In this document: positions 1 to 64,000 of the stretch, piece by piece
How the letters are laid out: the number at the start of each line of letters is the position of its first letter
How positions within the stretch are numbered: position 1 is the first letter of the stretch
Origin: Brockia lithotrophica
Lineage (GTDB): Bacteria > Bacillota > Bacilli > Thermicanales > DSM-22653
Direction: 5' to 3'
Assembly (NCBI RefSeq): GCF_003633725.1
Contig: NZ_RBIJ01000002.1
Location: forward strand, 6,598 to 70,597
DNA: 64,000 nucleotides
Made by a program: the position numbers and the translations under genes
Notes under the pieces: model-generated
The model's database searches: none
Seen by the model: only the letters and a program-made list of their open reading frames with translations
What the model was told of the DNA's origin: nothing

Positions 1-5
1 AGACT

Positions 6-93
6 TGGTGCCGGTGACAGGGGTCGAACCTGCACGGGGGGTCACCCCACGCGATTTTGAGTCGCGCGCGTCTGCCAATTCCGCCACACCGGC
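6..93 (-). tRNA. tRNA-Leu(CAA), left copy
   Basis: On the minus strand this reads as an 88-nt class II tRNA with acceptor stem GCCGGTG/CACCGGC, a long variable arm and encoded CCA. The anticodon loop is CTCAAAA, giving anticodon CAA. It is identical to the copy at 7833-7920. Because the element integrated upstream of it, this copy is separated from the original tRNA array promoter; only a truncated tRNA-Arg precedes it, so whether it is expressed is unclear. Confidence 0.9.
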
Positions 94-98
94 AAACG

Positions 99-132
99 TG
101 GCGCGCCCGGAGGGACTCGAACCCCCAACCTT
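99..132 (-). pseudogene. 3' fragment of tRNA-Arg(ACG) at the left attachment site
   Basis: The minus strand reads the variable loop, T-arm, acceptor 3' strand and CCA of tRNA-Arg, identical to the 3' end of the intact gene at 7926-8002. The 5' half (D-arm and anticodon arm) is missing and is replaced by element sequence. This is the expected scar when an element integrates inside a tRNA gene and supplies a replacement 3' end at its other junction. Confidence 0.85.
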
Positions 133-148
133 AGCATTTTCATTCGGG

Positions 149-194
149 AATCGAGTGGGGCTAAACAACGTGCGGTCACCCCACTCGATTTTTT
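149..194 (+). other. inverted repeat inside attL: hairpin/terminator or integrase arm sites
   Basis: AATCGAGTGGGG at 149-160 is the exact reverse complement of CCCCACTCGATT at 179-190, separated by 18 bases and followed by a run of T (189-194). This could be a rho-independent terminator on the plus strand. The core CACTCGATT also recurs at 7718-7726 near the other end, which fits arm-type integrase sites as well. The sequence does not decide between these. Confidence 0.5.
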
Positions 195-226
195 GTGGGG
201 CGTCCGCAAGATAGGAGGGGTATACG

Positions 227-1138
227 GTGAACCGCCCATCGTGGTCTGAAGCGCTTGCCGAATTTCTCTTACACAAGCGTGCGGGGGGAATCCGTGAGGA
301 GACCTTACGTGGATACGAACGGCATGTGAAGCAATTTTTCAAACTATACCCCCAGGCGTGGGACGACATGACCGTCTTGAGGCACTCGGCTTTTGAATGG
401 TTGTCGGAGCCCGTGAAACCTGCGACATACAACCTCCGCCTTGTGTATCTCCGAGCCTTCCTGGAATGGTGCCGCGAACAAGGCTACGTGGAAGACAATC
501 CGCTTCGGAAATTCAAACGAAGAAAGGCGGATTCTCGCATCGTCCAGCTTTCGGAAGAAACACTAAGAGCTCTCCTTCAGCTACCCGACCAGAAAACATT
601 TTCCGGACTTAGGGACTATGCGCTTTTGCTTCTTACTCTTGACACAGGCATTCGTCCGAATGAAGCTTTTCAACTGCGCGCTGACGATTTTGACTTTCGA
701 ACTCTCAGTGTGCGCATTCGCGCTGAAGCATCCAAAACAAAAACTTCTCGTTTTCTACCCATTTCTCCACAGACGGCACAGGCGGTTCGAAAACTTCTCA
801 AAGCACACCATCCGCATTGGAATGGGAAGGCGCCGGTTTTTTGCACATTCGACGGACGCCCGCTTACCCGGCACGCCTGGAATGACCGGCTGGAAATGTA
901 CAGCAAGCGCCTAGGAGTCAAAATCCGACCTTATGACCTCCGGCATGCATTTGCCTTGCTTTTCCTTCGCCACGGCGGGCATGCCTTCGCGCTACAAAGA
1001 ATCATGGGTCACTCTGACATGAGCATGACGAAGCGCTATGTCGCCCTGACCCAAGAAGACCTGAAGGACATACATGCCGTGGCGACCCCACTCAGTGCCG
1101 TTCTGGAACCTCCACGGCCGCGACGGCGGAAGCTGTAA
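227..1138 (+). CDS. tyrosine recombinase / integrase
   Basis: This 303-residue site-specific recombinase very likely catalyses integration and excision of the surrounding element at tRNA-Arg. Residues about 5-90 form a SAM-like core-binding domain, and the rest is the catalytic domain. Visible active-site residues are Arg143 (TGIRPNEA), a beta-hairpin Lys near 172, Arg239-His240 in YDLRHAFA, His262 in MGHSDMSMT and the nucleophile Tyr271. The usual first His of the HxxR box is Tyr236, a common variant. The GTG start at 227 follows AGGAGGGG at about 213-220. The gene lies directly inside the left repeat, the usual place for an element's own integrase. It resembles XerC/D-type enzymes, but its position argues for an element-specific function. 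Confidence 0.93.
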   Translation: MNRPSWSEALAEFLLHKRAGGIREETLRGYERHVKQFFKLYPQAWDDMTVLRHSAFEWLSEPVKPATYNLRLVYLRAFLEWCREQGYVEDNPLRKFKRRKADSRIVQLSEETLRALLQLPDQKTFSGLRDYALLLLTLDTGIRPNEAFQLRADDFDFRTLSVRIRAEASKTKTSRFLPISPQTAQAVRKLLKAHHPHWNGKAPVFCTFDGRPLTRHAWNDRLEMYSKRLGVKIRPYDLRHAFALLFLRHGGHAFALQRIMGHSDMSMTKRYVALTQEDLKDIHAVATPLSAVLEPPRPRRRKL

Positions 1139-1170
1139 AAACCATGCGTGTGGAACACCACAAAAGGCAG

Positions 1171-1199
1171 TTGTATCCACGGAAGCGGTATGCTATAAT
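1171..1199 (+). promoter_or_regulatory. promoter of the 1338 gene
   Basis: TTGTAT (1171-1176) and TATAAT (1194-1199) are separated by 17 bases. The transcript would have a leader of about 130 nt before the ATG at 1338, containing a start-stop codon pair at 1233-1238. Confidence 0.65.
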
Positions 1200-1220
1200 G
1201 CCTTTGTAAAATTATTCCAA

Positions 1221-1238
1221 GGGAGGCTGGTCATGTAA
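1221..1238 (+). other. start-stop mini-ORF (AUG-UAA) in the leader
   Basis: GGGAGG at 1221-1226 is followed at ribosome-binding distance by ATGTAA (1233-1238), a start codon immediately followed by a stop. It lies between the promoter and the 1338 gene. Such minimal ORFs can stall ribosomes and influence downstream translation, but the match may be chance. Confidence 0.35.
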
Positions 1239-1337
1239 GCGGCTTCTTCCCTGCCGAAAAAAGGAGGAGACATACGGGGGCACACAAGAAGTTTCGCTCA
1301 GCTAATAACCATTCCGCATCTCTGGAGGTGCCGCCAT

Positions 1338-2969
1338 ATGCAAGGCGAAACTCCGCAGGACAACCGGAATTCAAAGAAAAGCGCTCTCTCGTTTTTAAAA
1401 TCCAACCCCAAACTCCTCATCCTCTCCCTTCTCATCCTCACCGCAGTTTTTGCAGGCATTTTTGCGCTTGTGCACCACATGAAGGCCTCTTCCGAGAGTG
1501 CAGGGGCCACACCGCCTTCCCAGGAAGCGCTCATCGCAGAAGTGAAAGATTACGAAAAGCATGTAGCAGAAAACTGCTGCCTCGCGGTGAAGCTTCCTGT
1601 ACCTGAAGGCTGGCGCGTCCCTGAGCACCTGAAGGAAAAGGGCCCTCAAGCCGTACCCTACAAGGATTCTGCTACACCTATGACGCTTGAGTACTGGCGT
1701 GACCTCATCGGTGAAGAAAACTGGGCCGTCGCGAATAAGGAAATTGAGCCTGAAAATCCTAAGCTCGATGCCCCTCCTCCTCCCCCTCACCCGCTACAAA
1801 TCATCAAGCGAGACATTTTTGATTTCGCAGAACAGGAGTTTAAAGACTACGAAACGAAGTTCTTAACTGCTTTTGAACGTGCAGCGCAGGGTGACGTTAC
1901 GGCAATGCCTATGATTCGTTCTGACCTCAAGCAATACTACGAAAAGCCTTACGCCAACGGCTACCCGAAGTCCATGATCGACGCGTGGAAGGAGCGGATG
2001 TCCCGCTACAAGCTCACGTTCCTCGGCTACTACGCTTACCCGAACGAGGTTCCTGAGTCCACGGCAGAACTCCTAGCGGTGGAAGAAAAGTTTTGGGCTG
2101 CTTACAGCAACAGCGACTCTCCTCTTGAAAGGTACTTCGTAAAGCCTGTAGTTTCTACGGAGGAATTCAATCAAACCTTTAAGGACTACAAGTACAAGTA
2201 CCACTACCCGCTTCCTTCGGACTTGTCCGAGAAGAAGTTCCTGTTTGCCGACGAGGCGGTAAAGCACGACCCACGGAACTTGCTTGATTTCTACCCTGAG
2301 CGGTTCTCTGACGGTTCTCAAAACTACCGCCCCAACTTCATCCTCGTAGACTACACCTTCGGCCCAGACGGAAAGCTTACGTCCTTCACGTTCCGCCCCG
2401 TCGGTACGCGCGCTCTCTACCGCGTGGACATCGAAAACCCGGTCGGAAGCGTAGTAAAGAGCGGCACGTGGGCTGCGTCGTATGTAGTACCTGGTGATAC
2501 GATTACGTTCGAGTACGCCGACAAGGCGCACGAAGAACTCCTCCGCAAGCTCGTCGAGTACCGAATCCCTGTAGACATTCGGCTCATGGAGTTTCCAACG
2601 TACTTCTACAAGTCTGAACGAGGAAATGTCATCGACTACCTCGAAACCGACCCGCACAAGCTCACGTATTACTACGACTACAAGGCTAAGTATCCGGAAA
2701 ACATTGTCGTGACGGTACGTGGCGGAGACTTTGAGTTCGGTGTAGACGTTTTTGTTCACAGCAACGAAGATGTTAAGATGCTCTTTGAAGGTAAAGACCC
2801 TGTCCCTGTGCCTTCGCTTCTTCCTGAGTACTACATCCCGCACGAACTCGATAAGTACCATCCGGAACTCCGTAACCAACTGTTTACATCTGAAATGGTC
2901 AAATTCTACAAGACCTTCGACGACAGGAAGAAGTGGGGCGCAGGAGCAGTACCGACTGGTGGATTTTAG
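1338..2969 (+). CDS. membrane-anchored protein of unknown function
   Basis: I do not recognise this 543-residue protein. A basic N-terminus (residues 1-26) is followed by one hydrophobic segment at about 27-48, ending before an acidic linker. This predicts a single N-terminal anchor with about 490 residues outside the membrane. The body is rich in Tyr, Lys, Asp and Pro, with a proline run (APPPPPHP) near residue 145 and few cysteines. No enzyme motif, Walker box or repeat is obvious. It has its own promoter and ribosome site (GGAGGTG at 1324-1330) and ends in a terminator. The next gene encodes another exported protein. A structural or surface role for the element is possible but is inference only. 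Confidence 0.7.
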   Translation: MQGETPQDNRNSKKSALSFLKSNPKLLILSLLILTAVFAGIFALVHHMKASSESAGATPPSQEALIAEVKDYEKHVAENCCLAVKLPVPEGWRVPEHLKEKGPQAVPYKDSATPMTLEYWRDLIGEENWAVANKEIEPENPKLDAPPPPPHPLQIIKRDIFDFAEQEFKDYETKFLTAFERAAQGDVTAMPMIRSDLKQYYEKPYANGYPKSMIDAWKERMSRYKLTFLGYYAYPNEVPESTAELLAVEEKFWAAYSNSDSPLERYFVKPVVSTEEFNQTFKDYKYKYHYPLPSDLSEKKFLFADEAVKHDPRNLLDFYPERFSDGSQNYRPNFILVDYTFGPDGKLTSFTFRPVGTRALYRVDIENPVGSVVKSGTWAASYVVPGDTITFEYADKAHEELLRKLVEYRIPVDIRLMEFPTYFYKSERGNVIDYLETDPHKLTYYYDYKAKYPENIVVTVRGGDFEFGVDVFVHSNEDVKMLFEGKDPVPVPSLLPEYYIPHELDKYHPELRNQLFTSEMVKFYKTFDDRKKWGAGAVPTGGF

Positions 2970-2979
2970 TATGTATTTT

Positions 2980-3007
2980 CCCCCGCCTTCAGGCGGGGGC
3001 TTTTTTG
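2980..3007 (+). terminator. terminator after the 1338 gene
   Basis: CCCCCGCCT-TC-AGGCGGGGG forms a nine-base stem followed by six T, a strong rho-independent terminator 11 bases after the stop codon. Confidence 0.9.
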
Positions 3008-3037
3008 TTTTCGAACGTGAATTTTTAAAACACGGTG

Positions 3038-3043
3038 TATAAT
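3038..3043 (+). promoter_or_regulatory. -10 box before the exported-protein gene
   Basis: TATAAT lies 47 bases before the TTG start at 3091, in an A+T-rich stretch after the preceding terminator. No convincing -35 box sits 17 bases upstream. Confidence 0.45.
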
Positions 3044-3090
3044 ATACATGCAGAATTTTTATTGTTTCCAGAAAGGAGGGTGAACGCGCT

Positions 3091-4405
3091 TTGCGCTTTC
3101 GAAGATTTCTTCTCCGCGCGTTTTCCATATGGATGGTGGGAATTCTTGTATTCGGAATGCTTCCAGAAGGTTTAGTTCAAAAAAACTTTTGCGGATACGC
3201 AGATTGTGGATTTAAGTGGAAGTATACCTTCGTACAACACTCCTCCGTATTCTGGCTACACACCACCTTCGGCTTCAAATCCAGTTCTGCTCTATACGGT
3301 GAAGTATGAGAATGTGAACTTAAAATTGGTTCCGCTTTATGACGGACAGAGGTTGTTTGTGGATAAAGACGACCCAGGAAAGTTTAGCGTAAGCTTCGAA
3401 GGCGCCCAAAATCCTCCCGGTTACGTTCAACTTTTTGCCCAAAAAGTGGCGAATTGGATTAAGGGAACGGCGGGGCAAACTATTGTTAAATACGGAAGTA
3501 AACAAATTTCTGGCCTCCCATATGATATTTGGAATGTTTCTACAGACCAGCCCAATGCCGGCCTCATCGGCCGGGAATTTGTAACGCAAGGAGAATACTA
3601 TTTCACTACAACACTCCCCGACGGGAAGCTAGCAAACGTAAGAGCAAGGAAAATGACGATGAGGTTTACAACAGGTGGGTTTGCGCTAGGCGATAGCGTC
3701 GGGCCGTCAAAAGATGGTGTCGGTCAAGTCTATTCCCGAAGCACCATCTACGCCACCCTCGCTGTAGAGTACGATGGCTTGTATGTTTATCTTGACCAAA
3801 AAACAAAAACTACGAGCTACTTTCCAGTAATCCGCAATAAGCAGGTTTCTTTTAACGTTGCCGGAAAATCTTTTACAGACGTTTTGGGCGACAGCGACCC
3901 TGTGCTTCCGGGGCAGGCGGTATCCGCAAACGTGCTCGCCACGTATGATACGAACGACGGCCATCCGTATATCACAAAGTCTCCTATTTCTGTTCTAGTA
4001 GCTACGTATACAATTCCGATTGATGTGGCTTTTTCTGAAGATTTCAATCCTTCGCTCGCTTCTTTCTCTGCCAACCTCGGTTTTGTCACACCCGACGCTC
4101 CCGGTTCAGTGCAGGTCATTTTGCCGACAGATATTAAGACTTCTGGAGCTAATAAATGCAGAGCAGTACGGAAAGGGTATACGGCAATAATTTCCCTGAC
4201 AAACGCGCTTGGAATGGGGAAGGATTTGAATGAAGCGGTTACATATAACGATCCGCGAGCTCGCGGTCTTTTAAATGTTATTAGAGAACAAGTACGTGAT
4301 ACTGTTAAAAATAAGCTAGTGTCGCTTATTGAAAGTGATATTAGCGGTATGGGGGAAAGATGTGAAAGAAAGGTGCTTTCACTGGTCCGAAAGTGTTTCT
4401 GTTGA
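3091..4405 (+). CDS. exported protein of unknown function, frameshifted at an A7 tract
   Basis: The start is TTG at 3091, preceded by AAAGGAGGG at 3072-3080. It opens a typical signal peptide: basic RFRRFLLR, a hydrophobic core, then GMLPEGLVQK. This frame soon departs from the long frame that runs to 4405. The two join perfectly if the run of seven A at 3179-3185 is read as six, giving ...VQKTFADTQIVDLSG... with a plausible cleavage site after TFA. The mature part of about 400 residues is rich in Thr, Ser, Val and Tyr, probably mostly beta-strand, and matches no family I recognise. Read literally, the long frame could only start at GTG 3206, without export signal or ribosome site. The cause may be a sequencing error, phase variation or a real lesion. 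Confidence 0.65.
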
Positions 4406-4457
4406 AAGTGCGCTTTGAAGTTGCGTCAAATGTCCTATCGCTAAGCGGTCACCACGC

Positions 4458-4803
4458 GGAGGGGATGAAAAAACTTGGGAGGAGATTTCGGGAGGGGATG
4501 AAAAGAATAGCAGAAACATCTCCTCCATCGCAATCCCTGTGTTTATGCAAGTTAATGTCATTTCGGAGGAGACGGAGGAGATAAATACCGGGCTCCAACT
4601 TTTATTTCATGTGATTCGCCACGCGAGAGGGATATATACCGACTCTCTATTTTTTTCTTTTCTAAGAAAGGACAATCATCTCCTCCATCTCCTCCAAATC
4701 TCTCTCCCCTCCGCGTGGGTACTGCGATTTTCGTGGAGGAGATTAAAAAGACATCCCCTCCAATACCATACTCATCCCCTCCGCATATCCTCTAATCTCC
4801 TCC
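4458..4803. repeat. iteron-like repeats, candidate replication origin
   Basis: Nine-base copies of GGAGGRGAT occur on the plus strand at 4458, 4478, 4491, 4565 (last base C), 4574 and 4735. They occur on the minus strand at 4518-4526, 4678-4686, 4687-4695, 4703-4712 (variant), 4753-4761, 4774-4782 and 4795-4803. The left cluster is mostly plus and the right cluster mostly minus, around an A+T-rich centre near 4600-4670. A longer arm, CCACGCGGAGGGG at 4452-4464, faces CCCCTCCGCGTGG at about 4707-4719. The block lies in the 549-bp gene-free space directly before the PrimPol gene, where an origin would be expected. The repeats resemble Shine-Dalgarno sequence but precede no gene in this orientation. 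Confidence 0.65.
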
Positions 4804-4883
4804 GCTTGCCGAATATCTATCGGCGAAATCACGGAGCATAGCGCCTCGAGTTCATACCAGCCCAAGAAGTTTTCGATTTAGAG

Positions 4884-4911
4884 TTGACTTAAGAGAAAGA
4901 TATGGTATAAT
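4884..4911 (+). promoter_or_regulatory. promoter of the PrimPol gene
   Basis: TTGACT (4884-4889) and TATAAT (4906-4911) are spaced by 16 bases, close to the housekeeping consensus. The start codon follows at 4955 with the ribosome site AGGGGGG. Confidence 0.8.
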
Positions 4912-4954
4912 AGAGTCGCAAGGAACCAAAGACTCACATAAGGGGGGTATTCAC

Positions 4955-7429
4955 ATGAAAAATGTATTCCCTAGTGAGTTGCGCAGGATGAGGCGATGGA
5001 TTTTGTGGCGTCTGGCAGACAGGGACGGGAAGAAGACGAAAGTCCCCATTGGGCCAGACGGGAAGGCGATTTCCGTGCTCGAGGAAGGAAACTGGAAGAC
5101 TTTGGACGAGCTCGAAACACTCGTCGGCATTCCCCACGCAGGTGTCGGTTTTGTCTTCACGGCGGAAGACGGGCTCGTGGGAATAGACCTCGACGACGCG
5201 TTCACAGAGCCGTTTGTTACGGAATCCGCCAAGCCCTGGGCGCGGGAAATTTTGGAGCGTTTTCGTGGGGCGTACGTGACTTGGAGCCCGTCTGGAAAGG
5301 GCGCCCACATCATCGTCCGCGGCGTGTGGGGATTTGGGCACAAAACGGGGCTCGACGACGGTGGGAAAATTGAGGTTTACGATGACAAACGCTTCTTTAC
5401 CATGACGGGCCATCTCATCGTAGAATTCGGCGCGCCCAAGCTTGTCGACGCGACGGAGGCGTTGGATTGGCTGGGAAGCAGGTATTTCGGCAATCGGCAC
5501 CTCGACAAGCAGGAATCGTTTGCATCGCTTCCCCATAAAGATGCCGACCTTCCTCCCGGCCTACCGGACAAAGTGCATGCGTTGCGCCGTGCCCTAGAGG
5601 AGGGCAAGCCGAACAACGAGGTTTTACCGCTTCTCCGCGCTGTACTTCCGCTTGCCGGTGAACTTGGAGAACGGGCGAAGCGGCTCATCCAAGGCGACAC
5701 CAAAGCCTTTGCGGAGTTTCACGACGACCAGTCTGCCATCGAACAGTCCCTTGCGAACGCTTTCGCCGTGGCAACCGGCGGTGACGCCAAGATGATAGCC
5801 GAACTCCTTACGCGTTTTTCTCCACGGTGGGAGAAGCGCGAAAAACTCGAGCGCGAGGACTACCTGGAGCGTACTGCCGAGGAAGCCGTGAAGTGGTATC
5901 ATTCCTCCCATCGCGTGGAGATTGACGTAGACCGCAACGTACTCGAACCATCGGTGCGTAAGTTGGCAATCGATGCCCTCCGCTGGCGCTACGAGGGGAA
6001 ACTCTTCCGCTACGGTGATGTCCCTGTGGCCGTAGACGGCAATCGTCTTTTCACACTCGATGCGACGAGACTTTCTATCCTCCTAGCCGATGCGGCGATT
6101 TTTCGGAAAGGTTCTAAGAAAAAAACTTCCATCGACCCTCCGGAGAGATTGGTGAAGGCGCTGGTTGCGGAGCTCACGATGCGGGAAGAGTTGCCCGAGC
6201 TTCGCGGAATCGTGAGGTCGCCGGTCATCTTCCCCGACGGTCGTGTGGTGAGGAGCAACGGATACGACCCCGTTTCGGGGCTGCTTTTCGTAGACTTGCC
6301 GAGCATCGACATCCCAAATCCTCCGACGAAAGAGGACGCCTCGAAAGCGTACATGAAGATTCTCGACATACTTGGCTACTCGTTCGCTTCCCCTGCCGAT
6401 GAATCCGCCGCCGTCGCCTATCTCTTGACCGCTGTCCTTCGTCCCGCTTTTCCCCTCGCCCCGCTGTTTCTCATCACCGCCCCAGAGGCGGGAAGTGGGA
6501 AGACGACCCTAGCTCAAGTCGGAGGGATTGTCGCCCATGGACGAATCCCCGACATACTCCCGGAGCCTGAGAACGAAGAAGAATTCCGCAAGCGTGTTGA
6601 AGCAGCTCTCCTCGAAGGTCGTGCGCTGATTATCTTGGACAACCTCCACCGCGACATTCGCTCTGCAACCCTCGAAGCGGCGATTACTTCCGAGACGATA
6701 AGCCTCCGTCCTCTTGGACGTTCGGAGACGCGAACTGTGCCGAATTCTGCAACTTTTGTCGCTACGGGAAACAACATTGCGCCGTTTGGAGACATGAGGC
6801 GTAGGACGGTCGTAATTCGTCTTGAGGGGCGACAAGGCAGCTTGCTGGAAGAAAAACTCGAGGGGAGAGAGAACTCATTCCTGCACGACATCCGCGCGCA
6901 CCGTGGGGAACTTTTGTCCGCCTTGCTCACCATCGTTCTCGCATACCATCACGCCGGCAGGCCGAACGTACGAGCCTTAAGCTTCCCGTCGTTTGAGATG
7001 TGGGCGCGCATGGTTCGGGACCCGCTGGTATGGCTCGGAGCCGCCGACCCTGTGGAGACGGTTCAAAGGACGTACGACGAGGACGAGAACGCAGCAGTTC
7101 TGGAAGCCTTCTTCGAGATTTTGTACGAGGAGTTTGGAACTGAGCCGTTTTCCGCGCGAGACGTTGCGGCACGTCTCAATTCCATACGCAATGATGACAG
7201 CGACGACTTGATTCGCGACCTAGCTTCCCAACTGAAGATTACCAATCGCTTCGGAGAGGTGGAAACGGCAGCCCTCGGATATAAGCTCCGCGCGTGGAGA
7301 GACCGTGTATTCGGCGGTTTCCGCCTCGAACGCGTCGGGACTGGGCACGCTAAGATGACAAAGTGGCGTCTCGTTCCCGTTTCTGCGCTGGCGAACGAGG
7401 AAAAGAAATTTCAATCCACAACGCTTTAG
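4955..7429 (+). CDS. PrimPol-ATPase fusion (element replication protein)
   Basis: This 824-residue protein joins a primase-polymerase to an ATPase. Residues about 1-175 match the archaeo-eukaryotic-type PrimPol seen in phage NrS-1 and related elements: Asp78 and Asp80 in VGIDLDDAF, His118 in SGKGAHII and Glu140 in IEVYDD-RFFTMTG are the expected three motifs. A linker of about 300 residues leads to an ATPase with Walker A EAGSGKTT (Lys516), Walker B ALIILDN (Asp562) and an ATGNN sensor followed by arginines (DMRRR). The last 130 residues look like the winged-helix tail common in prophage primases. It should prime, copy and unwind element DNA from the adjacent iterons. It has its own promoter and a terminator 10 bases after the stop. 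Confidence 0.88.
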   Translation: MKNVFPSELRRMRRWILWRLADRDGKKTKVPIGPDGKAISVLEEGNWKTLDELETLVGIPHAGVGFVFTAEDGLVGIDLDDAFTEPFVTESAKPWAREILERFRGAYVTWSPSGKGAHIIVRGVWGFGHKTGLDDGGKIEVYDDKRFFTMTGHLIVEFGAPKLVDATEALDWLGSRYFGNRHLDKQESFASLPHKDADLPPGLPDKVHALRRALEEGKPNNEVLPLLRAVLPLAGELGERAKRLIQGDTKAFAEFHDDQSAIEQSLANAFAVATGGDAKMIAELLTRFSPRWEKREKLEREDYLERTAEEAVKWYHSSHRVEIDVDRNVLEPSVRKLAIDALRWRYEGKLFRYGDVPVAVDGNRLFTLDATRLSILLADAAIFRKGSKKKTSIDPPERLVKALVAELTMREELPELRGIVRSPVIFPDGRVVRSNGYDPVSGLLFVDLPSIDIPNPPTKEDASKAYMKILDILGYSFASPADESAAVAYLLTAVLRPAFPLAPLFLITAPEAGSGKTTLAQVGGIVAHGRIPDILPEPENEEEFRKRVEAALLEGRALIILDNLHRDIRSATLEAAITSETISLRPLGRSETRTVPNSATFVATGNNIAPFGDMRRRTVVIRLEGRQGSLLEEKLEGRENSFLHDIRAHRGELLSALLTIVLAYHHAGRPNVRALSFPSFEMWARMVRDPLVWLGAADPVETVQRTYDEDENAAVLEAFFEILYEEFGTEPFSARDVAARLNSIRNDDSDDLIRDLASQLKITNRFGEVETAALGYKLRAWRDRVFGGFRLERVGTGHAKMTKWRLVPVSALANEEKKFQSTTL

Positions 7430-7438
7430 GTTTGCCGA

Positions 7439-7468
7439 GACCGCCCCGATAACGGGGCGGTCGTTTTT
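7439..7468 (+). terminator. terminator after the PrimPol gene
   Basis: GACCGCCCCG (7439-7448) and CGGGGCGGTC (7453-7462) form a ten-base stem with an ATAA loop, followed by GTTTTT. Confidence 0.92.
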
Positions 7469-7828
7469 ATGCCCAAAGCTTTACCTTAAGTATAACATAA
7501 GAAGGAAGCGCTTACACGACTTTTCTCTTCGCCTTTTGGAGATTATTGTATTTTTGGAAAATTACAATAAACAAAAAAATAATCCTTACACAGACTTGTT
7601 TTCGTGTCATGACTTCGGGCAAGAAAAGAGGGATTCTTTTTCGAACGTATGTTTGAGAAATGAGAAGCGGAAGCAGTCTTGACTCTGGATACTCCCCACG
7701 CTAAGCTAGAACTACCTCACTCGATTCTCCGAAAAGCAACCGCACCGGTTTCTTTGAATCGCGGGGAGCTAACTACCTGCTTCCGCGAAAACCATTTCCT
7801 TCCAACGGCGCAAAGCCGCGTGAATACT
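7469..7828. other. gene-free A+T-rich right end of the element
   Basis: These 360 bases contain no credible gene. They are A+T-rich at 7530-7600, with several A runs. They include CACTCGATT at 7718-7726, matching the inverted repeat inside the left end, which fits an integrase arm site. The repeat bordering the element begins at 7829. Confidence 0.5.
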
Positions 7829-7959
7829 GACTTGGTGCCGGTGACAGGGGTCGAACCTGCACGGGGGGTCACCCCACGCGATTTTGAGTCGCGCGCGTCT
7901 GCCAATTCCGCCACACCGGCAAACGTGGCGCGCCCGGAGGGACTCGAACCCCCAACCTT
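7829..7959. repeat. right 131-bp direct repeat (attR side)
   Basis: Identical to 2-132. Here the repeat runs into the 5' half of tRNA-Arg, so the tRNA gene is intact at this junction, as expected when the element supplies a replacement 3' end. Confidence 0.9.
7833..7920 (-). tRNA. tRNA-Leu(CAA), right copy
   Basis: Same 88-nt class II tRNA as at 6-93, with anticodon loop CTCAAAA and encoded CCA. It lies five bases downstream of the intact tRNA-Arg and is the last member of the array. By geometry this is probably the copy brought by the element, while the left copy is the original. Confidence 0.92.
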
Positions 7960-8002
7960 CTGATCCGTAGTCAGATGCTCTATCCAATTGAGCTACGGGC
8001 GC
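7926..8002 (-). tRNA. tRNA-Arg(ACG)
   Basis: A 77-nt cloverleaf with acceptor GCGCCCG/CGGGCGC, anticodon loop CTACGGA (ACG, normally modified to ICG) and encoded CCA. It is the attachment site of the element: the bases from the variable loop to the 3' end belong to the 131-bp repeat. Confidence 0.93.
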
Positions 8003-8034
8003 AGGGTCGACACGTCGCTTCTGCATATTCCGAG

Positions 8035-8123
8035 TGGTGCCGGGGACCGGACTTGAACCGGCACGGTAGGCTCCTACCCCAGGATTTTAAGTCCCGTGCG
8101 TCTACCTGTTCCGCCACCCCGGC
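8035..8123 (-). tRNA. tRNA-Leu(TAA)
   Basis: An 89-nt class II tRNA with acceptor GCCGGGG/CCCCGGC, anticodon loop CTTAAAA (TAA), long variable arm and encoded CCA. Confidence 0.93.
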
Positions 8124-8127
8124 AAGC

Positions 8128-8203
8128 TGGTGCCGGCGAGAGGACTCGAACCTCCAGCCTGCCGCTTACAAGGCGGCTGCTCTACCGATTGAGCTACACC
8201 GGC
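8128..8203 (-). tRNA. tRNA-Thr(TGT)
   Basis: A 76-nt cloverleaf with acceptor GCCGGTG/CGCCGGC, anticodon loop CTTGTAA (TGT) and encoded CCA, four bases upstream of tRNA-Leu(TAA). Confidence 0.93.
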
Positions 8204-8238
8204 GCCCTCGTCCGCAGAACCGTCCGATCGGCGTGCGA

Positions 8239-8314
8239 TGGTGGCTCGGGACGGAATCGAACCGCCGACACGAGGATTTTCAGTCCTCTGCTCTGCCGAC
8301 TGAGCTACCGAGCC
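8239..8314 (-). tRNA. tRNA-Phe(GAA)
   Basis: A 76-nt cloverleaf with acceptor GGCTCGG/CCGAGCC, anticodon loop CTGAAAA (GAA) and encoded CCA. Confidence 0.93.
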
Positions 8315-8320
8315 GTGAAA

Positions 8321-8396
8321 TGGCGGTGCTGACGGGACTTGAACCCGCGATCTCCGGTGTGACAGACCGGTGTGTTAACCCCTACACCACAGCACC
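8321..8396 (-). tRNA. tRNA-Asp(GTC)
   Basis: A 76-nt cloverleaf with acceptor GGTGCTG/CAGCACC, anticodon loop CTGTCAC (GTC), discriminator G and encoded CCA. Confidence 0.92.
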
Positions 8397-8412
8397 GCGA
8401 TACATAGTTCTT

Positions 8413-8489
<77 letters not shown>

Positions 8490-8492
8490 ATC

Positions 8493-8568
8493 TGGTGGAC
8501 GATGGAGGATTCGAACCTCCGACCTCTTGCGTGTGAAGCAAGCGCTCTCCCACCTGAGCTAATCGTCC
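8493..8568 (-). tRNA. tRNA-Val(CAC)
   Basis: A 76-nt cloverleaf with acceptor GGACGAT/ATCGTCC, anticodon loop TTCACAC (CAC) and encoded CCA. Confidence 0.92.
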
Positions 8569-8591
8569 ACGTACACCACAGATTTTCAAAC

Positions 8592-8620
8592 GGCCCCTCG
8601 GGGAATCGAACCCCGAACTG
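8592..8620 (-). pseudogene. 3' remnant of a tRNA gene
   Basis: The minus strand reads a perfect T-arm (CGGGG-TTCGATT-CCCCG, 8599-8615) and an acceptor 3' strand AGGGGCC (8592-8598), but no CCA. The matching 5' half with D-arm and anticodon is absent; the upstream bases run directly into tRNA-Ser. It is a broken tRNA, possibly tRNA-Glu judging by the GGGGCC end, or the scar of an earlier integration or deletion. Confidence 0.6.
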
Positions 8621-8640
8621 CCTTCACTCGGGGCATAGGA

Positions 8641-8733
8641 TGGTGGATAGGGTGGGATTCGAACCCACGGTACGGCTTTTGACCGTACACACGATTTCCA
8701 ATCGTGCCCCTTCGACCACTCGGGCACCTATCC
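8641..8733 (-). tRNA. tRNA-Ser(GGA)
   Basis: A 93-nt class II tRNA with acceptor GGATAGG/CCTATCC, anticodon loop TTGGAAA (GGA), long variable arm and encoded CCA. Confidence 0.93.
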
Positions 8734-8736
8734 GTT

Positions 8737-8811
8737 TGGCTCCGCAGGCAGGATTCGAACCTGCAACCCTCCGGTTAACAGCCGGATGCTCTACCGTTGA
8801 GCTACTGCGGA
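8737..8811 (-). tRNA. tRNA-Asn(GTT)
   Basis: A 75-nt cloverleaf with acceptor TCCGCAG/CTGCGGA, anticodon loop CTGTTAA (GTT) and encoded CCA. It is the first gene of the array behind the promoter at 8837-8865. Confidence 0.93.
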
Positions 8812-8836
8812 ATGCGGTTTACGAACGGCACGTTTA

Positions 8837-8865
8837 ATCATACCACGGACGAGGTGCCTCTGCAA
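8837..8865 (-). promoter_or_regulatory. promoter of the tRNA array
   Basis: On the minus strand TTGCAG (8865-8860) and TATGAT (8842-8837) are spaced by exactly 17 bases. Transcription would start about 15-20 bases before tRNA-Asn. Confidence 0.75.
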
Positions 8866-8967
8866 GAGGGGTTTCCCGTTTTCCGAAACCTCTTAACGAG
8901 GAAACGGAAGCGTCGGTTTGTTAAGCTTACACGTGGAGACCACCACCGGGTAAGGACGGGATCGGCC

Positions 8968-10182
8968 ATGCTGGACCCTCAAGCTCGCGAAGCGGAAACG
9001 CTATCTTCCACGGAGGCGCACTCCTCCGAACCGCGCGTCCTCCTCGTCACGGAAAGGACCTTAGGGGAAGGACACCGGAGCGCCGCGCGCGCCCTCGCCG
9101 AGGCGTTCCGCCGCCTCGTTCCCGGCCTCTCCCCCGTCATCGCCACGACGCTTCCCGCCCACGTCGAGTGGGTGTTCAATGCGGTATACGGGCACACCTT
9201 GACGAAGAACCCCGCCCTCTGGGGGGCGGCCTACGAGACGGAGCTTTGGACCGGTCCCCTCATGAAACCGATCGTCTCCAACCCCATGCGGCGCAACGTC
9301 CGACGCCTCGTCGCCCGCTACAAGCCGCACATCGTTCTCGCCACGCACGCCCTTCCGGTACACGCCTTTGCCCGCATGCGCAAGCGCGGTGCGCCCTACG
9401 TCTTCGGCGTGGCGATCACCGACTTTGGAGGAAACAGCTTCTGGACGGACAAGTACGTAGACGCCTTCTTCGTCGCCAACGAGGAAATCGGCCGCCGGAT
9501 TGCCGCCCGTTACCGCCTTCCCGAAGAGCGCTTCGTTCCCACGGGGATCCCCATCCATCCCGTCTTTGCGGCAGGAGAAGAGGAAAGGCGTCGCCGGCGG
9601 GAAGAGAAGCGGCGGGCCCTCGGGATCGGAGAGGAACCCCTCATCCTCCTCTTCGGCGGCGGCGAAGGGCTGTTCGACTTCCCTTCGCTCATCCACGCCC
9701 TCGATAAGCTCACGCTTCCCTTCTCCCTCCTCGTGCTCACCGGGCGCAACACCTTCCTCTGGGAGACCCTCCGGACCTTGCGCGGATCGTTACGCCACAA
9801 GCTGTTCCCCTACGGGTTTCTCGAAGATCCGCAGGAGATCTTCGATATCTACCTCGCAGGGGACCTGTTGATCAGCAAGGCGGGGGGCCTCACCGTCTCC
9901 GAGGCGCTTGCCGTGGGGCTCCCGATGGTTCTGCACCGGCCGATTCCCGGACAAGAGTCGCGGAACACAGACTACCTCTTGGAAAAAGAGGCCGCTCTGT
10001 ACGCCCCGCGGCCGGACATCCTCGTGCGGACGGTCGAATTCCTCCTTCGGGAACCCGAACGCCGGCGGGAGCTCGCCGAACGGGCACGTTCCCTCGGAAG
10101 GCCGGATGCGGCGCTGCGCATCGCCCGCCACATGCTCACCCTGTACGCCCAGTCGCGAAAGCCCGCCCAAACTTCCCCGTGA
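8968..10182 (+). CDS. MGDG synthase/UgtP-family glycosyltransferase
   Basis: A GT-B glycosyltransferase of about 404 residues that probably transfers a sugar from a nucleotide donor to diacylglycerol, making membrane glycolipids at the cytoplasmic face. The N-terminal domain has the family start VLLVTERTLGEGHRSAA, where GxGH is characteristic of MGDG synthases and UgtP. The C-terminal donor domain carries GGGEGLFDFPSL and SKAGGLTVSEALAVGLPMV, the loop that binds the nucleotide sugar. The open frame extends back to 8797 but that part overlaps tRNA-Asn, so ATG 8968 is preferred; its ribosome site is weak. UgtP in B. subtilis also affects cell size, but nothing here shows that. Confidence 0.82.
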   Translation: MLDPQAREAETLSSTEAHSSEPRVLLVTERTLGEGHRSAARALAEAFRRLVPGLSPVIATTLPAHVEWVFNAVYGHTLTKNPALWGAAYETELWTGPLMKPIVSNPMRRNVRRLVARYKPHIVLATHALPVHAFARMRKRGAPYVFGVAITDFGGNSFWTDKYVDAFFVANEEIGRRIAARYRLPEERFVPTGIPIHPVFAAGEEERRRRREEKRRALGIGEEPLILLFGGGEGLFDFPSLIHALDKLTLPFSLLVLTGRNTFLWETLRTLRGSLRHKLFPYGFLEDPQEIFDIYLAGDLLISKAGGLTVSEALAVGLPMVLHRPIPGQESRNTDYLLEKEAALYAPRPDILVRTVEFLLREPERRRELAERARSLGRPDAALRIARHMLTLYAQSRKPAQTSP

Positions 10183-10251
10183 GACCTCGCAAGGTCGTGC
10201 ACCTCTCTCGGACCGCTCTGCGCATAGGTCTCTGCAGGCGTGAAGATGAAG

Positions 10252-10280
10252 AAACGGGCGGCGCATTGCCGCCCGTAAAC
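10252..10280. terminator. hairpin between the glycosyltransferase gene and perR
   Basis: ACGGGCGGC and GCCGCCCGT form a nine-base stem with a GCATT loop, between the convergent genes. On the minus strand it is followed by a T-rich stretch, so it probably ends the perR transcript. Confidence 0.6.
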
Positions 10281-10343
10281 TCCGCCGCGACAAAAACATC
10301 TGCTGTTTTCCGGGAGGCGCTAACGCCCGCGCTTCGGACGTAT

Positions 10344-10949
10344 CTAGAGATCTTCCTCGCCGCGCTTGCGCCGGGAAGGCACGAGACCTTTGCGCTGGCA
10401 GTCCGGACAGATCCCGTAGATCACGAGTTTGTGGTCGAGGACCTGATAGCCCAATCGACGGGCGGCCTCGTCCTCCACCTCGAAGTAGGGTGTGTAGGGG
10501 AGGTCTTCGACCTTGCCGCAGACGACGCACACGACGTGGTAGTGGTCTTCCGGATTGGCGTCGTAGCGGCTCGCCTGGTCCCCGAAGGTGAGTTCTTGAA
10601 TGAGCCCGGCCTCCTTGAAGACCTTGAGGTTGTTGTATACGGTCGCCACGCTCATGCTCGGGTACTCGGAAGCCAGGGCCTGATAGATTTCTTCGGCCGT
10701 CGGGTGTTCGTGGTGCGTATAGAGGTAGTTCAAGATGGCATACCGTTGCGGCGTCATCCGCACGCCGAGGGCGCGCAGACGCTCCACGGCACGCTCTACG
10801 GCGAGAACGTGATCCCTTGGGCCCTTCCCTTCGCTTGTCCCGGACCTCGCGTCGTTTCCGTGTGCGGTCCCTGCCTCCCAAGCACGGCCGTTCTCCGACG
10901 ACGCTTCCGCTTGGAGAACCTCTGCGGCCTCGTCCTTCGTATTCCGCAT
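10344..10949 (-). CDS. perR: PerR, peroxide-sensing repressor (Fur family)
   Basis: A metal-dependent repressor that senses hydrogen peroxide by metal-catalysed oxidation of His ligands. The core is close to B. subtilis PerR: GVRMTPQRYAIL, HPTAEEIYQAL, SMSVATVYNNLKVFKEAGL (winged helix), then DHYHVVCVVCGKVEDL and CPDC. The two Cys pairs should hold the structural zinc. The regulatory-site region RYDANPEDHYH is present. The frame could start at ATG 10991; ATG 10949 is preferred because AAGGGGG precedes it. Either way the N-terminus is about 40-55 residues longer than usual and low-complexity. Bcp and Mn/Fe-SOD genes nearby suit an oxidative-stress neighbourhood. Confidence 0.85.
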   Translation of the reverse strand: MRNTKDEAAEVLQAEASSENGRAWEAGTAHGNDARSGTSEGKGPRDHVLAVERAVERLRALGVRMTPQRYAILNYLYTHHEHPTAEEIYQALASEYPSMSVATVYNNLKVFKEAGLIQELTFGDQASRYDANPEDHYHVVCVVCGKVEDLPYTPYFEVEDEAARRLGYQVLDHKLVIYGICPDCQRKGLVPSRRKRGEEDL

Positions 10950-11118
10950 TCCGTTCGCCCCCTTGCCACCCCGGCCAAAATGAACGTTCATCCGTTCGGT
11001 TGAGAATGAAAACCTCTATCACTACAAGGTTAAAGAAAAAACACTTCTCGCTTCTTTTAGGATACGCCGCCTCCGGCCGCGTGTCAAGGGGATAGAAGGC
11101 GAAACCTTTGCCTACGAA

Positions 11119-11853
11119 CTACGGAGTCCCAGGATCGGCCGTACCTCGGGCCGGTCGGACCTCACCGCTTCGCCAGGCACGGCACACCGAACGGAGAGGA
11201 CAAATGTGGCACTTTGGGGATCTCGCGTGGCACATCCTGCGCCCGTGCCAGATCAACGCGTGGTGGAGGGTGATCCAAAAGCGCTTGGGGACGATTCGCG
11301 TGATCTCCCGTTCGACGGTTTCGGGCTTCGAAGAAGTCGTGAGCCCCAAACGGCGGGCAACGCGGCGGATGTGGGTGTCCACGGCAAAGGCCGGGATCGC
11401 GAAGGCATTTGCCACCACCACGTTGGCCGTCTTGCGCCCCACTCCGGGAAGGGCCGTGAGGGCTTCGACGTCCGCGGGGACCTCCCCTCCGTGGCGTTCT
11501 ACGAGTTCCCGGGCCAAGGCAACAAGTCGTTCGGCCTTAATCCGGTAGAGGCCGAGCGTACGGAGAATGGGGTAGAGGTCTTCCGGGGAAGCTTCGGACA
11601 GCGCGCGGGCGTCGGGATAGCGACGGAAGAGTTCGGGGGTTACGGCGTTCACCTTGGCGTCCGTCGTCTGGGCGGAAAGCACCGTGGCTACGAGGAGTTC
11701 GTAAGGATTGCGGTAGACGAGCTCGCAACGCGCGCCGGGGTAGAGGTCGAGAAGCCCCTGTACGATCTCACGGACGGGGACGCGGTAGGCGCGCAGGGGT
11801 CGAGAAGACGTGCGAAGCTTTACGCGCCCTTTGACCTTGCCCCTCTCGCTCAT
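11119..11853 (-). CDS. nth: endonuclease III
   Basis: A base-excision repair DNA glycosylase and AP lyase for oxidised pyrimidines, 244 residues. The helix-hairpin-helix LPGVGRKTANVV contains the catalytic Lys, and the downstream Asp lies in AVDTHIRRVARRLG. The C-terminus has the iron-sulfur loop C-x6-C-x2-C-x5-C (CHARSPKCHICPLRSVC). A longer open frame runs upstream inside bcp, but ATG 11853 is preferred: it overlaps the bcp stop as ATGA and has GGGGGAAG before it. It is translationally coupled to bcp. Confidence 0.93.
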   Translation of the reverse strand: MSERGKVKGRVKLRTSSRPLRAYRVPVREIVQGLLDLYPGARCELVYRNPYELLVATVLSAQTTDAKVNAVTPELFRRYPDARALSEASPEDLYPILRTLGLYRIKAERLVALARELVERHGGEVPADVEALTALPGVGRKTANVVVANAFAIPAFAVDTHIRRVARRLGLTTSSKPETVEREITRIVPKRFWITLHHALIWHGRRMCHARSPKCHICPLRSVCRAWRSGEVRPARGTADPGTP

Positions 11854-12341
11854 TTTGCTTCCCCCGAGGAGGATACGTGGGCGTCGAGGGCCTCTAGTAC
11901 GCGTTCGACGTGGCCATCGACGCGCACGTTCGTCCAAGCACGCACGATGCGGCCCGCGGGATCAATGAGGAAGGTGCTTCGCACGACACCGAGGCGGCGC
12001 TTCCCGTAAGATACCTTTTCCTGAAGGGCGCCGTACGCGTCAATCACGGTGCGCTCGGGATCGGACAACAAGGAAAAGGGAAGGCCGAGCTTGGCGGCAA
12101 ACTTCGCGTGGCTCTCGACGCTATCCGGGGAAAGGCCGAGGACTTCGGCGCCGCAGGCGCGGAAGTCCGCGTATCGGTCGCGGAACGCCTCCGCTTCGCG
12201 CGTGCAGCCGGAAGTGAAGTCCTTGGGGTAGATGTAGAGGACGAGGTAACGGCCGCGGAACTCTTCCAACGTCCGCTCCCGACCTTCTTGATCCCGTAGG
12301 CGAAAGGTGGGAGCTTCCATCCCGGCCTCGAGCTTGGGCAT
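11850..12341 (-). CDS. bcp: Bcp/PrxQ-type thiol peroxidase
   Basis: A 163-residue peroxiredoxin that reduces hydroperoxides with thioredoxin. The peroxidatic Cys lies in YPKDFTSGCTREAEAFRD, the family signature, and a candidate resolving Cys follows in FRACGAEVLG. FSLLSDPERTVIDAYGA and RSTFLIDPAGRI are typical of the fold. The start ATG has CGAGGAGG upstream. It is the first gene of a two-gene unit with nth, combining peroxide removal with repair of oxidised DNA, with perR just downstream. Confidence 0.93.
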   Translation of the reverse strand: MPKLEAGMEAPTFRLRDQEGRERTLEEFRGRYLVLYIYPKDFTSGCTREAEAFRDRYADFRACGAEVLGLSPDSVESHAKFAAKLGLPFSLLSDPERTVIDAYGALQEKVSYGKRRLGVVRSTFLIDPAGRIVRAWTNVRVDGHVERVLEALDAHVSSSGEAK

Positions 12342-12499
12342 CTCCGCCGCCTCCTCGTACGGAAACGGGTTGTACGACTATCCTACCGCACCCAAGCACC
12401 GTTGAAAAGAGAAAAAGGATGAAGGCGTTTCCCGCTCTGTCCTTGACAAGGTTTCCTCGCCTCGGCAAAATCTAGGGAGGAAGAAAGGAGGGATGGAAT

Positions 12500-13192
12500 G
12501 TGCCGTTCCTCTACACGCCGTGGACGCCCGTACTTCTCTTGGCATTCCTTCTCTCCTTGGGTGCCCAACTCCTCGTCCAAAGCCGTTTTGCGCACTACGG
12601 ACAAATCCCGGCTTCCCGCGGGCTCACTGGCCGAAGCGTGGCCGAAGCCATCCTCCGCCAGAACGGTCTGTACGACGTAGCCGTGGAGCCTGTACCGGGA
12701 AGTCTGAGCGACCACTACGATCCTACGGAACGCACGGTTCGCCTTTCGGAAGGCGTATACGATTCGGCGAGCATTGCGGCGGTAGCGGTCGCAGCCCACG
12801 AGGTAGGACACGCCATCCAGCACGGAACGAACTACCCGCTCCTCGTCCTCCGGCACCACCTCGTACCCGTGCTCAACATCACCTCTGGGCTCGCACCGTG
12901 GCTCATCCTCGCCGGGATCCTGTTTAAGGCTTCCGGGCTTTTCCTCCTCGGGGTGCTCTTTTTCGCCGGCGTCGTCCTCTTCCACTTCGTGACCTTGCCC
13001 GTGGAATTCGACGCCAGCCGCCGAGCCTTGAGGGAGCTCGAACGCCTTGGCCTCGTCTCGCCTGCGGAAATCCCGGCGGCGCGCAAGGTGCTTACGGCGG
13101 CGGCGCTCACGTACGTCGCCGCGGCGACCATCGCCGCTTTGCAGCTTCTCGAATACATTTGGATCTTTACCCAAGGGCGAGACGAAGCGTAA
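12500..13192 (+). CDS. membrane zinc metallopeptidase, YugP family
   Basis: A 230-residue membrane protein of the YugP-type putative neutral zinc peptidase family. Residues 1-18 form a first membrane segment. HEVGH in VAVAAHEVGHAIQHG is the HExxH zinc motif, and two further hydrophobic segments follow at about 128-165, then a C-terminal one. The GTG start at 12500 is chosen because AAAGGAGGG stands just upstream; nearby ATGs are in other frames. The family is widespread in Firmicutes but its substrate is not known. It stands alone, transcribed away from bcp-nth. Confidence 0.85.
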   Translation: MPFLYTPWTPVLLLAFLLSLGAQLLVQSRFAHYGQIPASRGLTGRSVAEAILRQNGLYDVAVEPVPGSLSDHYDPTERTVRLSEGVYDSASIAAVAVAAHEVGHAIQHGTNYPLLVLRHHLVPVLNITSGLAPWLILAGILFKASGLFLLGVLFFAGVVLFHFVTLPVEFDASRRALRELERLGLVSPAEIPAARKVLTAAALTYVAAATIAALQLLEYIWIFTQGRDEA

Positions 13193-13270
13193 CCCCGACC
13201 CTCTCGTCGGTTCGCCAAAGCGCATGGAACGCGAAACACCTCGGCACGTGCGACGGAGGAGCATTTGACG

Positions 13271-14563
13271 ATGTGTGCGACAAACGAAGAATGGTTTACC
13301 CGCGCGGAAAGGCTCTTTCCGGGGGGCGTAAACTCTCCCGCACGCGCCTATGCGGCCGTTGGGGGAACGCCCCCCGTCTTTGTGCGCGGGGAAGGTGCCT
13401 ACGTGTACGACGTCGAAGGCAAGCGCTACATCGACTACCTGGCGGCCTACGGGCCCCTCATCCTCGGACACGCCCACCCGGCAATCGTCTCGGCGATCTC
13501 CCGAGCAGCAGCCGAAGGTACGGTCCTCGGGACGACGACGACCTACGAGGTGGAGTTTGCCGAACGCCTCCAAAGCGCCATCCCTTCTCTCGAACGCCTG
13601 CGCTTTACGACGAGTGGGACGGAGGGGGTGATGAGCGCTATCCGCGTCGCTCGGGCGTTTACCGGGCGGACGACGATCGTCAAGTTTTCGGGATGCTACC
13701 ACGGCCACGCCGATCCCGTGCTCGGCGATGCGGGGTCGGGTACGGCTACCGTGGGGCTGAGCCACGTCGCGGGGGTTCCGGCGGAAACCTTACGGGACGT
13801 TTGGAGCCTCCCGTACAACGACCCCGAGACGCTCCGGACGACCATGCGCAAAAGGGGAGAACGTGTGGCCGCCGTCCTCGTCGAACCTGTGGTGGGGAAC
13901 TTCGGCATCGTCCCGCCGGAGCCGGAGTTTCTGCGGACGATCCACGAAGAGGCGGCCCGGGCGGGTGCCCTCGTGATCTACGACGAAGTGATCACCGCCT
14001 TTCGCTTTGCCTACGGTGCGGTGCAGAGCTTGCTCGGGTACACGCCCGACCTCACGGTCCTCGGCAAGATCATCGGCGGTGGCGTGCCCATCGGCGCCTT
14101 CGGTGGACGAAGGGACGTCCTCGAACTCCTCGCACCCCTAGGCCCCACCTTCCAGGCGGGAACTTTCGCCGGCAATCCTCTGGCCATGCGGGCAGGGCTC
14201 GCCCTGCTCGACGTGCTCGCAAAGGAAAACCCGTACGGAGAACTCGAACGGAAGGCGATTCGCCTCGCAGAAGGACTTACGGCCGCAGCGCGGCGCTACC
14301 GCCTTCCCTTTACCGTAAACCGCTTCGGCGGGGCGTTTTCCACGCATTTTGTAGACGGGCCGGTGCGCACGTATGCGGACGCCCGCCGGGCGGACGACCG
14401 CCTCTTCTCCCGCTTTTTCCACGGGCTTCGGGAACGCGGGATCCTCATCGCACCTTCGAAGTACGAAGCGTGGTTTACCATGGTCCCCCACACGTGGGAC
14501 GACGTGGAAGCCACGCTTCGGGCGGCGGAAGACGTCTTTGCCGAACTCGCCCGCATTGCCTGA
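13271..14563 (+). CDS. hemL: glutamate-1-semialdehyde 2,1-aminomutase
   Basis: A PLP-dependent class III aminotransferase-fold enzyme that converts glutamate-1-semialdehyde to 5-aminolevulinate, the committed tetrapyrrole precursor. Clear family motifs are LFPGGVNSPARA, TTSGTEGVMSAIRVARAFTGR, FSGCYHGH, IYDEVITAFR and KIIGGGVPIGAFGG, whose Lys forms the Schiff base. Length of 430 residues is normal. ATG 13271 is preferred over the in-frame TTG two codons earlier because GGAGGA at 13256-13261 fits it better. The other heme genes are not nearby. Confidence 0.95.
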   Translation: MCATNEEWFTRAERLFPGGVNSPARAYAAVGGTPPVFVRGEGAYVYDVEGKRYIDYLAAYGPLILGHAHPAIVSAISRAAAEGTVLGTTTTYEVEFAERLQSAIPSLERLRFTTSGTEGVMSAIRVARAFTGRTTIVKFSGCYHGHADPVLGDAGSGTATVGLSHVAGVPAETLRDVWSLPYNDPETLRTTMRKRGERVAAVLVEPVVGNFGIVPPEPEFLRTIHEEAARAGALVIYDEVITAFRFAYGAVQSLLGYTPDLTVLGKIIGGGVPIGAFGGRRDVLELLAPLGPTFQAGTFAGNPLAMRAGLALLDVLAKENPYGELERKAIRLAEGLTAAARRYRLPFTVNRFGGAFSTHFVDGPVRTYADARRADDRLFSRFFHGLRERGILIAPSKYEAWFTMVPHTWDDVEATLRAAEDVFAELARIA

Positions 14564-14598
14564 CGTCACGAGTTCGGCCCGCGACGCGGATGTACGCA

Positions 14599-14626
14599 AA
14601 GGGCGCGCCCTCGGGGCGCGCCCTTC
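14599..14626. terminator. bidirectional terminator hemL / sspE
   Basis: AAGGGCGCGCC-CTCG-GGGCGCGCCCTT is a perfect inverted repeat between the convergent genes and can form a strong stem in either direction. Confidence 0.8.
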
Positions 14627-14641
14627 GTCTGTCGTACGGAA

Positions 14642-14818
14642 TTAGGCTTTCTTGTTCTTCTCCGCAGCCTGATTTTGCTGACGCACCTGGTTTACGTCCG
14701 TGTCGGAACCGAATTCCTGCAGGGCAGAGCCTTGCGGCTTACGGCTCTTCTGCATGGACTCCTGGTTCTTCTTCTTCACGGCGTCGGCGTCCGTACCCGT
14801 CTGGGTTTTCTTGCCCAC
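14642..14818 (-). CDS. sspE: gamma-type small acid-soluble spore protein
   Basis: A 58-residue Gln/Lys/Asn-rich protein with the gamma-SASP core FGSDTDVNQVRQQNQAAEKNKKA at its C-terminus and one related Q/K-rich segment before it. Gamma-type SASPs are stored in the spore core as an amino-acid reserve and are not DNA-binding. GTG 14818 is chosen because GGGAGG lies eight bases upstream; the earlier in-frame GTG at 14827 overlaps that ribosome site. Expression in the forespore under sigma-G is expected from the family; no convincing sigma-G box was identified. Confidence 0.85.
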   Translation of the reverse strand: MGKKTQTGTDADAVKKKNQESMQKSRKPQGSALQEFGSDTDVNQVRQQNQAAEKNKKA

Positions 14819-15246
14819 CTGGCTCACCTCCCGTCATAGCGTGTACCGTTTTTCTCGCCCTATCCTCCATCGACGGAGGTCGCCGTTCCACGACGTATGG
14901 ACAAATGTCCCAGCCACTTCCTGCTTCGACGAAGAGGGGCTCGTAGACCGGATCCCTCGTTCCGCCGCCCCTTGTTCGGCCGGAGCGTCCTTCGGCGGAA
15001 AGGAGGATCCCTTCCACGCGCGACGAAGAAATCCGTCCGATGCCCGGAGAGAATTTCCGAAAGCTCCGCATCATAGAGCGCGGGCACCGGCGCACAATGT
15101 AAAAGACCGGAGAGGCGCCGGTGCCTTCCCGAGAACGCAAATTAAAACCACACCCATGTTGTAAAGATTGTTTTTCTCGTTCGAAGAGGTGTATACTGGA
15201 AGCAGACCGGTGGACGACGGGTCCGCCGAAAAGGAGGTCGGTCGAA
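14819..15246. other. gene-free region between sspE and sodA
   Basis: No gene is supported in these 428 bases. They contain a small hairpin CCTCC-GTCGAT-GGAGG near 14870 and an 11-base inverted repeat (GGCACCGGCGC at about 15083-15093, GCGCCGGTGCC at 15115-15125) upstream of the sodA promoter. The sspE promoter must lie at the left end. Confidence 0.5.
15168..15197 (+). promoter_or_regulatory. sodA promoter
   Basis: TTGTTT (15168-15173) and TATACT (15192-15197) are separated by 18 bases, 50 bases before the sodA start. Confidence 0.65.
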
Positions 15247-15876
15247 ATGTTTACCCTTCCCCCGTTGCCGTATGCGTACGACGCCCTCGAGCCGTATATC
15301 GATGCCAAGACGATGGACGTGCACTACAATGGCCACCACGGCGGCTACGTGAAGAACTTGAACGCCGCCCTCGAAAAGTATCCGGAGTGGCTGGAGAAAG
15401 ACCTCGTCACGATCCTTCAGTCCCTGGACCAAATCCCCGAAGATATCCGGACCACCGTGCGCAACAACGGCGGCGGCCACTACAACCACGCTTTCTGGTG
15501 GCCCATGCTCCGGAAAAACCCCGGCGGACGGCCTTCGGGAAGGCTCCTTGCGGACATCGAGGCACAGTTCGGGAGTTTCGAAAACTTTCAAGAAGAGTTT
15601 AAAAAGGTGGCCATGGCGCGCTTCGGAAGCGGTTGGACTTGGGCGTTGTACGAGGACGGGCGTATCGTGATCGTCTCTACGCCCAACCAAGACAACCCGG
15701 TCATGGAAAGGCGGATCCCTTTCTTCGGGCTCGACGTGTGGGAACACGCCTACTACCTGAAGCACCAAAACCGCCGCGACCTCTACATTGCGGACTTTTG
15801 GAACGTCGTGGATTGGGAAGAGGTCGGCCGTCGCTACGAAATCGCCCGAAGCGGAAAGCTCCCCTTTACCTTGTAG
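15247..15876 (+). CDS. sodA: superoxide dismutase (Fe/Mn)
   Basis: Dismutates superoxide to oxygen and hydrogen peroxide in the cytoplasm. The metal ligands are visible: His in DVHYNGHHGGYVKNLN, His in GGGHYNHAFWWPML, and Asp and His in LDVWEHAYYLKHQNRRDLYIADFWNVVDW. Length of 209 residues is normal for the family. GGG-H-N-HAFWW leans towards manganese, but iron or cambialistic use cannot be excluded. The open frame runs back to 15121, but ATG 15247 has a near-perfect AAAGGAGG ribosome site. The gene ends in a strong terminator. Confidence 0.95.
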   Translation: MFTLPPLPYAYDALEPYIDAKTMDVHYNGHHGGYVKNLNAALEKYPEWLEKDLVTILQSLDQIPEDIRTTVRNNGGGHYNHAFWWPMLRKNPGGRPSGRLLADIEAQFGSFENFQEEFKKVAMARFGSGWTWALYEDGRIVIVSTPNQDNPVMERRIPFFGLDVWEHAYYLKHQNRRDLYIADFWNVVDWEEVGRRYEIARSGKLPFTL

Positions 15877-15898
15877 TCGGCTCTCCAGACTCGATCCC

Positions 15899-15930
15899 AA
15901 AAGGCCGGTGTCCGGACACCGGCCTTTTGT
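15899..15930. terminator. bidirectional terminator sodA / mutY
   Basis: AAAAGGCCGGTGTCC-GGACACCGGCCTTTT is a perfect palindrome between convergent genes, with T runs for both strands. Confidence 0.9.
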
Positions 15931-15949
15931 CGTTGTACCGTTTGTCTCC

Positions 15950-17065
15950 CTACGATCGCCACTCGGGAGCGAGGCGCTCCTCCACCTTGCGGAAGACGCG
16001 GGGCATAGGCACGCGGGCGAGTTCCTCGGGGGGAAACCACCGCGTCTCCCAGCCGTCCTTCACGAGGAAGCGAACGAGGACTTTCTCCGCTCCGCCGCAC
16101 GCGCCGGGTACGGGGGGCACGCGGAGCCTTAGAAGCCAACGCCGATGCGTAAAGGCGTGCTCCACGGTGCCGACGAGGACGAACTCCGCGCAGCAGTTCT
16201 CCACTTGTTCCGACAGAGAGGCGAAGTGGGGAAAATGCCAAAGACGCGCGAGAAGGCCCGCATCGCGCCGCGCGAGCAGAACCCCGTCCTCAGTTCGGCA
16301 GAAAAACACGTCGCGTTGTTCCAGAGGTCGGGGCTTCGGAGTCGCGGGCCGAGGGTAGCGCGCCGGCTCGCCGGAACGCCGGGCGGCGCACACGTCTTGC
16401 AGGGGGCATTCCAAACAGCGGGGCGCCCGCGGCGTGCACACCGTCTCCCCGAGCTCCATGAGCGCCTCGTTGAAGGTTCCCGTGGATTCGGAAGGAATGT
16501 AGGCGCGGAGGACCTCGCGCACCCGGCGCACAAACCCGGGATCGTCCTTAGGACCCTCCCAAGCGAAGAGGCGCGCGACCACGCGCTGCGCGTTTCCGTC
16601 CACGGCGGGCTCGGGAAGACCGAGGAGTTTGGAGGCCAAAAGTCCCGAAAGGTAGGGCCCGATTCCGGGAAGCTCGTCCCACGCGCGCGGATCGCGGGGA
16701 AACCTCCCCCCGTGGCGCTCGACGACGGCGCGGGCGAGTCCGCGGAGGTAGGCAGCCCTTCGGTAGAACCCAATCCCCTGCCAGAGGCGAAGGACCTCTT
16801 CCTCGGAGGCGCGGGCGAGCTCGTCCCATCCGGGAAAGCGTTCGAGAAAGCGCCGAAAGTACCCTTCCGCGGCGCGCACGCGCGTGCGCATGAGGAGGAA
16901 CTCGCTCACCACGGTCCGGTAGACGTCTGCCTCCGACGGCGGCGCACCTTCCGGGGTCCGCCAGGGCAAGGGGCGGCGGTGGGCGGCGTACCATGCGAGC
17001 AACGTCTTGGGCCAGTCGGGGCCGACAGACCGCGCGTCGGATGGGGGGAGCTTTGCTTCCTCCAC
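15950..17065 (-). CDS. mutY: MutY-type adenine DNA glycosylase, atypical motif
   Basis: A base-excision glycosylase, normally removing A opposite 8-oxoguanine. The N-terminal domain has the HhH segment ELPGIGPYLSGLLASK, the catalytic Asp in PAVDGNAQRVVARL, the Glu in VVSEFLLMRTRV, and the iron-sulfur loop C-x6-C-x2-C-x5-C (CTPRAPRCLECPLQDVC). The C-terminal nudix-like domain that reads 8-oxoG is present (LLARLWHFPHF, VEHAFTHRRW). Odd points: the family box LQQT is LMRT here, and GVGRxTA is GIGPYLS, so base specificity could differ. GTG 17065 is chosen, seven bases after the sfsA stop with AAGGAG upstream. It is the last gene of ddl-sfsA-mutY. Confidence 0.82.
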   Translation of the reverse strand: MEEAKLPPSDARSVGPDWPKTLLAWYAAHRRPLPWRTPEGAPPSEADVYRTVVSEFLLMRTRVRAAEGYFRRFLERFPGWDELARASEEEVLRLWQGIGFYRRAAYLRGLARAVVERHGGRFPRDPRAWDELPGIGPYLSGLLASKLLGLPEPAVDGNAQRVVARLFAWEGPKDDPGFVRRVREVLRAYIPSESTGTFNEALMELGETVCTPRAPRCLECPLQDVCAARRSGEPARYPRPATPKPRPLEQRDVFFCRTEDGVLLARRDAGLLARLWHFPHFASLSEQVENCCAEFVLVGTVEHAFTHRRWLLRLRVPPVPGACGGAEKVLVRFLVKDGWETRWFPPEELARVPMPRVFRKVEERLAPEWRS

Positions 17066-17072
17066 AGCGCCT

Positions 17073-17870
17073 CTACTCCTTTCTTCCGCGGCTCCGTTCG
17101 ACGGGATCTTCCTCCTGCACCGGAATTTCTCCCAACACGCGCACGCCGCGCGGCGTCGGTTCGGTGAGGAGGGCGTGCATGCGTACGCCTGCCTGCCGTG
17201 CGGCGCGAAAAGCTTCGGCAAAGCGCGGATCGATGTGTGCCGCGGGGGAGACGGCGCGGGCGTCTGCCCGCCCCACGACGAAGAGAGCGAGGGCTCCTTC
17301 CTGCCCGGTCTCTACGAGTTCCGCTAACGCGAGGAGGTGGCGCCGTCCGCGCTCCGTGACGGCATCGGGGAAGTACCCGATTCCCTCGAGCACGTAGGTG
17401 ACGCTCTTTACCTCCACCCAAAGGGGCGGGAAACCGTACGCGGCGGGAACGTACAGGTCGAATCGGTGGGCACCGCGAGCCACTTGGCGTTCGAGAAAGG
17501 CACGACCGCACATGCAGCGAAGCCACCACGAAGCCACGAGTTCCGCCACGCGTGCGTCGACCGTGGCGTAGCCGCCGTGCGGGAGTTCCGCGAGGACGGC
17601 GCGAAAATTCGTCTTCCGCGGTTTCTTCCCCCGTGGGTCGGACGGTACGGGGGAAATCCATATTCCGCCACCGGGAAAGAGCACGGTCTCAAGACGACCG
17701 GGATCGGGAAGGTGCACGGGAAAGGGCTTCGCCTCTCCCCCATCTCCCTCGCCCGTAGCGAGCAAAAGAAAGCGGTTCGGGCGCGCGAGAAAACGCGCCC
17801 GAACGAGGGGAGGGAAGGTTACGGCGTAGCCGGAACAGTCGCTTCCTTCGGCGTAGGGCGAACCCCGCAT
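17073..17870 (-). CDS. sfsA: SfsA family protein
   Basis: A 265-residue member of the SfsA family, named for sugar fermentation stimulation in E. coli, with an OB-like N-terminal part and a nuclease-like C-terminal domain. Recognisable segments are LVRARFLARPNRFL at the start, VHLPDPGRL, KTNFRAVLAEL, RFDLYVP-PLWVEVKSVTYVLEG with the Asp/Glu-x-Lys of the nuclease-like fold, and FPDAVTERGRRHLLALAEL. The biological role is uncertain in all organisms. The start at 17870 overlaps the ddl stop by one base (TGATG); the longer frame upstream lies inside ddl. Confidence 0.88.
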   Translation of the reverse strand: MRGSPYAEGSDCSGYAVTFPPLVRARFLARPNRFLLLATGEGDGGEAKPFPVHLPDPGRLETVLFPGGGIWISPVPSDPRGKKPRKTNFRAVLAELPHGGYATVDARVAELVASWWLRCMCGRAFLERQVARGAHRFDLYVPAAYGFPPLWVEVKSVTYVLEGIGYFPDAVTERGRRHLLALAELVETGQEGALALFVVGRADARAVSPAAHIDPRFAEAFRAARQAGVRMHALLTEPTPRGVRVLGEIPVQEEDPVERSRGRKE

Positions 17871-18922
17871 CACGCCCGCCCCTCCGCTTCGCCGGAGGAA
17901 TCTTCGAGGGCGAGGGCGACGAGGCGGTCGATGAGCGAGGGGTAGGAAAGCCCCGTGGCTTGCCAAAGCTTGGGGTACATGCTCTGTTCGGTGAACCCCG
18001 GAATCGTGTTGACCTCGTTGACGAAAATCTCCCCCGTCTCCCGGTGGAGGAAAAAGTCCACGCGGGCAAACCCTCGGGCATCCAACGCGCGAAACGCCTC
18101 TAGCGCAAGGAAGCGGAAGCGTTCCCCAAGCGTTTCATCTAAAGGAGCGGGGATGAGGAGGTCCGTCTTTCCCGGCGTGTACTTGGCATCGTAGTCGTAA
18201 AACTCGTTGTGGGGGACGACCTCTCCGGGTACGCTGGCCTCGGGGTCTTCGTTGCCGAGCACGGCGACTTCGATCTCCCGGGCGGGAACGTAGGCCTCGA
18301 CGACGACCTTGCGGTCGTAGCGCAGGGCTTCTTCCACGGCTGTGGGGAGGTCTTCGGGGCGTTTCACCTTGCGAATTCCCACGCTCGACCCGAGGTTTGC
18401 TGGTTTCACAAACAGAGGAAGTCCGAGCCCTTCGAGAAGGCTCCGGGCGATCCCGTCGGGGTCCTTCACCCAGCCGCTCCGCGTGAAGTCGCGGTAGGGA
18501 ACCTGCGGAAGGCCGAAGGCGGCAAAGAGGCGTTTCATGAGTACCTTGTCCATTCCCGTCGCAGATGCGGCGACCCCGGAACCAATGTAGGGGATCCCCA
18601 AAAGCGTGAGGTACCCCTGTACCGTACCGTCTTCTCCGTGCGGCCCGTGAAGGAGCGGGAAGGCTACGTCGGCCTCCTCAAGCGCCGCACACCCGACCTT
18701 CGGCCGCCGGTGCAATTCTGCTGGAAAAGGTGGTTCTCCTTCGAGCAAAGGGAACGAGCGTTCGGGTGGATGCCAAGAACCCCCGCGGTCGATGTACACG
18801 GGAATGAGTTCATACCGCTCGCGGTCGAGGACGCGGTATACGCTTCGGGCAGATGCGAGGGAAACCTCGTGTTCGGCAGAACGTCCCCCGAAGAGGAGGG
18901 CGAGCTTGATGCGCGTAGACAT
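17870..18922 (-). CDS. ddl: D-alanine--D-alanine ligase
   Basis: An ATP-grasp ligase joining two D-Ala for the peptidoglycan stem peptide, 350 residues. Motifs are GGRSAEHEVSLASA (N-terminal substrate site), HGPHGEDGTVQG, KPANLGSSVGI (ATP phosphate grip), FYDYDAKYTPG (omega loop) and EVNTIPGFTEQSMYP (Mg ligands and oxyanion). Tyr in the YDYDAKY loop points to D-Ala rather than D-lactate as second substrate, so no vancomycin-resistance type specificity is indicated. It is the first gene of the ddl-sfsA-mutY unit. Confidence 0.95.
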   Translation of the reverse strand: MSTRIKLALLFGGRSAEHEVSLASARSVYRVLDRERYELIPVYIDRGGSWHPPERSFPLLEGEPPFPAELHRRPKVGCAALEEADVAFPLLHGPHGEDGTVQGYLTLLGIPYIGSGVAASATGMDKVLMKRLFAAFGLPQVPYRDFTRSGWVKDPDGIARSLLEGLGLPLFVKPANLGSSVGIRKVKRPEDLPTAVEEALRYDRKVVVEAYVPAREIEVAVLGNEDPEASVPGEVVPHNEFYDYDAKYTPGKTDLLIPAPLDETLGERFRFLALEAFRALDARGFARVDFFLHRETGEIFVNEVNTIPGFTEQSMYPKLWQATGLSYPSLIDRLVALALEDSSGEAEGRA

Positions 18923-19123
18923 GACCGTCCCCGCCTTCGTACGTCTTGATGCCCCAGTAGCGGGCGCAAAAAGGCCGACCCTTTCTCTTTTTCCTACGCG
19001 TATTGTACCTTAAGAAAGAACCGCCCCGTCGCATCGGCGCCCGCGGCGGAGTCCGAGGCGCGGAGCCGAACCCTTTAGCCTCTTTCATTCCATCCTCGCA
19101 TTCCATCCTCGGGAGGAGAGAAC

Positions 19124-20569
19124 ATGACCCGGCCGAACGCGTCCGATCCCCAAAGTTCAAAACAAGGCGCCGAAGCCGCCGTGCTTTGGGGTCCGCACAC
19201 CGAGCGCACGCGGCAGCTATTTCCCCTCGGCGGCGCCCGCGGAGAAATGCGCATGCCACTGGAGGTCGTCTACGCCATCGCTCTGATCAAAAAAGCCGCC
19301 GCCCGCGTCTGGGCGCGCCGCGGCGTGTTTTCCCCCGCAAAGGGGGAAGCCATCGCCGCCGCCGCAGACGAGATCCTCGCCGGGCGTCACGACGACCAAT
19401 TTCCCCTGCCCGTGTGGCAGACGGGTTCGGGGACACACACGCACATCAACGTGAACGAAGTCATCGCCCGCCGCGCGGAAGAGATCCTCGCCGCCCGAGG
19501 CGTCGACGAACGCGTGCACCCGTATGACGACGTAAACCGCGGCCAGAGTTCTAACGACGTCTTCCCATCCGCCATGCACATCGCCGCGCGCACGCTCGCC
19601 GAAGAGCGGCTCTTCCCCGCCCTCGAAGAATTCCTCTCTGTCCTGTGGGAAAAGGCGTGCGCCTACCGTTTGACGGTGAAGCTCGGACGCACGCACCTCA
19701 TGGACGCCGTTCCCCTCACCTTCGGACAGGAGATCTCCGGATGGGCGGCGCTCGTGGAGGCCGACCTGCGCCGGATCCGGGAGGCGGCGGCGGAGTTGGA
19801 GGAACTGGCCCTCGGAGGTACGGCCGTGGGCACAGGGCTCAACGCACCTGAAGGGTTCGCCGAAGAGGTCGTCGAAGAACTCGCCCGCCTCACGGGCTTC
19901 CCCCTTCGGCGTGCGGAAAACCCCTTCGCCGCCCTATCCGGGCAAAACGCGCTCGCCCGCTTTCACGCCGTCCTGCGCGTCCTCGCCGCCGACCTCTTCA
20001 AGATCGCAGGGGACGTCCGCCTCCTCGCCAGCGGTCCGCGGGGCGGTTTGGGGGAAATCCGCCTACCGGCCAACGAAGCTGGGAGTTCGATCATGCCGGG
20101 CAAGGTGAACCCTACCCAAGCCGAAATGCTCCAGATGGTCGCCGTGCAGGTCATGGGCTACGACGCCGCCGTCGGCTTCGCCGCCGCCTTGGGGCAGCTG
20201 GAGTTTACGACGTTTCGCCCCCTCGTGGCGTACAACGTCCTCACGTCGATCAAACTCTTGGGCGACGCCGTCCGCAGCTTCACGGAGTTTGCCCTTCGGG
20301 GACTCGAGGCCGACGAGCGAGCGATGCGGGAGCACCTCTCCCGTTCGCTCATGCTCGTCACCGCCCTCTCGCCGCGCATCGGCTACGAACGGGCGGCGGA
20401 AGTCGCCCGCCTCGCCCAGCGCGAGGGGATCACCTTGCGTGAGGCGGCCGCACGCCTCGGCGTCCTCACTCCGGAAGAGTTCGACCGCCTCGTACGTCCT
20501 GAGGACATGGTCGGAACCTTCCTCGTCCGCGAAGCGCACTTCTGCGGCGACGGAGAGGCTCAAGGCTGA
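19124..20569 (+). CDS. fumC: class II fumarate hydratase
   Basis: Interconverts fumarate and malate in the TCA cycle. The 481 residues carry the superfamily signature GSSIMPGKVNP, plus VWQTGSGTHTHINVNEV, NRGQSSNDVFPSAMHIA and GRTHLMDAVPLTFGQEISGW. TGSGT-x-x-x-NVNEV is usually TGSGTQSNMNVNEV; QSN is replaced by HTH here. Aspartase is the nearest alternative and cannot be ruled out by eye, but the length and overall motifs fit FumC better. The start has GGGAGGAGAG upstream. The 3' end overlaps the convergent gene by 10 bases. Confidence 0.85.
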   Translation: MTRPNASDPQSSKQGAEAAVLWGPHTERTRQLFPLGGARGEMRMPLEVVYAIALIKKAAARVWARRGVFSPAKGEAIAAAADEILAGRHDDQFPLPVWQTGSGTHTHINVNEVIARRAEEILAARGVDERVHPYDDVNRGQSSNDVFPSAMHIAARTLAEERLFPALEEFLSVLWEKACAYRLTVKLGRTHLMDAVPLTFGQEISGWAALVEADLRRIREAAAELEELALGGTAVGTGLNAPEGFAEEVVEELARLTGFPLRRAENPFAALSGQNALARFHAVLRVLAADLFKIAGDVRLLASGPRGGLGEIRLPANEAGSSIMPGKVNPTQAEMLQMVAVQVMGYDAAVGFAAALGQLEFTTFRPLVAYNVLTSIKLLGDAVRSFTEFALRGLEADERAMREHLSRSLMLVTALSPRIGYERAAEVARLAQREGITLREAAARLGVLTPEEFDRLVRPEDMVGTFLVREAHFCGDGEAQG

Positions 20570-21666
20570 CGCCGAATGAGCGAACAAAAGAGTTCCGGAT
20601 CTACGTTGCCGCCGGAAATCACGGCGACAAGACGGCCGCCGTCCCCCGGCGCGGCGGCCTTTCCGCCCCGCCCTTCTCGAACGGCGAACGCGCCCGCAAG
20701 GGACACGGCTCCAGAAGGTTCGGCGACGATGCGCGCTTCCCAAAAGAGGCGACGAAGAGCTTCGGCGATTTCCTCTTCGCTCACCGTGACCAAAGCATCG
20801 ACGTAGCGCTGGACGATGGGGAAGGTGAACGCCCCCGGCATTTCCGCCCGTAGGCCGTCGGCCATCGTCTCGACCGTTTCGCGGCGTACGCGGGTCCCCG
20901 CCTCGAGGGAGCGGCGCGTGTCGTCCGCTCCTTCGGGCTCTACGCCGACGACGCGCACGCGGGAAAAGCGCGCCTTGACCGCCGTGGCGATTCCGGCAAT
21001 GAGCCCGCCTCCGCCCACGGGTACGAGGAGGACGTCGCCTTCCCGCAAAAAGGGGTAGAGTTCGAGGGCGAGCGTCCCCTGCCCGGCGACGACCCGGGGA
21101 TCGTCGTACGGGTAGACGATTTCCGCCCCCCTCTCCGCGGCGATGTGTTCCGCTTCTTCGAGGCGCTCCGAAGAGCGGCCTCCGACCTGCACGATCTCCG
21201 CCCCCAACGCCGCGATCGCCTCCCGCTTTACCGCGGGGATCGTTTCCGGGACGACGACCGTGGCCTTGAGGCCGAAGAGCCTTGCCGCGTACGCCACGGC
21301 ACGCCCGTGGTTGCCTGAAGAGGGGGTGACGACGTGGCGCACGCCCCTACGCGCCGCGTCGGCGACCGCCGCCAAAGCGCCGCGAATCTTAAACGCGCCG
21401 ATCGGCTGAAGGGTTTCGAGCTTGAGCCAGATTTCCGCTCCTCCCCACCCCCGAGACGAAGGCTCCGAATCCGAAAGGGGCGACCTCGGTAGTACGTCCC
21501 CCGCGGGAGAAACTCCTTGCGGAAGGGAACCGCTTTCCCAAAAGCGGACGAGCGGTGTATGCGGAAGGTACCTGTGCACAACCTCCGCGGCGGAGGCAAT
21601 CCACGAAAGGCCCCAGGCCGGGGTGAGCGTATCGGGGTGAGGTACCTCGGCGGACACGGATCCCAC
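20560..21666 (-). CDS. threonine/serine dehydratase-like PLP enzyme
   Basis: A fold-type II PLP enzyme, most likely threonine dehydratase making 2-oxobutanoate for isoleucine, or catabolic serine/threonine deamination. KLETLQPIGAFKIRGA holds the Schiff-base Lys, SSGNHGRAVAYAA binds substrate, and VGGGGLIAGIA cradles the PLP phosphate. At 368 residues it lacks the C-terminal ACT-like regulatory domain of IlvA, so feedback by isoleucine is not expected; TdcB-type and serine-racemase-type enzymes share this layout. There is an extra 30-residue insertion between the N-terminal part and the lysine motif. The GTG start has GGAGGAGG upstream. No T-box was seen. Confidence 0.78.
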   Translation of the reverse strand: MGSVSAEVPHPDTLTPAWGLSWIASAAEVVHRYLPHTPLVRFWESGSLPQGVSPAGDVLPRSPLSDSEPSSRGWGGAEIWLKLETLQPIGAFKIRGALAAVADAARRGVRHVVTPSSGNHGRAVAYAARLFGLKATVVVPETIPAVKREAIAALGAEIVQVGGRSSERLEEAEHIAAERGAEIVYPYDDPRVVAGQGTLALELYPFLREGDVLLVPVGGGGLIAGIATAVKARFSRVRVVGVEPEGADDTRRSLEAGTRVRRETVETMADGLRAEMPGAFTFPIVQRYVDALVTVSEEEIAEALRRLFWEARIVAEPSGAVSLAGAFAVREGRGGKAAAPGDGGRLVAVISGGNVDPELFCSLIRRQP

Positions 21667-21874
21667 AGCCTCCTCCTAGATCGGCGTACCGTACCGTATT
21701 TCGACGAATTTCGAAGGGTGGGCGACGACCCGTCCGACCCCACTATAGCACACGGGAGAAAAAGGTGCGACCGGGCGTTCTCCCCTTATCCCGATGCGGC
21801 GCGGCGCGTACACATGCGGGCGACCACGGCGTCGCATACCTTGGCAGCGCAGTCGGGACAAAGGGGGGACTTCC

Positions 21875-22240
21875 ATGGCCGTACACTACGCACACGCCCG
21901 GGCGTTCGTCGGGCGACCGGTGTACGTGGTGACCGCAGACGGTCGACGCTACACGGGGATCGTCCACGCCGTAACGCCTACGCACCTTTACCTGCGCCCG
22001 CTTCGGATGCCCAATCCCGGCGGAAGGGCCTGGCCCTATCCGCCCACGCTCGTCGCAAACCGAACCCCCGAAGGCGGACAGCCCGCCGTCGAGCCGCTCG
22101 CTCCGGCGGAAGGGGGCGGGTTCACCCTCGAACCGGCACAGTACCGCACGGGTTGGGCGCCGTGGTGGCCGGGGTATGAGGCGGCGCTCATCGCCCTCCC
22201 GCTCTTCGCCATCCTCGCCCTTGGCCTTCTCTTTGTCTAA
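21875..22240 (+). CDS. small protein with LSm-like start and C-terminal membrane segment
   Basis: A 121-residue protein I do not recognise by name. Residues 8-45 (FVGRPVYVVTADGRRYTGIVHAVTPTHLYLRPL) look like an Sm-type beta-barrel half, as in small Firmicute proteins encoded near spore genes. The middle is Pro/Gly-rich and the last 25 residues (EAALIALPLFAILALGLLFV) form a membrane segment. ATG 21875 has AAAGGGGGGA upstream; the longer frame has no such site. It is convergent with the spoVA genes. Function unknown. Confidence 0.7.
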   Translation: MAVHYAHARAFVGRPVYVVTADGRRYTGIVHAVTPTHLYLRPLRMPNPGGRAWPYPPTLVANRTPEGGQPAVEPLAPAEGGGFTLEPAQYRTGWAPWWPGYEAALIALPLFAILALGLLFV

Positions 22241-22271
22241 GCCGACTTCGGCGATTTCCGCAGGCAAGCGG

Positions 22272-22304
22272 AAGCGAGGCGACCCTCTGGGGGTCGCCTC
22301 GTCG
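22272..22304. terminator. terminator between the 21875 gene and spoVAE
   Basis: GCGAGGCGACC and GGTCGCCTCG form a ten-base stem between convergent genes, followed by TCGCTTTCC on the plus strand. Confidence 0.7.
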
Positions 22305-22380
22305 CTTTCCAAAGGCGGGACGGGCCCCTTTCTCCGACCTCCACCACCCTCCAAAACGTGCACGGGCCTTTCACGGAAGT

Positions 22381-22737
22381 TTATTCCTTTTCCCGCGGAC
22401 GGAAGACAAGGGCGGCAAGAAAGCTGAACAGGATGGCCGAAGAGATCCCTGCACTCGTGATCTCGAACATCCCCGTGATTACGCCGACGATACCGTAGCG
22501 TTCCACTTCATCCAGGGCCCCGCGGACGAGGGAGTACCCAAAGCTCGAAACGGGGACGCTCGCGCCGGCACCGGCGAACTGCAAAAGGGGTTCGTAGAGA
22601 CCTAAACCGGCGAGAACCGCACCGAGGACTACGAGAGTCACCGTCGTATGCGCGGGTGTGAGGCGGACCACGTCCAAAAGAATTTGGCCCAAAACGCTGA
22701 AGAGGCCCCCGACAAGAAATGCCGTAAGGTAGATCAT
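22381..22737 (-). CDS. spoVAE: stage V sporulation protein AE
   Basis: A 118-residue integral membrane protein of the SpoVA channel that moves dipicolinic acid into the forespore and out during germination. It has four hydrophobic stretches and family segments FLVGGLFSVLGQILLDV, GAGASVPVSSFGYSLVRGALDE and GIVGVITGMFEITSAGISSAILFSFLAALVF. It is the last gene of spoVAC-spoVAD-spoVAE, the minimal trio conserved in spore formers. GGGAGGGG precedes the ATG. Confidence 0.92.
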   Translation of the reverse strand: MIYLTAFLVGGLFSVLGQILLDVVRLTPAHTTVTLVVLGAVLAGLGLYEPLLQFAGAGASVPVSSFGYSLVRGALDEVERYGIVGVITGMFEITSAGISSAILFSFLAALVFRPREKE

Positions 22738-22779
22738 CGTACCGCCACCCCTCCCGAACAGAAACGAACTCGCACGGAC

Positions 22780-23784
22780 CTACTCTCGCTCGAGGGTGAC
22801 CGCGTGGGCGATGCCCGGGATGCTCTCACCCTGCTGAACGGAGAGGGGGGAGTGAAGGGCTCCCGTGGCGAGGAGGAGGACGCGACGCAGTCGACCGTCG
22901 GCCATTTCGGGGACGAGGTACCCGTAGTAGACGATGGCCGAGCTCGCGGCGCCGCTTCCGCCCGCGAGGACGTTCTGACGTTCGCGGTCGTAGATCATGA
23001 GCCCGGCGTCGCGTACGCGCTCCGGATCGAAGGACAGGCCGGTCTCGCGCATGAGGTCGAGGAGGAGTCTGCGCCCAACCTCCCCGAGATCCCCCGTGAC
23101 GATGAGGTCGTAGTCCGCTGGAGAGAGGCCCAGGTCCGCGAGGTGGGTGCGCAGCGTGTCTACGGCGGCGGGAGCCATGGCCGCCCCCATGTTCATGGGA
23201 TCCGTAATCCCCATGTCCACGACGCGTCCTACCGTTGCCGCACGGATGCGCACGGGAAGACCCGAAGGCCGCACGACGGCTACTCCCGCTCCCGTCACCG
23301 TCGTCTGGGCGGTAGGCGGCTTCTGGCCTCCGTATTCCGTCGGCTGGCGAAACTGCCGTTCGGCGGCGAGGTTGTGGCTCACGGCTCCCGTGAGGACCGT
23401 GGCGGCGGCACCCGAGGCTACGAGGAGCGCCGCCAAGGCGAGACCCCCCGTCGACGTGGCGCATGCGCTATACAACCCGAGGTACGGAACGCCGAGGGAA
23501 CGCGCGGTATAGGCGGTGGAGACGATCTGGTTGAGGAGGTCGCCGCCGACGAAGAGGTCGACGTTCTCCGGCGCGAGGGATCCCTTGCGCAGGGCGATGG
23601 CCACCGCGGACTCCAAGAGGGCGCGTTCGGCACGCTCAAAGGTCTTTTCCCCCACGTAAGGGTCCTCGTAGGCCCGGTCGAGCACCTTCCCTAAGGGTCC
23701 CTCCTTCTCGCGCGGACCGCCTACCGTTGCCGTGGCAAAGATCGCCGGAGGTTGCGGAAACACCCAGGTCCTCCCTTGCCGCAC
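22780..23784 (-). CDS. spoVAD: stage V sporulation protein AD
   Basis: The cytosolic dipicolinic-acid-binding member of the SpoVA complex, with a thiolase-like fold. Family segments include GRTWVFPQPPAIFATATVGGPREKEGPLG, LFVGGDLLNQIVSTAYTARSLGVPYLGLYSACATST (thiolase-type Cys), NMGAAMAPAAVDTL and YDLIVTGDLGEVG. GTG 23784 is preferred because GGAGGAGGTGA stands six bases upstream; the longer frame to 23913 would add a Ser/Gly-rich stretch not seen in the family and would overlap spoVAC. Forespore-specific expression is expected from known relatives. Confidence 0.93.
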   Translation of the reverse strand: MRQGRTWVFPQPPAIFATATVGGPREKEGPLGKVLDRAYEDPYVGEKTFERAERALLESAVAIALRKGSLAPENVDLFVGGDLLNQIVSTAYTARSLGVPYLGLYSACATSTGGLALAALLVASGAAATVLTGAVSHNLAAERQFRQPTEYGGQKPPTAQTTVTGAGVAVVRPSGLPVRIRAATVGRVVDMGITDPMNMGAAMAPAAVDTLRTHLADLGLSPADYDLIVTGDLGEVGRRLLLDLMRETGLSFDPERVRDAGLMIYDRERQNVLAGGSGAASSAIVYYGYLVPEMADGRLRRVLLLATGALHSPLSVQQGESIPGIAHAVTLERE

Positions 23785-23833
23785 GTCAAACTCACCTCCT
23801 CCTTCCCTACGACCTTCGATGCGCGGCGGACCC

Positions 23834-24325
23834 TCATCCCCCGACTGCGCCGCGGACAAGGAGTTCCCCGAGAGAGCGGACGAGGACGACGACAAAGGCG
23901 GAGACGACGCCAAACACGATCACGGGGCCGGCTACCTTGAACATGTTGCTGCCTACACCGAGGACGTACCCTTCGCTCCGGTAGTCGAGGGCGGAAGAAG
24001 CCATCGTATTGGCAAAGCCGGTGACAGGTACAATGGCGCCCGCCCCTCCCCACTGACCGATGCGGTCGTACCACCCGAGACCCGTGAGGAGCACGGCGAA
24101 AAAGATGAGCGTCGCCACGGTGGGGTTGTTCGCCTCTTTGGGGGAGAAGTGAAACACGTGGACGTAGACGTCGGTGACGAGTTGGCCGAAGAGGGAAATC
24201 GCCCCCCCGACGAGAAAGGCGCGCAGGGAGTTCAAAAGAACGGGCCGCGGCGTTTCTCGATCGCGGGCGAGCCTTTGGTAGGCCTCGGGATCGCCGAGGA
24301 CGTCCCGCGAGAGCGGGTGTTCCAC
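23834..24325 (-). CDS. spoVAC: stage V sporulation protein AC
   Basis: A 163-residue membrane protein of the dipicolinic acid channel; in B. subtilis SpoVAC acts as a mechanosensitive channel. After a hydrophilic N-terminus come RAFLVGGAISLFGQLVTDVYV, FFAVLLTGLGWYDRIGQWGGAGAIVPVTGFANTMASSALDYRSEGYVLG and a C-terminal hydrophobic segment, all matching the family. GTG 24325 follows AAAGGAGG. It opens the spoVAC-AD-AE unit. Confidence 0.94.
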   Translation of the reverse strand: MEHPLSRDVLGDPEAYQRLARDRETPRPVLLNSLRAFLVGGAISLFGQLVTDVYVHVFHFSPKEANNPTVATLIFFAVLLTGLGWYDRIGQWGGAGAIVPVTGFANTMASSALDYRSEGYVLGVGSNMFKVAGPVIVFGVVSAFVVVLVRSLGELLVRGAVGG

Positions 24326-24360
24326 ACGAACCCCTCCTTTCGAACCCTTTCGAACGTCCG

Positions 24361-24418
24361 AAACCAGAAAACCGCCGCACGTCGCGCCCTCTTAGATTGG
24401 GCGACCGGTGCGGCGGTC
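24361..24418 (-). terminator. terminator after the rsuA-type gene
   Basis: ACCGCCGCAC (24371-24380) pairs with GTGCGGCGGT (24409-24418), with GTCGC/GCGAC continuing the stem. On the minus strand it is followed by TTTTCTGGTTT. Confidence 0.8.
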
Positions 24419-24427
24419 ATACCGGGG

Positions 24428-25216
24428 TCAAGCGAGGTCGACGAGGGTTCGCAGGTCCTCCTCCTCCGCGGGGGTGAGGAGACGCGCCTCGCCTTCTCGG
24501 AGATCTCCGAGCGCGAGAGGGCCGAAGCGCACGCGGTGAAGGGCGAGAACTTCTTTCCCGCGTGCCCGGAACATGCGCTTCACCTGGTGGTAGCGGCCCT
24601 CCGTGAGGACGACCTCGACGACGCTCTCGGCCGCGGAAGCGGCCTCGATTTCTCGCGCCCAGCGCAGGGCCACGGGGTCTTCGGCGAGGGCCTGCCCCTC
24701 GAGGATCCGCAGCTCGGCCGGACGCGTTCGCGTTCCGTCCTCCAACACCACCCCGCGGGCAAATGCCTCCTGGTCGCGTTCGTCGACGCGGCCGAGTACC
24801 CGCGCGTGGTACACCTTGGGCACCCGCCAGCGCGGCGACGTGAGCCGATGGGCGAGGATCCCATCGTCCGTAAGGAGAAGGAGTCCCGTGGTGTCCACGT
24901 CCAGCCGGCCTACGGGAAAGAGCTCGCGGTAGAGAAATTCTTCGGGGACGAGTTCCAGGACGGTAGGGTAGCGGGCATCCCGCGTCGCGGAAACGTATCC
25001 CTTGGGCTTGTACACGACGAGGGTGAGGGACGGGCGGTACGTCACGGGTTCTCCTTCGACGGCAATCTCGTCTTCCTCGGGGGAGACGCGAAGCCCCGGG
25101 TCCCGGACGACTTCGCCGTTTACCGTAACCGAACCTTCTCGAAGGAGGCGATGGACTTCCTTGCGCGTTCCGTAGCCGGAACGGGCGAGCAGGCGGTCGA
25201 GGCGCATCTCGGACAA
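24428..25216 (-). CDS. RsuA-family rRNA pseudouridine synthase
   Basis: Isomerises one uridine of rRNA, probably 16S rRNA if it follows RsuA. Residues about 4-45 are an S4 RNA-binding domain (MRLDRLLARSGYGTRKEVHRLLREGSVTVNGEVV), followed by the catalytic domain with GRLDVDTTGLLLLTDDG (the Asp nucleophile) and LTEGRYHQVKRMFRARGKEVLALHR. TTG 25216 is chosen because GGGGAGGGGAG precedes it; ATG 25207 three codons later is possible. It follows pgi by 22 bases on the same strand. RluB or RluF type cannot be excluded by eye. Confidence 0.85.
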   Translation of the reverse strand: MSEMRLDRLLARSGYGTRKEVHRLLREGSVTVNGEVVRDPGLRVSPEEDEIAVEGEPVTYRPSLTLVVYKPKGYVSATRDARYPTVLELVPEEFLYRELFPVGRLDVDTTGLLLLTDDGILAHRLTSPRWRVPKVYHARVLGRVDERDQEAFARGVVLEDGTRTRPAELRILEGQALAEDPVALRWAREIEAASAAESVVEVVLTEGRYHQVKRMFRARGKEVLALHRVRFGPLALGDLREGEARLLTPAEEEDLRTLVDLA

Positions 25217-25238
25217 AGCAACTCCCCTCCCCGATCGT

Positions 25239-26552
25239 CTATTCCGCACCTCTGAGGAGCCTTCGGGTGTGGCGCTTGTACGCTTCGACGCCGGGCTGAT
25301 CGAAAGGATTTACGCCGAGGAGGGTGGCGCTTACGGCCACGGCGACTTGGAAAAAGGCAAACGCCTCTCCCAGGGCCTCCGGCGAACGCTCGCGCAGGCG
25401 CAAGTCCACGAGAGGAACGCCCCCTTCCGTGTGGGCGCGCACGACACCCGCAAGCGTCGCCTCGAACACGTCGCGTAAGGTTCGACCGGCGAGGTACCCC
25501 CAGTGGGGATCCTCCGGAGCAAAGGGCAAGACGAGCCGCTCGTCTTCCTCCACGACGAAGAGCGTCTCAAACAGGTGGCGCCTCCCCTCCTGCAGGTACT
25601 GTCCGAGAGAGTGGAGGTCTCGGGTGTACACCGCGGAGGTAGGATAGAGGGCCCGCCCGTCCTTCCCTTCGCTCTCCCCGAAGAGCTGCTTCCACCACTC
25701 GGCAAAGCCCTCGAGCGTCGGGTCGCCGACGGCGAGAACTTCGACGACGTACCCCTTAAGGTACAGGAGGTAGCGGAGGAGCCCGTAGCGCAAGGCGGGG
25801 TTTTCGGCTTCGGGCTTCCTGTAGCGGGTAAACCCTTCGTACGCTCCGGCGAGGAGGCGGCGCGGCGGGATCCCCGCCAACGCCAAGGGGACGAGCCCCA
25901 CGGGGGTGAGCACGGAAAAGCGGCCCCCCACGTCTTTCGGTACGGCAAAGGTGCGGTAGCCCTTGCGCTTTGCACGCTCGCGGAGCACGCCCGCCTCGGG
26001 ATCGGTGATCGCTACGATGCTCCGCGGGCCTCGGAAGAGGGCGCCGGCACGTTCCAAATGATCCTCGAGCCATGCGAAGACAACCGCGGGTTCGAGCGTC
26101 GTTCCCGACTTGGAAACGACGACAAGGGCCACGCGCTTCCCCGCGATTCGTTCTCGGAGCGAGGCGTGGTAAAAGCTCCCGAGGTGGTGGCCGGCAAAGT
26201 ACACTTCCGGACACCCGGGAAAAGAGGCGGCGAACGGAGGGCGCAAAAACTCGAGGACGGCCCGCGTCCCTGCGTACGAACCTCCGATGCCTACGACGAC
26301 CACGACCTCGGCCTCGCGGCAGAGTTCTTCGGCCGTCGACTCGATTTCCGCGAGGAGGTCTTCCGACGTCTCTTCCGGGAGACGAAGCCACCCGAGGCCT
26401 TCTTCTCCAGATTCGGCGCGGCGCAGGAGATCGGCGAGCACCTCCGCCGCCCGGGAAATTCCCCGGGCCTCCTCCGACTCCGCGACGAACGGGTGAACGC
26501 CGGCAAACGACGCACGCAACCGACCTTCGGAGGCGTTGCCTCGACCTTGCAC
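25239..26552 (-). CDS. pgi: glucose-6-phosphate isomerase
   Basis: Interconverts glucose-6-phosphate and fructose-6-phosphate. The 437-residue protein has VVVGIGGSYAGTRAVLEFL, VVSKSGTTLEPAVVF (phosphate-binding SKSGTT loop), VGGRFSVLTPVGLVPLA (isomerase signature) and the C-terminal NPFDQPGVEAYKRHTRRLL with the catalytic Lys. The open frame continues to 26858 over the start of the divergent racemase; GTG 26552 is preferred because GAGGTGA lies just upstream and the length then matches Bacillus Pgi. It is not part of the lower-glycolysis operon at 34-39 kb. Confidence 0.92.
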   Translation of the reverse strand: MQGRGNASEGRLRASFAGVHPFVAESEEARGISRAAEVLADLLRRAESGEEGLGWLRLPEETSEDLLAEIESTAEELCREAEVVVVVGIGGSYAGTRAVLEFLRPPFAASFPGCPEVYFAGHHLGSFYHASLRERIAGKRVALVVVSKSGTTLEPAVVFAWLEDHLERAGALFRGPRSIVAITDPEAGVLRERAKRKGYRTFAVPKDVGGRFSVLTPVGLVPLALAGIPPRRLLAGAYEGFTRYRKPEAENPALRYGLLRYLLYLKGYVVEVLAVGDPTLEGFAEWWKQLFGESEGKDGRALYPTSAVYTRDLHSLGQYLQEGRRHLFETLFVVEEDERLVLPFAPEDPHWGYLAGRTLRDVFEATLAGVVRAHTEGGVPLVDLRLRERSPEALGEAFAFFQVAVAVSATLLGVNPFDQPGVEAYKRHTRRLLRGAE

Positions 26553-26735
26553 GCGTTTCACCTCGTTTGTCCGTCTGTATGAGTTGCGCGACGGCAACCC
26601 CACCAGTACCAGCTTAGCGTATCCCGTCGTCCGAAAGAAGCGGCCAGGGGAGTCCCTTTCGGCCGCTGCGCCGCTTGCACGTGCTCCCGCGGGGAAGTAC
26701 GCTGAAGGCAGCATCGTCTTTGGGGAGGAGTGTAC

Positions 26736-27428
26736 GTGAAGCGGATCGGCCTCATCGGCGGCATGAGCTGGGAGTCGACACTCGTCTACTACCGGGAAAT
26801 CCAAGAAGGCGTGCGCGCGCGTTTGGGGGGACTTCACTCCGCCGACCTCGTCCTTCACTCCCTAGATTTCGCCCCCATCGCTTCCCTCCAACACGCCGGA
26901 GATTGGGAAACCCTCGGGAAGATCCTCGCGAGTTCCGCCGAAATTTTGGAGCGCGCCGGAGCCACCGCCGTTCTTTTGTGCACAAACACAATGCACAAGG
27001 TAGCCCCCGCAATCGAGGCGGTGGTGAGGATCCCCTTGCTCCACATCGCCGACGCCACAGAAGAGAAGATCCGTGAGGCGGGACTTCGGACGGTGGGTCT
27101 TCTGGGAACGCGGTTTACGATGGAGGACGACTTCTACCGCCGACGCCTCGAAGAGCGCTTCGGCCTCGAAGTCCTCGTTCCCGAAAAACCGGACCGCGAC
27201 GAAGTCCACCGCGTGATCTACGAAGAGCTCGTCGTCGGGAAGATAACCCCCGCTTCCAAACAGACCTACCTCGAAATCGTCGACCGCCTCATCGGGCGGG
27301 GGGCGGAGGGCATCATCTTCGGGTGCACGGAAATCGGCCTCCTCCTCTCCGCCGACGATCTTCCCGTCCCCGCCTTCGACACCACGCGCATCCACGCCCA
27401 GGCGGCCGTAGATTGGATCCTCGGCTGA
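26736..27428 (+). CDS. aspartate/glutamate racemase family protein
   Basis: A 230-residue PLP-independent amino-acid racemase. The family start IGLIGGMSWESTLVYYREIQEGV is followed by the two catalytic Cys in VLLCTNTMHKVA and IIFGCTEIGLLL, and the middle segment ADATEEKIREAGLRTVGLLGTRFTM is typical of YgeA/aspartate racemases. D-amino acid supply for peptidoglycan or other use is likely; substrate specificity cannot be read from the sequence. GTG 26736 is chosen over GTG 26730, which overlaps the ribosome site GGGGAGGAG. It is divergent from pgi and 31 bases before the ubiD-type gene. Confidence 0.85.
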   Translation: MKRIGLIGGMSWESTLVYYREIQEGVRARLGGLHSADLVLHSLDFAPIASLQHAGDWETLGKILASSAEILERAGATAVLLCTNTMHKVAPAIEAVVRIPLLHIADATEEKIREAGLRTVGLLGTRFTMEDDFYRRRLEERFGLEVLVPEKPDRDEVHRVIYEELVVGKITPASKQTYLEIVDRLIGRGAEGIIFGCTEIGLLLSADDLPVPAFDTTRIHAQAAVDWILG

Positions 27429-27459
27429 GGCGCACATCCCATTCCGAGGGGGGAAAGGC

Positions 27460-29340
27460 GTGTTCCGCGACCTGCGCGAATACCTCGAAGCCCTGCGACG
27501 GGAAGGCGACCTCGTGGAAGTCGACGTCCCCGTCGATCCCCATTTGGAAATCGCCGAAATCCACCGTCGGGTGATCGCCGAAGGCGGGCCGGCCCTCCTC
27601 TTTCGCCGGCCGAAACACAGCCCTTTCCCTGTGGTGACCAACCTCTTCGGGACGCCGCGAAGGCTCGAACTCGCCTTTGGCGGAAGGCCGGAAACTTTCG
27701 TCCGCGACCTCGTCTCCTTCGTCACGGAACACTTCCCGCCGAGCCTGCGCGACCTCTGGGAAAGGCGCGGCCTGTTGGGAGCGCTTGCGCGCATCGGCAC
27801 GCGCGAGGGAACGAGCGAGCGGGCGCCGGTCACGGAGGTTGTCGACACCGCCTTCGACCTCACGCGCCTTCCCGCCCTTACCTCGTGGCCCATGGACGGC
27901 GGCCCCTTCCTCACCCTTCCCCTCGTGTACACGGAAGATCCCCGCGGGCGCGGCTCGAACCTCGGGATGTACCGCATGCAGATCAAAGGGCCGACGCGCA
28001 CGGGGATGCACTGGCAGATCCACCGCGGGGGCGGCTTCCACTACCACGCGGCGGAGGCGGAAAACCGCCCGCTTCCCGTGTCCGTGTTCCTCGGCGGCCC
28101 GCCCTCCCTCGTCATCGCGGCGATCGCGCCGCTCCCCGAAAACGTCCCCGAACTCCTCCTCGCCTCCCTCCTCATGGGCGACAAGATCCCCGTCGTTCGG
28201 ATCCCGGGCCATCCCCATCCCCTCGTCGCCACGGCGGAATTCGCGCTCCTGGGCGAGGTGCCGCCCCGCGTGCGGGAACCCGAGGGGCCTTTCGGCGACC
28301 ACTACGGGTACTACTCCCTCGTCCACGACTTCCCCGTCTTCGACGTGCGCCTCGTCGCCCACCGAAAGGACGCCCTATTCCCTGCGACCGTCGTCGGAAA
28401 ACCGCGGCAAGAAGACTACTACATCGGCGAATACCTCCAACGTCTCCTCGCCCCCGTCTTCCCCCTCGTCATGCCCGGCGTGCGTTCCCTCTGGAGCTAC
28501 GGCGAGGCGGGCTTCCATCCCGTGGCGGCGGCCGTGCTGCGCGAATCCTACCCCCGGGAAGCGTTCGCCCACGCCTTGCGCATCCTCGGAGAGGGACAGC
28601 TCACGCTCACGAAGTTCCTCCTCGCCACGGACGCCGACGTCGACGTACGGGACTTTCGCGCCGTCCTCACCACCGTGCTCGCACGCTTTGCACCCGAACG
28701 GGATCTCTACGTCTTTGCCGAGACGGCCATGGACACCCTCGACTACACGGGGCGGAAGTTGAACCACGGGAGCAAGGCGGTCCTCCTCGGCGTAGGTGAG
28801 CCCCGGCGAAAGCTCGGAGAGGTCCCCCCCACGTCCCTCCTCCGGCGACTCCCGCGCGGTGTGGAGGACACGTACGCCTTCGTCCCGGGAACGCTCGTCG
28901 TCCACGGCCCGGAATTCGTGGAGGATCCCTCCTTCCCCCAAGCCCTTCTCGAGGCGCTCGCCGAACCTCGCGATGTCGGGGAAGGTCTGCCCTCTGCGGT
29001 CGGCGACGTAGCTCAGGCATCGCCCCCGAGCAGCGGAACCACAGGGGGAGACGCCGCGAAGGACGAATCGGCCGAAGCGTGGCCCCTCGTCGTCCTCGTA
29101 GATCGGAAATCCGGAGACCTCCGCGACCCCCGCCTCTTCCTGTGGACGGTCTTCACCCGTTTCGATCCCGCCCACGACCTGTACGCGCGGTTTACCGTGC
29201 GCAACCACCGACCGGCCTACCGTCTTCCCCTCGTCGTCGACGCCCGCATGAAGCCCTTCTATCCCCCGGAAGTCGAGCCGGATCCGGAGACGGTGCGCCT
29301 CGTAGACCGCCGCTGGCGCGAGTACTTCCCCAAAGGTTGA
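27460..29340 (+). CDS. UbiD-family decarboxylase
   Basis: A prenylated-FMN-dependent (de)carboxylase of 626 residues. The UbiD core is clear: RDLREYLEALRREGDLVEV, ALLFRRP, NLGMYRMQIKGPTRTGMHWQIHRGGG (metal and prenyl-FMN site), EPEGPFGDHYGYYS (the E-x-P-F-G-D/E-x-x-G-Y-Y motif) and LTLTKFLLATDADVDVRD. It is longer than the usual 480-500 residues; the extra length is a Gly/Ser/Ala-rich insertion near residue 510-540. The role could be aromatic-acid decarboxylation in quinone synthesis (as in the futalosine route) or another substrate. The UbiX flavin prenyltransferase is not in the window. GTG start with GAGGGGGG upstream. Confidence 0.85.
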   Translation: MFRDLREYLEALRREGDLVEVDVPVDPHLEIAEIHRRVIAEGGPALLFRRPKHSPFPVVTNLFGTPRRLELAFGGRPETFVRDLVSFVTEHFPPSLRDLWERRGLLGALARIGTREGTSERAPVTEVVDTAFDLTRLPALTSWPMDGGPFLTLPLVYTEDPRGRGSNLGMYRMQIKGPTRTGMHWQIHRGGGFHYHAAEAENRPLPVSVFLGGPPSLVIAAIAPLPENVPELLLASLLMGDKIPVVRIPGHPHPLVATAEFALLGEVPPRVREPEGPFGDHYGYYSLVHDFPVFDVRLVAHRKDALFPATVVGKPRQEDYYIGEYLQRLLAPVFPLVMPGVRSLWSYGEAGFHPVAAAVLRESYPREAFAHALRILGEGQLTLTKFLLATDADVDVRDFRAVLTTVLARFAPERDLYVFAETAMDTLDYTGRKLNHGSKAVLLGVGEPRRKLGEVPPTSLLRRLPRGVEDTYAFVPGTLVVHGPEFVEDPSFPQALLEALAEPRDVGEGLPSAVGDVAQASPPSSGTTGGDAAKDESAEAWPLVVLVDRKSGDLRDPRLFLWTVFTRFDPAHDLYARFTVRNHRPAYRLPLVVDARMKPFYPPEVEPDPETVRLVDRRWREYFPKG

Positions 29341-29355
29341 TTCGATACAAAAGGC

Positions 29356-29389
29356 AAACCCCCGAAGGCCGCAAGGCTTTCGGGGGTTT
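29356..29389. terminator. bidirectional terminator ubiD-type gene / smpB
   Basis: AAACCCCCGAAGGCC-GCAA-GGCTTTCGGGGGTTT forms a long stem with one mismatch between convergent genes. Confidence 0.9.
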
Positions 29390-29849
29390 ATCGGTTCTTC
29401 GCCTTGAGAGTGCGCTCGATTTCGCGGCGAACCGCGCGTTCGCGCAACGCCTCACGCTTGTCGTGCAGCTTCTTCCCCTTTGCCAGGCCGATCTCCATTT
29501 TGATCCACCTCCCCTTGGCGTAGAGGGAAAGGGGGACGATCGTGTACCCCTCTGTCTGCACCTTGCCCATGAGGCGTTCGATTTCGCGGCGGTGCATGAG
29601 GAGCTTTCGCGTGCGCGTCGGATCGGGAACGAAGGCCGTCGCCTTTTCGTACGGACTAATGTGCATTCCCACCACGTACGCCTCGCCATCGCGGATGCGC
29701 ACGTAGCTGTCGCGCAGGTTTACCCGCCCTTGACGCACCGCCTTGACTTCGGAGCCGAGGAGGGAAATCCCCGCCTCGTAGCGCTCCTCGATGTGGTAGT
29801 CGTGAAAGGCCTTGCGGTTTTCCGCAAACACGCGCCGTTCCCCTCCCAC
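29388..29849 (-). CDS. smpB: SsrA-binding protein
   Basis: Binds tmRNA and carries it to stalled ribosomes for trans-translation. The 153-residue protein shows NRKAFHDYHIEERYEAGISLLGSEVKAVRQGRVNLRDSYV, HISPYEKATAF and KGRWIKMEIGLAKGKKLHDKREALRERAVRREIER, the basic tail that enters the decoding site. GTG 29849 is chosen since GGGAGG lies eight bases before it; the in-frame GTG at 29858 overlaps that ribosome site. It is the last gene of the gap...rnr-smpB unit. The tmRNA gene is not in the window. Confidence 0.95.
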   Translation of the reverse strand: MGGERRVFAENRKAFHDYHIEERYEAGISLLGSEVKAVRQGRVNLRDSYVRIRDGEAYVVGMHISPYEKATAFVPDPTRTRKLLMHRREIERLMGKVQTEGYTIVPLSLYAKGRWIKMEIGLAKGKKLHDKREALRERAVRREIERTLKAKNR

Positions 29850-29912
29850 GTCCCTCACCTCCCGAAACGTCCCGTAGGCCCAAGCGCGGCCGCACGAAAG
29901 ACCAAACCCGAC

Positions 29913-32303
29913 TCATCTCCGGCGCTTCTTGCGCTTTTGGCCGCCCTTCCCGCGCTTGCGCTCGGAAGCCTTCCTTCCCTGCGGCGCGGCATCTGTGGCG
30001 AGGTATGCGTCCCGTTCCCGGGCCGCCTTCGGCGTAAAGCTCCGCCGTGCGCCGTCGTACCCGGCCTTCTCGTGGATCCGACCCGGGGAAGCGTCGTCGG
30101 GACGGATCACCTTGACGCGGCGCTTCGCCTGCCCCAAGGGGCGGTCGGGGAGCTCCTCTTCCGCCAAGGCGAAGTCGATCGTCCGTTCCTCGAGATGAAC
30201 CCCGACGCACGTCACGCGAATGGGATCGCCGATGCGGTACACCTTGCCCGTGTGCTCGCCGACGAGGATCATTTCCTTTTCGTGGAAGACGTAGTAGTCG
30301 TCGGTCATGTAGCTCAGGTGGACGAGCCCCTCGATCGTATTCGGCAGACGGACGAAGAGGCCGAAGGACGTCACGCCTCTCACGACGCCGTCAAACGTCT
30401 CCCCGACGTGCGCCTGCATGTACTCTGCCTTCTTGTACGCCTCCGTCTCCCACTCCGCCTCCATCGCCACGCGCTCGCGCGTGGACGTGTGCTTGGCCGC
30501 CTCGTCGAGCCACTCGGCCAGGCGTTCCCGCTCGGCGGCGTCGGGAATCCGGCCCTGGAAGGCGTAGCGGCGGAGCAAGCGGTGGACGATGAGGTCGGGG
30601 TAGCGGCGGATGGGCGCCGTAAAGTGCGTGTAGTGCGTCGCCGCAAGGCCAAAGTGCCCGAGGTTTTCCGCGGCGTACCGCGCGCGCTGCATGCTCCGGA
30701 GGAGGAGCGTGGAGATGACCATTTCCTCCGGCTCCCCTCGCGCCTTCTCGAGGACGGCTTGAAGCTGCTTCGGCGTGACCCCGCCGGGACGGACGCGCAC
30801 GACGTAGCCGAGGTTGGCGAGAAATTCGAAGAACCCCCGCATTTTGTCCGGGTCCGGAGGTTCGTGCACGCGGTAGAGGAACGGCAGGTCCAACGCCTCG
30901 GCCCACTCCGCAACCGCCTCGTTGGCCGCGAGCATGAAGTCCTCGATCATCCGCTCCCCCTCGCCGCGCTCGCGGCGGTGAACGTCAATCGGCTTTCCGT
31001 CGTCGCCCAAAATGATGCGCGCCTCGTCGAGATCGAAGTCGATCGCCCCGCGCGCCTCGCGCCGTGCGCGAATCTTTCGCGCAAGTTCGGCCATGGCGAA
31101 CAGATTTTCGCGGAAGCGCTCGTACACCTCGCGCGAGGTGAAGGCGTCTTCCGCCTCTTGTCCAGAAAGCAGGCGGTTCACGGAGGTGTACGTCATCCGC
31201 GCACGCGAGCGGATCACGCTCGGGAAGAACTCGTAGCGTATGCGGCGCCCCTCCGCATCGAAATCCAGAAGTACGCTGATCGCGAGCCGGTCTTCCCCCG
31301 GGTTGAGGCTGGCAATCCCGTTGGAGAGCGTGTGGGGGAGCATGGGGATCACGCGGTCGACGAGGTACACGCTCGTGCCGCGGAGGTACGCTTCGCGGTC
31401 GAGCGCCGTCCCCTCGCGGACGTAGGCGCTCACGTCCGCGATGTGTACGCCGAGGCGCCATCCGCCTTGGGGGAGGGGTTCGATGTGCACGGCATCGTCG
31501 AAGTCCTTGGCGTCTTCGCCGTCGATCGTGAACACGTCCACGTCGCGAAGGTCCCTCCGGCCCGCCAAATCCTCCTCGCGCACGCGGTCGGGCAGTCGGG
31601 CAGCCTCCTCGAGGACGTCTTCGGGAAACGCTTCCGGAAGCTCGTACTTCCGCACGATGGACAGGATGTCCACGCCCGGGTCGTCTTTGTGTCCGAGGAT
31701 TTCCACGACGCGCCCGACGGCGGGACGCCGGTCGTCCGGGTATTCGAGGATCTCGACAACCACCTTGTGGCCGGGGACGGCACCGCGGCGCTCCCGCGGT
31801 GCGACCGTGATGGACCCCGGGATGCGGAGGTCGTCCGGGACGACGTAACCGAGGTGCGCCTCTTCTTCGTAAGTCCCTACGACGCGGCGGAAGGCGCGGC
31901 GCAAGATCCGCACGACCTCCCCCTCTACCTTACGGCCGTTTCCGCCGGTCCCCGATTTGCGCACGAGCACCACGTCTCCCGGCCACGCACCGTGAAGGTT
32001 CGCCGCCGGGACGTACACGTCCGGCTCGCCTTCGCGATCGGGGAGGAGGAAGGCGTAGCCTCGGGAGTGCACTTCGAGCGTCCCACGTACGAGGTTCATC
32101 TGTTCCGGAAGGCCGTAGCGCCGAGAACGGGTGCGTACGATCTCCCCTTCCTCCACGAGGCGGGAAAGGACCTCCCGAACGCTCGCCTCCGAAATCCCCT
32201 GTGCGGCCAAGAGCCCGACGAGTTCCGAGGAAGACAGCGGGCGAGCAGCTTGTCGAACGGCTTCCAAAACGGCCTGCGCCACCGGATCTTCAGACAAAAC
32301 CAC
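29913..32303 (-). CDS. rnr: ribonuclease R
   Basis: A processive 3'-5' exoribonuclease that degrades structured RNA and, with SmpB and tmRNA, defective mRNA. In order: a winged helix (about 5-65), cold-shock-type OB domains (GTLEVHSRGYAFLLP; DVYVPAANLHGAWPGDVVLV), the RNB catalytic domain with TIDGEDAKDFDDAVH (Mg-binding Asp cluster), and the S1 domain FDGVVRGVTSFGLFVRLPNTIEGLVHLSYM. It ends in a lysine/arginine-rich tail (RKKRRR-type), common in RNase R. Length of 796 residues is normal. The GTG start follows GAGGAGGTGA. It lies between secG and smpB, as in many Firmicutes. Confidence 0.95.
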   Translation of the reverse strand: MVLSEDPVAQAVLEAVRQAARPLSSSELVGLLAAQGISEASVREVLSRLVEEGEIVRTRSRRYGLPEQMNLVRGTLEVHSRGYAFLLPDREGEPDVYVPAANLHGAWPGDVVLVRKSGTGGNGRKVEGEVVRILRRAFRRVVGTYEEEAHLGYVVPDDLRIPGSITVAPRERRGAVPGHKVVVEILEYPDDRRPAVGRVVEILGHKDDPGVDILSIVRKYELPEAFPEDVLEEAARLPDRVREEDLAGRRDLRDVDVFTIDGEDAKDFDDAVHIEPLPQGGWRLGVHIADVSAYVREGTALDREAYLRGTSVYLVDRVIPMLPHTLSNGIASLNPGEDRLAISVLLDFDAEGRRIRYEFFPSVIRSRARMTYTSVNRLLSGQEAEDAFTSREVYERFRENLFAMAELARKIRARREARGAIDFDLDEARIILGDDGKPIDVHRRERGEGERMIEDFMLAANEAVAEWAEALDLPFLYRVHEPPDPDKMRGFFEFLANLGYVVRVRPGGVTPKQLQAVLEKARGEPEEMVISTLLLRSMQRARYAAENLGHFGLAATHYTHFTAPIRRYPDLIVHRLLRRYAFQGRIPDAAERERLAEWLDEAAKHTSTRERVAMEAEWETEAYKKAEYMQAHVGETFDGVVRGVTSFGLFVRLPNTIEGLVHLSYMTDDYYVFHEKEMILVGEHTGKVYRIGDPIRVTCVGVHLEERTIDFALAEEELPDRPLGQAKRRVKVIRPDDASPGRIHEKAGYDGARRSFTPKAARERDAYLATDAAPQGRKASERKRGKGGQKRKKRRR

Positions 32304-32360
32304 CGAAATTCACCTCCTCGTTCGGTGTTCAGGATTCCCCAAGCCGCAAAATCCGATCTT

Positions 32361-32398
32361 AGAAAAACGAACGGGCGAGCCGCCCGGGGCCCGCCCGC
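32361..32398 (-). terminator. hairpin between secG and rnr
   Basis: On the minus strand CGGGCG and CGCCCG close a G+C-rich hairpin followed by TTCGTTTTT. It is probably a leaky terminator that sets the secG:rnr transcript ratio. Confidence 0.6.
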
Positions 32399-32410
32399 TT
32401 TCCTGCGATC

Positions 32411-32644
32411 TCAGCGCAAGAAGTACGCGAGGACGAACGCGAGCACCATAAAGGCTACCGCAAGCCAGCGCGTGGCTCGGGCCAACGTCCCTTCGAGACC
32501 GCGCGCCTTTTGGCGGCCGAAAAGGTGCTCCGCGCCCCCTGTGATCGCACCGCTCAACCCCGCGCTTCGCCCCGGTTGGAGCAAAATCGTCGCAATCAGG
32601 GCGAGGCTGACGAGCACGAGCAAGACCACGAGCGCCGTCTTCAC
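32411..32644 (-). CDS. secG: preprotein translocase subunit SecG
   Basis: A 77-residue auxiliary subunit of the SecYEG channel. Two membrane segments (about 3-22 and 58-76) flank the family loop LLQPGRSAGLSGAITGGAEHLFGRQKARG. The start GTG follows GGAGGGAGG. Its place between eno and rnr is the normal Firmicute arrangement. Confidence 0.93.
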   Translation of the reverse strand: MKTALVVLLVLVSLALIATILLQPGRSAGLSGAITGGAEHLFGRQKARGLEGTLARATRWLAVAFMVLAFVLAYFLR

Positions 32645-32714
32645 CGCCGATCCTCCCTCCGCTCACGTACGCAACACCCGCCGTCGGAAAAGGCCGAACC
32701 CAAACGTACGGTTT

Positions 32715-32743
32715 ATTATATCACGCGGACAAAGATCCCTCAA
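32715..32743 (-). promoter_or_regulatory. internal promoter for secG-rnr-smpB
   Basis: On the minus strand TTGAGG (32743-32738) and TATAAT (32720-32715) are spaced by 17 bases in the 113-base gap between eno and secG. It would uncouple export and RNA decay genes from glycolysis. Confidence 0.7.
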
Positions 32744-32757
32744 CAAGGGTGAGAAAT

Positions 32758-34050
<1,293 letters not shown>

Positions 34051-34088
34051 TCAGGCTGGCAATCTCTCAACAGCTTGCGGGCGACGCC

Positions 34089-35651
34089 CTACTCCCGCTC
34101 CGAACGCGCGCCCACCTCGCGCAAGATGAGCGACGTACCCGTCATCTCTGGCGGTTTGGGAATCCCCATCACGTCGAGCATCGTAGGCACGACGTCGCCG
34201 AGGACGCCGCCCTCCCGCAGGCGGATTCCCGGAAGGGTGACGATGAACGGGACCGGACTCAGCGTGTGCTGGGTAAAGGGTTCCCCCTCCGGCGTGAGCA
34301 CCATGTCCGCATTTCCGTGGTCGGCGGTGATGAAGGCGACGCCCCCGAGCGCGAGGACGGCGTCTACCACGCGCCCGAGGTTTTCGTCCACCGCCTCCAC
34401 CGCCCGAACGGTAGGCTCGAGCTTGCCGGAATGCCCGACCATGTCTGGATTGGCGAAGTTCAAAACGATGACGTCGGGGGGATCCTTGCGGAGGATTTCT
34501 AAGAGCGCGTCGGCTACCTCGTAGGCGCTCATTTCCGGCTTGAGGTCGTACGTGGCGACCTTGGGAGAGGGAATGAGCACGCGGCGCTCGCCCGGAAAGG
34601 GCTCCTCCCGGCCGCCGCTGAAGAAGTACGTGACGTGGGCGTACTTTTCCGTCTCGGCGATGCGAAGCTGCGTAAGCCCCGCCTCCGCCCAAACCTCCCC
34701 GGCCGTGCGCACGAGGTGCTCCGGGGGAAAGGCGACGCGTACGGGAAGGTTTGCCTCGTACTCCGTCATCGTCACGACGTAGAGGTCCTTCGGACGCCCC
34801 GGACCGCGGTCGAACCCGTGAAATTCCTCGTCTACGAGGGCGTGCACGAGTTGGCGCGCCCGGTCCGGACGGAAGTTGAAAAAGATCACCGCGTCGCCGT
34901 CCTGAAGACGAACTCGCGGACGGCCTTCATCGTCTACGAGGACACGGGGACGCAAGAACTCGTCGGTCTCGCCCGCGGCGTATGCTTCTTCGAGGGCGGA
35001 AATGGGGTCGCGGACGGGAATCCCTTCGCCGTAGACGATCGCGCGGTACGCCTGTTCCGTCCGCTCCCACCGGCGGTCGCGGTCCATGGCGTAGTAGCGG
35101 CCGATGAGGGTAGCGAGCGTCCCCACGCCCAAAGACGCCGTTACCTCGAGAAGGCGCGCCACGTCTCCCTTCCCGCTGGTGGGCAAGACGTCCCGCCCGT
35201 CGAGGAAGGCGTGCACGTAGACGCGGCCGAATCCCTGGCGCCGGGCGAGGTCGAGAAGGGCAAAGAGGTGGCGCATGTGGCTGTGCACGCCTCCCGGAGA
35301 GAGAAGCCCCATGAGGTGGAGGTTCTTCCCCCGATCCCGGGCGGTGCGAACGGCGTGAACGAAGGCCGGGATTTCGAAAAAGGAACCGTCTTCGATCGCG
35401 CGGTCGATGCGCAAGAGGTCCTGGTACACGATGCGCCCGGCGCCGAGGTTGAGGTGGCCCACCTCCGAGTTTCCCATCTGTCCTTCGGGAAGCCCCACGG
35501 CCGGTCCGGAGGCCCGAAGGAGCGTGTGCGGGTAGGTAGTCCAGTAGCGGTCGAAGTTCGGCGTGCGGGCGAGGGCGACGGCATTGCCGTACGTCTCTTC
35601 CCGAATCCCCCATCCGTCCAGCACGACGAGGAGGTACGGCCCCTTCCCCAT
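34089..35651 (-). CDS. gpmI: 2,3-bisphosphoglycerate-independent phosphoglycerate mutase
   Basis: Interconverts 3- and 2-phosphoglycerate using two Mn ions, 520 residues. The alkaline-phosphatase-type half has VVLDGWGIRE, MGNSEVGHLNLGAGRI (phosphoserine nucleophile in NSEVGH) and ADHGNADMV, with NPDMVGHSGKLE near the C-terminus; the inserted phosphotransferase half has HLMGLLSPGGVHSH and HAFLDGRDVLPTSG. ATG 35651 is chosen as AAAGGAG stands eight bases upstream. Known relatives in spore formers are very pH- and Mn-sensitive, which keeps 3-phosphoglycerate stored in forespores. Confidence 0.96.
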   Translation of the reverse strand: MGKGPYLLVVLDGWGIREETYGNAVALARTPNFDRYWTTYPHTLLRASGPAVGLPEGQMGNSEVGHLNLGAGRIVYQDLLRIDRAIEDGSFFEIPAFVHAVRTARDRGKNLHLMGLLSPGGVHSHMRHLFALLDLARRQGFGRVYVHAFLDGRDVLPTSGKGDVARLLEVTASLGVGTLATLIGRYYAMDRDRRWERTEQAYRAIVYGEGIPVRDPISALEEAYAAGETDEFLRPRVLVDDEGRPRVRLQDGDAVIFFNFRPDRARQLVHALVDEEFHGFDRGPGRPKDLYVVTMTEYEANLPVRVAFPPEHLVRTAGEVWAEAGLTQLRIAETEKYAHVTYFFSGGREEPFPGERRVLIPSPKVATYDLKPEMSAYEVADALLEILRKDPPDVIVLNFANPDMVGHSGKLEPTVRAVEAVDENLGRVVDAVLALGGVAFITADHGNADMVLTPEGEPFTQHTLSPVPFIVTLPGIRLREGGVLGDVVPTMLDVMGIPKPPEMTGTSLILREVGARSERE

Positions 35652-35762
35652 CCCCACATCTCCTTTCGTACCCCAGCGCGAAGAACGGTTCCGATGGCGC
35701 GGGGGTCGAAGACTCTCCGGTATCTCTCGAATGCCCTTCGTGACTTCCGCGGCGAAACGCCG

Positions 35763-36530
35763 TCAGCCTTCTCGCCACGCCTCAAGGGCGTTTCGGACGA
35801 GGCGGTAAAAGACGTCTGCCTCGAGGCTCTTGGAGCCCACGAGCGCTCCGTCGGAAACCCCGGGGCGCACGAATCCCCCCACGTTTTCGGGGTCCACGCT
35901 GCCGCCGTAGACGACGGGGACGCCGTCTGCGGCCGCCCCAAAGCGCCCGTGAAGGTACGTCCGAATGCGCGCTACGGCTTGCGCCGCATCTTCGGGAGTC
36001 GCCGGTGTGCCCGTCCCGATCGCCCATACGGGTTCGTAGGCGACGACGAAGGTTCCGGGAAACGCCTCGCGCCCCCCGAGCACCCCTTCCAACTGACGAA
36101 GGAGCACCTCTTCCGTCCTTCCCGCGCGCCGCTCTTCCGCCGTCTCCCCGACGCAGAGGACGGGGACGAACCCGCGGGCGACGAGGGCGTCGAACTTCCG
36201 CCGGAGGAAGGCGTCCTCCTCCCCCAGGATGTGCCGCCGCTCCGAGTGGCCGACGAGGACATACCGTACGCCGAGCTCCGCAAGCATGAGGGGGGAGATC
36301 TCCCCCGTAAACGCCCCCTGATCTTCTGGGTAGACGTCCTGCGCTCCGAGAGAAGCCCCCACGAGCGCCTCCCCTACCGCGGCCAGGGCCGTAAAGGGCG
36401 GAAAGAGGACGACTTCGGCCTCTTCCCCTAGGGGGGACTCCTCGACGAGGGAATTCCAGCGGGCCACGTACTCCCGCGCCTCGCGGACGGTCTTGTGCAT
36501 TTTCCAGTTTGCGCCGAGCCAGGGCTTCAC
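35763..36530 (-). CDS. tpiA: triosephosphate isomerase
   Basis: Interconverts dihydroxyacetone phosphate and glyceraldehyde-3-phosphate. Family motifs are GANWKMHKT (catalytic Lys), VGHSERRH (electrophilic His), [16 protein letters not shown] (catalytic Glu and mobile loop) and [12 protein letters not shown]. About 255 residues. GTG 36530 is chosen because GAGGTGG lies immediately after the pgk stop at 36541; the longer frame overlaps pgk. Fourth-base coupling with pgk is likely. Confidence 0.95.
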
Positions 36531-36540
36531 GTCTACCACC

Positions 36541-37722
36541 TCACGCATCCGGAAGGACGGCGATGCCCGGAAGCTCCTTGCCTTCGAGAAATTCGAGCGT
36601 CGCCCCCCCACCCGTGGAGAGATGGGAGACCTTGTCTTCCACCCCTGCGAGCTTCACGGCCGCAAGGGAATCGCCTCCGCCGACTACGGAATACGCGCCG
36701 CTCTCGGCAACCGCGCGGGCGACGGCGATTGTCCCTTCGGCAAACGGCGGGAGCTCGAAGACGCCCATGGGACCGTTCCACACGATCGTCCGCGCACCCT
36801 GGAGCCTTTCGCGGTAGAGCTCCCGCGTCCGCGGACCGATGTCGCCGATCCGGCCGTCCGCAGGAACCGCGTCCACGGGAACGACCTGCGTCTCCGCCGT
36901 CTCGGAAATCTCCGTTGCCACCACGGCGTCCACGGGAAGAAGGAGGTCTACGCCGCGCGCCTCCGCCTCGTGCAAGAGCCGACGGGCGACCTCCACGCCT
37001 TCGGGTTCGTACAAGCTCTGGCCTACCTCGTACCCCCGGGCGACGAGGAAGGTGTTGGCAATACCCCCACCTACGAGGAGCGCGTCCACGCGTTTGAGGA
37101 GGTTTTCGATCACGCCGATCTTGTCGGCGATCTTGGCCCCACCCAAGATGGCGACGAACGGGTGCTCCGGCTGCTCCAAAACATGCCGGAGAACCTCGAC
37201 TTCGCGGGCGAGGAGGAACCCCGAAACGGACGGAAGAAGCCGCGCCACCCCTTCCGTGGACGCGTGGGCGCGGTGCGCCGTACCGAAGGCGTCGTTCACG
37301 TACACGTCTGCGAGGCGAGCCAGGCGTGCGGCGAAGTCGGGGTCGTTTTTCGTCTCTTCGGGATAGTAGCGGACGTTTTCCAAGAGGAGCACTTCGCCGG
37401 GGCGGAGCTCCTCCGCCATGCGTTCGACCTCGGGGCCGACGACGTCCGGAGCGAGCTTCACCGGCCGACCCAAAAGCTCTTCCAGGCGGGCGCGTACGGG
37501 CGCCAGCGAGAACTCCGGGGCAAACGGGGCCTTCGGCCGCCCCAGGTGGCTTACGAGGATCACGCGGGCCCCTTCGCCAAGGAGGTACTCGATCGTGGGA
37601 AGGGCTTCCCGAATTCGGCGGTCATCCGTGATCGCCCCGTCTTTGATCGGCACGTTGAAGTCCACGCGTACGAGAACGCGTTTCCCGCGTACGTCAATGT
37701 CGCGCACCGTCTTCTTGGCCAT
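36541..37722 (-). CDS. pgk: phosphoglycerate kinase
   Basis: Makes ATP from 1,3-bisphosphoglycerate. The 393-residue protein has [74 protein letters not shown] and [11 protein letters not shown], covering both domains and the ATP site. ATG 37722 is preferred; GGGGGAGGAT stands upstream, and the longer frame does not match the family. No fusion to tpiA is present, unlike some thermophiles. Confidence 0.96.
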
Positions 37723-37845
37723 GATCCTCCCCCTCTGCCGTAACCGGGTCTTCCGCGCTCGGCGGTCCACCGTTGCGCACCGAGTCAAATTTTACTATAC
37801 TTTTCGCACGAGGCAAAACGTACGGGCCGCCGACGCCGAGAGGGA

Positions 37846-38928
<1,083 letters not shown>

Positions 38929-39024
38929 TTACGGTTGCTTGGAGGCGCCCGAAACATGCGCGTGGCGTGATCCATCCCACCGGAAATATACTCCAAGAAG
39001 GGAGAGGGCGCAAGGAAAAGACCC

Positions 39025-39053
39025 TTGCGCCCCATCGTCGGGCGTGCTATAAT
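39025..39053 (+). promoter_or_regulatory. tRNA-Arg(CCG) promoter
   Basis: TTGCGC (39025-39030) and TATAAT (39048-39053) are spaced by 17 bases, 25 bases before the tRNA. Confidence 0.75.
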
Positions 39054-39078
39054 CCTCTTTGCACCCGGAAAACGGCGC

Positions 39079-39153
39079 GCCCCCGTAGCTCAGTGGATAG
39101 AGCAATGGCCTCCGGAGCCATGCGCGGGGGTTCGATTCCCTCCGGGGGCGCCA
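39079..39153 (+). tRNA. tRNA-Arg(CCG)
   Basis: A 75-nt cloverleaf with acceptor GCCCCCG/CGGGGGC, anticodon loop CTCCGGA (CCG) and encoded CCA. It is a single gene, divergent from gap. Confidence 0.94.
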
Positions 39154-39181
39154 TTTTATTGAGCTAAGAATTCTTAAAATT

Positions 39182-39484
39182 TTAAATACGAGAATCCCCG
39201 ACGGAAACCTCCTCCCTCGAGCTTGGGGCGAGGAGGGACTTCTCCCGTTCGAGATGGATAAGGCGGTCGCTCAAGCCTTCGAGGTAGAGAAGGCGGTGCC
39301 TGTGGACCACCACCGTACGGTCCAGCCCGAGTCCCGTGCGGGTGCGCACGATCAGCGCTTCGTCGTCGACGAGGCGGAGGATCGTCCCGCCGACCTCGAC
39401 GGGGCGACCGTCTCCCTGGAGATAGGCGAGGTATACCCTCTCCCCACGGGCAATCCATTCCTGGATCCTCCGGGAATTCCACAC
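39182..39484 (-). CDS. hypothetical small protein
   Basis: I do not recognise this 100-residue protein. It reads as a compact, mostly beta-strand domain (RVYLAYLQGDGRPVEVGGTILRLVDDEALIVRTRTGLGLDRTVVVHRHRLLYLEGL) with a charged tail, somewhat like small barrel proteins. GTG 39484 is chosen because GGAGGGCGAG stands about nine bases upstream; the frame runs further without a site. A competing frame on the same strand overlaps it, so the gene itself is only probable. It is divergent from clpP. Confidence 0.5.
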   Translation of the reverse strand: MWNSRRIQEWIARGERVYLAYLQGDGRPVEVGGTILRLVDDEALIVRTRTGLGLDRTVVVHRHRLLYLEGLSDRLIHLEREKSLLAPSSREEVSVGDSRI

Positions 39485-39673
39485 CGTCTCTCGCCCTCCC
39501 CGATACCGGGAATTCCTTCCTGGGTATCTTTTCTCCGCCCCCTTTGAGAAATCCTTCCCACAAACCAAAACTTGTCCGAATTTCCGTCTTCACGAAGAGA
39601 GCCGACTCGGATGGAAGAGGGTCCTCATCGATACGCAATTCCGACCCCGGGGAAGCGAAGGCAGAGAAAGCGG

Positions 39674-39690
39674 TTTTACCTTTATTGACC
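39674..39690. promoter_or_regulatory. CtsR-like operator at clpP
   Basis: TTTTACC-TTT-ATTGACC closely matches the tandem heptad recognised by CtsR (TTTGACC-NTN-TTTGACC), with one change in each heptad. It overlaps the -35 box of the clpP promoter, the usual place for CtsR repression. Confidence 0.75.
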
Positions 39691-39713
39691 TATGGGAAAG
39701 AGGGCGGTACAAT
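39685..39713 (+). promoter_or_regulatory. clpP promoter
   Basis: TTGACC (39685-39690) and TACAAT (39708-39713) are spaced by exactly 17 bases, 27 bases before the start codon. The -35 box is part of the second CtsR heptad. Confidence 0.85.
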
Positions 39714-39740
39714 GGAAACCGGAAAGGACGGTGAACGCTC

Positions 39741-40346
39741 GTGATCATTCCTACGGTGGTAGAACGTTCTGGGCGCGGAGAACGCGCGTACGACATCTAC
39801 TCGCGTCTCCTCAAGGACCGGATCATCTTCCTCGGTACGCCGATCGACGACGACGTGGCCAACCTCGTCGTCGCCCAACTCCTCTACCTCGCCGCAGAAG
39901 ATCCGGAAAAGGACATTTCCTTGTACATCAATAGCCCCGGCGGATCGATTACCGCGGGCCTCGCCATCTACGACACGATGAAGTTCGTCCGACCTCCGGT
40001 AAATACGATTTGCGTGGGGATGTGCGCATCCATGGGGGCGTTCCTCCTCGCGGCGGGGACCCCGGGCAAGCGCTTTGCCCTGCCCAACAGCGAGATCATG
40101 ATCCACCAGCCCTGGGGAGGGGCGGAAGGCCAGGCGACGGACATCGCGATCCACGCGCGGCGGATTTTGCGCATGCGCGACCGCCTCAACAGCCTTCTCT
40201 CCGAAATGACGGGACAGCCCCTTGCGCGCATCGCCCAGGATACGGAACGCGACCGCTTCCTCACCGCAGAAGAAGCAAAGGAGTACGGAATCATCGACCA
40301 CGTGATTACGCGGCCCACGGACGTCCGCCTGGAGCACGCTTCGTAA
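39741..40346 (+). CDS. clpP: ATP-dependent Clp protease proteolytic subunit
   Basis: The serine peptidase ring that degrades proteins delivered by ClpC, ClpX or related ATPases. The 201-residue protein has the catalytic Ser in [15 protein letters not shown], His in [13 protein letters not shown] and Asp in [40 protein letters not shown] forms the oxyanion loop. The GTG start is preceded by GGAAAGGACGG. A CtsR-like operator covers the promoter, so induction by heat or other protein stress is expected. Confidence 0.97.
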
Positions 40347-40365
40347 TCCCCTTTTCCGTCACGTC

Positions 40366-40402
40366 GAGGGGCGCACCAAATTGGTGCGCCCCTCGGCACG
40401 TT
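40366..40402. terminator. bidirectional terminator clpP / crh
   Basis: GAGGGGCGCACCAA-A-TTGGTGCGCCCCTC forms a 14-base stem, followed by GGCACGTTTT on the plus strand. Confidence 0.85.
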
Positions 40403-40415
40403 TTCGGGCGACGCT

Positions 40416-40682
40416 CTAGACTTCCACGGGGTATTCGTGGGAGAGGAACTTCGCGAGGGCCGCTACCGCCTCTTCGGCGTCGGGGCCGTCCGCAACGAGG
40501 ACGACTTCCTCGCCAGCGGCAAGGGCGAGCCCCATGACGCCCATGATGCTCTTGGCGTTCACGCGGTGATCGCCCCGCTCGAGGTACACGTTGGCGCGAA
40601 AGCGATTCGCCTGCTGGACGAAGCGGGCAGCCGATCGGGCGCGGAGACCCCCGTGCAGGCGAATCGTCACCGGTTTCGTCAC
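40416..40682 (-). CDS. crh: Crh-type catabolite-repression HPr
   Basis: An HPr-like regulator of 88 residues. It aligns closely with B. subtilis Crh: RLHGGLRARSAARFVQQANRF, then VNAKSIMGVMGLALAAGEEVVLVADG. The serine phosphorylated by HPr kinase is kept (Ser45 here, in AKSIMG), but the PTS histidine of HPr (position 15) is Arg14, where Crh has Gln. It can therefore act only in regulation, probably as Ser-P co-repressor of CcpA or as a sensor binding other enzymes, not in phosphotransfer. GTG 40682 with AAAGGTGG upstream is preferred; GTG 40691 is possible. It ends the nudix-rapZ-yvcK-whiA-crh unit, as in B. subtilis. Confidence 0.88.
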   Translation of the reverse strand: MTKPVTIRLHGGLRARSAARFVQQANRFRANVYLERGDHRVNAKSIMGVMGLALAAGEEVVLVADGPDAEEAVAALAKFLSHEYPVEV

Positions 40683-40737
40683 CAGGGCCACCTTTCGTCC
40701 CTCGCTTTCCTGCGAGAAAACCACGGAACTAAGGGTA

Positions 40738-41733
40738 TTATACACCGCCGGGTTTTTCCCGCGCGACCTGCGAATGAAGTCGGCGGGAGATCTCGATGAG
40801 CCTCCGCATGCGGTGGTTGACGCCGGATTTCCCGATCGGACCCGACGGCACGTACCTCCCCAGCTCAGCGAGGCTGACCTCGGGATGCGCGAGTCGTGCC
40901 TCGGCAATCTCCCGCAGGGCAGGAGGAAGGGAGGCGAGCCCTATGGTCCTTTCGATGGTGCGAATCGCCTCGATTTGGCGCATGCTCGCCTCGATCGTCT
41001 TGGCGACGTTAGCCGTTTCTCCGTTTACGAGGCGGTTGACCTGGCTTTTGAGCTCCTTGATCGCCCGCGCATCCTCGAGTTCGAGGACGCCGTGCGTGGA
41101 TTCGACGACCCGGAGAAACTCGACGATCTCCTCAACGTCCTTTAGGTAGAGGACGGGGCTCCCGCGGCGGAGGATCTCCTTGAAGTGCAGGGAAAAGGCG
41201 TCGGCGACTTCCCGAAGGAGTCTGGCTGCCTCCTCCGTAGGGGCGACGAGTTCTAGGTGGTACGGATGCGACTTCGGATCGCTCACCGTACCGCGGGCGA
41301 GAAAGGCGCCGCGGAGGAAGGCGCGTCGACAGGTAAGGGAGCGATGCCGCCGGAGAAACCTCCGCGCCAAACGCAAAGGGGAAGGACCTTCCAAGTCCCG
41401 AACTTCTGCACCTTCCGCCTTCGCCGTCAGAGAAAACAGGTGGAGAACGTCGGCATCGCCCAGGCGCAAAAGGTAGCGGCGGCGTTTGCGCAAGCGCTTT
41501 CCCGATTCGACGACGAGCTTCGGGACGACGCCAAACCCGCGCAGGCGATGGTACATCGCACGGGCAACGGCGGCATTTTCCGTAAGGAGGACGAAACCCC
41601 CGCCTTCCCGTTCCGCAGCGAGGAGGAAGAACCCGAGGACTTCCCCCAACGGGCAGTCGGCGCGGAGGGTACCTGCGCGGCGTACGAGTTCTCCCTTGAC
41701 GACCTCCGTAAACGACGCGCCCAGTTGTTTCAC
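40738..41733 (-). CDS. whiA: WhiA, DNA-binding cell-division/sporulation regulator
   Basis: A 331-residue protein with an N-terminal degenerate LAGLIDADG-homing-endonuclease-like domain (SFTEVVKGEL...LGFFLLAAEREGGGF; RRAFLRGAFLARGTVSDP) and a C-terminal helix-turn-helix (LPPALREIAEARLAHPEVSLAELGRYVPSGPIGKSGVNHRMRRLIEIS). In Firmicutes it influences division and chromosome segregation; in actinomycetes it controls sporulation septation. The GTG start overlaps the yvcK stop as GTGA. The long frame upstream lies inside yvcK and is ignored. Confidence 0.93.
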   Translation of the reverse strand: MKQLGASFTEVVKGELVRRAGTLRADCPLGEVLGFFLLAAEREGGGFVLLTENAAVARAMYHRLRGFGVVPKLVVESGKRLRKRRRYLLRLGDADVLHLFSLTAKAEGAEVRDLEGPSPLRLARRFLRRHRSLTCRRAFLRGAFLARGTVSDPKSHPYHLELVAPTEEAARLLREVADAFSLHFKEILRRGSPVLYLKDVEEIVEFLRVVESTHGVLELEDARAIKELKSQVNRLVNGETANVAKTIEASMRQIEAIRTIERTIGLASLPPALREIAEARLAHPEVSLAELGRYVPSGPIGKSGVNHRMRRLIEISRRLHSQVAREKPGGV

Positions 41734-42692
41734 CCCCTTACCGGTTCGCCCAAGAGCCCGAGCAACGCCTCCCCTACCTTTTCGCCGTCGTGGCGATAGT
41801 ACGTGTCCCCCATCTGGGCGAAATCCCCCCGGATCACGCGGTACCCTTCGCGTTCGAGGAGTTCGCCGTCGTCGCGAACGGGGAATTGCCCGCCCGCCGC
41901 GTAGCGGGCGGCGACCTCTGGAGGAACCTCTCCCGTGTGGACGAGCACGGCGTCGAAGCAGCGCCTGCCCACGTGCTCCTCGACCGCCCGGAGGTGGCCC
42001 ACGACGCCTAACCCGTCCGTCTCTCCGGGCTGCGTCATGAGGTTGACGACGTAGACCTTGGGGGCGGACGTGCGGCACAGGGCGTCCCGGAGCTCAGGAA
42101 CGAGGAGGTTGGGAATCAAACTCGTAAAGAGGCTACCCGGTCCGAGAAGCACGAGTTCCGCCTTGAGGATCGCCTCCACCGCCTCGGGGAGGGCCGGGGG
42201 CGCCTCGGGAACGAGAAATACGCGGCGAATTCGCTTCCCCACCTCGGGAATCCGCGATTCTCCGACGACGACCGTCCCGTCCTCAAATTCCGCGGCGAGG
42301 TTGACGTTTGCGTTGGCTGCGGGCAAAACCCTCCCGCGCACGCGCAGGATTCGGCTGAGTTCGAACACGGCACGGGAGAAATCGCCGTAGACTTCCGTGA
42401 GGGCCGCGAGCAAGAGGTTGCCCACGCTGTGGCCGTTCAATGCGCCGTCGGTGCGAAAGCGGTACGCCATGAGCCGATCGAGGGGTGCTTCCGCCTCGGC
42501 AAGGGCGGTGAGGACGTTTCGCACGTCGCCCGGAGCTGGAATCCCGAGCTCTTCCCGCAAACGACCCGTCGAGCCGCCGTCGTCGGCAACGGTGACTATG
42601 GCCGTAATTTCAAAGGGACCGCGCTTGAGCCCACGCAAAAGTTGGGAAAGCCCCGAACCGCCGCCCATGGCGACGACGCGAAAGGTACGCAT
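41730..42692 (-). CDS. yvcK: YvcK/gluconeogenesis factor, CofD-like fold
   Basis: A 320-residue UDP-sugar-binding protein needed in B. subtilis for growth on gluconeogenic carbon sources and normal cell-wall synthesis. It begins VVAMGGGSGLSQLLRGLK and has ADDGGSTGRLREELGIPAPGDVRN, GHSVGNLLLAAL, GPGSLFTSLIPNLLVPEL and NLMTQPGETDG, all typical of the family. It lies between rapZ and whiA, the conserved order. The start ATG has AGGGGAG upstream. Confidence 0.93.
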   Translation of the reverse strand: MRTFRVVAMGGGSGLSQLLRGLKRGPFEITAIVTVADDGGSTGRLREELGIPAPGDVRNVLTALAEAEAPLDRLMAYRFRTDGALNGHSVGNLLLAALTEVYGDFSRAVFELSRILRVRGRVLPAANANVNLAAEFEDGTVVVGESRIPEVGKRIRRVFLVPEAPPALPEAVEAILKAELVLLGPGSLFTSLIPNLLVPELRDALCRTSAPKVYVVNLMTQPGETDGLGVVGHLRAVEEHVGRRCFDAVLVHTGEVPPEVAARYAAGGQFPVRDDGELLEREGYRVIRGDFAQMGDTYYRHDGEKVGEALLGLLGEPVRG

Positions 42693-42767
42693 CTTCCCGG
42701 CTCCCCTCTCTTTGTCGCATGGAATGCCACTGTACGGCGTCCCGACCGCGGCCTCCTTGAAAGACGC

Positions 42768-43676
42768 TCATTCGGGCGGGGCGCACGCCGAAGACCGCTC
42801 GGCACGTTCGTCTTCTTCTCGGCGGACGTCGCGGTGAAACCGGCGCACTTCATACGTATCCGAAAGGCGGGCGGCAAGTTCCTCGGCGATGGCCACGGAA
42901 CGATGGCGTCCGCCCGTACACCCTATGGCGACGACGACTTCCGGTTTCCCTTCGCGTTCGTAGCGGGGAAGGAGGAAGCGAAGGAGGTCTTCTACCCGGG
43001 AAACGAACTCAGACGCATCGGGATCCGCCATGACGTACTCCCGCACCTGCGAATCGCACCCTGTGCGCGGCCGAAGCTCGGGGTCGTAGTGGGGGTTGCG
43101 CAAGAAGCGCACGTCGAACACGAGGTCGGCATCCAACGGAAGGCCATATTTAAACCCGAAGGTGAGGAGGTGCACCTGCACCCGGGTTCTGCCGTCATCG
43201 CGCAGCACATGGCGAAAGAGGGTCTCCCGCAGCTCCTCCGGGCGCAGGTGCGTCGTATCGAAGACGAGGTCGGCCTTCGCCCGAAGTTCTTCGAGCAGCG
43301 CGCGCTCGCGGCGAACGGCGTCGAGGAGGGAGCCTTCGTCCGCGATGGGGTGACGCCGCCGCGTCTCTTTGTACCTCCGTATGAGCACTTCGTCGCTCGC
43401 CTCGAAAAAGAGGATCGTAGGGCGAATGCCCAGGCGCAACAGATCCGCGTACCCTTCCTTCCAAGCGGCGAGAAGGCCGCGCCCGCGGGCGTCGATTACG
43501 ACGGCGACGTTTCGAATCCTCCCTTCGGCGCGGATCACGAGTTCGCCGAGCTTTCCCAAAAGGGATGGAGGGAGGTTGTCAACGCAGAAAAACCCCGCTT
43601 CCTCGAGGCTTCGCAGGGCCACCGTCTTTCCCGCTCCCGACAGTCCGGAAAGGAGGAAAAAGCGCACGTCTTCCAT
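42768..43676 (-). CDS. rapZ: RapZ/YvcJ-type nucleotide-binding protein
   Basis: A 302-residue P-loop protein. Walker A is GLSGAGKTVAL near residue 10 and the C-terminal family domain shows TFGFKYGLPLDADLVFDVRFLRNPHY, DPDASEFV and AIGCTGGRHRSVAIAEEL. In E. coli RapZ directs RNase E to the GlmZ small RNA; in B. subtilis the orthologue YvcJ hydrolyses GTP and affects competence, with no GlmZ system. The Firmicute role is expected here. ATG 43676 is preferred, with GGGAGGGAG upstream. Confidence 0.92.
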   Translation of the reverse strand: MEDVRFFLLSGLSGAGKTVALRSLEEAGFFCVDNLPPSLLGKLGELVIRAEGRIRNVAVVIDARGRGLLAAWKEGYADLLRLGIRPTILFFEASDEVLIRRYKETRRRHPIADEGSLLDAVRRERALLEELRAKADLVFDTTHLRPEELRETLFRHVLRDDGRTRVQVHLLTFGFKYGLPLDADLVFDVRFLRNPHYDPELRPRTGCDSQVREYVMADPDASEFVSRVEDLLRFLLPRYEREGKPEVVVAIGCTGGRHRSVAIAEELAARLSDTYEVRRFHRDVRREEDERAERSSACAPPE

Positions 43677-43804
43677 CGCCCGTCTCCCTCCCTCCCGCGG
43701 TTGGTCTCCCAAGCGTTGCTCGGCGCGCGGTCCTTCAGTCGGTTTCTTCGTCGGGAGCGTCCTCTTCGGAGTCCCAAAGTACGAGGGACATCACGGTTCG
43801 GCCC

Positions 43805-44266
43805 TTACACGGGGAGTGTTCCCGTGAGGCGGTGGGCGACGAGGGTGTAGTCTTCTTGGTAGAGAAACTCGCCGTGAAGGAACGACTCGCTTCCCAAAAG
43901 TTCGAGAATTGCGCGGCGGTCGCCGTCGGGCATGGGGAGAAAGTCGAGGTGCTCGACCTTCTGCCAGGCGAGGCTCCCCTCGCGGCAGAGGAAATCCACC
44001 TCCCCTTCCCACCGAGTGACCTCGAAGGTGTATAGCCTCCGCTCTTCCTTGGCGTCGTCGACGAACCGCAGGACGAACTCCCCCCGAAGGCGCATCTCGA
44101 GCGGGCGAAGTCCCGTCTCTTCGAAAACCTCACGGACAACGCCTTCCTCCGGGGATTCCCCCGGCTCGAGTTTTCCTCCGGGCAAAAACCAAAAGCCCGT
44201 GCTCGGCTTGCGGATCATGAGGATTCCTTCCGGCGAACGCAGAAGGGCGTTTACGATGGTCTTCAT
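43805..44266 (-). CDS. nudix hydrolase (YvcI-like)
   Basis: A 153-residue nudix enzyme, cleaving a nucleoside diphosphate linked to another moiety. The nudix box is complete: GGKLEPGESPEEGVVREVFEETGL, with the REVFEE Mg ligands. The position ahead of rapZ-yvcK-whiA-crh matches yvcI of B. subtilis. An 8-oxo-dGTP type activity is often annotated but is not established for this subgroup. ATG 44266 is chosen with GAGGTGA upstream; the in-frame GTG three codons earlier overlaps that site. Confidence 0.85.
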   Translation of the reverse strand: MKTIVNALLRSPEGILMIRKPSTGFWFLPGGKLEPGESPEEGVVREVFEETGLRPLEMRLRGEFVLRFVDDAKEERRLYTFEVTRWEGEVDFLCREGSLAWQKVEHLDFLPMPDGDRRAILELLGSESFLHGEFLYQEDYTLVAHRLTGTLPV

Positions 44267-44288
44267 GCCGGTCACCTCACCGCCCTCT

Positions 44289-44297
44289 ACTATAGCA
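44289..44297 (-). promoter_or_regulatory. extended -10 promoter of the nudix-crh operon
   Basis: On the minus strand TGCTATAGT is an extended -10 element (TGN-TATAGT), 22 bases before the start of the nudix gene. The -35 region is weak. Confidence 0.5.
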
Positions 44298-44439
44298 CCT
44301 TCACCTTTCGGGTACCACGTGCCCGTGCGCCGTGCGGGGATTCGGGAAAAAAAAATCGCGGGGTCGTCGTCCCCGCCGGAAACGGACCTCTATGGTGAAA
44401 GGGGGTCATTGCACCTTTAGCGTACACCCCCGATGCGCC

Positions 44440-44480
44440 CCACGGGTTAAGGTCCGTTCACAGGAACCTTAAAAGTTTGT
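44440..44480 (-). terminator. hairpin after trxB
   Basis: TTAAGGTCC and GGAACCTTAA form an imperfect palindrome with a seven-base loop between trxB and the nudix promoter. T runs are short, so termination efficiency is uncertain. Confidence 0.45.
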
Positions 44481-44513
44481 TACACGGGTCACGTCCCTCT
44501 GCCGTAGGGCGCC

Positions 44514-45503
44514 TTACGGATGGACGGGCCGGCCTTCCTTGATCGCCTCCACGTACGCGAGGGCGCTCATTGCCGCCACGCTGCCGTCGCCGACGGCCGT
44601 GGCAACCTGCTTCAGCTCCTTTTTGCGGACGTCACCAGCGGCGAAGATTCCCGGAACGGCGGTCCGCATGGATTCGTCCGTGAGGACGTAACCTTGTTCG
44701 TCCGTGATGCCCAGAGAGCGGAATGCGGCGGAGTTGGGTTCCACGCCAATGTAGATGAACACCCCGTCCGTGGGGCGCACCCATTCTTCCCCGGTCACGA
44801 CGTTCTTCAGGCGCACCGCCTCCACGCGCTTGTCGCCGAGGATTTCCGTGACTACCGTGTTCCAGATCACGTCCGTGCGCTCGTTGCGGAAGAAGCGGTC
44901 CTGGAGCGTCTTGATCGCCCGAAACTTGTCGCGTCGGTGGACGACGGTCACCTTGCGGGCGAAGCGCGTGAGGTACGTGGCTTCCTCCACGGCCGAGTCC
45001 CCGCCGCCGACGACGATGACGTCCTTATCCTTGAAAAACGCGCCGTCGCACACCGCGCACCAGGAAACGCCGCGCCCTGCGAGGCGATCTTCGCCGGGCA
45101 CCCCCAGACGCTTGTTGTCCGCACCCGTCGCCAAGATTACCGCGTAGGCGAGGTACCGGCTCCCTTCGGCCGTGAACACGGCCCAGCGGTCGCCTTCCTT
45201 TTCCAGACCTGTGACCTCTCCGTGGGTGTGCTCGGCTCCGAACTTGAGGGCGTGTTCGAACATGATGGCGGCGAGCTCCGAACCCTTGATCGACGGATAC
45301 CCCGGGTAGTTTTCGATTTCCTCCGTGTTCGTCATCTGGCCGCCGTGGACGTTCTTTTCCACGAGTAAGGTAGAGAGCTGGGCACGCGAGGCGTACAGCG
45401 CAGCGGTCATCCCTGCGGGGCCCGCACCGACGATTACGACGTCGTACTCCTTCGTCTCCGGCCCTCCGAGGCCGCCGATCGTAAACCCGAAGCCACCTAC
45501 CAT
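44514..45503 (-). CDS. trxB: thioredoxin reductase
   Basis: An FAD enzyme that reduces thioredoxin with NADPH. The 329-residue protein has the FAD motif VVIVGAGPAGMTAALYASRA, redox-active CAVC in SWCAVCDGAFF, the NADPH motif VVGGGDSAVEEATYL followed by HRRDKFRA, and the C-terminal FAD segment GIFAAGDVRKKELKQVATAVGDGSVAA. HRR favours NADPH over NADH. It has about ten extra residues at the N-terminus. In many Firmicutes trxB adjoins the his or yvcI-crh clusters, as here. It would supply thioredoxin to Bcp. Confidence 0.95.
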   Translation of the reverse strand: MVGGFGFTIGGLGGPETKEYDVVIVGAGPAGMTAALYASRAQLSTLLVEKNVHGGQMTNTEEIENYPGYPSIKGSELAAIMFEHALKFGAEHTHGEVTGLEKEGDRWAVFTAEGSRYLAYAVILATGADNKRLGVPGEDRLAGRGVSWCAVCDGAFFKDKDVIVVGGGDSAVEEATYLTRFARKVTVVHRRDKFRAIKTLQDRFFRNERTDVIWNTVVTEILGDKRVEAVRLKNVVTGEEWVRPTDGVFIYIGVEPNSAAFRSLGITDEQGYVLTDESMRTAVPGIFAAGDVRKKELKQVATAVGDGSVAAMSALAYVEAIKEGRPVHP

Positions 45504-45574
45504 ATCGACGCGATCCCTCCCGATCGGTGTTGTCGTATGCGGCTCCCGAAGCTGCGCGGGAAACGCCGTAGAGG

Positions 45575-45620
45575 CAAAACAACCACCCCCGCACGGTGCG
45601 GGCGGGGGTTACCTGGGATT
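45575..45620 (-). terminator. terminator of the his operon
   Basis: On the minus strand a G+C-rich inverted repeat, CCCCCGC...GTGCGGGGG, is followed by TGGTTGTTTTG, between hisB and trxB. Confidence 0.65.
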
Positions 45621-45715
45621 TCCCGAAAGCCCGTCGGATCGAGAGATCCTGCCTCGGCACCATCCTACCAGCTCCCCCTCCGTTTTGCAAAGGGAGAGGG
45701 TACAGCGAACACCCT

Positions 45716-46384
45716 TCACTCGTCTGCGACGTCGTACTCCGCCTTTCCCGCTACGCCTGCGCTGAGGCCACGGCGTTCGGGAGAGGGAGAAAGCGCGTCC
45801 CCGAGCGCCATTCCGAAGGCGCGAAAGAGCGCTTCCCAGAGGTGATGGCCGTGTCTCGGGCGTACGCGGAGGAGATCGAGGTGGAGCGTGGCGCCGGCCC
45901 CTTGGACGAACCCCTCGAAAAAGGCCACGAGGTCTTCGGACGATACCCCCTCTGTCTCTTCGGGAAAGCGTTCGTCCACGTCCAGGTGGAGGTACGCCCG
46001 GCCTTCAAAGGCGAGAACGGCGCGGGCGAGCGCCTCGTCGAGTGCGGCGTAGGCGTAGGCGAAGCCGCGAACGCCGCGTTCCGCGAGCCGGTCGTGAAGC
46101 CGCGCCGCCGCGCGGCCGAAGGCCGTACCGACGTCTTCCGTGACGAGGTGGCGTAGGGGGAAGTGCGTGAGTTCTACGTCCACCTCGATTCCGAGGCCGC
46201 TCCGCCACGCAACCTGCTCGAGCATGTGGCTAAAAAACGGGTGCGGCGTCCGAAGCGCAAACTTCACGTCCGGGGTCGCCCCGCGAACGGCGAGGCCCAC
46301 GACGACGCGCGATTCCCGCGTCGTACGCACGACGCGCACGCGAGGAAGGGCTTCGGAACGCGTTTCGGCATCGTTCACCCGCAT
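45716..46384 (-). CDS. hisB: HisB-like imidazoleglycerol-phosphate dehydratase, altered metal site
   Basis: A 222-residue protein of the HisB dehydratase family, which normally uses a di-Mn cluster held by His and Glu. Retained segments are PHPFFSHMLEQVAW, VTEDVGTAFGRA, ALDEALA and GHHLWEALFRAFGMAL. Two positions differ: the HH pair before xxED is RH (FPLRHLVTED), and the family's EHFF His is replaced (LVAFFEGF). Both are metal ligands in structurally studied IGP dehydratases. It may be a divergent active enzyme, an inactive copy or a paralogue. The start overlaps the hisD stop (TGATG). It is the last gene of the operon; hisH does not follow. Confidence 0.7.
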   Translation of the reverse strand: MRVNDAETRSEALPRVRVVRTTRESRVVVGLAVRGATPDVKFALRTPHPFFSHMLEQVAWRSGLGIEVDVELTHFPLRHLVTEDVGTAFGRAAARLHDRLAERGVRGFAYAYAALDEALARAVLAFEGRAYLHLDVDERFPEETEGVSSEDLVAFFEGFVQGAGATLHLDLLRVRPRHGHHLWEALFRAFGMALGDALSPSPERRGLSAGVAGKAEYDVADE

Positions 46385-47712
46385 CACCCCTTGTTTCCTT
46401 CTTGGAGTCGTACGCGGACGGCTTCGAGGTGGGCGGGAAACCCTTCTACGTTGGCGAAGGCCACGGCGTGGGGTCCGAGGGCACGCAGCCCTTCGGGCGT
46501 TACGTAGGCGAGGGAAGTGCGCTTCAAAAAGTCGTGGACGCTCACCCCGGAACTCCAGCGGGCAGCTCCCCCCGTAGGAAGGATTGCGTTTACCCCGACG
46601 ACGAAGTTGCCCAAAGGGATCGTCGTGTGCGGGCCGACGAGAATCTCACCGGCATTCTGCAGGCGGAAGACGGCCGCCATAGGATCGGAAACGTGGAGGA
46701 GGAGGTGTTCCGGGGCGTAGAGGTCGGCAAAGGCAAACGCCGTTTCCAAATCCGGAGTGAGCACCGCTCCGCCGTATGCGGCAAAAACGTTGCGCACGAA
46801 CGAACGGCGCGGTTCGGGAAGACTCTCCACAAGCTCGGGAAGGAGCTCCGCCACCGCTTCCACGAGCTTTCGCGACGGCGTCACGAGGAGGGCGGCGGAT
46901 TCGGGGCCGTGTTCCGCTTCGACGAGGAGGTCGCGGGCGACCCAATCCGGTCGGGCGGACGCATCGACGAGGATGAGGGCTTCCGAAGGCCCCGCAGGCA
47001 GTCCTGGGTCGATGCTCCCGTACAAGAGGCGCTTCGCTTGGGTGACGTAGCGGTTGCCCGGACCGAGGATCTTGGGGAAACGAGGTACGCTCTCCGTCCC
47101 GAAGGCCGCCGCCGCCACCGCCTGGGCCCCGCCCACCTTGTACACCTCGCGGATGCCGAGGACCTCGGCGGCGTAGGCCACGGCAGGGTCGAGAGTTCCT
47201 TCGGCGTTGGGGGGCGTAAACACGGCGATCTTCGGCACCCCGGCAACCTGGGCGGGTACGGCGAGCATGAGGAGTACAGAAGGAAAGCTTCCCTTGCCCC
47301 GCGGCACGTAGAGGGCGACAGAGGGAATAGGGGTCACCTTTTCTCCGGCAAACACCCCGGGGACGACCTCGCCCCAGCTGATCGGCGGGGGCAGCTGGCG
47401 TTCGTGGTGTCGACGGATGTTCGCCGCCGCCGCATCGATCGCTTCGCAGACGTCCGGCCGCTCTCGGCGAAGGCGTTCCGCCTGAGCGGCGATTTCACCT
47501 TCGTCGGCGCGAATCCTCCCCCCCGGGAGGCTTACGCCGTCAAACCGACGCGTGAATTCGAGCAGTGCCGCGTCGCCGCGAAGGCGCACGTCTTCGAGGA
47601 TGGCGCGAACCGCTTCTTCCGTCGCGGCGATGTCCGCCTCCGCACGGCGGAGGAGGCGTTGGAAATCCGGATCGCCTTCTCGACCCGGAGCGTAGGCGTA
47701 GATGCGGAGCAA
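46384..47712 (-). CDS. hisD: histidinol dehydrogenase family protein, altered active site
   Basis: A 442-residue member of the HisD family, which oxidises histidinol to histidine with Zn and NAD. The fold motifs are clear (SVALYVPRGKGSFPSVLLM, KVGGAQAVAAAAFGTES, GPGNRYVTQAKR, AGPSEALIL, LYAPEHLLLHV). Compared from memory with Bacillus HisD, the Zn-ligand Gln of QAEH is Glu (VEAEHGP), the Zn-ligand Asp of GDYxxGPNHVLPT is Asn (GNFVVGVNAILPT), and the substrate-binding His of that motif is Ala. This resembles HisD paralogues with other substrates. The start is TTG with GGGGAGGG upstream. It lies in the his operon after hisIE, not in its usual place after hisG. Confidence 0.72.
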   Translation of the reverse strand: MLRIYAYAPGREGDPDFQRLLRRAEADIAATEEAVRAILEDVRLRGDAALLEFTRRFDGVSLPGGRIRADEGEIAAQAERLRRERPDVCEAIDAAAANIRRHHERQLPPPISWGEVVPGVFAGEKVTPIPSVALYVPRGKGSFPSVLLMLAVPAQVAGVPKIAVFTPPNAEGTLDPAVAYAAEVLGIREVYKVGGAQAVAAAAFGTESVPRFPKILGPGNRYVTQAKRLLYGSIDPGLPAGPSEALILVDASARPDWVARDLLVEAEHGPESAALLVTPSRKLVEAVAELLPELVESLPEPRRSFVRNVFAAYGGAVLTPDLETAFAFADLYAPEHLLLHVSDPMAAVFRLQNAGEILVGPHTTIPLGNFVVGVNAILPTGGAARWSSGVSVHDFLKRTSLAYVTPEGLRALGPHAVAFANVEGFPAHLEAVRVRLQEGNKG

Positions 47713-47764
47713 CGGGTTTCCCTCCCCTCGCCCGGGTGCCTCGACTTCCCGGGCGCGTACAAAC

Positions 47765-48580
47765 TCATCCCTTTCGCGGAAAAGCGCGGGTGTGCTTTAC
47801 GTCGCGGGCACCCTCTAGCCTCCGATACAAGGCCGAGGCCACTGCCCCAAAGTCCATCTCGAGCTCCGCAAGGAGCACGCTTACGTGGTAGAGCACGTCG
47901 GCGAGCTCTTCGGCGAGCTCGTCCTTGCGCCCCGCCTGCGCGGCGAGGATCGCTTCCGTGGTCTCCTCGCCGATCTTCTTGAGGATCTTTTCCCGCCCCT
48001 CGCGAAAGAGGTAGGCGGTGTAGGACTTCTCCGGAGGTTCGGTGCGGCGCGCGGCGATCACGCGCGCGAGGCGTTCCAAGACGAACCCAAGATCCCGAGC
48101 GGCAAGCCCTTCGAAAGGGGGCGGCTCCGAGGCGAGGTACGACGGAGGAAAGGGGTAGGACCATTGCCCTTCGGAGCTTGCCTCCGAGCCGGAGGGCGGA
48201 GGGGCAGAAGGGGCCCCTTCGTCTTCCGTCCGGCCTTCCGCCCGAATCAGGAGGGGGCGGTGGAAGCACGACCACTCCCCCGTGTGGCAGGCCGGACCGA
48301 GTGGGTGCACGTACGCGGCGAGCGCGTCGCCGTCGCAGTCGAGGACGAGAGCCTCGACCTTTTGGCGGTTGTGGGAAGTTTCGCCTTTGTGCCAAAGCGC
48401 GCGGCGCGAACGGCTGTAGAGCCAGGTTTCCCCCGTCTCCAGCGTCCGACGAAGGGCCTCTTCGTCCATGTACGCGAGGGTGAGGAGGTCCTTCGTCCGC
48501 GCGTCCACGAGGACGACGGGGAGAAGCCCGTCCGTAAACCGAACCGCCTGCCAAAACTCCTCACGCGTAAGCGCGGGCAC
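47765..48580 (-). CDS. hisI: bifunctional PR-AMP cyclohydrolase / PR-ATP pyrophosphatase
   Basis: A HisIE fusion doing steps 2 and 3 of histidine synthesis. The N-terminal HisI domain has LLTLAYMDEEAL, TWLYSRSRRALWHKGETSHNRQKV and DCDGDALAAYVHPLGPACHTGEWSCF (Zn cysteines and Mg site). A linker of about 60 low-complexity residues follows, then HisE with SYTAYLFREGREKILKKIGEETTEAILAA and LAEELADVLYHVSVLLAE. GTG 48580 is preferred, with GAGGAGG upstream; the longer frame overlaps hisF. Both active sites look complete. Confidence 0.92.
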   Translation of the reverse strand: MPALTREEFWQAVRFTDGLLPVVLVDARTKDLLTLAYMDEEALRRTLETGETWLYSRSRRALWHKGETSHNRQKVEALVLDCDGDALAAYVHPLGPACHTGEWSCFHRPLLIRAEGRTEDEGAPSAPPPSGSEASSEGQWSYPFPPSYLASEPPPFEGLAARDLGFVLERLARVIAARRTEPPEKSYTAYLFREGREKILKKIGEETTEAILAAQAGRKDELAEELADVLYHVSVLLAELEMDFGAVASALYRRLEGARDVKHTRAFPRKG

Positions 48581-48632
48581 CGTATCGCCTCCTCTCTCGC
48601 ATGGGTGTGCGGAAGCCCGGCCCACGGCGACA

Positions 48633-49496
48633 TCACGCGGACGGGGGGAGATGTACGGGAATTCCACGGCGCGCGAGCGCCTCCTTTACCTCACGTACGG
48701 TGAGGATCCGGTCGTGAAAGACGGAAGCCGCGAGGGCCGCTTGGGCCCGCGTCCGTTCGAAGACCTCGATGAAGTGCTCGAGCTTCCCCGCCCCGCCGGA
48801 GGCGATCACGGGTACGGGAACTTCTCGGGCGATGCAGTCCGTAAGGAGCAAGTCGTACCCCCGTTGCACGCCGTCGGCGTCTACGCTCGTGAGGAGGATT
48901 TCGCCCACGCCACGCTCGACGGCCTCCCGGGCAAAGGCGCGGGCGGAGTACTCCGTAAGTACCTTTCCTCCGCGAATGGCGACGACGTAGCCTCGGTCCT
49001 CCGTCCACTTCGCGTCGAGGGCGAGGATGAGGCGTTCGGAGCCCACACTTCGGGCCACTTCTTCCAGGAATGCCGGACGTTCGACCGCATAGGAGCCGAC
49101 GGATACCTGCGTCGCTCCGGCGTCCAAGAGCCGAAGCACGTCGTCCAACGAGCGGATCCCGCCGCCGACGATGAGGGGTAGGTTCGTGCGCGAGCGTACC
49201 GCACGCACGAGGTCGAGTCGCGTCGCGCGCCCCTCTTCCGTGGCGGAAATGTCGAGCACGGCGAGGGCGTCGGCTCCCTCCTCCGCATACCGGGCGGCGA
49301 GCTCGGCAACATCTCCGATGTCCCGCAGGGCGATAAAGCGGACTCCTTTGACTACCCGACCATCCTTTGTATCCAAGCAAGGGATGATTCGGCGAGGGGC
49401 TTGGGAACGAACCGCATCCTTTTCGGGGGCGGAAACGGTTTCCGCACACGCATCCGACGACGTTCCGTCTCGAGGTTTTTCGAATTCGGCTCCCAC
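48633..49496 (-). CDS. hisF: imidazole glycerol phosphate synthase cyclase subunit, N-terminally extended
   Basis: A beta/alpha-barrel cyclase making imidazole glycerol phosphate and AICAR, normally fed ammonia by HisH. The catalytic Asp pair is present (RIIPCLDTKDGRVVKG; ALDAKWTEDRG), along with VGGGIRSLDDV, DADGVQRGYDL and VIASGGAGKLEHF. The protein carries an extra 30-35 residues before RIIPCLD; the GTG at 49496 has an excellent AAGGAGGAG site six bases upstream, so the extension appears genuine. No hisH gene is found in this operon or window. Confidence 0.93.
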   Translation of the reverse strand: MGAEFEKPRDGTSSDACAETVSAPEKDAVRSQAPRRIIPCLDTKDGRVVKGVRFIALRDIGDVAELAARYAEEGADALAVLDISATEEGRATRLDLVRAVRSRTNLPLIVGGGIRSLDDVLRLLDAGATQVSVGSYAVERPAFLEEVARSVGSERLILALDAKWTEDRGYVVAIRGGKVLTEYSARAFAREAVERGVGEILLTSVDADGVQRGYDLLLTDCIAREVPVPVIASGGAGKLEHFIEVFERTRAQAALAASVFHDRILTVREVKEALARRGIPVHLPPSA

Positions 49497-49597
49497 GGCG
49501 GTCTCCTCCTTACGGATCCGACTGCCAAAACTCGGGGAAAAGTTTCGAGGGCGTGACCTTCGTCCTCGCGACAGACCGGAGTACCCGCCCCCGCGCG

Positions 49598-50344
49598 TTA
49601 CGCCTGCCGTTCTCTGGAAACGTCCTCGGCGTTCTCGGGAGGGACAAACAGCTCCCAGGGAATGCGCCCTTCGAGGAAGGCACGGCCGACCACGACGCCG
49701 GAAATTCCCCGCGGAGCGTATTCCCGCACCCGAATCACGTCCTCCGCGGTGTGAACACCGCCGGCGATGACGACGGAAAACCCCCGATCGGCGAGAACCA
49801 GCGCCCCCTCGAGGTCGACGCCCGAAAGCGTCCCATCGCGTTCGACGTCCGTGTAGAGCACGCGGCGGACGCCGGCCCCTGCGAGTTCGCGGGCGACGTC
49901 GTCGAGGTCGCGTTCGAGGGCTTCGGTCCAGCCGCGAAGCTGAACGCGGCCGCGGCGGACGTCCAGGGCCACCGTGACACGCTCTCCGCCTCGGTCGAGG
50001 ATCTCTCTCAGGAACGCCGGATCCGTAAGCGCCCGCGTTCCTACGACCGGCCAGTCAACCCCGAGAGAGACGTAGCGAAGAAAGGTTTCGAGGTCGCGGA
50101 TCCCGCCGCCGACTTGGAGGCGAAAGCCGCGCGCCTTGAATTGGGCTACGAGGGGGAGAATTTGCGGCGTACCCGTAAACGCCCCCCCCAAGTCGACGAG
50201 GTGGACGTACGGAATTCCTTGGGCGGTGAGCCTGTCGGCCCATTCTAGGGGATCGCCGAAGGTAAGGCGCTCGTGTGGGTTTCCGCGTACGAGGCTTACA
50301 ACTTCCCCGTCCAAGATGTCTAACGCCGGAAAGACCGTGAACAA
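49598..50344 (-). CDS. hisA: phosphoribosylformimino-AICAR ribotide isomerase
   Basis: Opens the ribose of ProFAR to PRFAR in a beta/alpha barrel, 248 residues. Family segments are FPALDILDGEVVSLVRG (catalytic Asp), GGAFTGTPQI, LQVGGGIRDLETF, VALDVRRGRVQLRGW, LYTDVERDGTLSGVD (second Asp) and VIAGGVHTAEDV. The start is TTG with GAGGGGGG just after the hisG stop. It lies directly upstream of hisF. Confidence 0.94.
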   Translation of the reverse strand: MFTVFPALDILDGEVVSLVRGNPHERLTFGDPLEWADRLTAQGIPYVHLVDLGGAFTGTPQILPLVAQFKARGFRLQVGGGIRDLETFLRYVSLGVDWPVVGTRALTDPAFLREILDRGGERVTVALDVRRGRVQLRGWTEALERDLDDVARELAGAGVRRVLYTDVERDGTLSGVDLEGALVLADRGFSVVIAGGVHTAEDVIRVREYAPRGISGVVVGRAFLEGRIPWELFVPPENAEDVSRERQA

Positions 50345-50357
50345 CGCGTTTCCCCCC

Positions 50358-51026
50358 TCAGCCTTCCGGGTCAGGCGGCCGTACGGACAAGGCAGCTTCG
50401 AGGCAGGCGGTCAGGGCGGCGATCGCTTCGTCCTTGAGGCGCAAGCTCGCCCGATTGGCAACGAGTCGGGCGGTGACGGGGGCGATGGTCTCGTATTCCT
50501 CGAGGCCGTTTTCCCGCAACGTCCGCCCCGTCGCTACGATGTCGACGATGAGGTCGGCAAGGCCGACGACGGGGGCGAGCTCGATCGAACCGCTCAAGGC
50601 GATGACGTCGGGATACAGCCCGCGGCTGGCGAAAAACTCCCGCGCCACCCTCGGGTACTTCGTGGCCACACGCAGGGCCTGAGGGCCTACTTCCCGGTAC
50701 GTACGCCCGCGCCCTTCCTTACGCCCGGCCACCACGAGGCGGCACGCCCCGATCCCCAAATCGAAGAGTTCGTAGACGTCCTCGCCGGCCTCGAGAAGGA
50801 CGTCCTTGCCCACGATTCCCACGTCCGCCACGCCGTAGCGTACGTACACGGGAATGTCCACGGGCTTAGCCAAAAGAAAACGCCGTCCTTCGTGTTCCCA
50901 TACGAGGCGCCTGGGTTCCTCCGCAACGCCGAGGGGGCACCCCGCGCGGGCGAAAAGCTCCCCGACCTCGGAAAAGAGCCGCCCCTTGGGGACGGCGATC
51001 GTGAGCCCGCGCGCCGCGTCCACCAT
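50358..51026 (-). CDS. hisG: ATP phosphoribosyltransferase, short form
   Basis: The first and committed step of histidine synthesis, joining ATP and PRPP. The 222-residue protein is the short HisG type: LTIAVPKGRLFSEVGELF, PVDIPVYVRYGVADVGIVGKDVL, GIGACRLVVAG, VATKYPRVAREFF and GLADLIVDIVATGRTLRENGL (PRPP loop). Short HisG lacks the C-terminal regulatory domain and needs HisZ, which is encoded just upstream. ATG 51026 has AAGGGGGGAAGGGAG before it; the longer frame lies inside hisZ. Confidence 0.94.
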   Translation of the reverse strand: MVDAARGLTIAVPKGRLFSEVGELFARAGCPLGVAEEPRRLVWEHEGRRFLLAKPVDIPVYVRYGVADVGIVGKDVLLEAGEDVYELFDLGIGACRLVVAGRKEGRGRTYREVGPQALRVATKYPRVAREFFASRGLYPDVIALSGSIELAPVVGLADLIVDIVATGRTLRENGLEEYETIAPVTARLVANRASLRLKDEAIAALTACLEAALSVRPPDPEG

Positions 51027-51078
51027 CTCCCTTCCCCCCTTGCGCAGGAGGCGAATGAGCCTTCGCCGCGCTTCTGTC

Positions 51079-52257
51079 CTAGGAAAACACCCGAACCTCC
51101 ACGCTTTCCGCGATCCCCAAACCTGCGGGTACGGAAGAGGCGGCGACGGTCGCACCCGCGACGTCGTGCAAAGGTTCGAGGACGGCCACCCTTCCCGTAC
51201 GCCGCACCTCTTCCGCCTCCCGAAACGCCTCGGAAAAGCGCTCCGGCGCAAAGAGGATCCGTACGACGGGCGGCGACGGTGGCGGAGGGAGGAGAGATGC
51301 GAGAAGCCCCGCGTCGACCGCAAACCCCAAAGCCGGAAGACCCCGCTCCCCTTCCCGGGTGAGGAGGGAGTCGTACCGTCCGCCTACGAGGAGGGGAACC
51401 CCCGTGCCCGCGACGAATCCTTCGACCACGATTCCCGAGTAGTAGGCATGTTTGGGCAGCATCGGGAGGTCGACGTAGAGCGCGCCTCCCCGACCAATTC
51501 GGTCGAGGTGCTCGGCCACGGCCTTGAGTTCTCCGACGGGCGGCGGCAAATCGGCACCCCAAGGCCCCTCGCGCACCAGGCGGTCAAACACAGACGCCGG
51601 CTCCCCACGCCAAGAGAGGAACCGCGCGAGGATTTCCCGCGCCCCGGGATCGAGAAGTTGGGCTTCCCGCCGGAAACGCACCCAATCGCGTTCGCGCAAG
51701 GCGGCGTGGAGGGATGCCGCCTTCCCGCCGGAGACCCCGAGTACCTCGAGGAGGTACGGGAAAAACCTCGCGTGGCCGATTGCCACGCGAAACCGTCGGC
51801 CGGAGAGGGATAGGGCTTCCTCGGCAAGGGCCAAAACTTCGACCTCCCCCCACGGCGGGGACAGGCCCACGAGTTCTAGACCTACTTGCCTCCAGGTCGC
51901 CCGCTCTCCCCCGCCGTTCGTACGACGAAAGACGTCGATGGCGTACATGAGGCGGACGGGGACGTCGGCCATGTGCGGAAGGAGGTTCTTCAAAAAGCGG
52001 ACTACGGGCAACGTACCGTCCGGCCGCAAATAGAGGAGTTCGCCGTGGGGGCCGATGAGCGTAAACGCCTGCGCTTCGTCCACGCCCAAGGCGCGCATGG
52101 CCTTGGCTTCCTCGACGGCAGATGGAACGAAGGGAAGGTACCCCCAGGCGGAAAAGCGCCCAAGGAGTTCGCGCTCCACGCGCTCCCTCCGCCGCACCTC
52201 CTCGGGCAGGAGGTCGCCAAATCCCACGGGTACGGAAAAGCGTGCGACTTCCCCCAT
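51079..52257 (-). CDS. hisZ: ATP phosphoribosyltransferase regulatory subunit
   Basis: A histidyl-tRNA synthetase-like paralogue that completes short HisG and mediates histidine feedback. The 392-residue protein has class II synthetase traces: VGFGDLLPEEVRRRE, LLYLRPDGTLPVVRF, RATWRQVGLELVG, PKHAYYSGIVVEGF and LLVGGRYDSLL, but no tRNA anticodon-binding domain of normal type. ATG 52257 is preferred, with GGGAAGAGGG upstream. It is the first gene of the operon, behind a good promoter. Confidence 0.92.
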   Translation of the reverse strand: MGEVARFSVPVGFGDLLPEEVRRRERVERELLGRFSAWGYLPFVPSAVEEAKAMRALGVDEAQAFTLIGPHGELLYLRPDGTLPVVRFLKNLLPHMADVPVRLMYAIDVFRRTNGGGERATWRQVGLELVGLSPPWGEVEVLALAEEALSLSGRRFRVAIGHARFFPYLLEVLGVSGGKAASLHAALRERDWVRFRREAQLLDPGAREILARFLSWRGEPASVFDRLVREGPWGADLPPPVGELKAVAEHLDRIGRGGALYVDLPMLPKHAYYSGIVVEGFVAGTGVPLLVGGRYDSLLTREGERGLPALGFAVDAGLLASLLPPPPSPPVVRILFAPERFSEAFREAEEVRRTGRVAVLEPLHDVAGATVAASSVPAGLGIAESVEVRVFS

Positions 52258-52324
52258 CGCCCTCTTCCCTTTCCCAGCGTTTCTCGGGTGCGGCACCCCG
52301 CCGTTAGGCGCTCCTTTACCTTGG

Positions 52325-52334
52325 TACCATGGTA
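52325..52334. promoter_or_regulatory. palindrome in the his leader
   Basis: TACCATGGTA is a perfect ten-base palindrome within TTGGTACCATGGTAGC, about 20 bases downstream of the his -10 box. The position suits an operator. No T-box or attenuator was recognised in the 95-base leader. Confidence 0.35.
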
Positions 52335-52353
52335 GCGAAGTAAAGACATCCTC

Positions 52354-52382
52354 AGTGTACAGGCGTGCCCGAGGAAAGTCAA
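52354..52382 (-). promoter_or_regulatory. his operon promoter
   Basis: On the minus strand TTGACT (52382-52377) and TACACT (52359-52354) are spaced by 17 bases, about 95 bases before hisZ. Confidence 0.8.
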
Positions 52383-52468
52383 GAAAAAAAGCCCTCCTCT
52401 ACTTCTGCGTGTTACAATGGTCGCAAAGAAGTATGCGCTTTCATCACTTTGTACGGGAGGGCTGTAGC

Positions 52469-52752
52469 ATGAAGCTTTTGGCATCCGCGTCGCGCCGTCG
52501 TTTCGCGAAGGCAACGTGTACCGCATATACCCCTACGTGCATCGAATGACCAACGTCGAAACGGTGTTCGTGGACGCATACCTCGTGGGGAAGGTCCTCT
52601 ACCCGGAACGCTTTGCCGATGTCGACGTCCGGAAAAAAGCCGAAGAAATCTACGGGTTTTTCTTCGGCGAAAAGGGCAAAGGCGTTTTGGAGGCGATCGA
52701 ACGTGAACTTGGCCCTGCAGGCAAGATCGATCTTAGAAGCGGAAAGCAATAA
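52469..52752 (+). pseudogene. remnant of an ABC-transporter substrate-binding protein gene
   Basis: The 3' part (from about 52498) encodes FREGNVYRIYPYVHRMTNVETVFVDAYLVGKVLYPERFADVDVRKKAEEIYGFFFG, which resembles the C-terminus of periplasmic binding proteins for iron complexes or metal oxyanions. A ribosome site (GGGAGGG) and ATG at 52469 open MKLLASAS, like the start of a signal peptide, but in a different frame that ends at 52549. The simplest reading is a binding-protein gene that lost its middle and is out of frame. A TACAAT -10 box stands at 52413-52418. A short expressed 78-residue product from GTG 52516 cannot be excluded. Confidence 0.6.
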
Positions 52753-52831
52753 ACCTCTAGCCTAACATGCAAAAAAGGGCGCGCCTTGGGTCGCACCCTA
52801 TCGCCTTACACATGTAAAGATACAGCCAGCG

Positions 52832-53563
52832 TCAAAGCCGTCCGGAAGAACCGCCCTCGCGCGTGCGAGAGAGCGCGATGAGAAGCTCGTGCGGAGAAAA
52901 AAGAAGGGGTGCATCTCCGTCAGCGTTCGTGCGGGCGAGGGGGCTCCACCCCGCCCAAGCAAAGTGCACGCCGGCACCCTGTGCCGCCAGGCGATCTTCG
53001 GGCTGGTCTCCGATCATGAGGGCGTAGGTCGGTGGAACCTTCAGGCGGGCGAGAGCGGTGCGCACGGGTTCCGGATCCGGCTTGTGGCGCTCCACGTCCT
53101 GATAGGCGACGAGCGTGGCAAAGCACGGGGCGAGGCCCAACTTGTGTACCCCGTATTCCAGCGTGCGCCGGTGGCGGTTTGTCACGACGGCGGCGGATAT
53201 CCCGGCTTCTTTGAGGGCACGGAGGAGTTCGGGAACGCCGGGGAAGACGCGCACGCCCTCGGCAAAGCGGCGTTCGTGGTCCTCCCGGTAGCGCGCGGCG
53301 AGTCGGGCGTACTCTTCCTCCGTTCGGCCGGGAAAATACAGGCGCAACTGGGCGTCGAGGGTGAGGCCTAGGTTGCGCCGTACGTCTTCGGGGCGAAAGC
53401 GCCCCGGGGCCTCCTCTTCGAGAAGGCGCATCATGCTCTCTACGATGAGACGCTCGGTGTCCACGAGCGTACCGTCGAAGTCGAAGAGGACGGCCCGGAC
53501 ATGGGCGAGGTCGGGGAAGGGATGTCCGTCCCGGGCGGAGGGCAGGGGCATGCGTTCGTTCAT
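52832..53563 (-). CDS. ppaX: PpaX-like HAD pyrophosphatase
   Basis: A HAD-superfamily phosphatase of 243 residues. Motif I is [15 protein letters not shown], motif II VVTNRHR, motif III the Lys in [10 protein letters not shown], and motif [18 protein letters not shown]. In B. subtilis PpaX hydrolyses the pyrophosphate released when HPr kinase/phosphorylase dephosphorylates Ser-P-HPr, and ppaX follows hprK and lgt, exactly as here. The start overlaps the lgt stop as ATGA. The N-terminus has about 20 residues more than usual. Confidence 0.85.
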
Positions 53564-54522
53564 TTTGCGTCTCCCTTCGTGTCGCGTGCGTCGCGTTCTT
53601 CCCGAGTGGCGGACGGCAGCGTATCCGCTTCGCCTCGGCCCGTGTGCGAATCCTCCCGTCGTTCGTCACCGTTCTCCTGTCCTTCCAAGAGAAGGGGGCT
53701 TCCCGGCAAGACGAGCGGATCGGCGTAGCGCACGGACGGGCGGCGGAGCGCCGCCCAGACGAGTCCCAGAACCCCCGTGGCGACAAGGAGGAGGCTCACG
53801 ACCTGGGCGGCCCGGAGCGTGGGGGAGAGCATGAGGGAATCCGTCCGCAACCCTTCAATGTAAAAACGCCCCACAGAATACCACACGAGATAGGAAAAGA
53901 GGAGACTTCCGCGGGGAAGGTTGTACCTTCGCAAGGTGAGAAGCACGAGGAAACCGAGAAAGTCCCAGACGGATTCGTAGAGAAACGTAGGGTGGACGTA
54001 GGTTCCCCCGATGTACATCTGCTCGATGATCCAGTCCGGGAGGTGGAGGGATTCGAGAAAAGACCGAGAGACCGGACCGCCGTGGGCTTCTTGGTTGAAG
54101 AAGTTTCCCCACCGCCCGATCGCTTGCCCGAGGATCAGGCTCGGTGCCGCGAGGTCGAGAAGGCCCAAGAAGTCGAGGCGCATCCTCCGGGCGTACCACC
54201 AACCGACGAGAAAAGCGCCGATGAGGGCGCCGTGGATGGCGAGGCCTCCCTTCCAGACGGCGAGAATGTCCTCCGGATGCAGGCGGTAGTAGTCCCACGT
54301 AAAGGCGACGTAGTAGAGGCGGGCAAAGATCACGGCCACGGGAACGCCATACAAGAGGAGGTCGAGAAAGACGTCTACGGGCAGGCCGTAGCGCCTTTTC
54401 CCTTCCCGGGCGGCGACGAAAAAGCCGAGGAGCGCGCCGAGGCCGATGAGGAGGCCGTACCAGCGCACGGCGATGGGGCCGAGCTGCACGGCGATAGGGG
54501 AAAGCGGTGGACGGTGGGGCAT
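53560..54522 (-). CDS. lgt: prolipoprotein diacylglyceryl transferase
   Basis: Adds diacylglycerol to the lipobox Cys of prolipoproteins in the membrane. The 320-residue protein has seven or so membrane segments, [18 protein letters not shown] at the start, the family signature [16 protein letters not shown] and [19 protein letters not shown], with the essential Tyr/His/Arg positions. The last 45 residues are a hydrophilic, charged tail beyond the usual end. It sits between hprK and ppaX, the conserved Firmicute order. Confidence 0.94.
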
Positions 54523-54551
54523 GGTCGGAAGAAACCTCCCAAAAGTACGAA

Positions 54552-55595
54552 TTAGGCCTTTTCGTCGAGCACCTGGCCGAGGCGCTCGGCGAATTCGCGG
54601 GCGGAGTGGTACCCCATCTGTTTCAGGCGGAACTGCATGGCCGCCACTTCGATGAGCACCGCGAGGTTGCGGCCCGGCCGCACGGGGAGCACGACCATGG
54701 GTACCTCGACGTCGAGGAGGCGCGTGGTCGTCTCATCGAGACCCAGGCGGTCGTAAGAGCGATCTTCATTCCACGGTTCGAGGTGGATCACGAGGGCGAT
54801 GCTTTGGCTTTCCTTGACCGCCCCTGCACCGAAGAGGGCCATGACGTCCAAGACGCCGAGGCCGCGGATTTCGATGAGGTTGGCAATTACGTCTGGAGCC
54901 TCCCCCACGAGGCCGTTGTCTGAGGTCTTGTGTATTTCCACAGCGTCGTCGGCGACGAGGCGGTGGCCACGCTTCACGAGTTCCAGCGCCGTTTCGCTCT
55001 TCCCGATCCCGCTCTCCCCGGTGAGCAAGATCCCGATCCCGTACACCTCTACGAGGACTCCGTGGATCGTCGTGCGCGGGGCGAGTTCCGCCTCGAGGAA
55101 GCTCGTGAGCTTGCCCATGAGGTGCGTCGTCGGGACGTCCGAAAGGAGAACGGGGACGGCGGCCTCTTCGGCGGCGGAAAGGAGTTCGGGAGGGGCTGCC
55201 TCGCCGTGGGCGACGACGACGCACGGAGTTTCGGGAGATAGGAGGCGGCGAAAACGCTCGAAGCGGAGGGAGGCGGGGAGGTCGGCGACGAAAGACACTT
55301 CCGTCTTCCCGAGGACCTGCACGCGCTCGGGCGGATGGTAGGCAAAGTGACCGGCCAGGGCGAGCCCCGGGCGGTGGAGTTCGCTCACGAGGATGGGGCG
55401 CCTAAGACCCGCCGCACCGGCCACGAGGGTGAAACCGAAGCGGCGGACCAGGTGTTCCACGACGAGCGGTTCGCCGGGGCGACGCGTGCGCAGAGGAAAG
55501 GAGCGAAGCGCCGTGTGAAACGGCGCGCGCGGCGAAAACCGGGGCTCGCCGGTTTCTTCTGTAAGGGAACCGTCGTCGATCCGCTTCGGCGACAC
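54552..55595 (-). CDS. hprK: HPr kinase/phosphorylase
   Basis: Phosphorylates HPr and Crh on the regulatory serine and reverses it by phosphorolysis, linking glycolytic state to CcpA control. Motifs are [58 protein letters not shown] (Walker A GESGIGKS and the catalytic Asp-Asp), and the family signature [20 protein letters not shown]. Compared with Bacillus HprK it has about 45 extra N-terminal residues if GTG 55595 (AAAGGGTGA upstream) is used; GTG 55460 would give a normal length but has no good ribosome site. Its partner Crh is encoded at 40.4 kb. Confidence 0.93.
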
Positions 55596-55643
55596 GCGTC
55601 TCACCCTTTCGTCTTTCGGGTTTCCCGGGTGGTATCGTCGGTC

Positions 55644-58535
<2,892 letters not shown>

Positions 58536-60528
58536 GCACGATCCCCCTTGAGCTCGATGAGCAAATCCCGAATCTCCGCCGCCCGTTCGAAGTCCAGATG
58601 CTCAGCCGCCTCCCGCATTTCCTGCTCCAGGAGGGCGATGGTCTCGTCGTCCACCGGCCCCGAACCCACGCCGTAGCGCCGGCGCAGCTTCTCCCAGGCG
58701 CGCGAGCGTCCCGCGTCGCTGGGGCGCGTCGCCCGTGTGAACTCGTGGACGGCCTTGCGCACGGTTTCCGGCGTGATCCCGTGCTCGCGGTTGTACGCTT
58801 CCTGAATCCGCCGCCGGCGGTAGGTCTCATCGATCGCCCGACGCATTGCTTCCGTGACCGTGTCCGCGTAGAGGATCACGGTCCCGTTCGCGTTGCGCGC
58901 CGCACGGCCGATCGTCTGGATGAGCGAAGTCTCGCTCCGGAGGAAGCCCTCTTTGTCCGCGTCGAGAATGGCCACGAGGGAGACCTCCGGCACGTCGAGC
59001 CCTTCGCGGAGGAGGTTGATGCCCACGAGGACGTCGAACTCGCCCAGCCGCAGGTCGCGGATGAGCTGAAGGCGTTCGATCGCGTCGATGTCCGAGTGAA
59101 GGTAGCGGGCGCGGATCCCCAAGTCGTTCAGGTAGTCCGTAAGGTCTTCGGCCATGCGTTTCGTGAGTGTGGTGACGAAGACGCGTTCGTCCCGTTCGAT
59201 GCGTCGCCGAATTTCCCCTACAAGGTCGTCGATCTGCCCCTTCGTCGGCCGCACGAATACCTCCGGATCGAGGAGGCCCGTAGGCCGGATGATCTGTTCG
59301 ACGACCACACCGCCGGACTTCTCGATTTCGTAGGGGCCCGGCGTCGCCGAAACGAAGATCGCCTGGTGGATCCGCTCCTCGAACTCGTCAAAGCGGAGCG
59401 GCCGGTTGTCGAGGGCGGAGGGTAGGCGAAATCCGTACTCCACGAGCGTCTGCTTCCGCGAAATGTCGCCGTTGTACATCCCGCGAATCTGCGGGATGGT
59501 CACGTGCGACTCGTCGACGATGAGGAGGAAGTCCTCTGGGAAGTAGTCGAGCAAGGTGTAGGGCGGGGCCCCCGGCGGACGACCGGTGATGTGGCGGGCG
59601 TAGTTCTCGATGCCCGGACAGTACCCCATTTCCCTGAGCATTTCGATGTCGTAGCGCGTCCGCTGCTCGAGGCGTTGCGCCTCGAGGAGCTTCCCCTGGG
59701 CCCGAAGTTCGGCCAGACGTTCTTCGAGCTCGCGCTCGATGTCGCGAATCGCCCGCGCGAGGTTCTCCGGGGTGGTCACGTAGTGGGAGGCGGGAAAGAT
59801 CGCCACGTGGTCGCGCTCCGCGAGGACCTCCCCCGTAAGGACGTCGATCTCCGTGATTCGCTCCACCTCGTCGCCGAAGAACTCCACCCGAATGGCCTGT
59901 TCGCTTCGGGAAGCGGGGAAAATTTCGAGCACGTCGCCGCGCAGGCGAAAGGTCCCCCGGACAAACTCGTAGTCGTTGCGCACGTACTGGATGTCCACGA
60001 GCTTGCGCAGGACCTGTTCGATCGGGCGCACCATCCCTACGCGGAGGGAGAGCACGAGGTCGCGGTACTCCCGCGGGTCCCCCAATCCGTAGATTGCGGA
60101 AACGCTTGCCACGACGATCACGTCACGGCGCTCGAACAAGGCGCTCGTCGCCGAGTGGCGAAGCTTATCGATCTCGTCGTTGATCGTCGCGTCCTTTTCG
60201 ATGTACGTATCGGTCTCCGGAACGTAGGCTTCCGGTTGGTAGTAGTCGTAGTAGCTGATGAAGAACTCCACCGCATTTTCGGGAAAAAACGACTTCAACT
60301 CGCTCGCCAACTGCCCCGCAAGCGTCTTGTTGTGGGCAATGACGAGCGTGGGGCGCTGCACGCGGGCGATCACGTTGGCGATCGTAAACGTCTTCCCCGT
60401 ACCGGTGGCACCGAGGAGCGTTTGAAATCGCTTGCCCTCTTCGATCCCGCGGACGAGAGCCTCGATCGCCTGCGGCTGATCTCCCCGGGGTTCGTAAGGG
60501 GCGCGGAGGCGAAATCCCTGGGACATGC

Positions 60529-61821
60529 TCACCCCCTCCATTCCTCCGAAATTATACCACCCGACGTAGGGTGTGCGGACGGCTTTGCCTCAGACGAGGT
60601 TTCGCCGTCCACGGCTTCCGCACGGGGGACGGGAGCATACCCGCGCAAAAGGGCGATCCCGTGCTGCGGCGGCGGGGCCGAACGCCGCGGATCGAAGCGG
60701 CGGGGGGCAAACACGAGGCCGAGGAGCGGGGGATCTCCTTCGTAGCGCCCGCGCTCGCGGTAGAGGATTTCTCCGTCCACATCCTTGAGTTCGAGTTTTA
60801 CGTAGGCCGGACGTCCCTGAAGGGCGGCGTAGGCGTCCTGCGGGTCGCGAACGGGCGTACCGTTGACGCTCACGAGGCGCATCCCCGGTCGGATGCCGAG
60901 TTCTGCCGCAGGGGAACCCTCGACGACGGCGACGATCGTCGCCTCCCCTCCCTCCTGCCACGGCGAGGTCATCGCCCGCGCGGCGGCGCGCTCCCGAAAT
61001 TCCTCGGCGGCCAGGAGAACCGCCACGAGAACGAGCATGGCCGTCGCCCTCGTCTCGCCCGTGGGAAAGAGGACGAGAAGCGGCGAGACGAGCGCCCCCA
61101 CGGCAGTTACGGCGGCCCGGATCCGGAGTTCTGCCCCGATGGGGCCGCGCGCGCTGCGCACCTGGAGCACCCAAGGGAGTAGCGCCGGCCAGAGAACCCA
61201 CGGGCCTTCTCCGAAACGCCCCACGGGGGGAGAAAGGGAAGCCCACGCCGCAGGAAGCAAAAGGGGCAGGGCGAGAACGCCCTCGGCGACAAAGGCGGTA
61301 ACCGCCCCGCCCCGCGAATTCCGAAACACGTACGGGCGCGACGCGCCTTCGGGGTATGCGAAAAGGAGCCCCGCCTCCGCGAAGAGGAGAGCGGAAAGCA
61401 CAAGTACCTCCGTACCCCCCGTGCGCAAGAGCGGGGGAAGGACGCCGAAGGCGGAAAGGGCCGCGGAGATCGTCCACACGGCGGAAGGGCGAAGCCAACG
61501 CAGGCGCAACAGGAACAAGAAGAGGGCGACGACGAGTGTACCGAAAAACGTCGAGACGGTCGGGGAAGGCGAGGGAGGGACAAAGGTGCCGGAGGCCGGG
61601 AGGCGTTCGGAAAAGCCCAAGGCATGTCCGGCAAAGAGAAGGGCGGCGACGGCCGCCCCACCGAAAAGCGAGCCAAAGATCCCCCACCACAGGCGCGGTC
61701 TTGCGCGGCGGAGGCGGACGCCGGCTATGCGCCGCTCGCCTTCGACGGCCCGTGCGCACACGAGCCAGCCTACGGCGATCCAGACGAGAACGGAAAGCGT
61801 CGGCCAAAGAACGCCCTCCAC
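60529..61821 (-). CDS. minJ: MinJ-like polytopic membrane protein with PDZ domain
   Basis: A 430-residue protein with about eight membrane segments in its first 290 residues, then a PDZ domain ([42 protein letters not shown]) and a Pro-rich tail. In B. subtilis the gene between ctpB and uvrB is minJ, a polytopic PDZ protein linking DivIVA to MinD at the poles; layout and position match, although the sequence is divergent and this assignment rests mainly on context. GTG 61821 is chosen with AAGGGGAG upstream. It ends two bases before uvrB. Confidence 0.7.
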
Positions 61822-61905
61822 CGGCCTCTCCCCTTCCCTCTTTCTCCCCCGAAGACTCGCCGAAACCGAGGGCTCTCTTGGCCCCAAGGCGCCGACGAAG
61901 CGCTC

Positions 61906-63372
61906 TCAGCGTGCCGGCACAGGTTCCCGGGAAAGAACTTCGAGGGCCTTCTGCAGCTGAGGATCGTCGTTGGGATTTCGGATCTTTTGGTACAGAGCGT
62001 CCCAGAGTACCCCCTGCGTCGCCGGATCGGCCTCGCCGCTCGCGGGCAAACCGCGATCCGCCTGAAACTTCCGGAGCGCCGCCGCCGTAGCGTCGTCGAA
62101 GTACCCATCCTCACGGCCCGGGGCGTACCCGAGGGCGGCAAGCGTCTTTTGCAAGACCTCGACCTGTTTCCCCGCCTGCCCCTGCTTGAGCGGTTTGTCG
62201 CTGGAGACGGGGGGAAGCTTCGCGTATGGCGCCGGTTCGACGACAACGGTAGGTTCGACACCTTTCCCGTGGATCCACTCGCCGTTCGGATCGAGCCACT
62301 TGGCGATTGTGAGCTTCAAGGCCCCGCCGGAGGCGAGGTCCGCCGTGGCCTGCACCGTCCCCTTGCCGAAGGAGCGGACACCTACGACGGGGTATCCGTG
62401 GGCCTTGAGCGAGGCGGCGACAATTTCGGAAGCGCTCGCGCTGCCCTCGTCTATGAGGACGACGAGCGGTGGCGGCGTCCCCTTGAGCTTGGAGTGGGCC
62501 ACCTCGCGCTTGCCGTCCCGACCTTCGATCATGTACATGACGCCCTCTCGGGGTACGAGGGCCTCGAGGATCTTCTTCGCCGCCTCGAGGTATCCACCGG
62601 GATTCCCGCGGAGATCCACGAGGAGCCCCGCCGCCCCGTCCTTTTCCGCTTGCCGCATCGCAGCGAGAAAGCGCTCCGCCGTGTCTTCGTTGAACGAAGT
62701 CACGCGGATCCAGGCGTAGGCCTTGCCTTCCCGTTCGAGCAGCTTCGTCCGCACCGTTTCGAGGGGGATCCGGTCGCGGACGATCTCCAAAACGATCGGC
62801 TCTTCGTGTCCGGGACGGATGACTTTGAGCACGGCCTTCGTACCCTTAGGACCACGGATCTTGTTGACCGCGGTGGTGAGGTCCAACCCCTCGAGGCTCT
62901 CGCCGTTGACCTCGACGATCTGGTCGTTGGGGCGAATGCCCGCACGCTCCGCCGGCGATCCCTCGATGGGCGAAATGACCGTAACCCGGCCCCCGAGGAG
63001 CATCACCTCGGCCCCGATGCCCTCGATGGACGTGGAGAGGCTCTCCTGAAAGCGCGCGAGTTCTTCCCGCGTCATGTACGCGGTATAGGGATCCCCAAGA
63101 GCCTCGAGCATTCCCTTCACCGCACCGCGGGCGAGGGCTTCGTCGTCGAGCTTGGAAGGGTCGTAGTACTTTGCCCGTAGGGTGCCGTAAGCCTCGGCGA
63201 GGGGGGCAAAGGCCCCCGGCAGCCTCACCTCTTGCTTACCGCCGAAAAAGGGGCCGGCGAGGAGGGACGGATTCGTCCCCCCGTCCCCGGGAAGGGAGAG
63301 GCGGCCGATGCCTACGCCGAGAAGGAACACGAACAAAAGAAGGGCCCATCTCCGGCCCGAAGCACGCCACAT
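61906..63372 (-). CDS. ctpB: carboxy-terminal processing protease, S41 family
   Basis: An exported serine protease of 488 residues. An N-terminal membrane anchor (about 9-26) is followed by a PDZ domain (IGAEVMLLGGRVTVISPIEGSPAERAGIRPNDQIVEVNGES), the S41 core with LRGNPGGYLEAA, the catalytic Ser in IDEGSASASEIVAASL and Lys in VRSFGKGTVQ, and a C-terminal peptidoglycan-binding domain (LQKTLAALGYAPGREDGYFDDATAAALRKFQ). In B. subtilis CtpB cleaves SpoIVFA to trigger sigma-K activation during sporulation. The position beside an M23 peptidase and minJ supports CtpB. Confidence 0.93.
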   Translation of the reverse strand: MWRASGRRWALLLFVFLLGVGIGRLSLPGDGGTNPSLLAGPFFGGKQEVRLPGAFAPLAEAYGTLRAKYYDPSKLDDEALARGAVKGMLEALGDPYTAYMTREELARFQESLSTSIEGIGAEVMLLGGRVTVISPIEGSPAERAGIRPNDQIVEVNGESLEGLDLTTAVNKIRGPKGTKAVLKVIRPGHEEPIVLEIVRDRIPLETVRTKLLEREGKAYAWIRVTSFNEDTAERFLAAMRQAEKDGAAGLLVDLRGNPGGYLEAAKKILEALVPREGVMYMIEGRDGKREVAHSKLKGTPPPLVVLIDEGSASASEIVAASLKAHGYPVVGVRSFGKGTVQATADLASGGALKLTIAKWLDPNGEWIHGKGVEPTVVVEPAPYAKLPPVSSDKPLKQGQAGKQVEVLQKTLAALGYAPGREDGYFDDATAAALRKFQADRGLPASGEADPATQGVLWDALYQKIRNPNDDPQLQKALEVLSREPVPAR

Positions 63373-63413
63373 GAAGCATCCGCCCTTTCTCCACGTCCAA
63401 CCTGCCTTGTTTC

Positions 63414-63442
63414 ATTATAGAGCAGGGGAATCGCGGTTTACA
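63414..63442 (-). promoter_or_regulatory. ctpB promoter
   Basis: On the minus strand TGTAAA (63442-63437) and TATAAT (63419-63414) are spaced by 17 bases, 42 bases before ctpB. The -35 box is weak. Confidence 0.6.
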
Positions 63443-63488
63443 CCCGAAAGGGCGGCATGGAAGCGAAATGCCGCGCAAAGGAAACCCC

Positions 63489-64000
63489 TCACGGACAGCG
63501 CACGTAGTTGCAAGGAGGCACGTAGCTTCCGTTTTCGATCACGGAAAAGTGGAGGTGGGGGCCCGTGGAATACCCTGTCGTTCCGACGAGGGCGATTTGC
63601 TGCCCACGGCTAACCACTTGTCCCTCGGAGACGAGGATCCCCCCGTAGTCGATGTGCCCGTAGAGGGTGCTCACGCCGTTGCCGTGGGCGATGATCACCG
63701 TGTTTCCGAAGCCGCTCATCCAGCGGGCGTAGGTCACCACCCCGGTGTCCGCCGCCACGATCGGCGTGCGCATCGGGGCGGGGATGTCGATCCCGTTGTG
63801 GAACTGACGCGTACCAAAGATCGGGTGAATCCTGTACCCGTAGGGTGAGGAAATCGCGTAGTACCCGGGGACCGGCCAGGTAAAGATGCCTTCAGGGACC
63901 GTAGACTGCCCCGCCCGGGCGCGTTGCGCCTCTTGGGCGCGCCGTTCCTGAATGATGCGCTCGAGCTCGGCCGAGGCGCGGCTGCGCTCGGCGGCGATCC
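63489..64000 (-). CDS. M23 peptidoglycan hydrolase, 5' end outside the window
   Basis: The C-terminal 170 residues of a murein endopeptidase; the gene continues beyond the window. The visible part starts in a charged, helical stretch (ERSRASAELERIIQERRAQEAQRARAG), consistent with the coiled-coil of FtsEX-controlled hydrolases. The LytM domain follows: SSPYGYRIHPIFGTRQFHNGIDIP (Zn ligands His and Asp), VIIAHGNGVSTLYGHI and TGPHLHFSVIENG (HxH). The end, PPCNYVRCP, has two cysteines. In B. subtilis the corresponding region is ftsEX-ctpB-minJ; an activator-type M23 protein beside ftsEX is common in other Firmicutes. Confidence 0.9.
   Translation of the reverse strand, partial: IAAERSRASAELERIIQERRAQEAQRARAGQSTVPEGIFTWPVPGYYAISSPYGYRIHPIFGTRQFHNGIDIPAPMRTPIVAADTGVVTYARWMSGFGNTVIIAHGNGVSTLYGHIDYGGILVSEGQVVSRGQQIALVGTTGYSTGPHLHFSVIENGSYVPPCNYVRCP

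Follow-up and report, generated by a model that had tools for sequence, protein, structure and literature searches.

What is the function of a dense cluster of nine-base GGAGGRGAT repeats that directly precedes the only replication gene of a small integrative element in Brockia lithotrophica? We analyzed a 64,000-nucleotide stretch of the genome (the window) in which a preliminary description, made from the letters alone, had read the cluster as a replication origin. The density of the repeats, a homologous array in the same genus and a layout like that of plasmid pWTY27 all support that reading. Judging from sequence features and by analogy with known systems, we consider it very probable that the block at 4452–4803 is the replication origin of the ~7.7-kb element, with the element's PrimPol-helicase binding its sites. 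The array is thus a concrete candidate origin for a tiny tRNA-integrated element.

The element lies in a tRNA cluster and is bounded by a 131-bp direct repeat (2–132 and 7829–7959). A related element occupies the same tRNA cluster in a genome of the same genus (G001), where the integrase and PrimPol are 87% and 66% identical to those of the window. Outside the array, the window element has the following features:

2–132, no strand: left direct repeat, attL-like, with tRNA-Leu(CAA) and the 3′ part of tRNA-Arg(ACG); 131 bp identical to 7829–7959
227–1138, + strand: tyrosine recombinase/integrase, 303 aa (PF00589, E = 3e-29); 87% identical in the G001 element
1338–2969, + strand: 543-aa membrane-anchored protein, function unknown (cargo); 44% identical to its G001 counterpart
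3091–4405, + strand: secreted protein, function unknown; frame disrupted between 3091 and 3206
4884–4911, + strand: initiator-gene promoter TTGACT-16-TATAAT, outside the array; conserved in G001
4955–7429, + strand: PrimPol (AEP)-helicase initiator, 824 aa; PHROG primase/helicase families, DUF5906, PDB relatives
7829–7959, no strand: right direct repeat, attR-like, with tRNA-Leu and the 3′ part of the intact tRNA-Arg

The primase part of the PrimPol matches PDB primase entries 7rr3, 6k9a, 6a9w, and 7ola, and scans of sequence collections with the PrimPol only returned no close match. Family searches with the 543-aa membrane protein and the secreted protein gave no family match; a G001 protein 49% identical to the latter begins to match at 3194, in the second frame. 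A genome of the same family (G002) has an uninterrupted tRNA-Arg/tRNA-Leu site and no such PrimPol gene. The window's left end abuts an assembly gap, and because the contig before the gap (G000:C2:6404-6597) ends in the same tRNA-Leu sequence with which the window starts, the left att repeat was probably duplicated by scaffolding and does not represent three real copies. Diverged paralogues of the 543-aa protein (window 1338–2969) lie on the host chromosome (G000:C1:687194-690427), and a second close copy is found in G001 (L016 6228–7925) beside a tmRNA-like sequence that is possibly another integration site.

The earlier count of about 13 nine-base repeats in 346 bases was borne out: of the 13 sites in 4458–4803, 11 match GGAGGRGAT exactly and two carry a single mismatch. 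Exact sites start at 4458, 4478, 4491, 4574, and 4735 on the + strand and at 4518, 4678, 4687, 4753, 4774, and 4795 on the − strand; the one-mismatch sites start at 4565 (+) and 4704 (−). The array, which stands upstream of the PrimPol gene as described, is composed as follows:

4452–4466, + strand: outer left long arm CCACGCGGAGGGGAT, including iteron 1 (4458–4466)
4478–4486, + strand: iteron 2, exact match
4491–4499, + strand: iteron 3, exact match
4518–4526, − strand: reversed iteron of the left half, 47 bp before the inner pair; exact, at the same place in G001
4565–4582, + strand: left inner tandem iteron pair, 9-bp period; conserved in G001, in the position of a pWTY27 RepA footprint
4583–4677, no strand: A+T-rich core, presumed melting region, 61% A+T; holds CCACGCGAGAGGG at 4619–4631
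4678–4695, − strand: right inner tandem iteron pair, 9-bp period
4704–4718, − strand: right long arm CCACGCGGAGGGGAG, with the one-mismatch iteron at 4704–4712
4735–4743, + strand: reversed iteron of the right half, 48 bp after the inner pair; exact
4753–4803, − strand: three outer right iterons (4753, 4774, 4795), 21-bp period; spacings of 21 and 21 identical in G001

This density is far above chance. Dinucleotide shuffles of the 391-bp block are expected to hold 0.04 exact sites and gave at most 3 in 2000 trials, and mononucleotide shuffles are expected to hold 0.007. Beyond the array, the 64-kb window has a single further exact copy, at 45868. Across the whole genome GGAGGRGAT occurs at 155 places compared to 111 for the reversed control word; the word is not rare, and the feature is therefore its clustering.

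The preliminary description had noted mostly plus-oriented repeats on the left and minus-oriented ones on the right, which is correct but understates the order. The 12 sites matching GGAGGAGAT with at most one mismatch follow the orientation string +++-++ core --+---, a perfect mirror palindrome with exactly one reversed site in each half. Their start-to-start spacings are 20, 13, 27, 47, and 9 bp on the left, 104 bp across the core, and 9, 48, 18, 21, and 21 bp on the right. On each side, the two sites nearest the core make up a tandem pair with a 9-bp period that points toward it, the reversed site lies 47 bp (left) or 48 bp (right) outside this pair with three further sites beyond it, and the gap between the inner pairs is 94–95 bp. 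The longer facing arms reported before are present as CCACGCGGAGGGG at 4452–4464 and 4705–4718, with a third copy, CCACGCGAGAGGG, in the core, and a second word, CCACGCG, recurs at the left edge, in the core, and on the right side. The likeness of the repeat to a Shine-Dalgarno sequence looks coincidental, because the opposite strand carries half of the sites and the words of related origins bear no relation to this one (GTAACAGG, GTGGGAAC, and TGGGTATA, among others); we rejected a ribosome-related role on these grounds.

The centre is A+T-rich as proposed (61% in 4583–4677, compared with 37% across the window). At its softest, over 50 bp, it falls within the least stable 1% of the element, and four other spots in the element (7539, 4266, 3019, and 4864) are as soft or softer. 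Rfam searches returned chance-level matches only. DnaA-assisted iteron plasmid origins of the RepA/TrfA type combine DnaA boxes with tandem same-direction iterons, whereas the window iterons are bipolar and no DnaA-box-like site was found within 4458–4803 at one mismatch.

The array is kept in the G001 element, also 5′ of the PrimPol gene; its sites follow an identical order of orientations, and 10 of 11 spacings differ by no more than 1 bp from those in the window. Identity between the two is 83% in the sites, 56% in inter-site DNA, and 49% just outside the array. Neither of the two refuting outcomes examined, chance-level density and absence from homologous elements, was observed. This comparison bears on a structure-recognized origin, in which the initiator would recognize a long stem-loop and not the repeats, as proposed for pRN1 (PMC4234260) and by the authors of the pWTY27 study (PMC3583192). 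The strand does fold far better than its shuffles (z ∼ −7; −6 in G001), but inverted iterons must fold anyway, and G001 keeps 35 of 67 predicted base pairs outside the sites against 35 of 43 inside them. The words are thus conserved and not a fold, pairs outside the iterons are not conserved as those of a pRN1-type stem-loop would be, and we regard recognition by structure as very unlikely.

The same pair of elements informs a second alternative, that the repeats are solely an operator array, bound by a repressor or by the PrimPol itself to control the initiator promoter. Initiators often autoregulate, and the array stands upstream of a good promoter (4884–4911). Yet the distance from array to promoter is ∼80 bp in the window and ∼360 bp in G001 while the inner spacing of the array is conserved, which speaks against a simple operator. 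No repressor gene was recognized among the four large ORFs, and in relatives this geometry follows the gene on its 3′ side, remote from the promoter; a purely regulatory role appears highly improbable.

An origin with this layout has been proven in the Streptomyces plasmid pWTY27, where binding and the need for the array were shown (PMC3583192). A 300-bp non-coding block is essential there, its 149-bp inner part (record 382–530) is insufficient, RepA footprints span 405–447 and 462–509, and replication is bidirectional (PMC3583192). The pWTY27 sites run ++-++ core --+-- with 9-bp inner pairs, the order found in the window except for having two outer sites where the window has three. In locus coordinates, the inner pairs at 8345–8361 and 8428–8444 fall under the footprints, last base excepted, and the insufficient fragment is without the outer sites. 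RepA is a homologous helicase, 28% identical to the window's over the C-terminal half. The two differ in iteron (GTGGGAAC vs GGAGGRGAT), arm length (38 bp vs 47/48 bp), and spacing across the core (74 bp vs 104 bp); pWTY27 also has separate primase and helicase genes with the array 3′ of repA, whereas the window has one PrimPol-helicase gene with the array 5′.

We extended the comparison to loci around 28 primase/helicase genes, a small set drawn from search matches, by scanning for an 8-mer tandem pair (8–13 bp) facing its inverted tandem pair 70–140 bp apart. This strict geometry was present within 1 kb of the gene at 12 of 28 loci, compared to 2 of 130 comparison loci (1.12 Mb, themselves chosen for GGAGGAGA-type words), and shuffled loci (1.65 Mb) gave no match. 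The 12 include pWTY27, and the geometry recurs beside related replication genes in plasmids, prophages, and phages. The remaining 16 loci had no strict match; looser matches lie beside L165, L167, L182, and L186. Iteron words vary among loci (GTAACAGG, TGGGTATA, AGGTACAC, AGGTAGGGA, GGGGGGTT, GTGGGAAC, AGGGGTTT, and GTGGGTTTA), and one locus (L173) comes close to the window's plan, its spacings being 9, 104, and 9 bp and its two arms 56 bp each. In all ten strict loci outside the genus the array is 3′ of the gene, in contrast to the 5′ position in the window and G001. Three matches were rejected as false positives: L016 (probably a tmRNA-like structured region), L100 (a coding repeat, not beside a primase/helicase), and L137 (not beside a primase/helicase). 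Separately, TGTCCCA iterons of the same geometry lie at L134 11238–11362, directly 3′ of a phage primase-helicase gene of another PHROG family (phrog_2249).

That the geometry tracks primase/helicase genes across replicons also argues against a partition (centromere) site or a recombination-accessory site. Arrays of similar size also serve partition, and the element does encode an integrase, but no partition gene was recognized among the large ORFs and the array lies 4.3 kb from the integrase-proximal att repeat, leaving this explanation a negligible probability. As for the geometry itself, the balance tips slightly toward a general signature of primase/D5-SF3-helicase replicons (plasmids, prophages, phages, and integrative elements): facing 9–10-bp tandem pairs around a core of ∼60–130 bp, frequently accompanied by mirrored sites farther out, one of them reversed, and an iteron word that drifts with the C-terminal wing of the initiator. 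A fixed geometry with a changing word is a sign of a structural constraint, probably a pair of helicase rings that face each other. If the signature is general, a search for geometry could suffice to locate origins of primase-helicase replicons, even with the repeat sequence unknown, and iteron words could be predicted from the wing sequence.

A link between word and wing is suggested by a phage contig (L130) that came up only in searches with the iteron word and is the exception to the differing words elsewhere. The D5-type helicase of this contig shares 27% identity with that of the window, and its gene ends ∼40 bp before a GGAGGAGAT array of the same geometry. The last residues of this helicase, GLKIERVGTAHTKVTTW, match GFRLERVGTGHAKMTKW of the window protein, and initiators with other words have other tails; the wing ERVGTxHxKxTxW is common to both. 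Motif scans of IMG/VR returned mostly coding repeats, and only L130 had both array and helicase. An AlphaFold model, too poor to use for the helicase part, places a winged-helix-like C-terminal domain at about residues 700–811 of the PrimPol with modest confidence (mean pLDDT 70), and the matching stretch forms the two-stranded wing of this helix-turn-helix-like domain. Foldseek comparison of the domain with the PDB gave no significant match; against viral models it matched tails of phage replication proteins (probability 1.0, E only 0.002–0.02). These data are a hint, not proof, of a role for the wing in reading the iteron; the word–wing comparison rests on one coincidence. An iteron and wing common to two distant replicons offer an entry to a recognition rule.

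Several known systems combine these parts differently. In PICI/SaPI origins, the C-terminal domain of the initiator reads iterons and is thought to load two hexamers (PMC6092414, PMC7581432); the C-terminal domains of SaPI Rep and Cch2 both bind iterons, SaPI Rep apparently as two hexamers (PMC7581432). The window shares with them an AEP and D5/SF3-type primase-helicase beside the iterons and differs in its iteron, GGAGGRGAT. The PICI/SaPI origin is immediately 3′ of rep, whereas the window array is 5′, and a search for a second array 3′ of the window PrimPol gene found none. No PICI regulatory (stl/alpA), interference, or packaging genes were recognized among the element's four large ORFs. 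On sequence grounds, the window array probably works like a PICI/SaPI-type origin, but in an element with no recognizable PICI genes and without the 3′ position. The origin plan, described as unique to phage-inducible islands, would then reach beyond them to plasmids, prophages, and the window element. The Cch2 origin of SCCmec likewise involves a D5-type helicase, but has only three AAGTG direct repeats, downstream and without a mirror palindrome (PMC7581432). ORF904 of pRN1 resembles the window initiator in joining PrimPol, SF3 helicase, and C-terminal winged helix, whereas its origin is a ∼100-nt stem-loop without iterons, 3′ of the gene (PMC4234260). The alpha protein of phage P4 is also a primase-helicase that binds repeats by a C-terminal winged helix, but its primase is of the TOPRIM type and it uses two separate cis sites, ori and crr (PMC4234260, PMC6092414).

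In the case for an origin, the array itself with its symmetry and conservation, and a geometry found also at other loci, are observed; counted against it are the position 5′ of the gene, a core that is not the single least stable region, and the 16 of 28 loci without strict geometry. At such an origin, the PrimPol-helicase (4955–7429) would use its C-terminal winged-helix domain to bind the GGAGGRGAT sites, and each half of the palindrome would probably position one hexameric helicase ring. Two head-to-head rings, set by the facing inner 9-bp pairs, could then melt the ∼95-bp A+T-rich core, and the primase domain would prime both strands. Replication would be bidirectional and would follow excision of the element as a circle.

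The two sister elements also differ outside the array. Cargo decays in both, while integrase, PrimPol, and origin are intact: the secreted-protein gene is broken differently, the window copy (3091–4405) having its signal peptide out of frame and the G001 copy (L015 4365–5159) lacking the C-terminal part. The G001 element has an extra 141-aa gene (L015 5261–5686) between cargo and origin, with no Pfam match. Recombination points in the tRNA pair differ despite 87% identical integrases, the repeat ending in tRNA-Leu in G001 (L015 1258) and in tRNA-Arg in the window (132). Inverted repeats beside the left att repeat, which are perhaps integrase arm sites, differ as well (ATCGAGTGGGG..CCCCACTCGAT at window 152–192; GTCGAGTTAG..AACTCGAT at L015 1311–1375).
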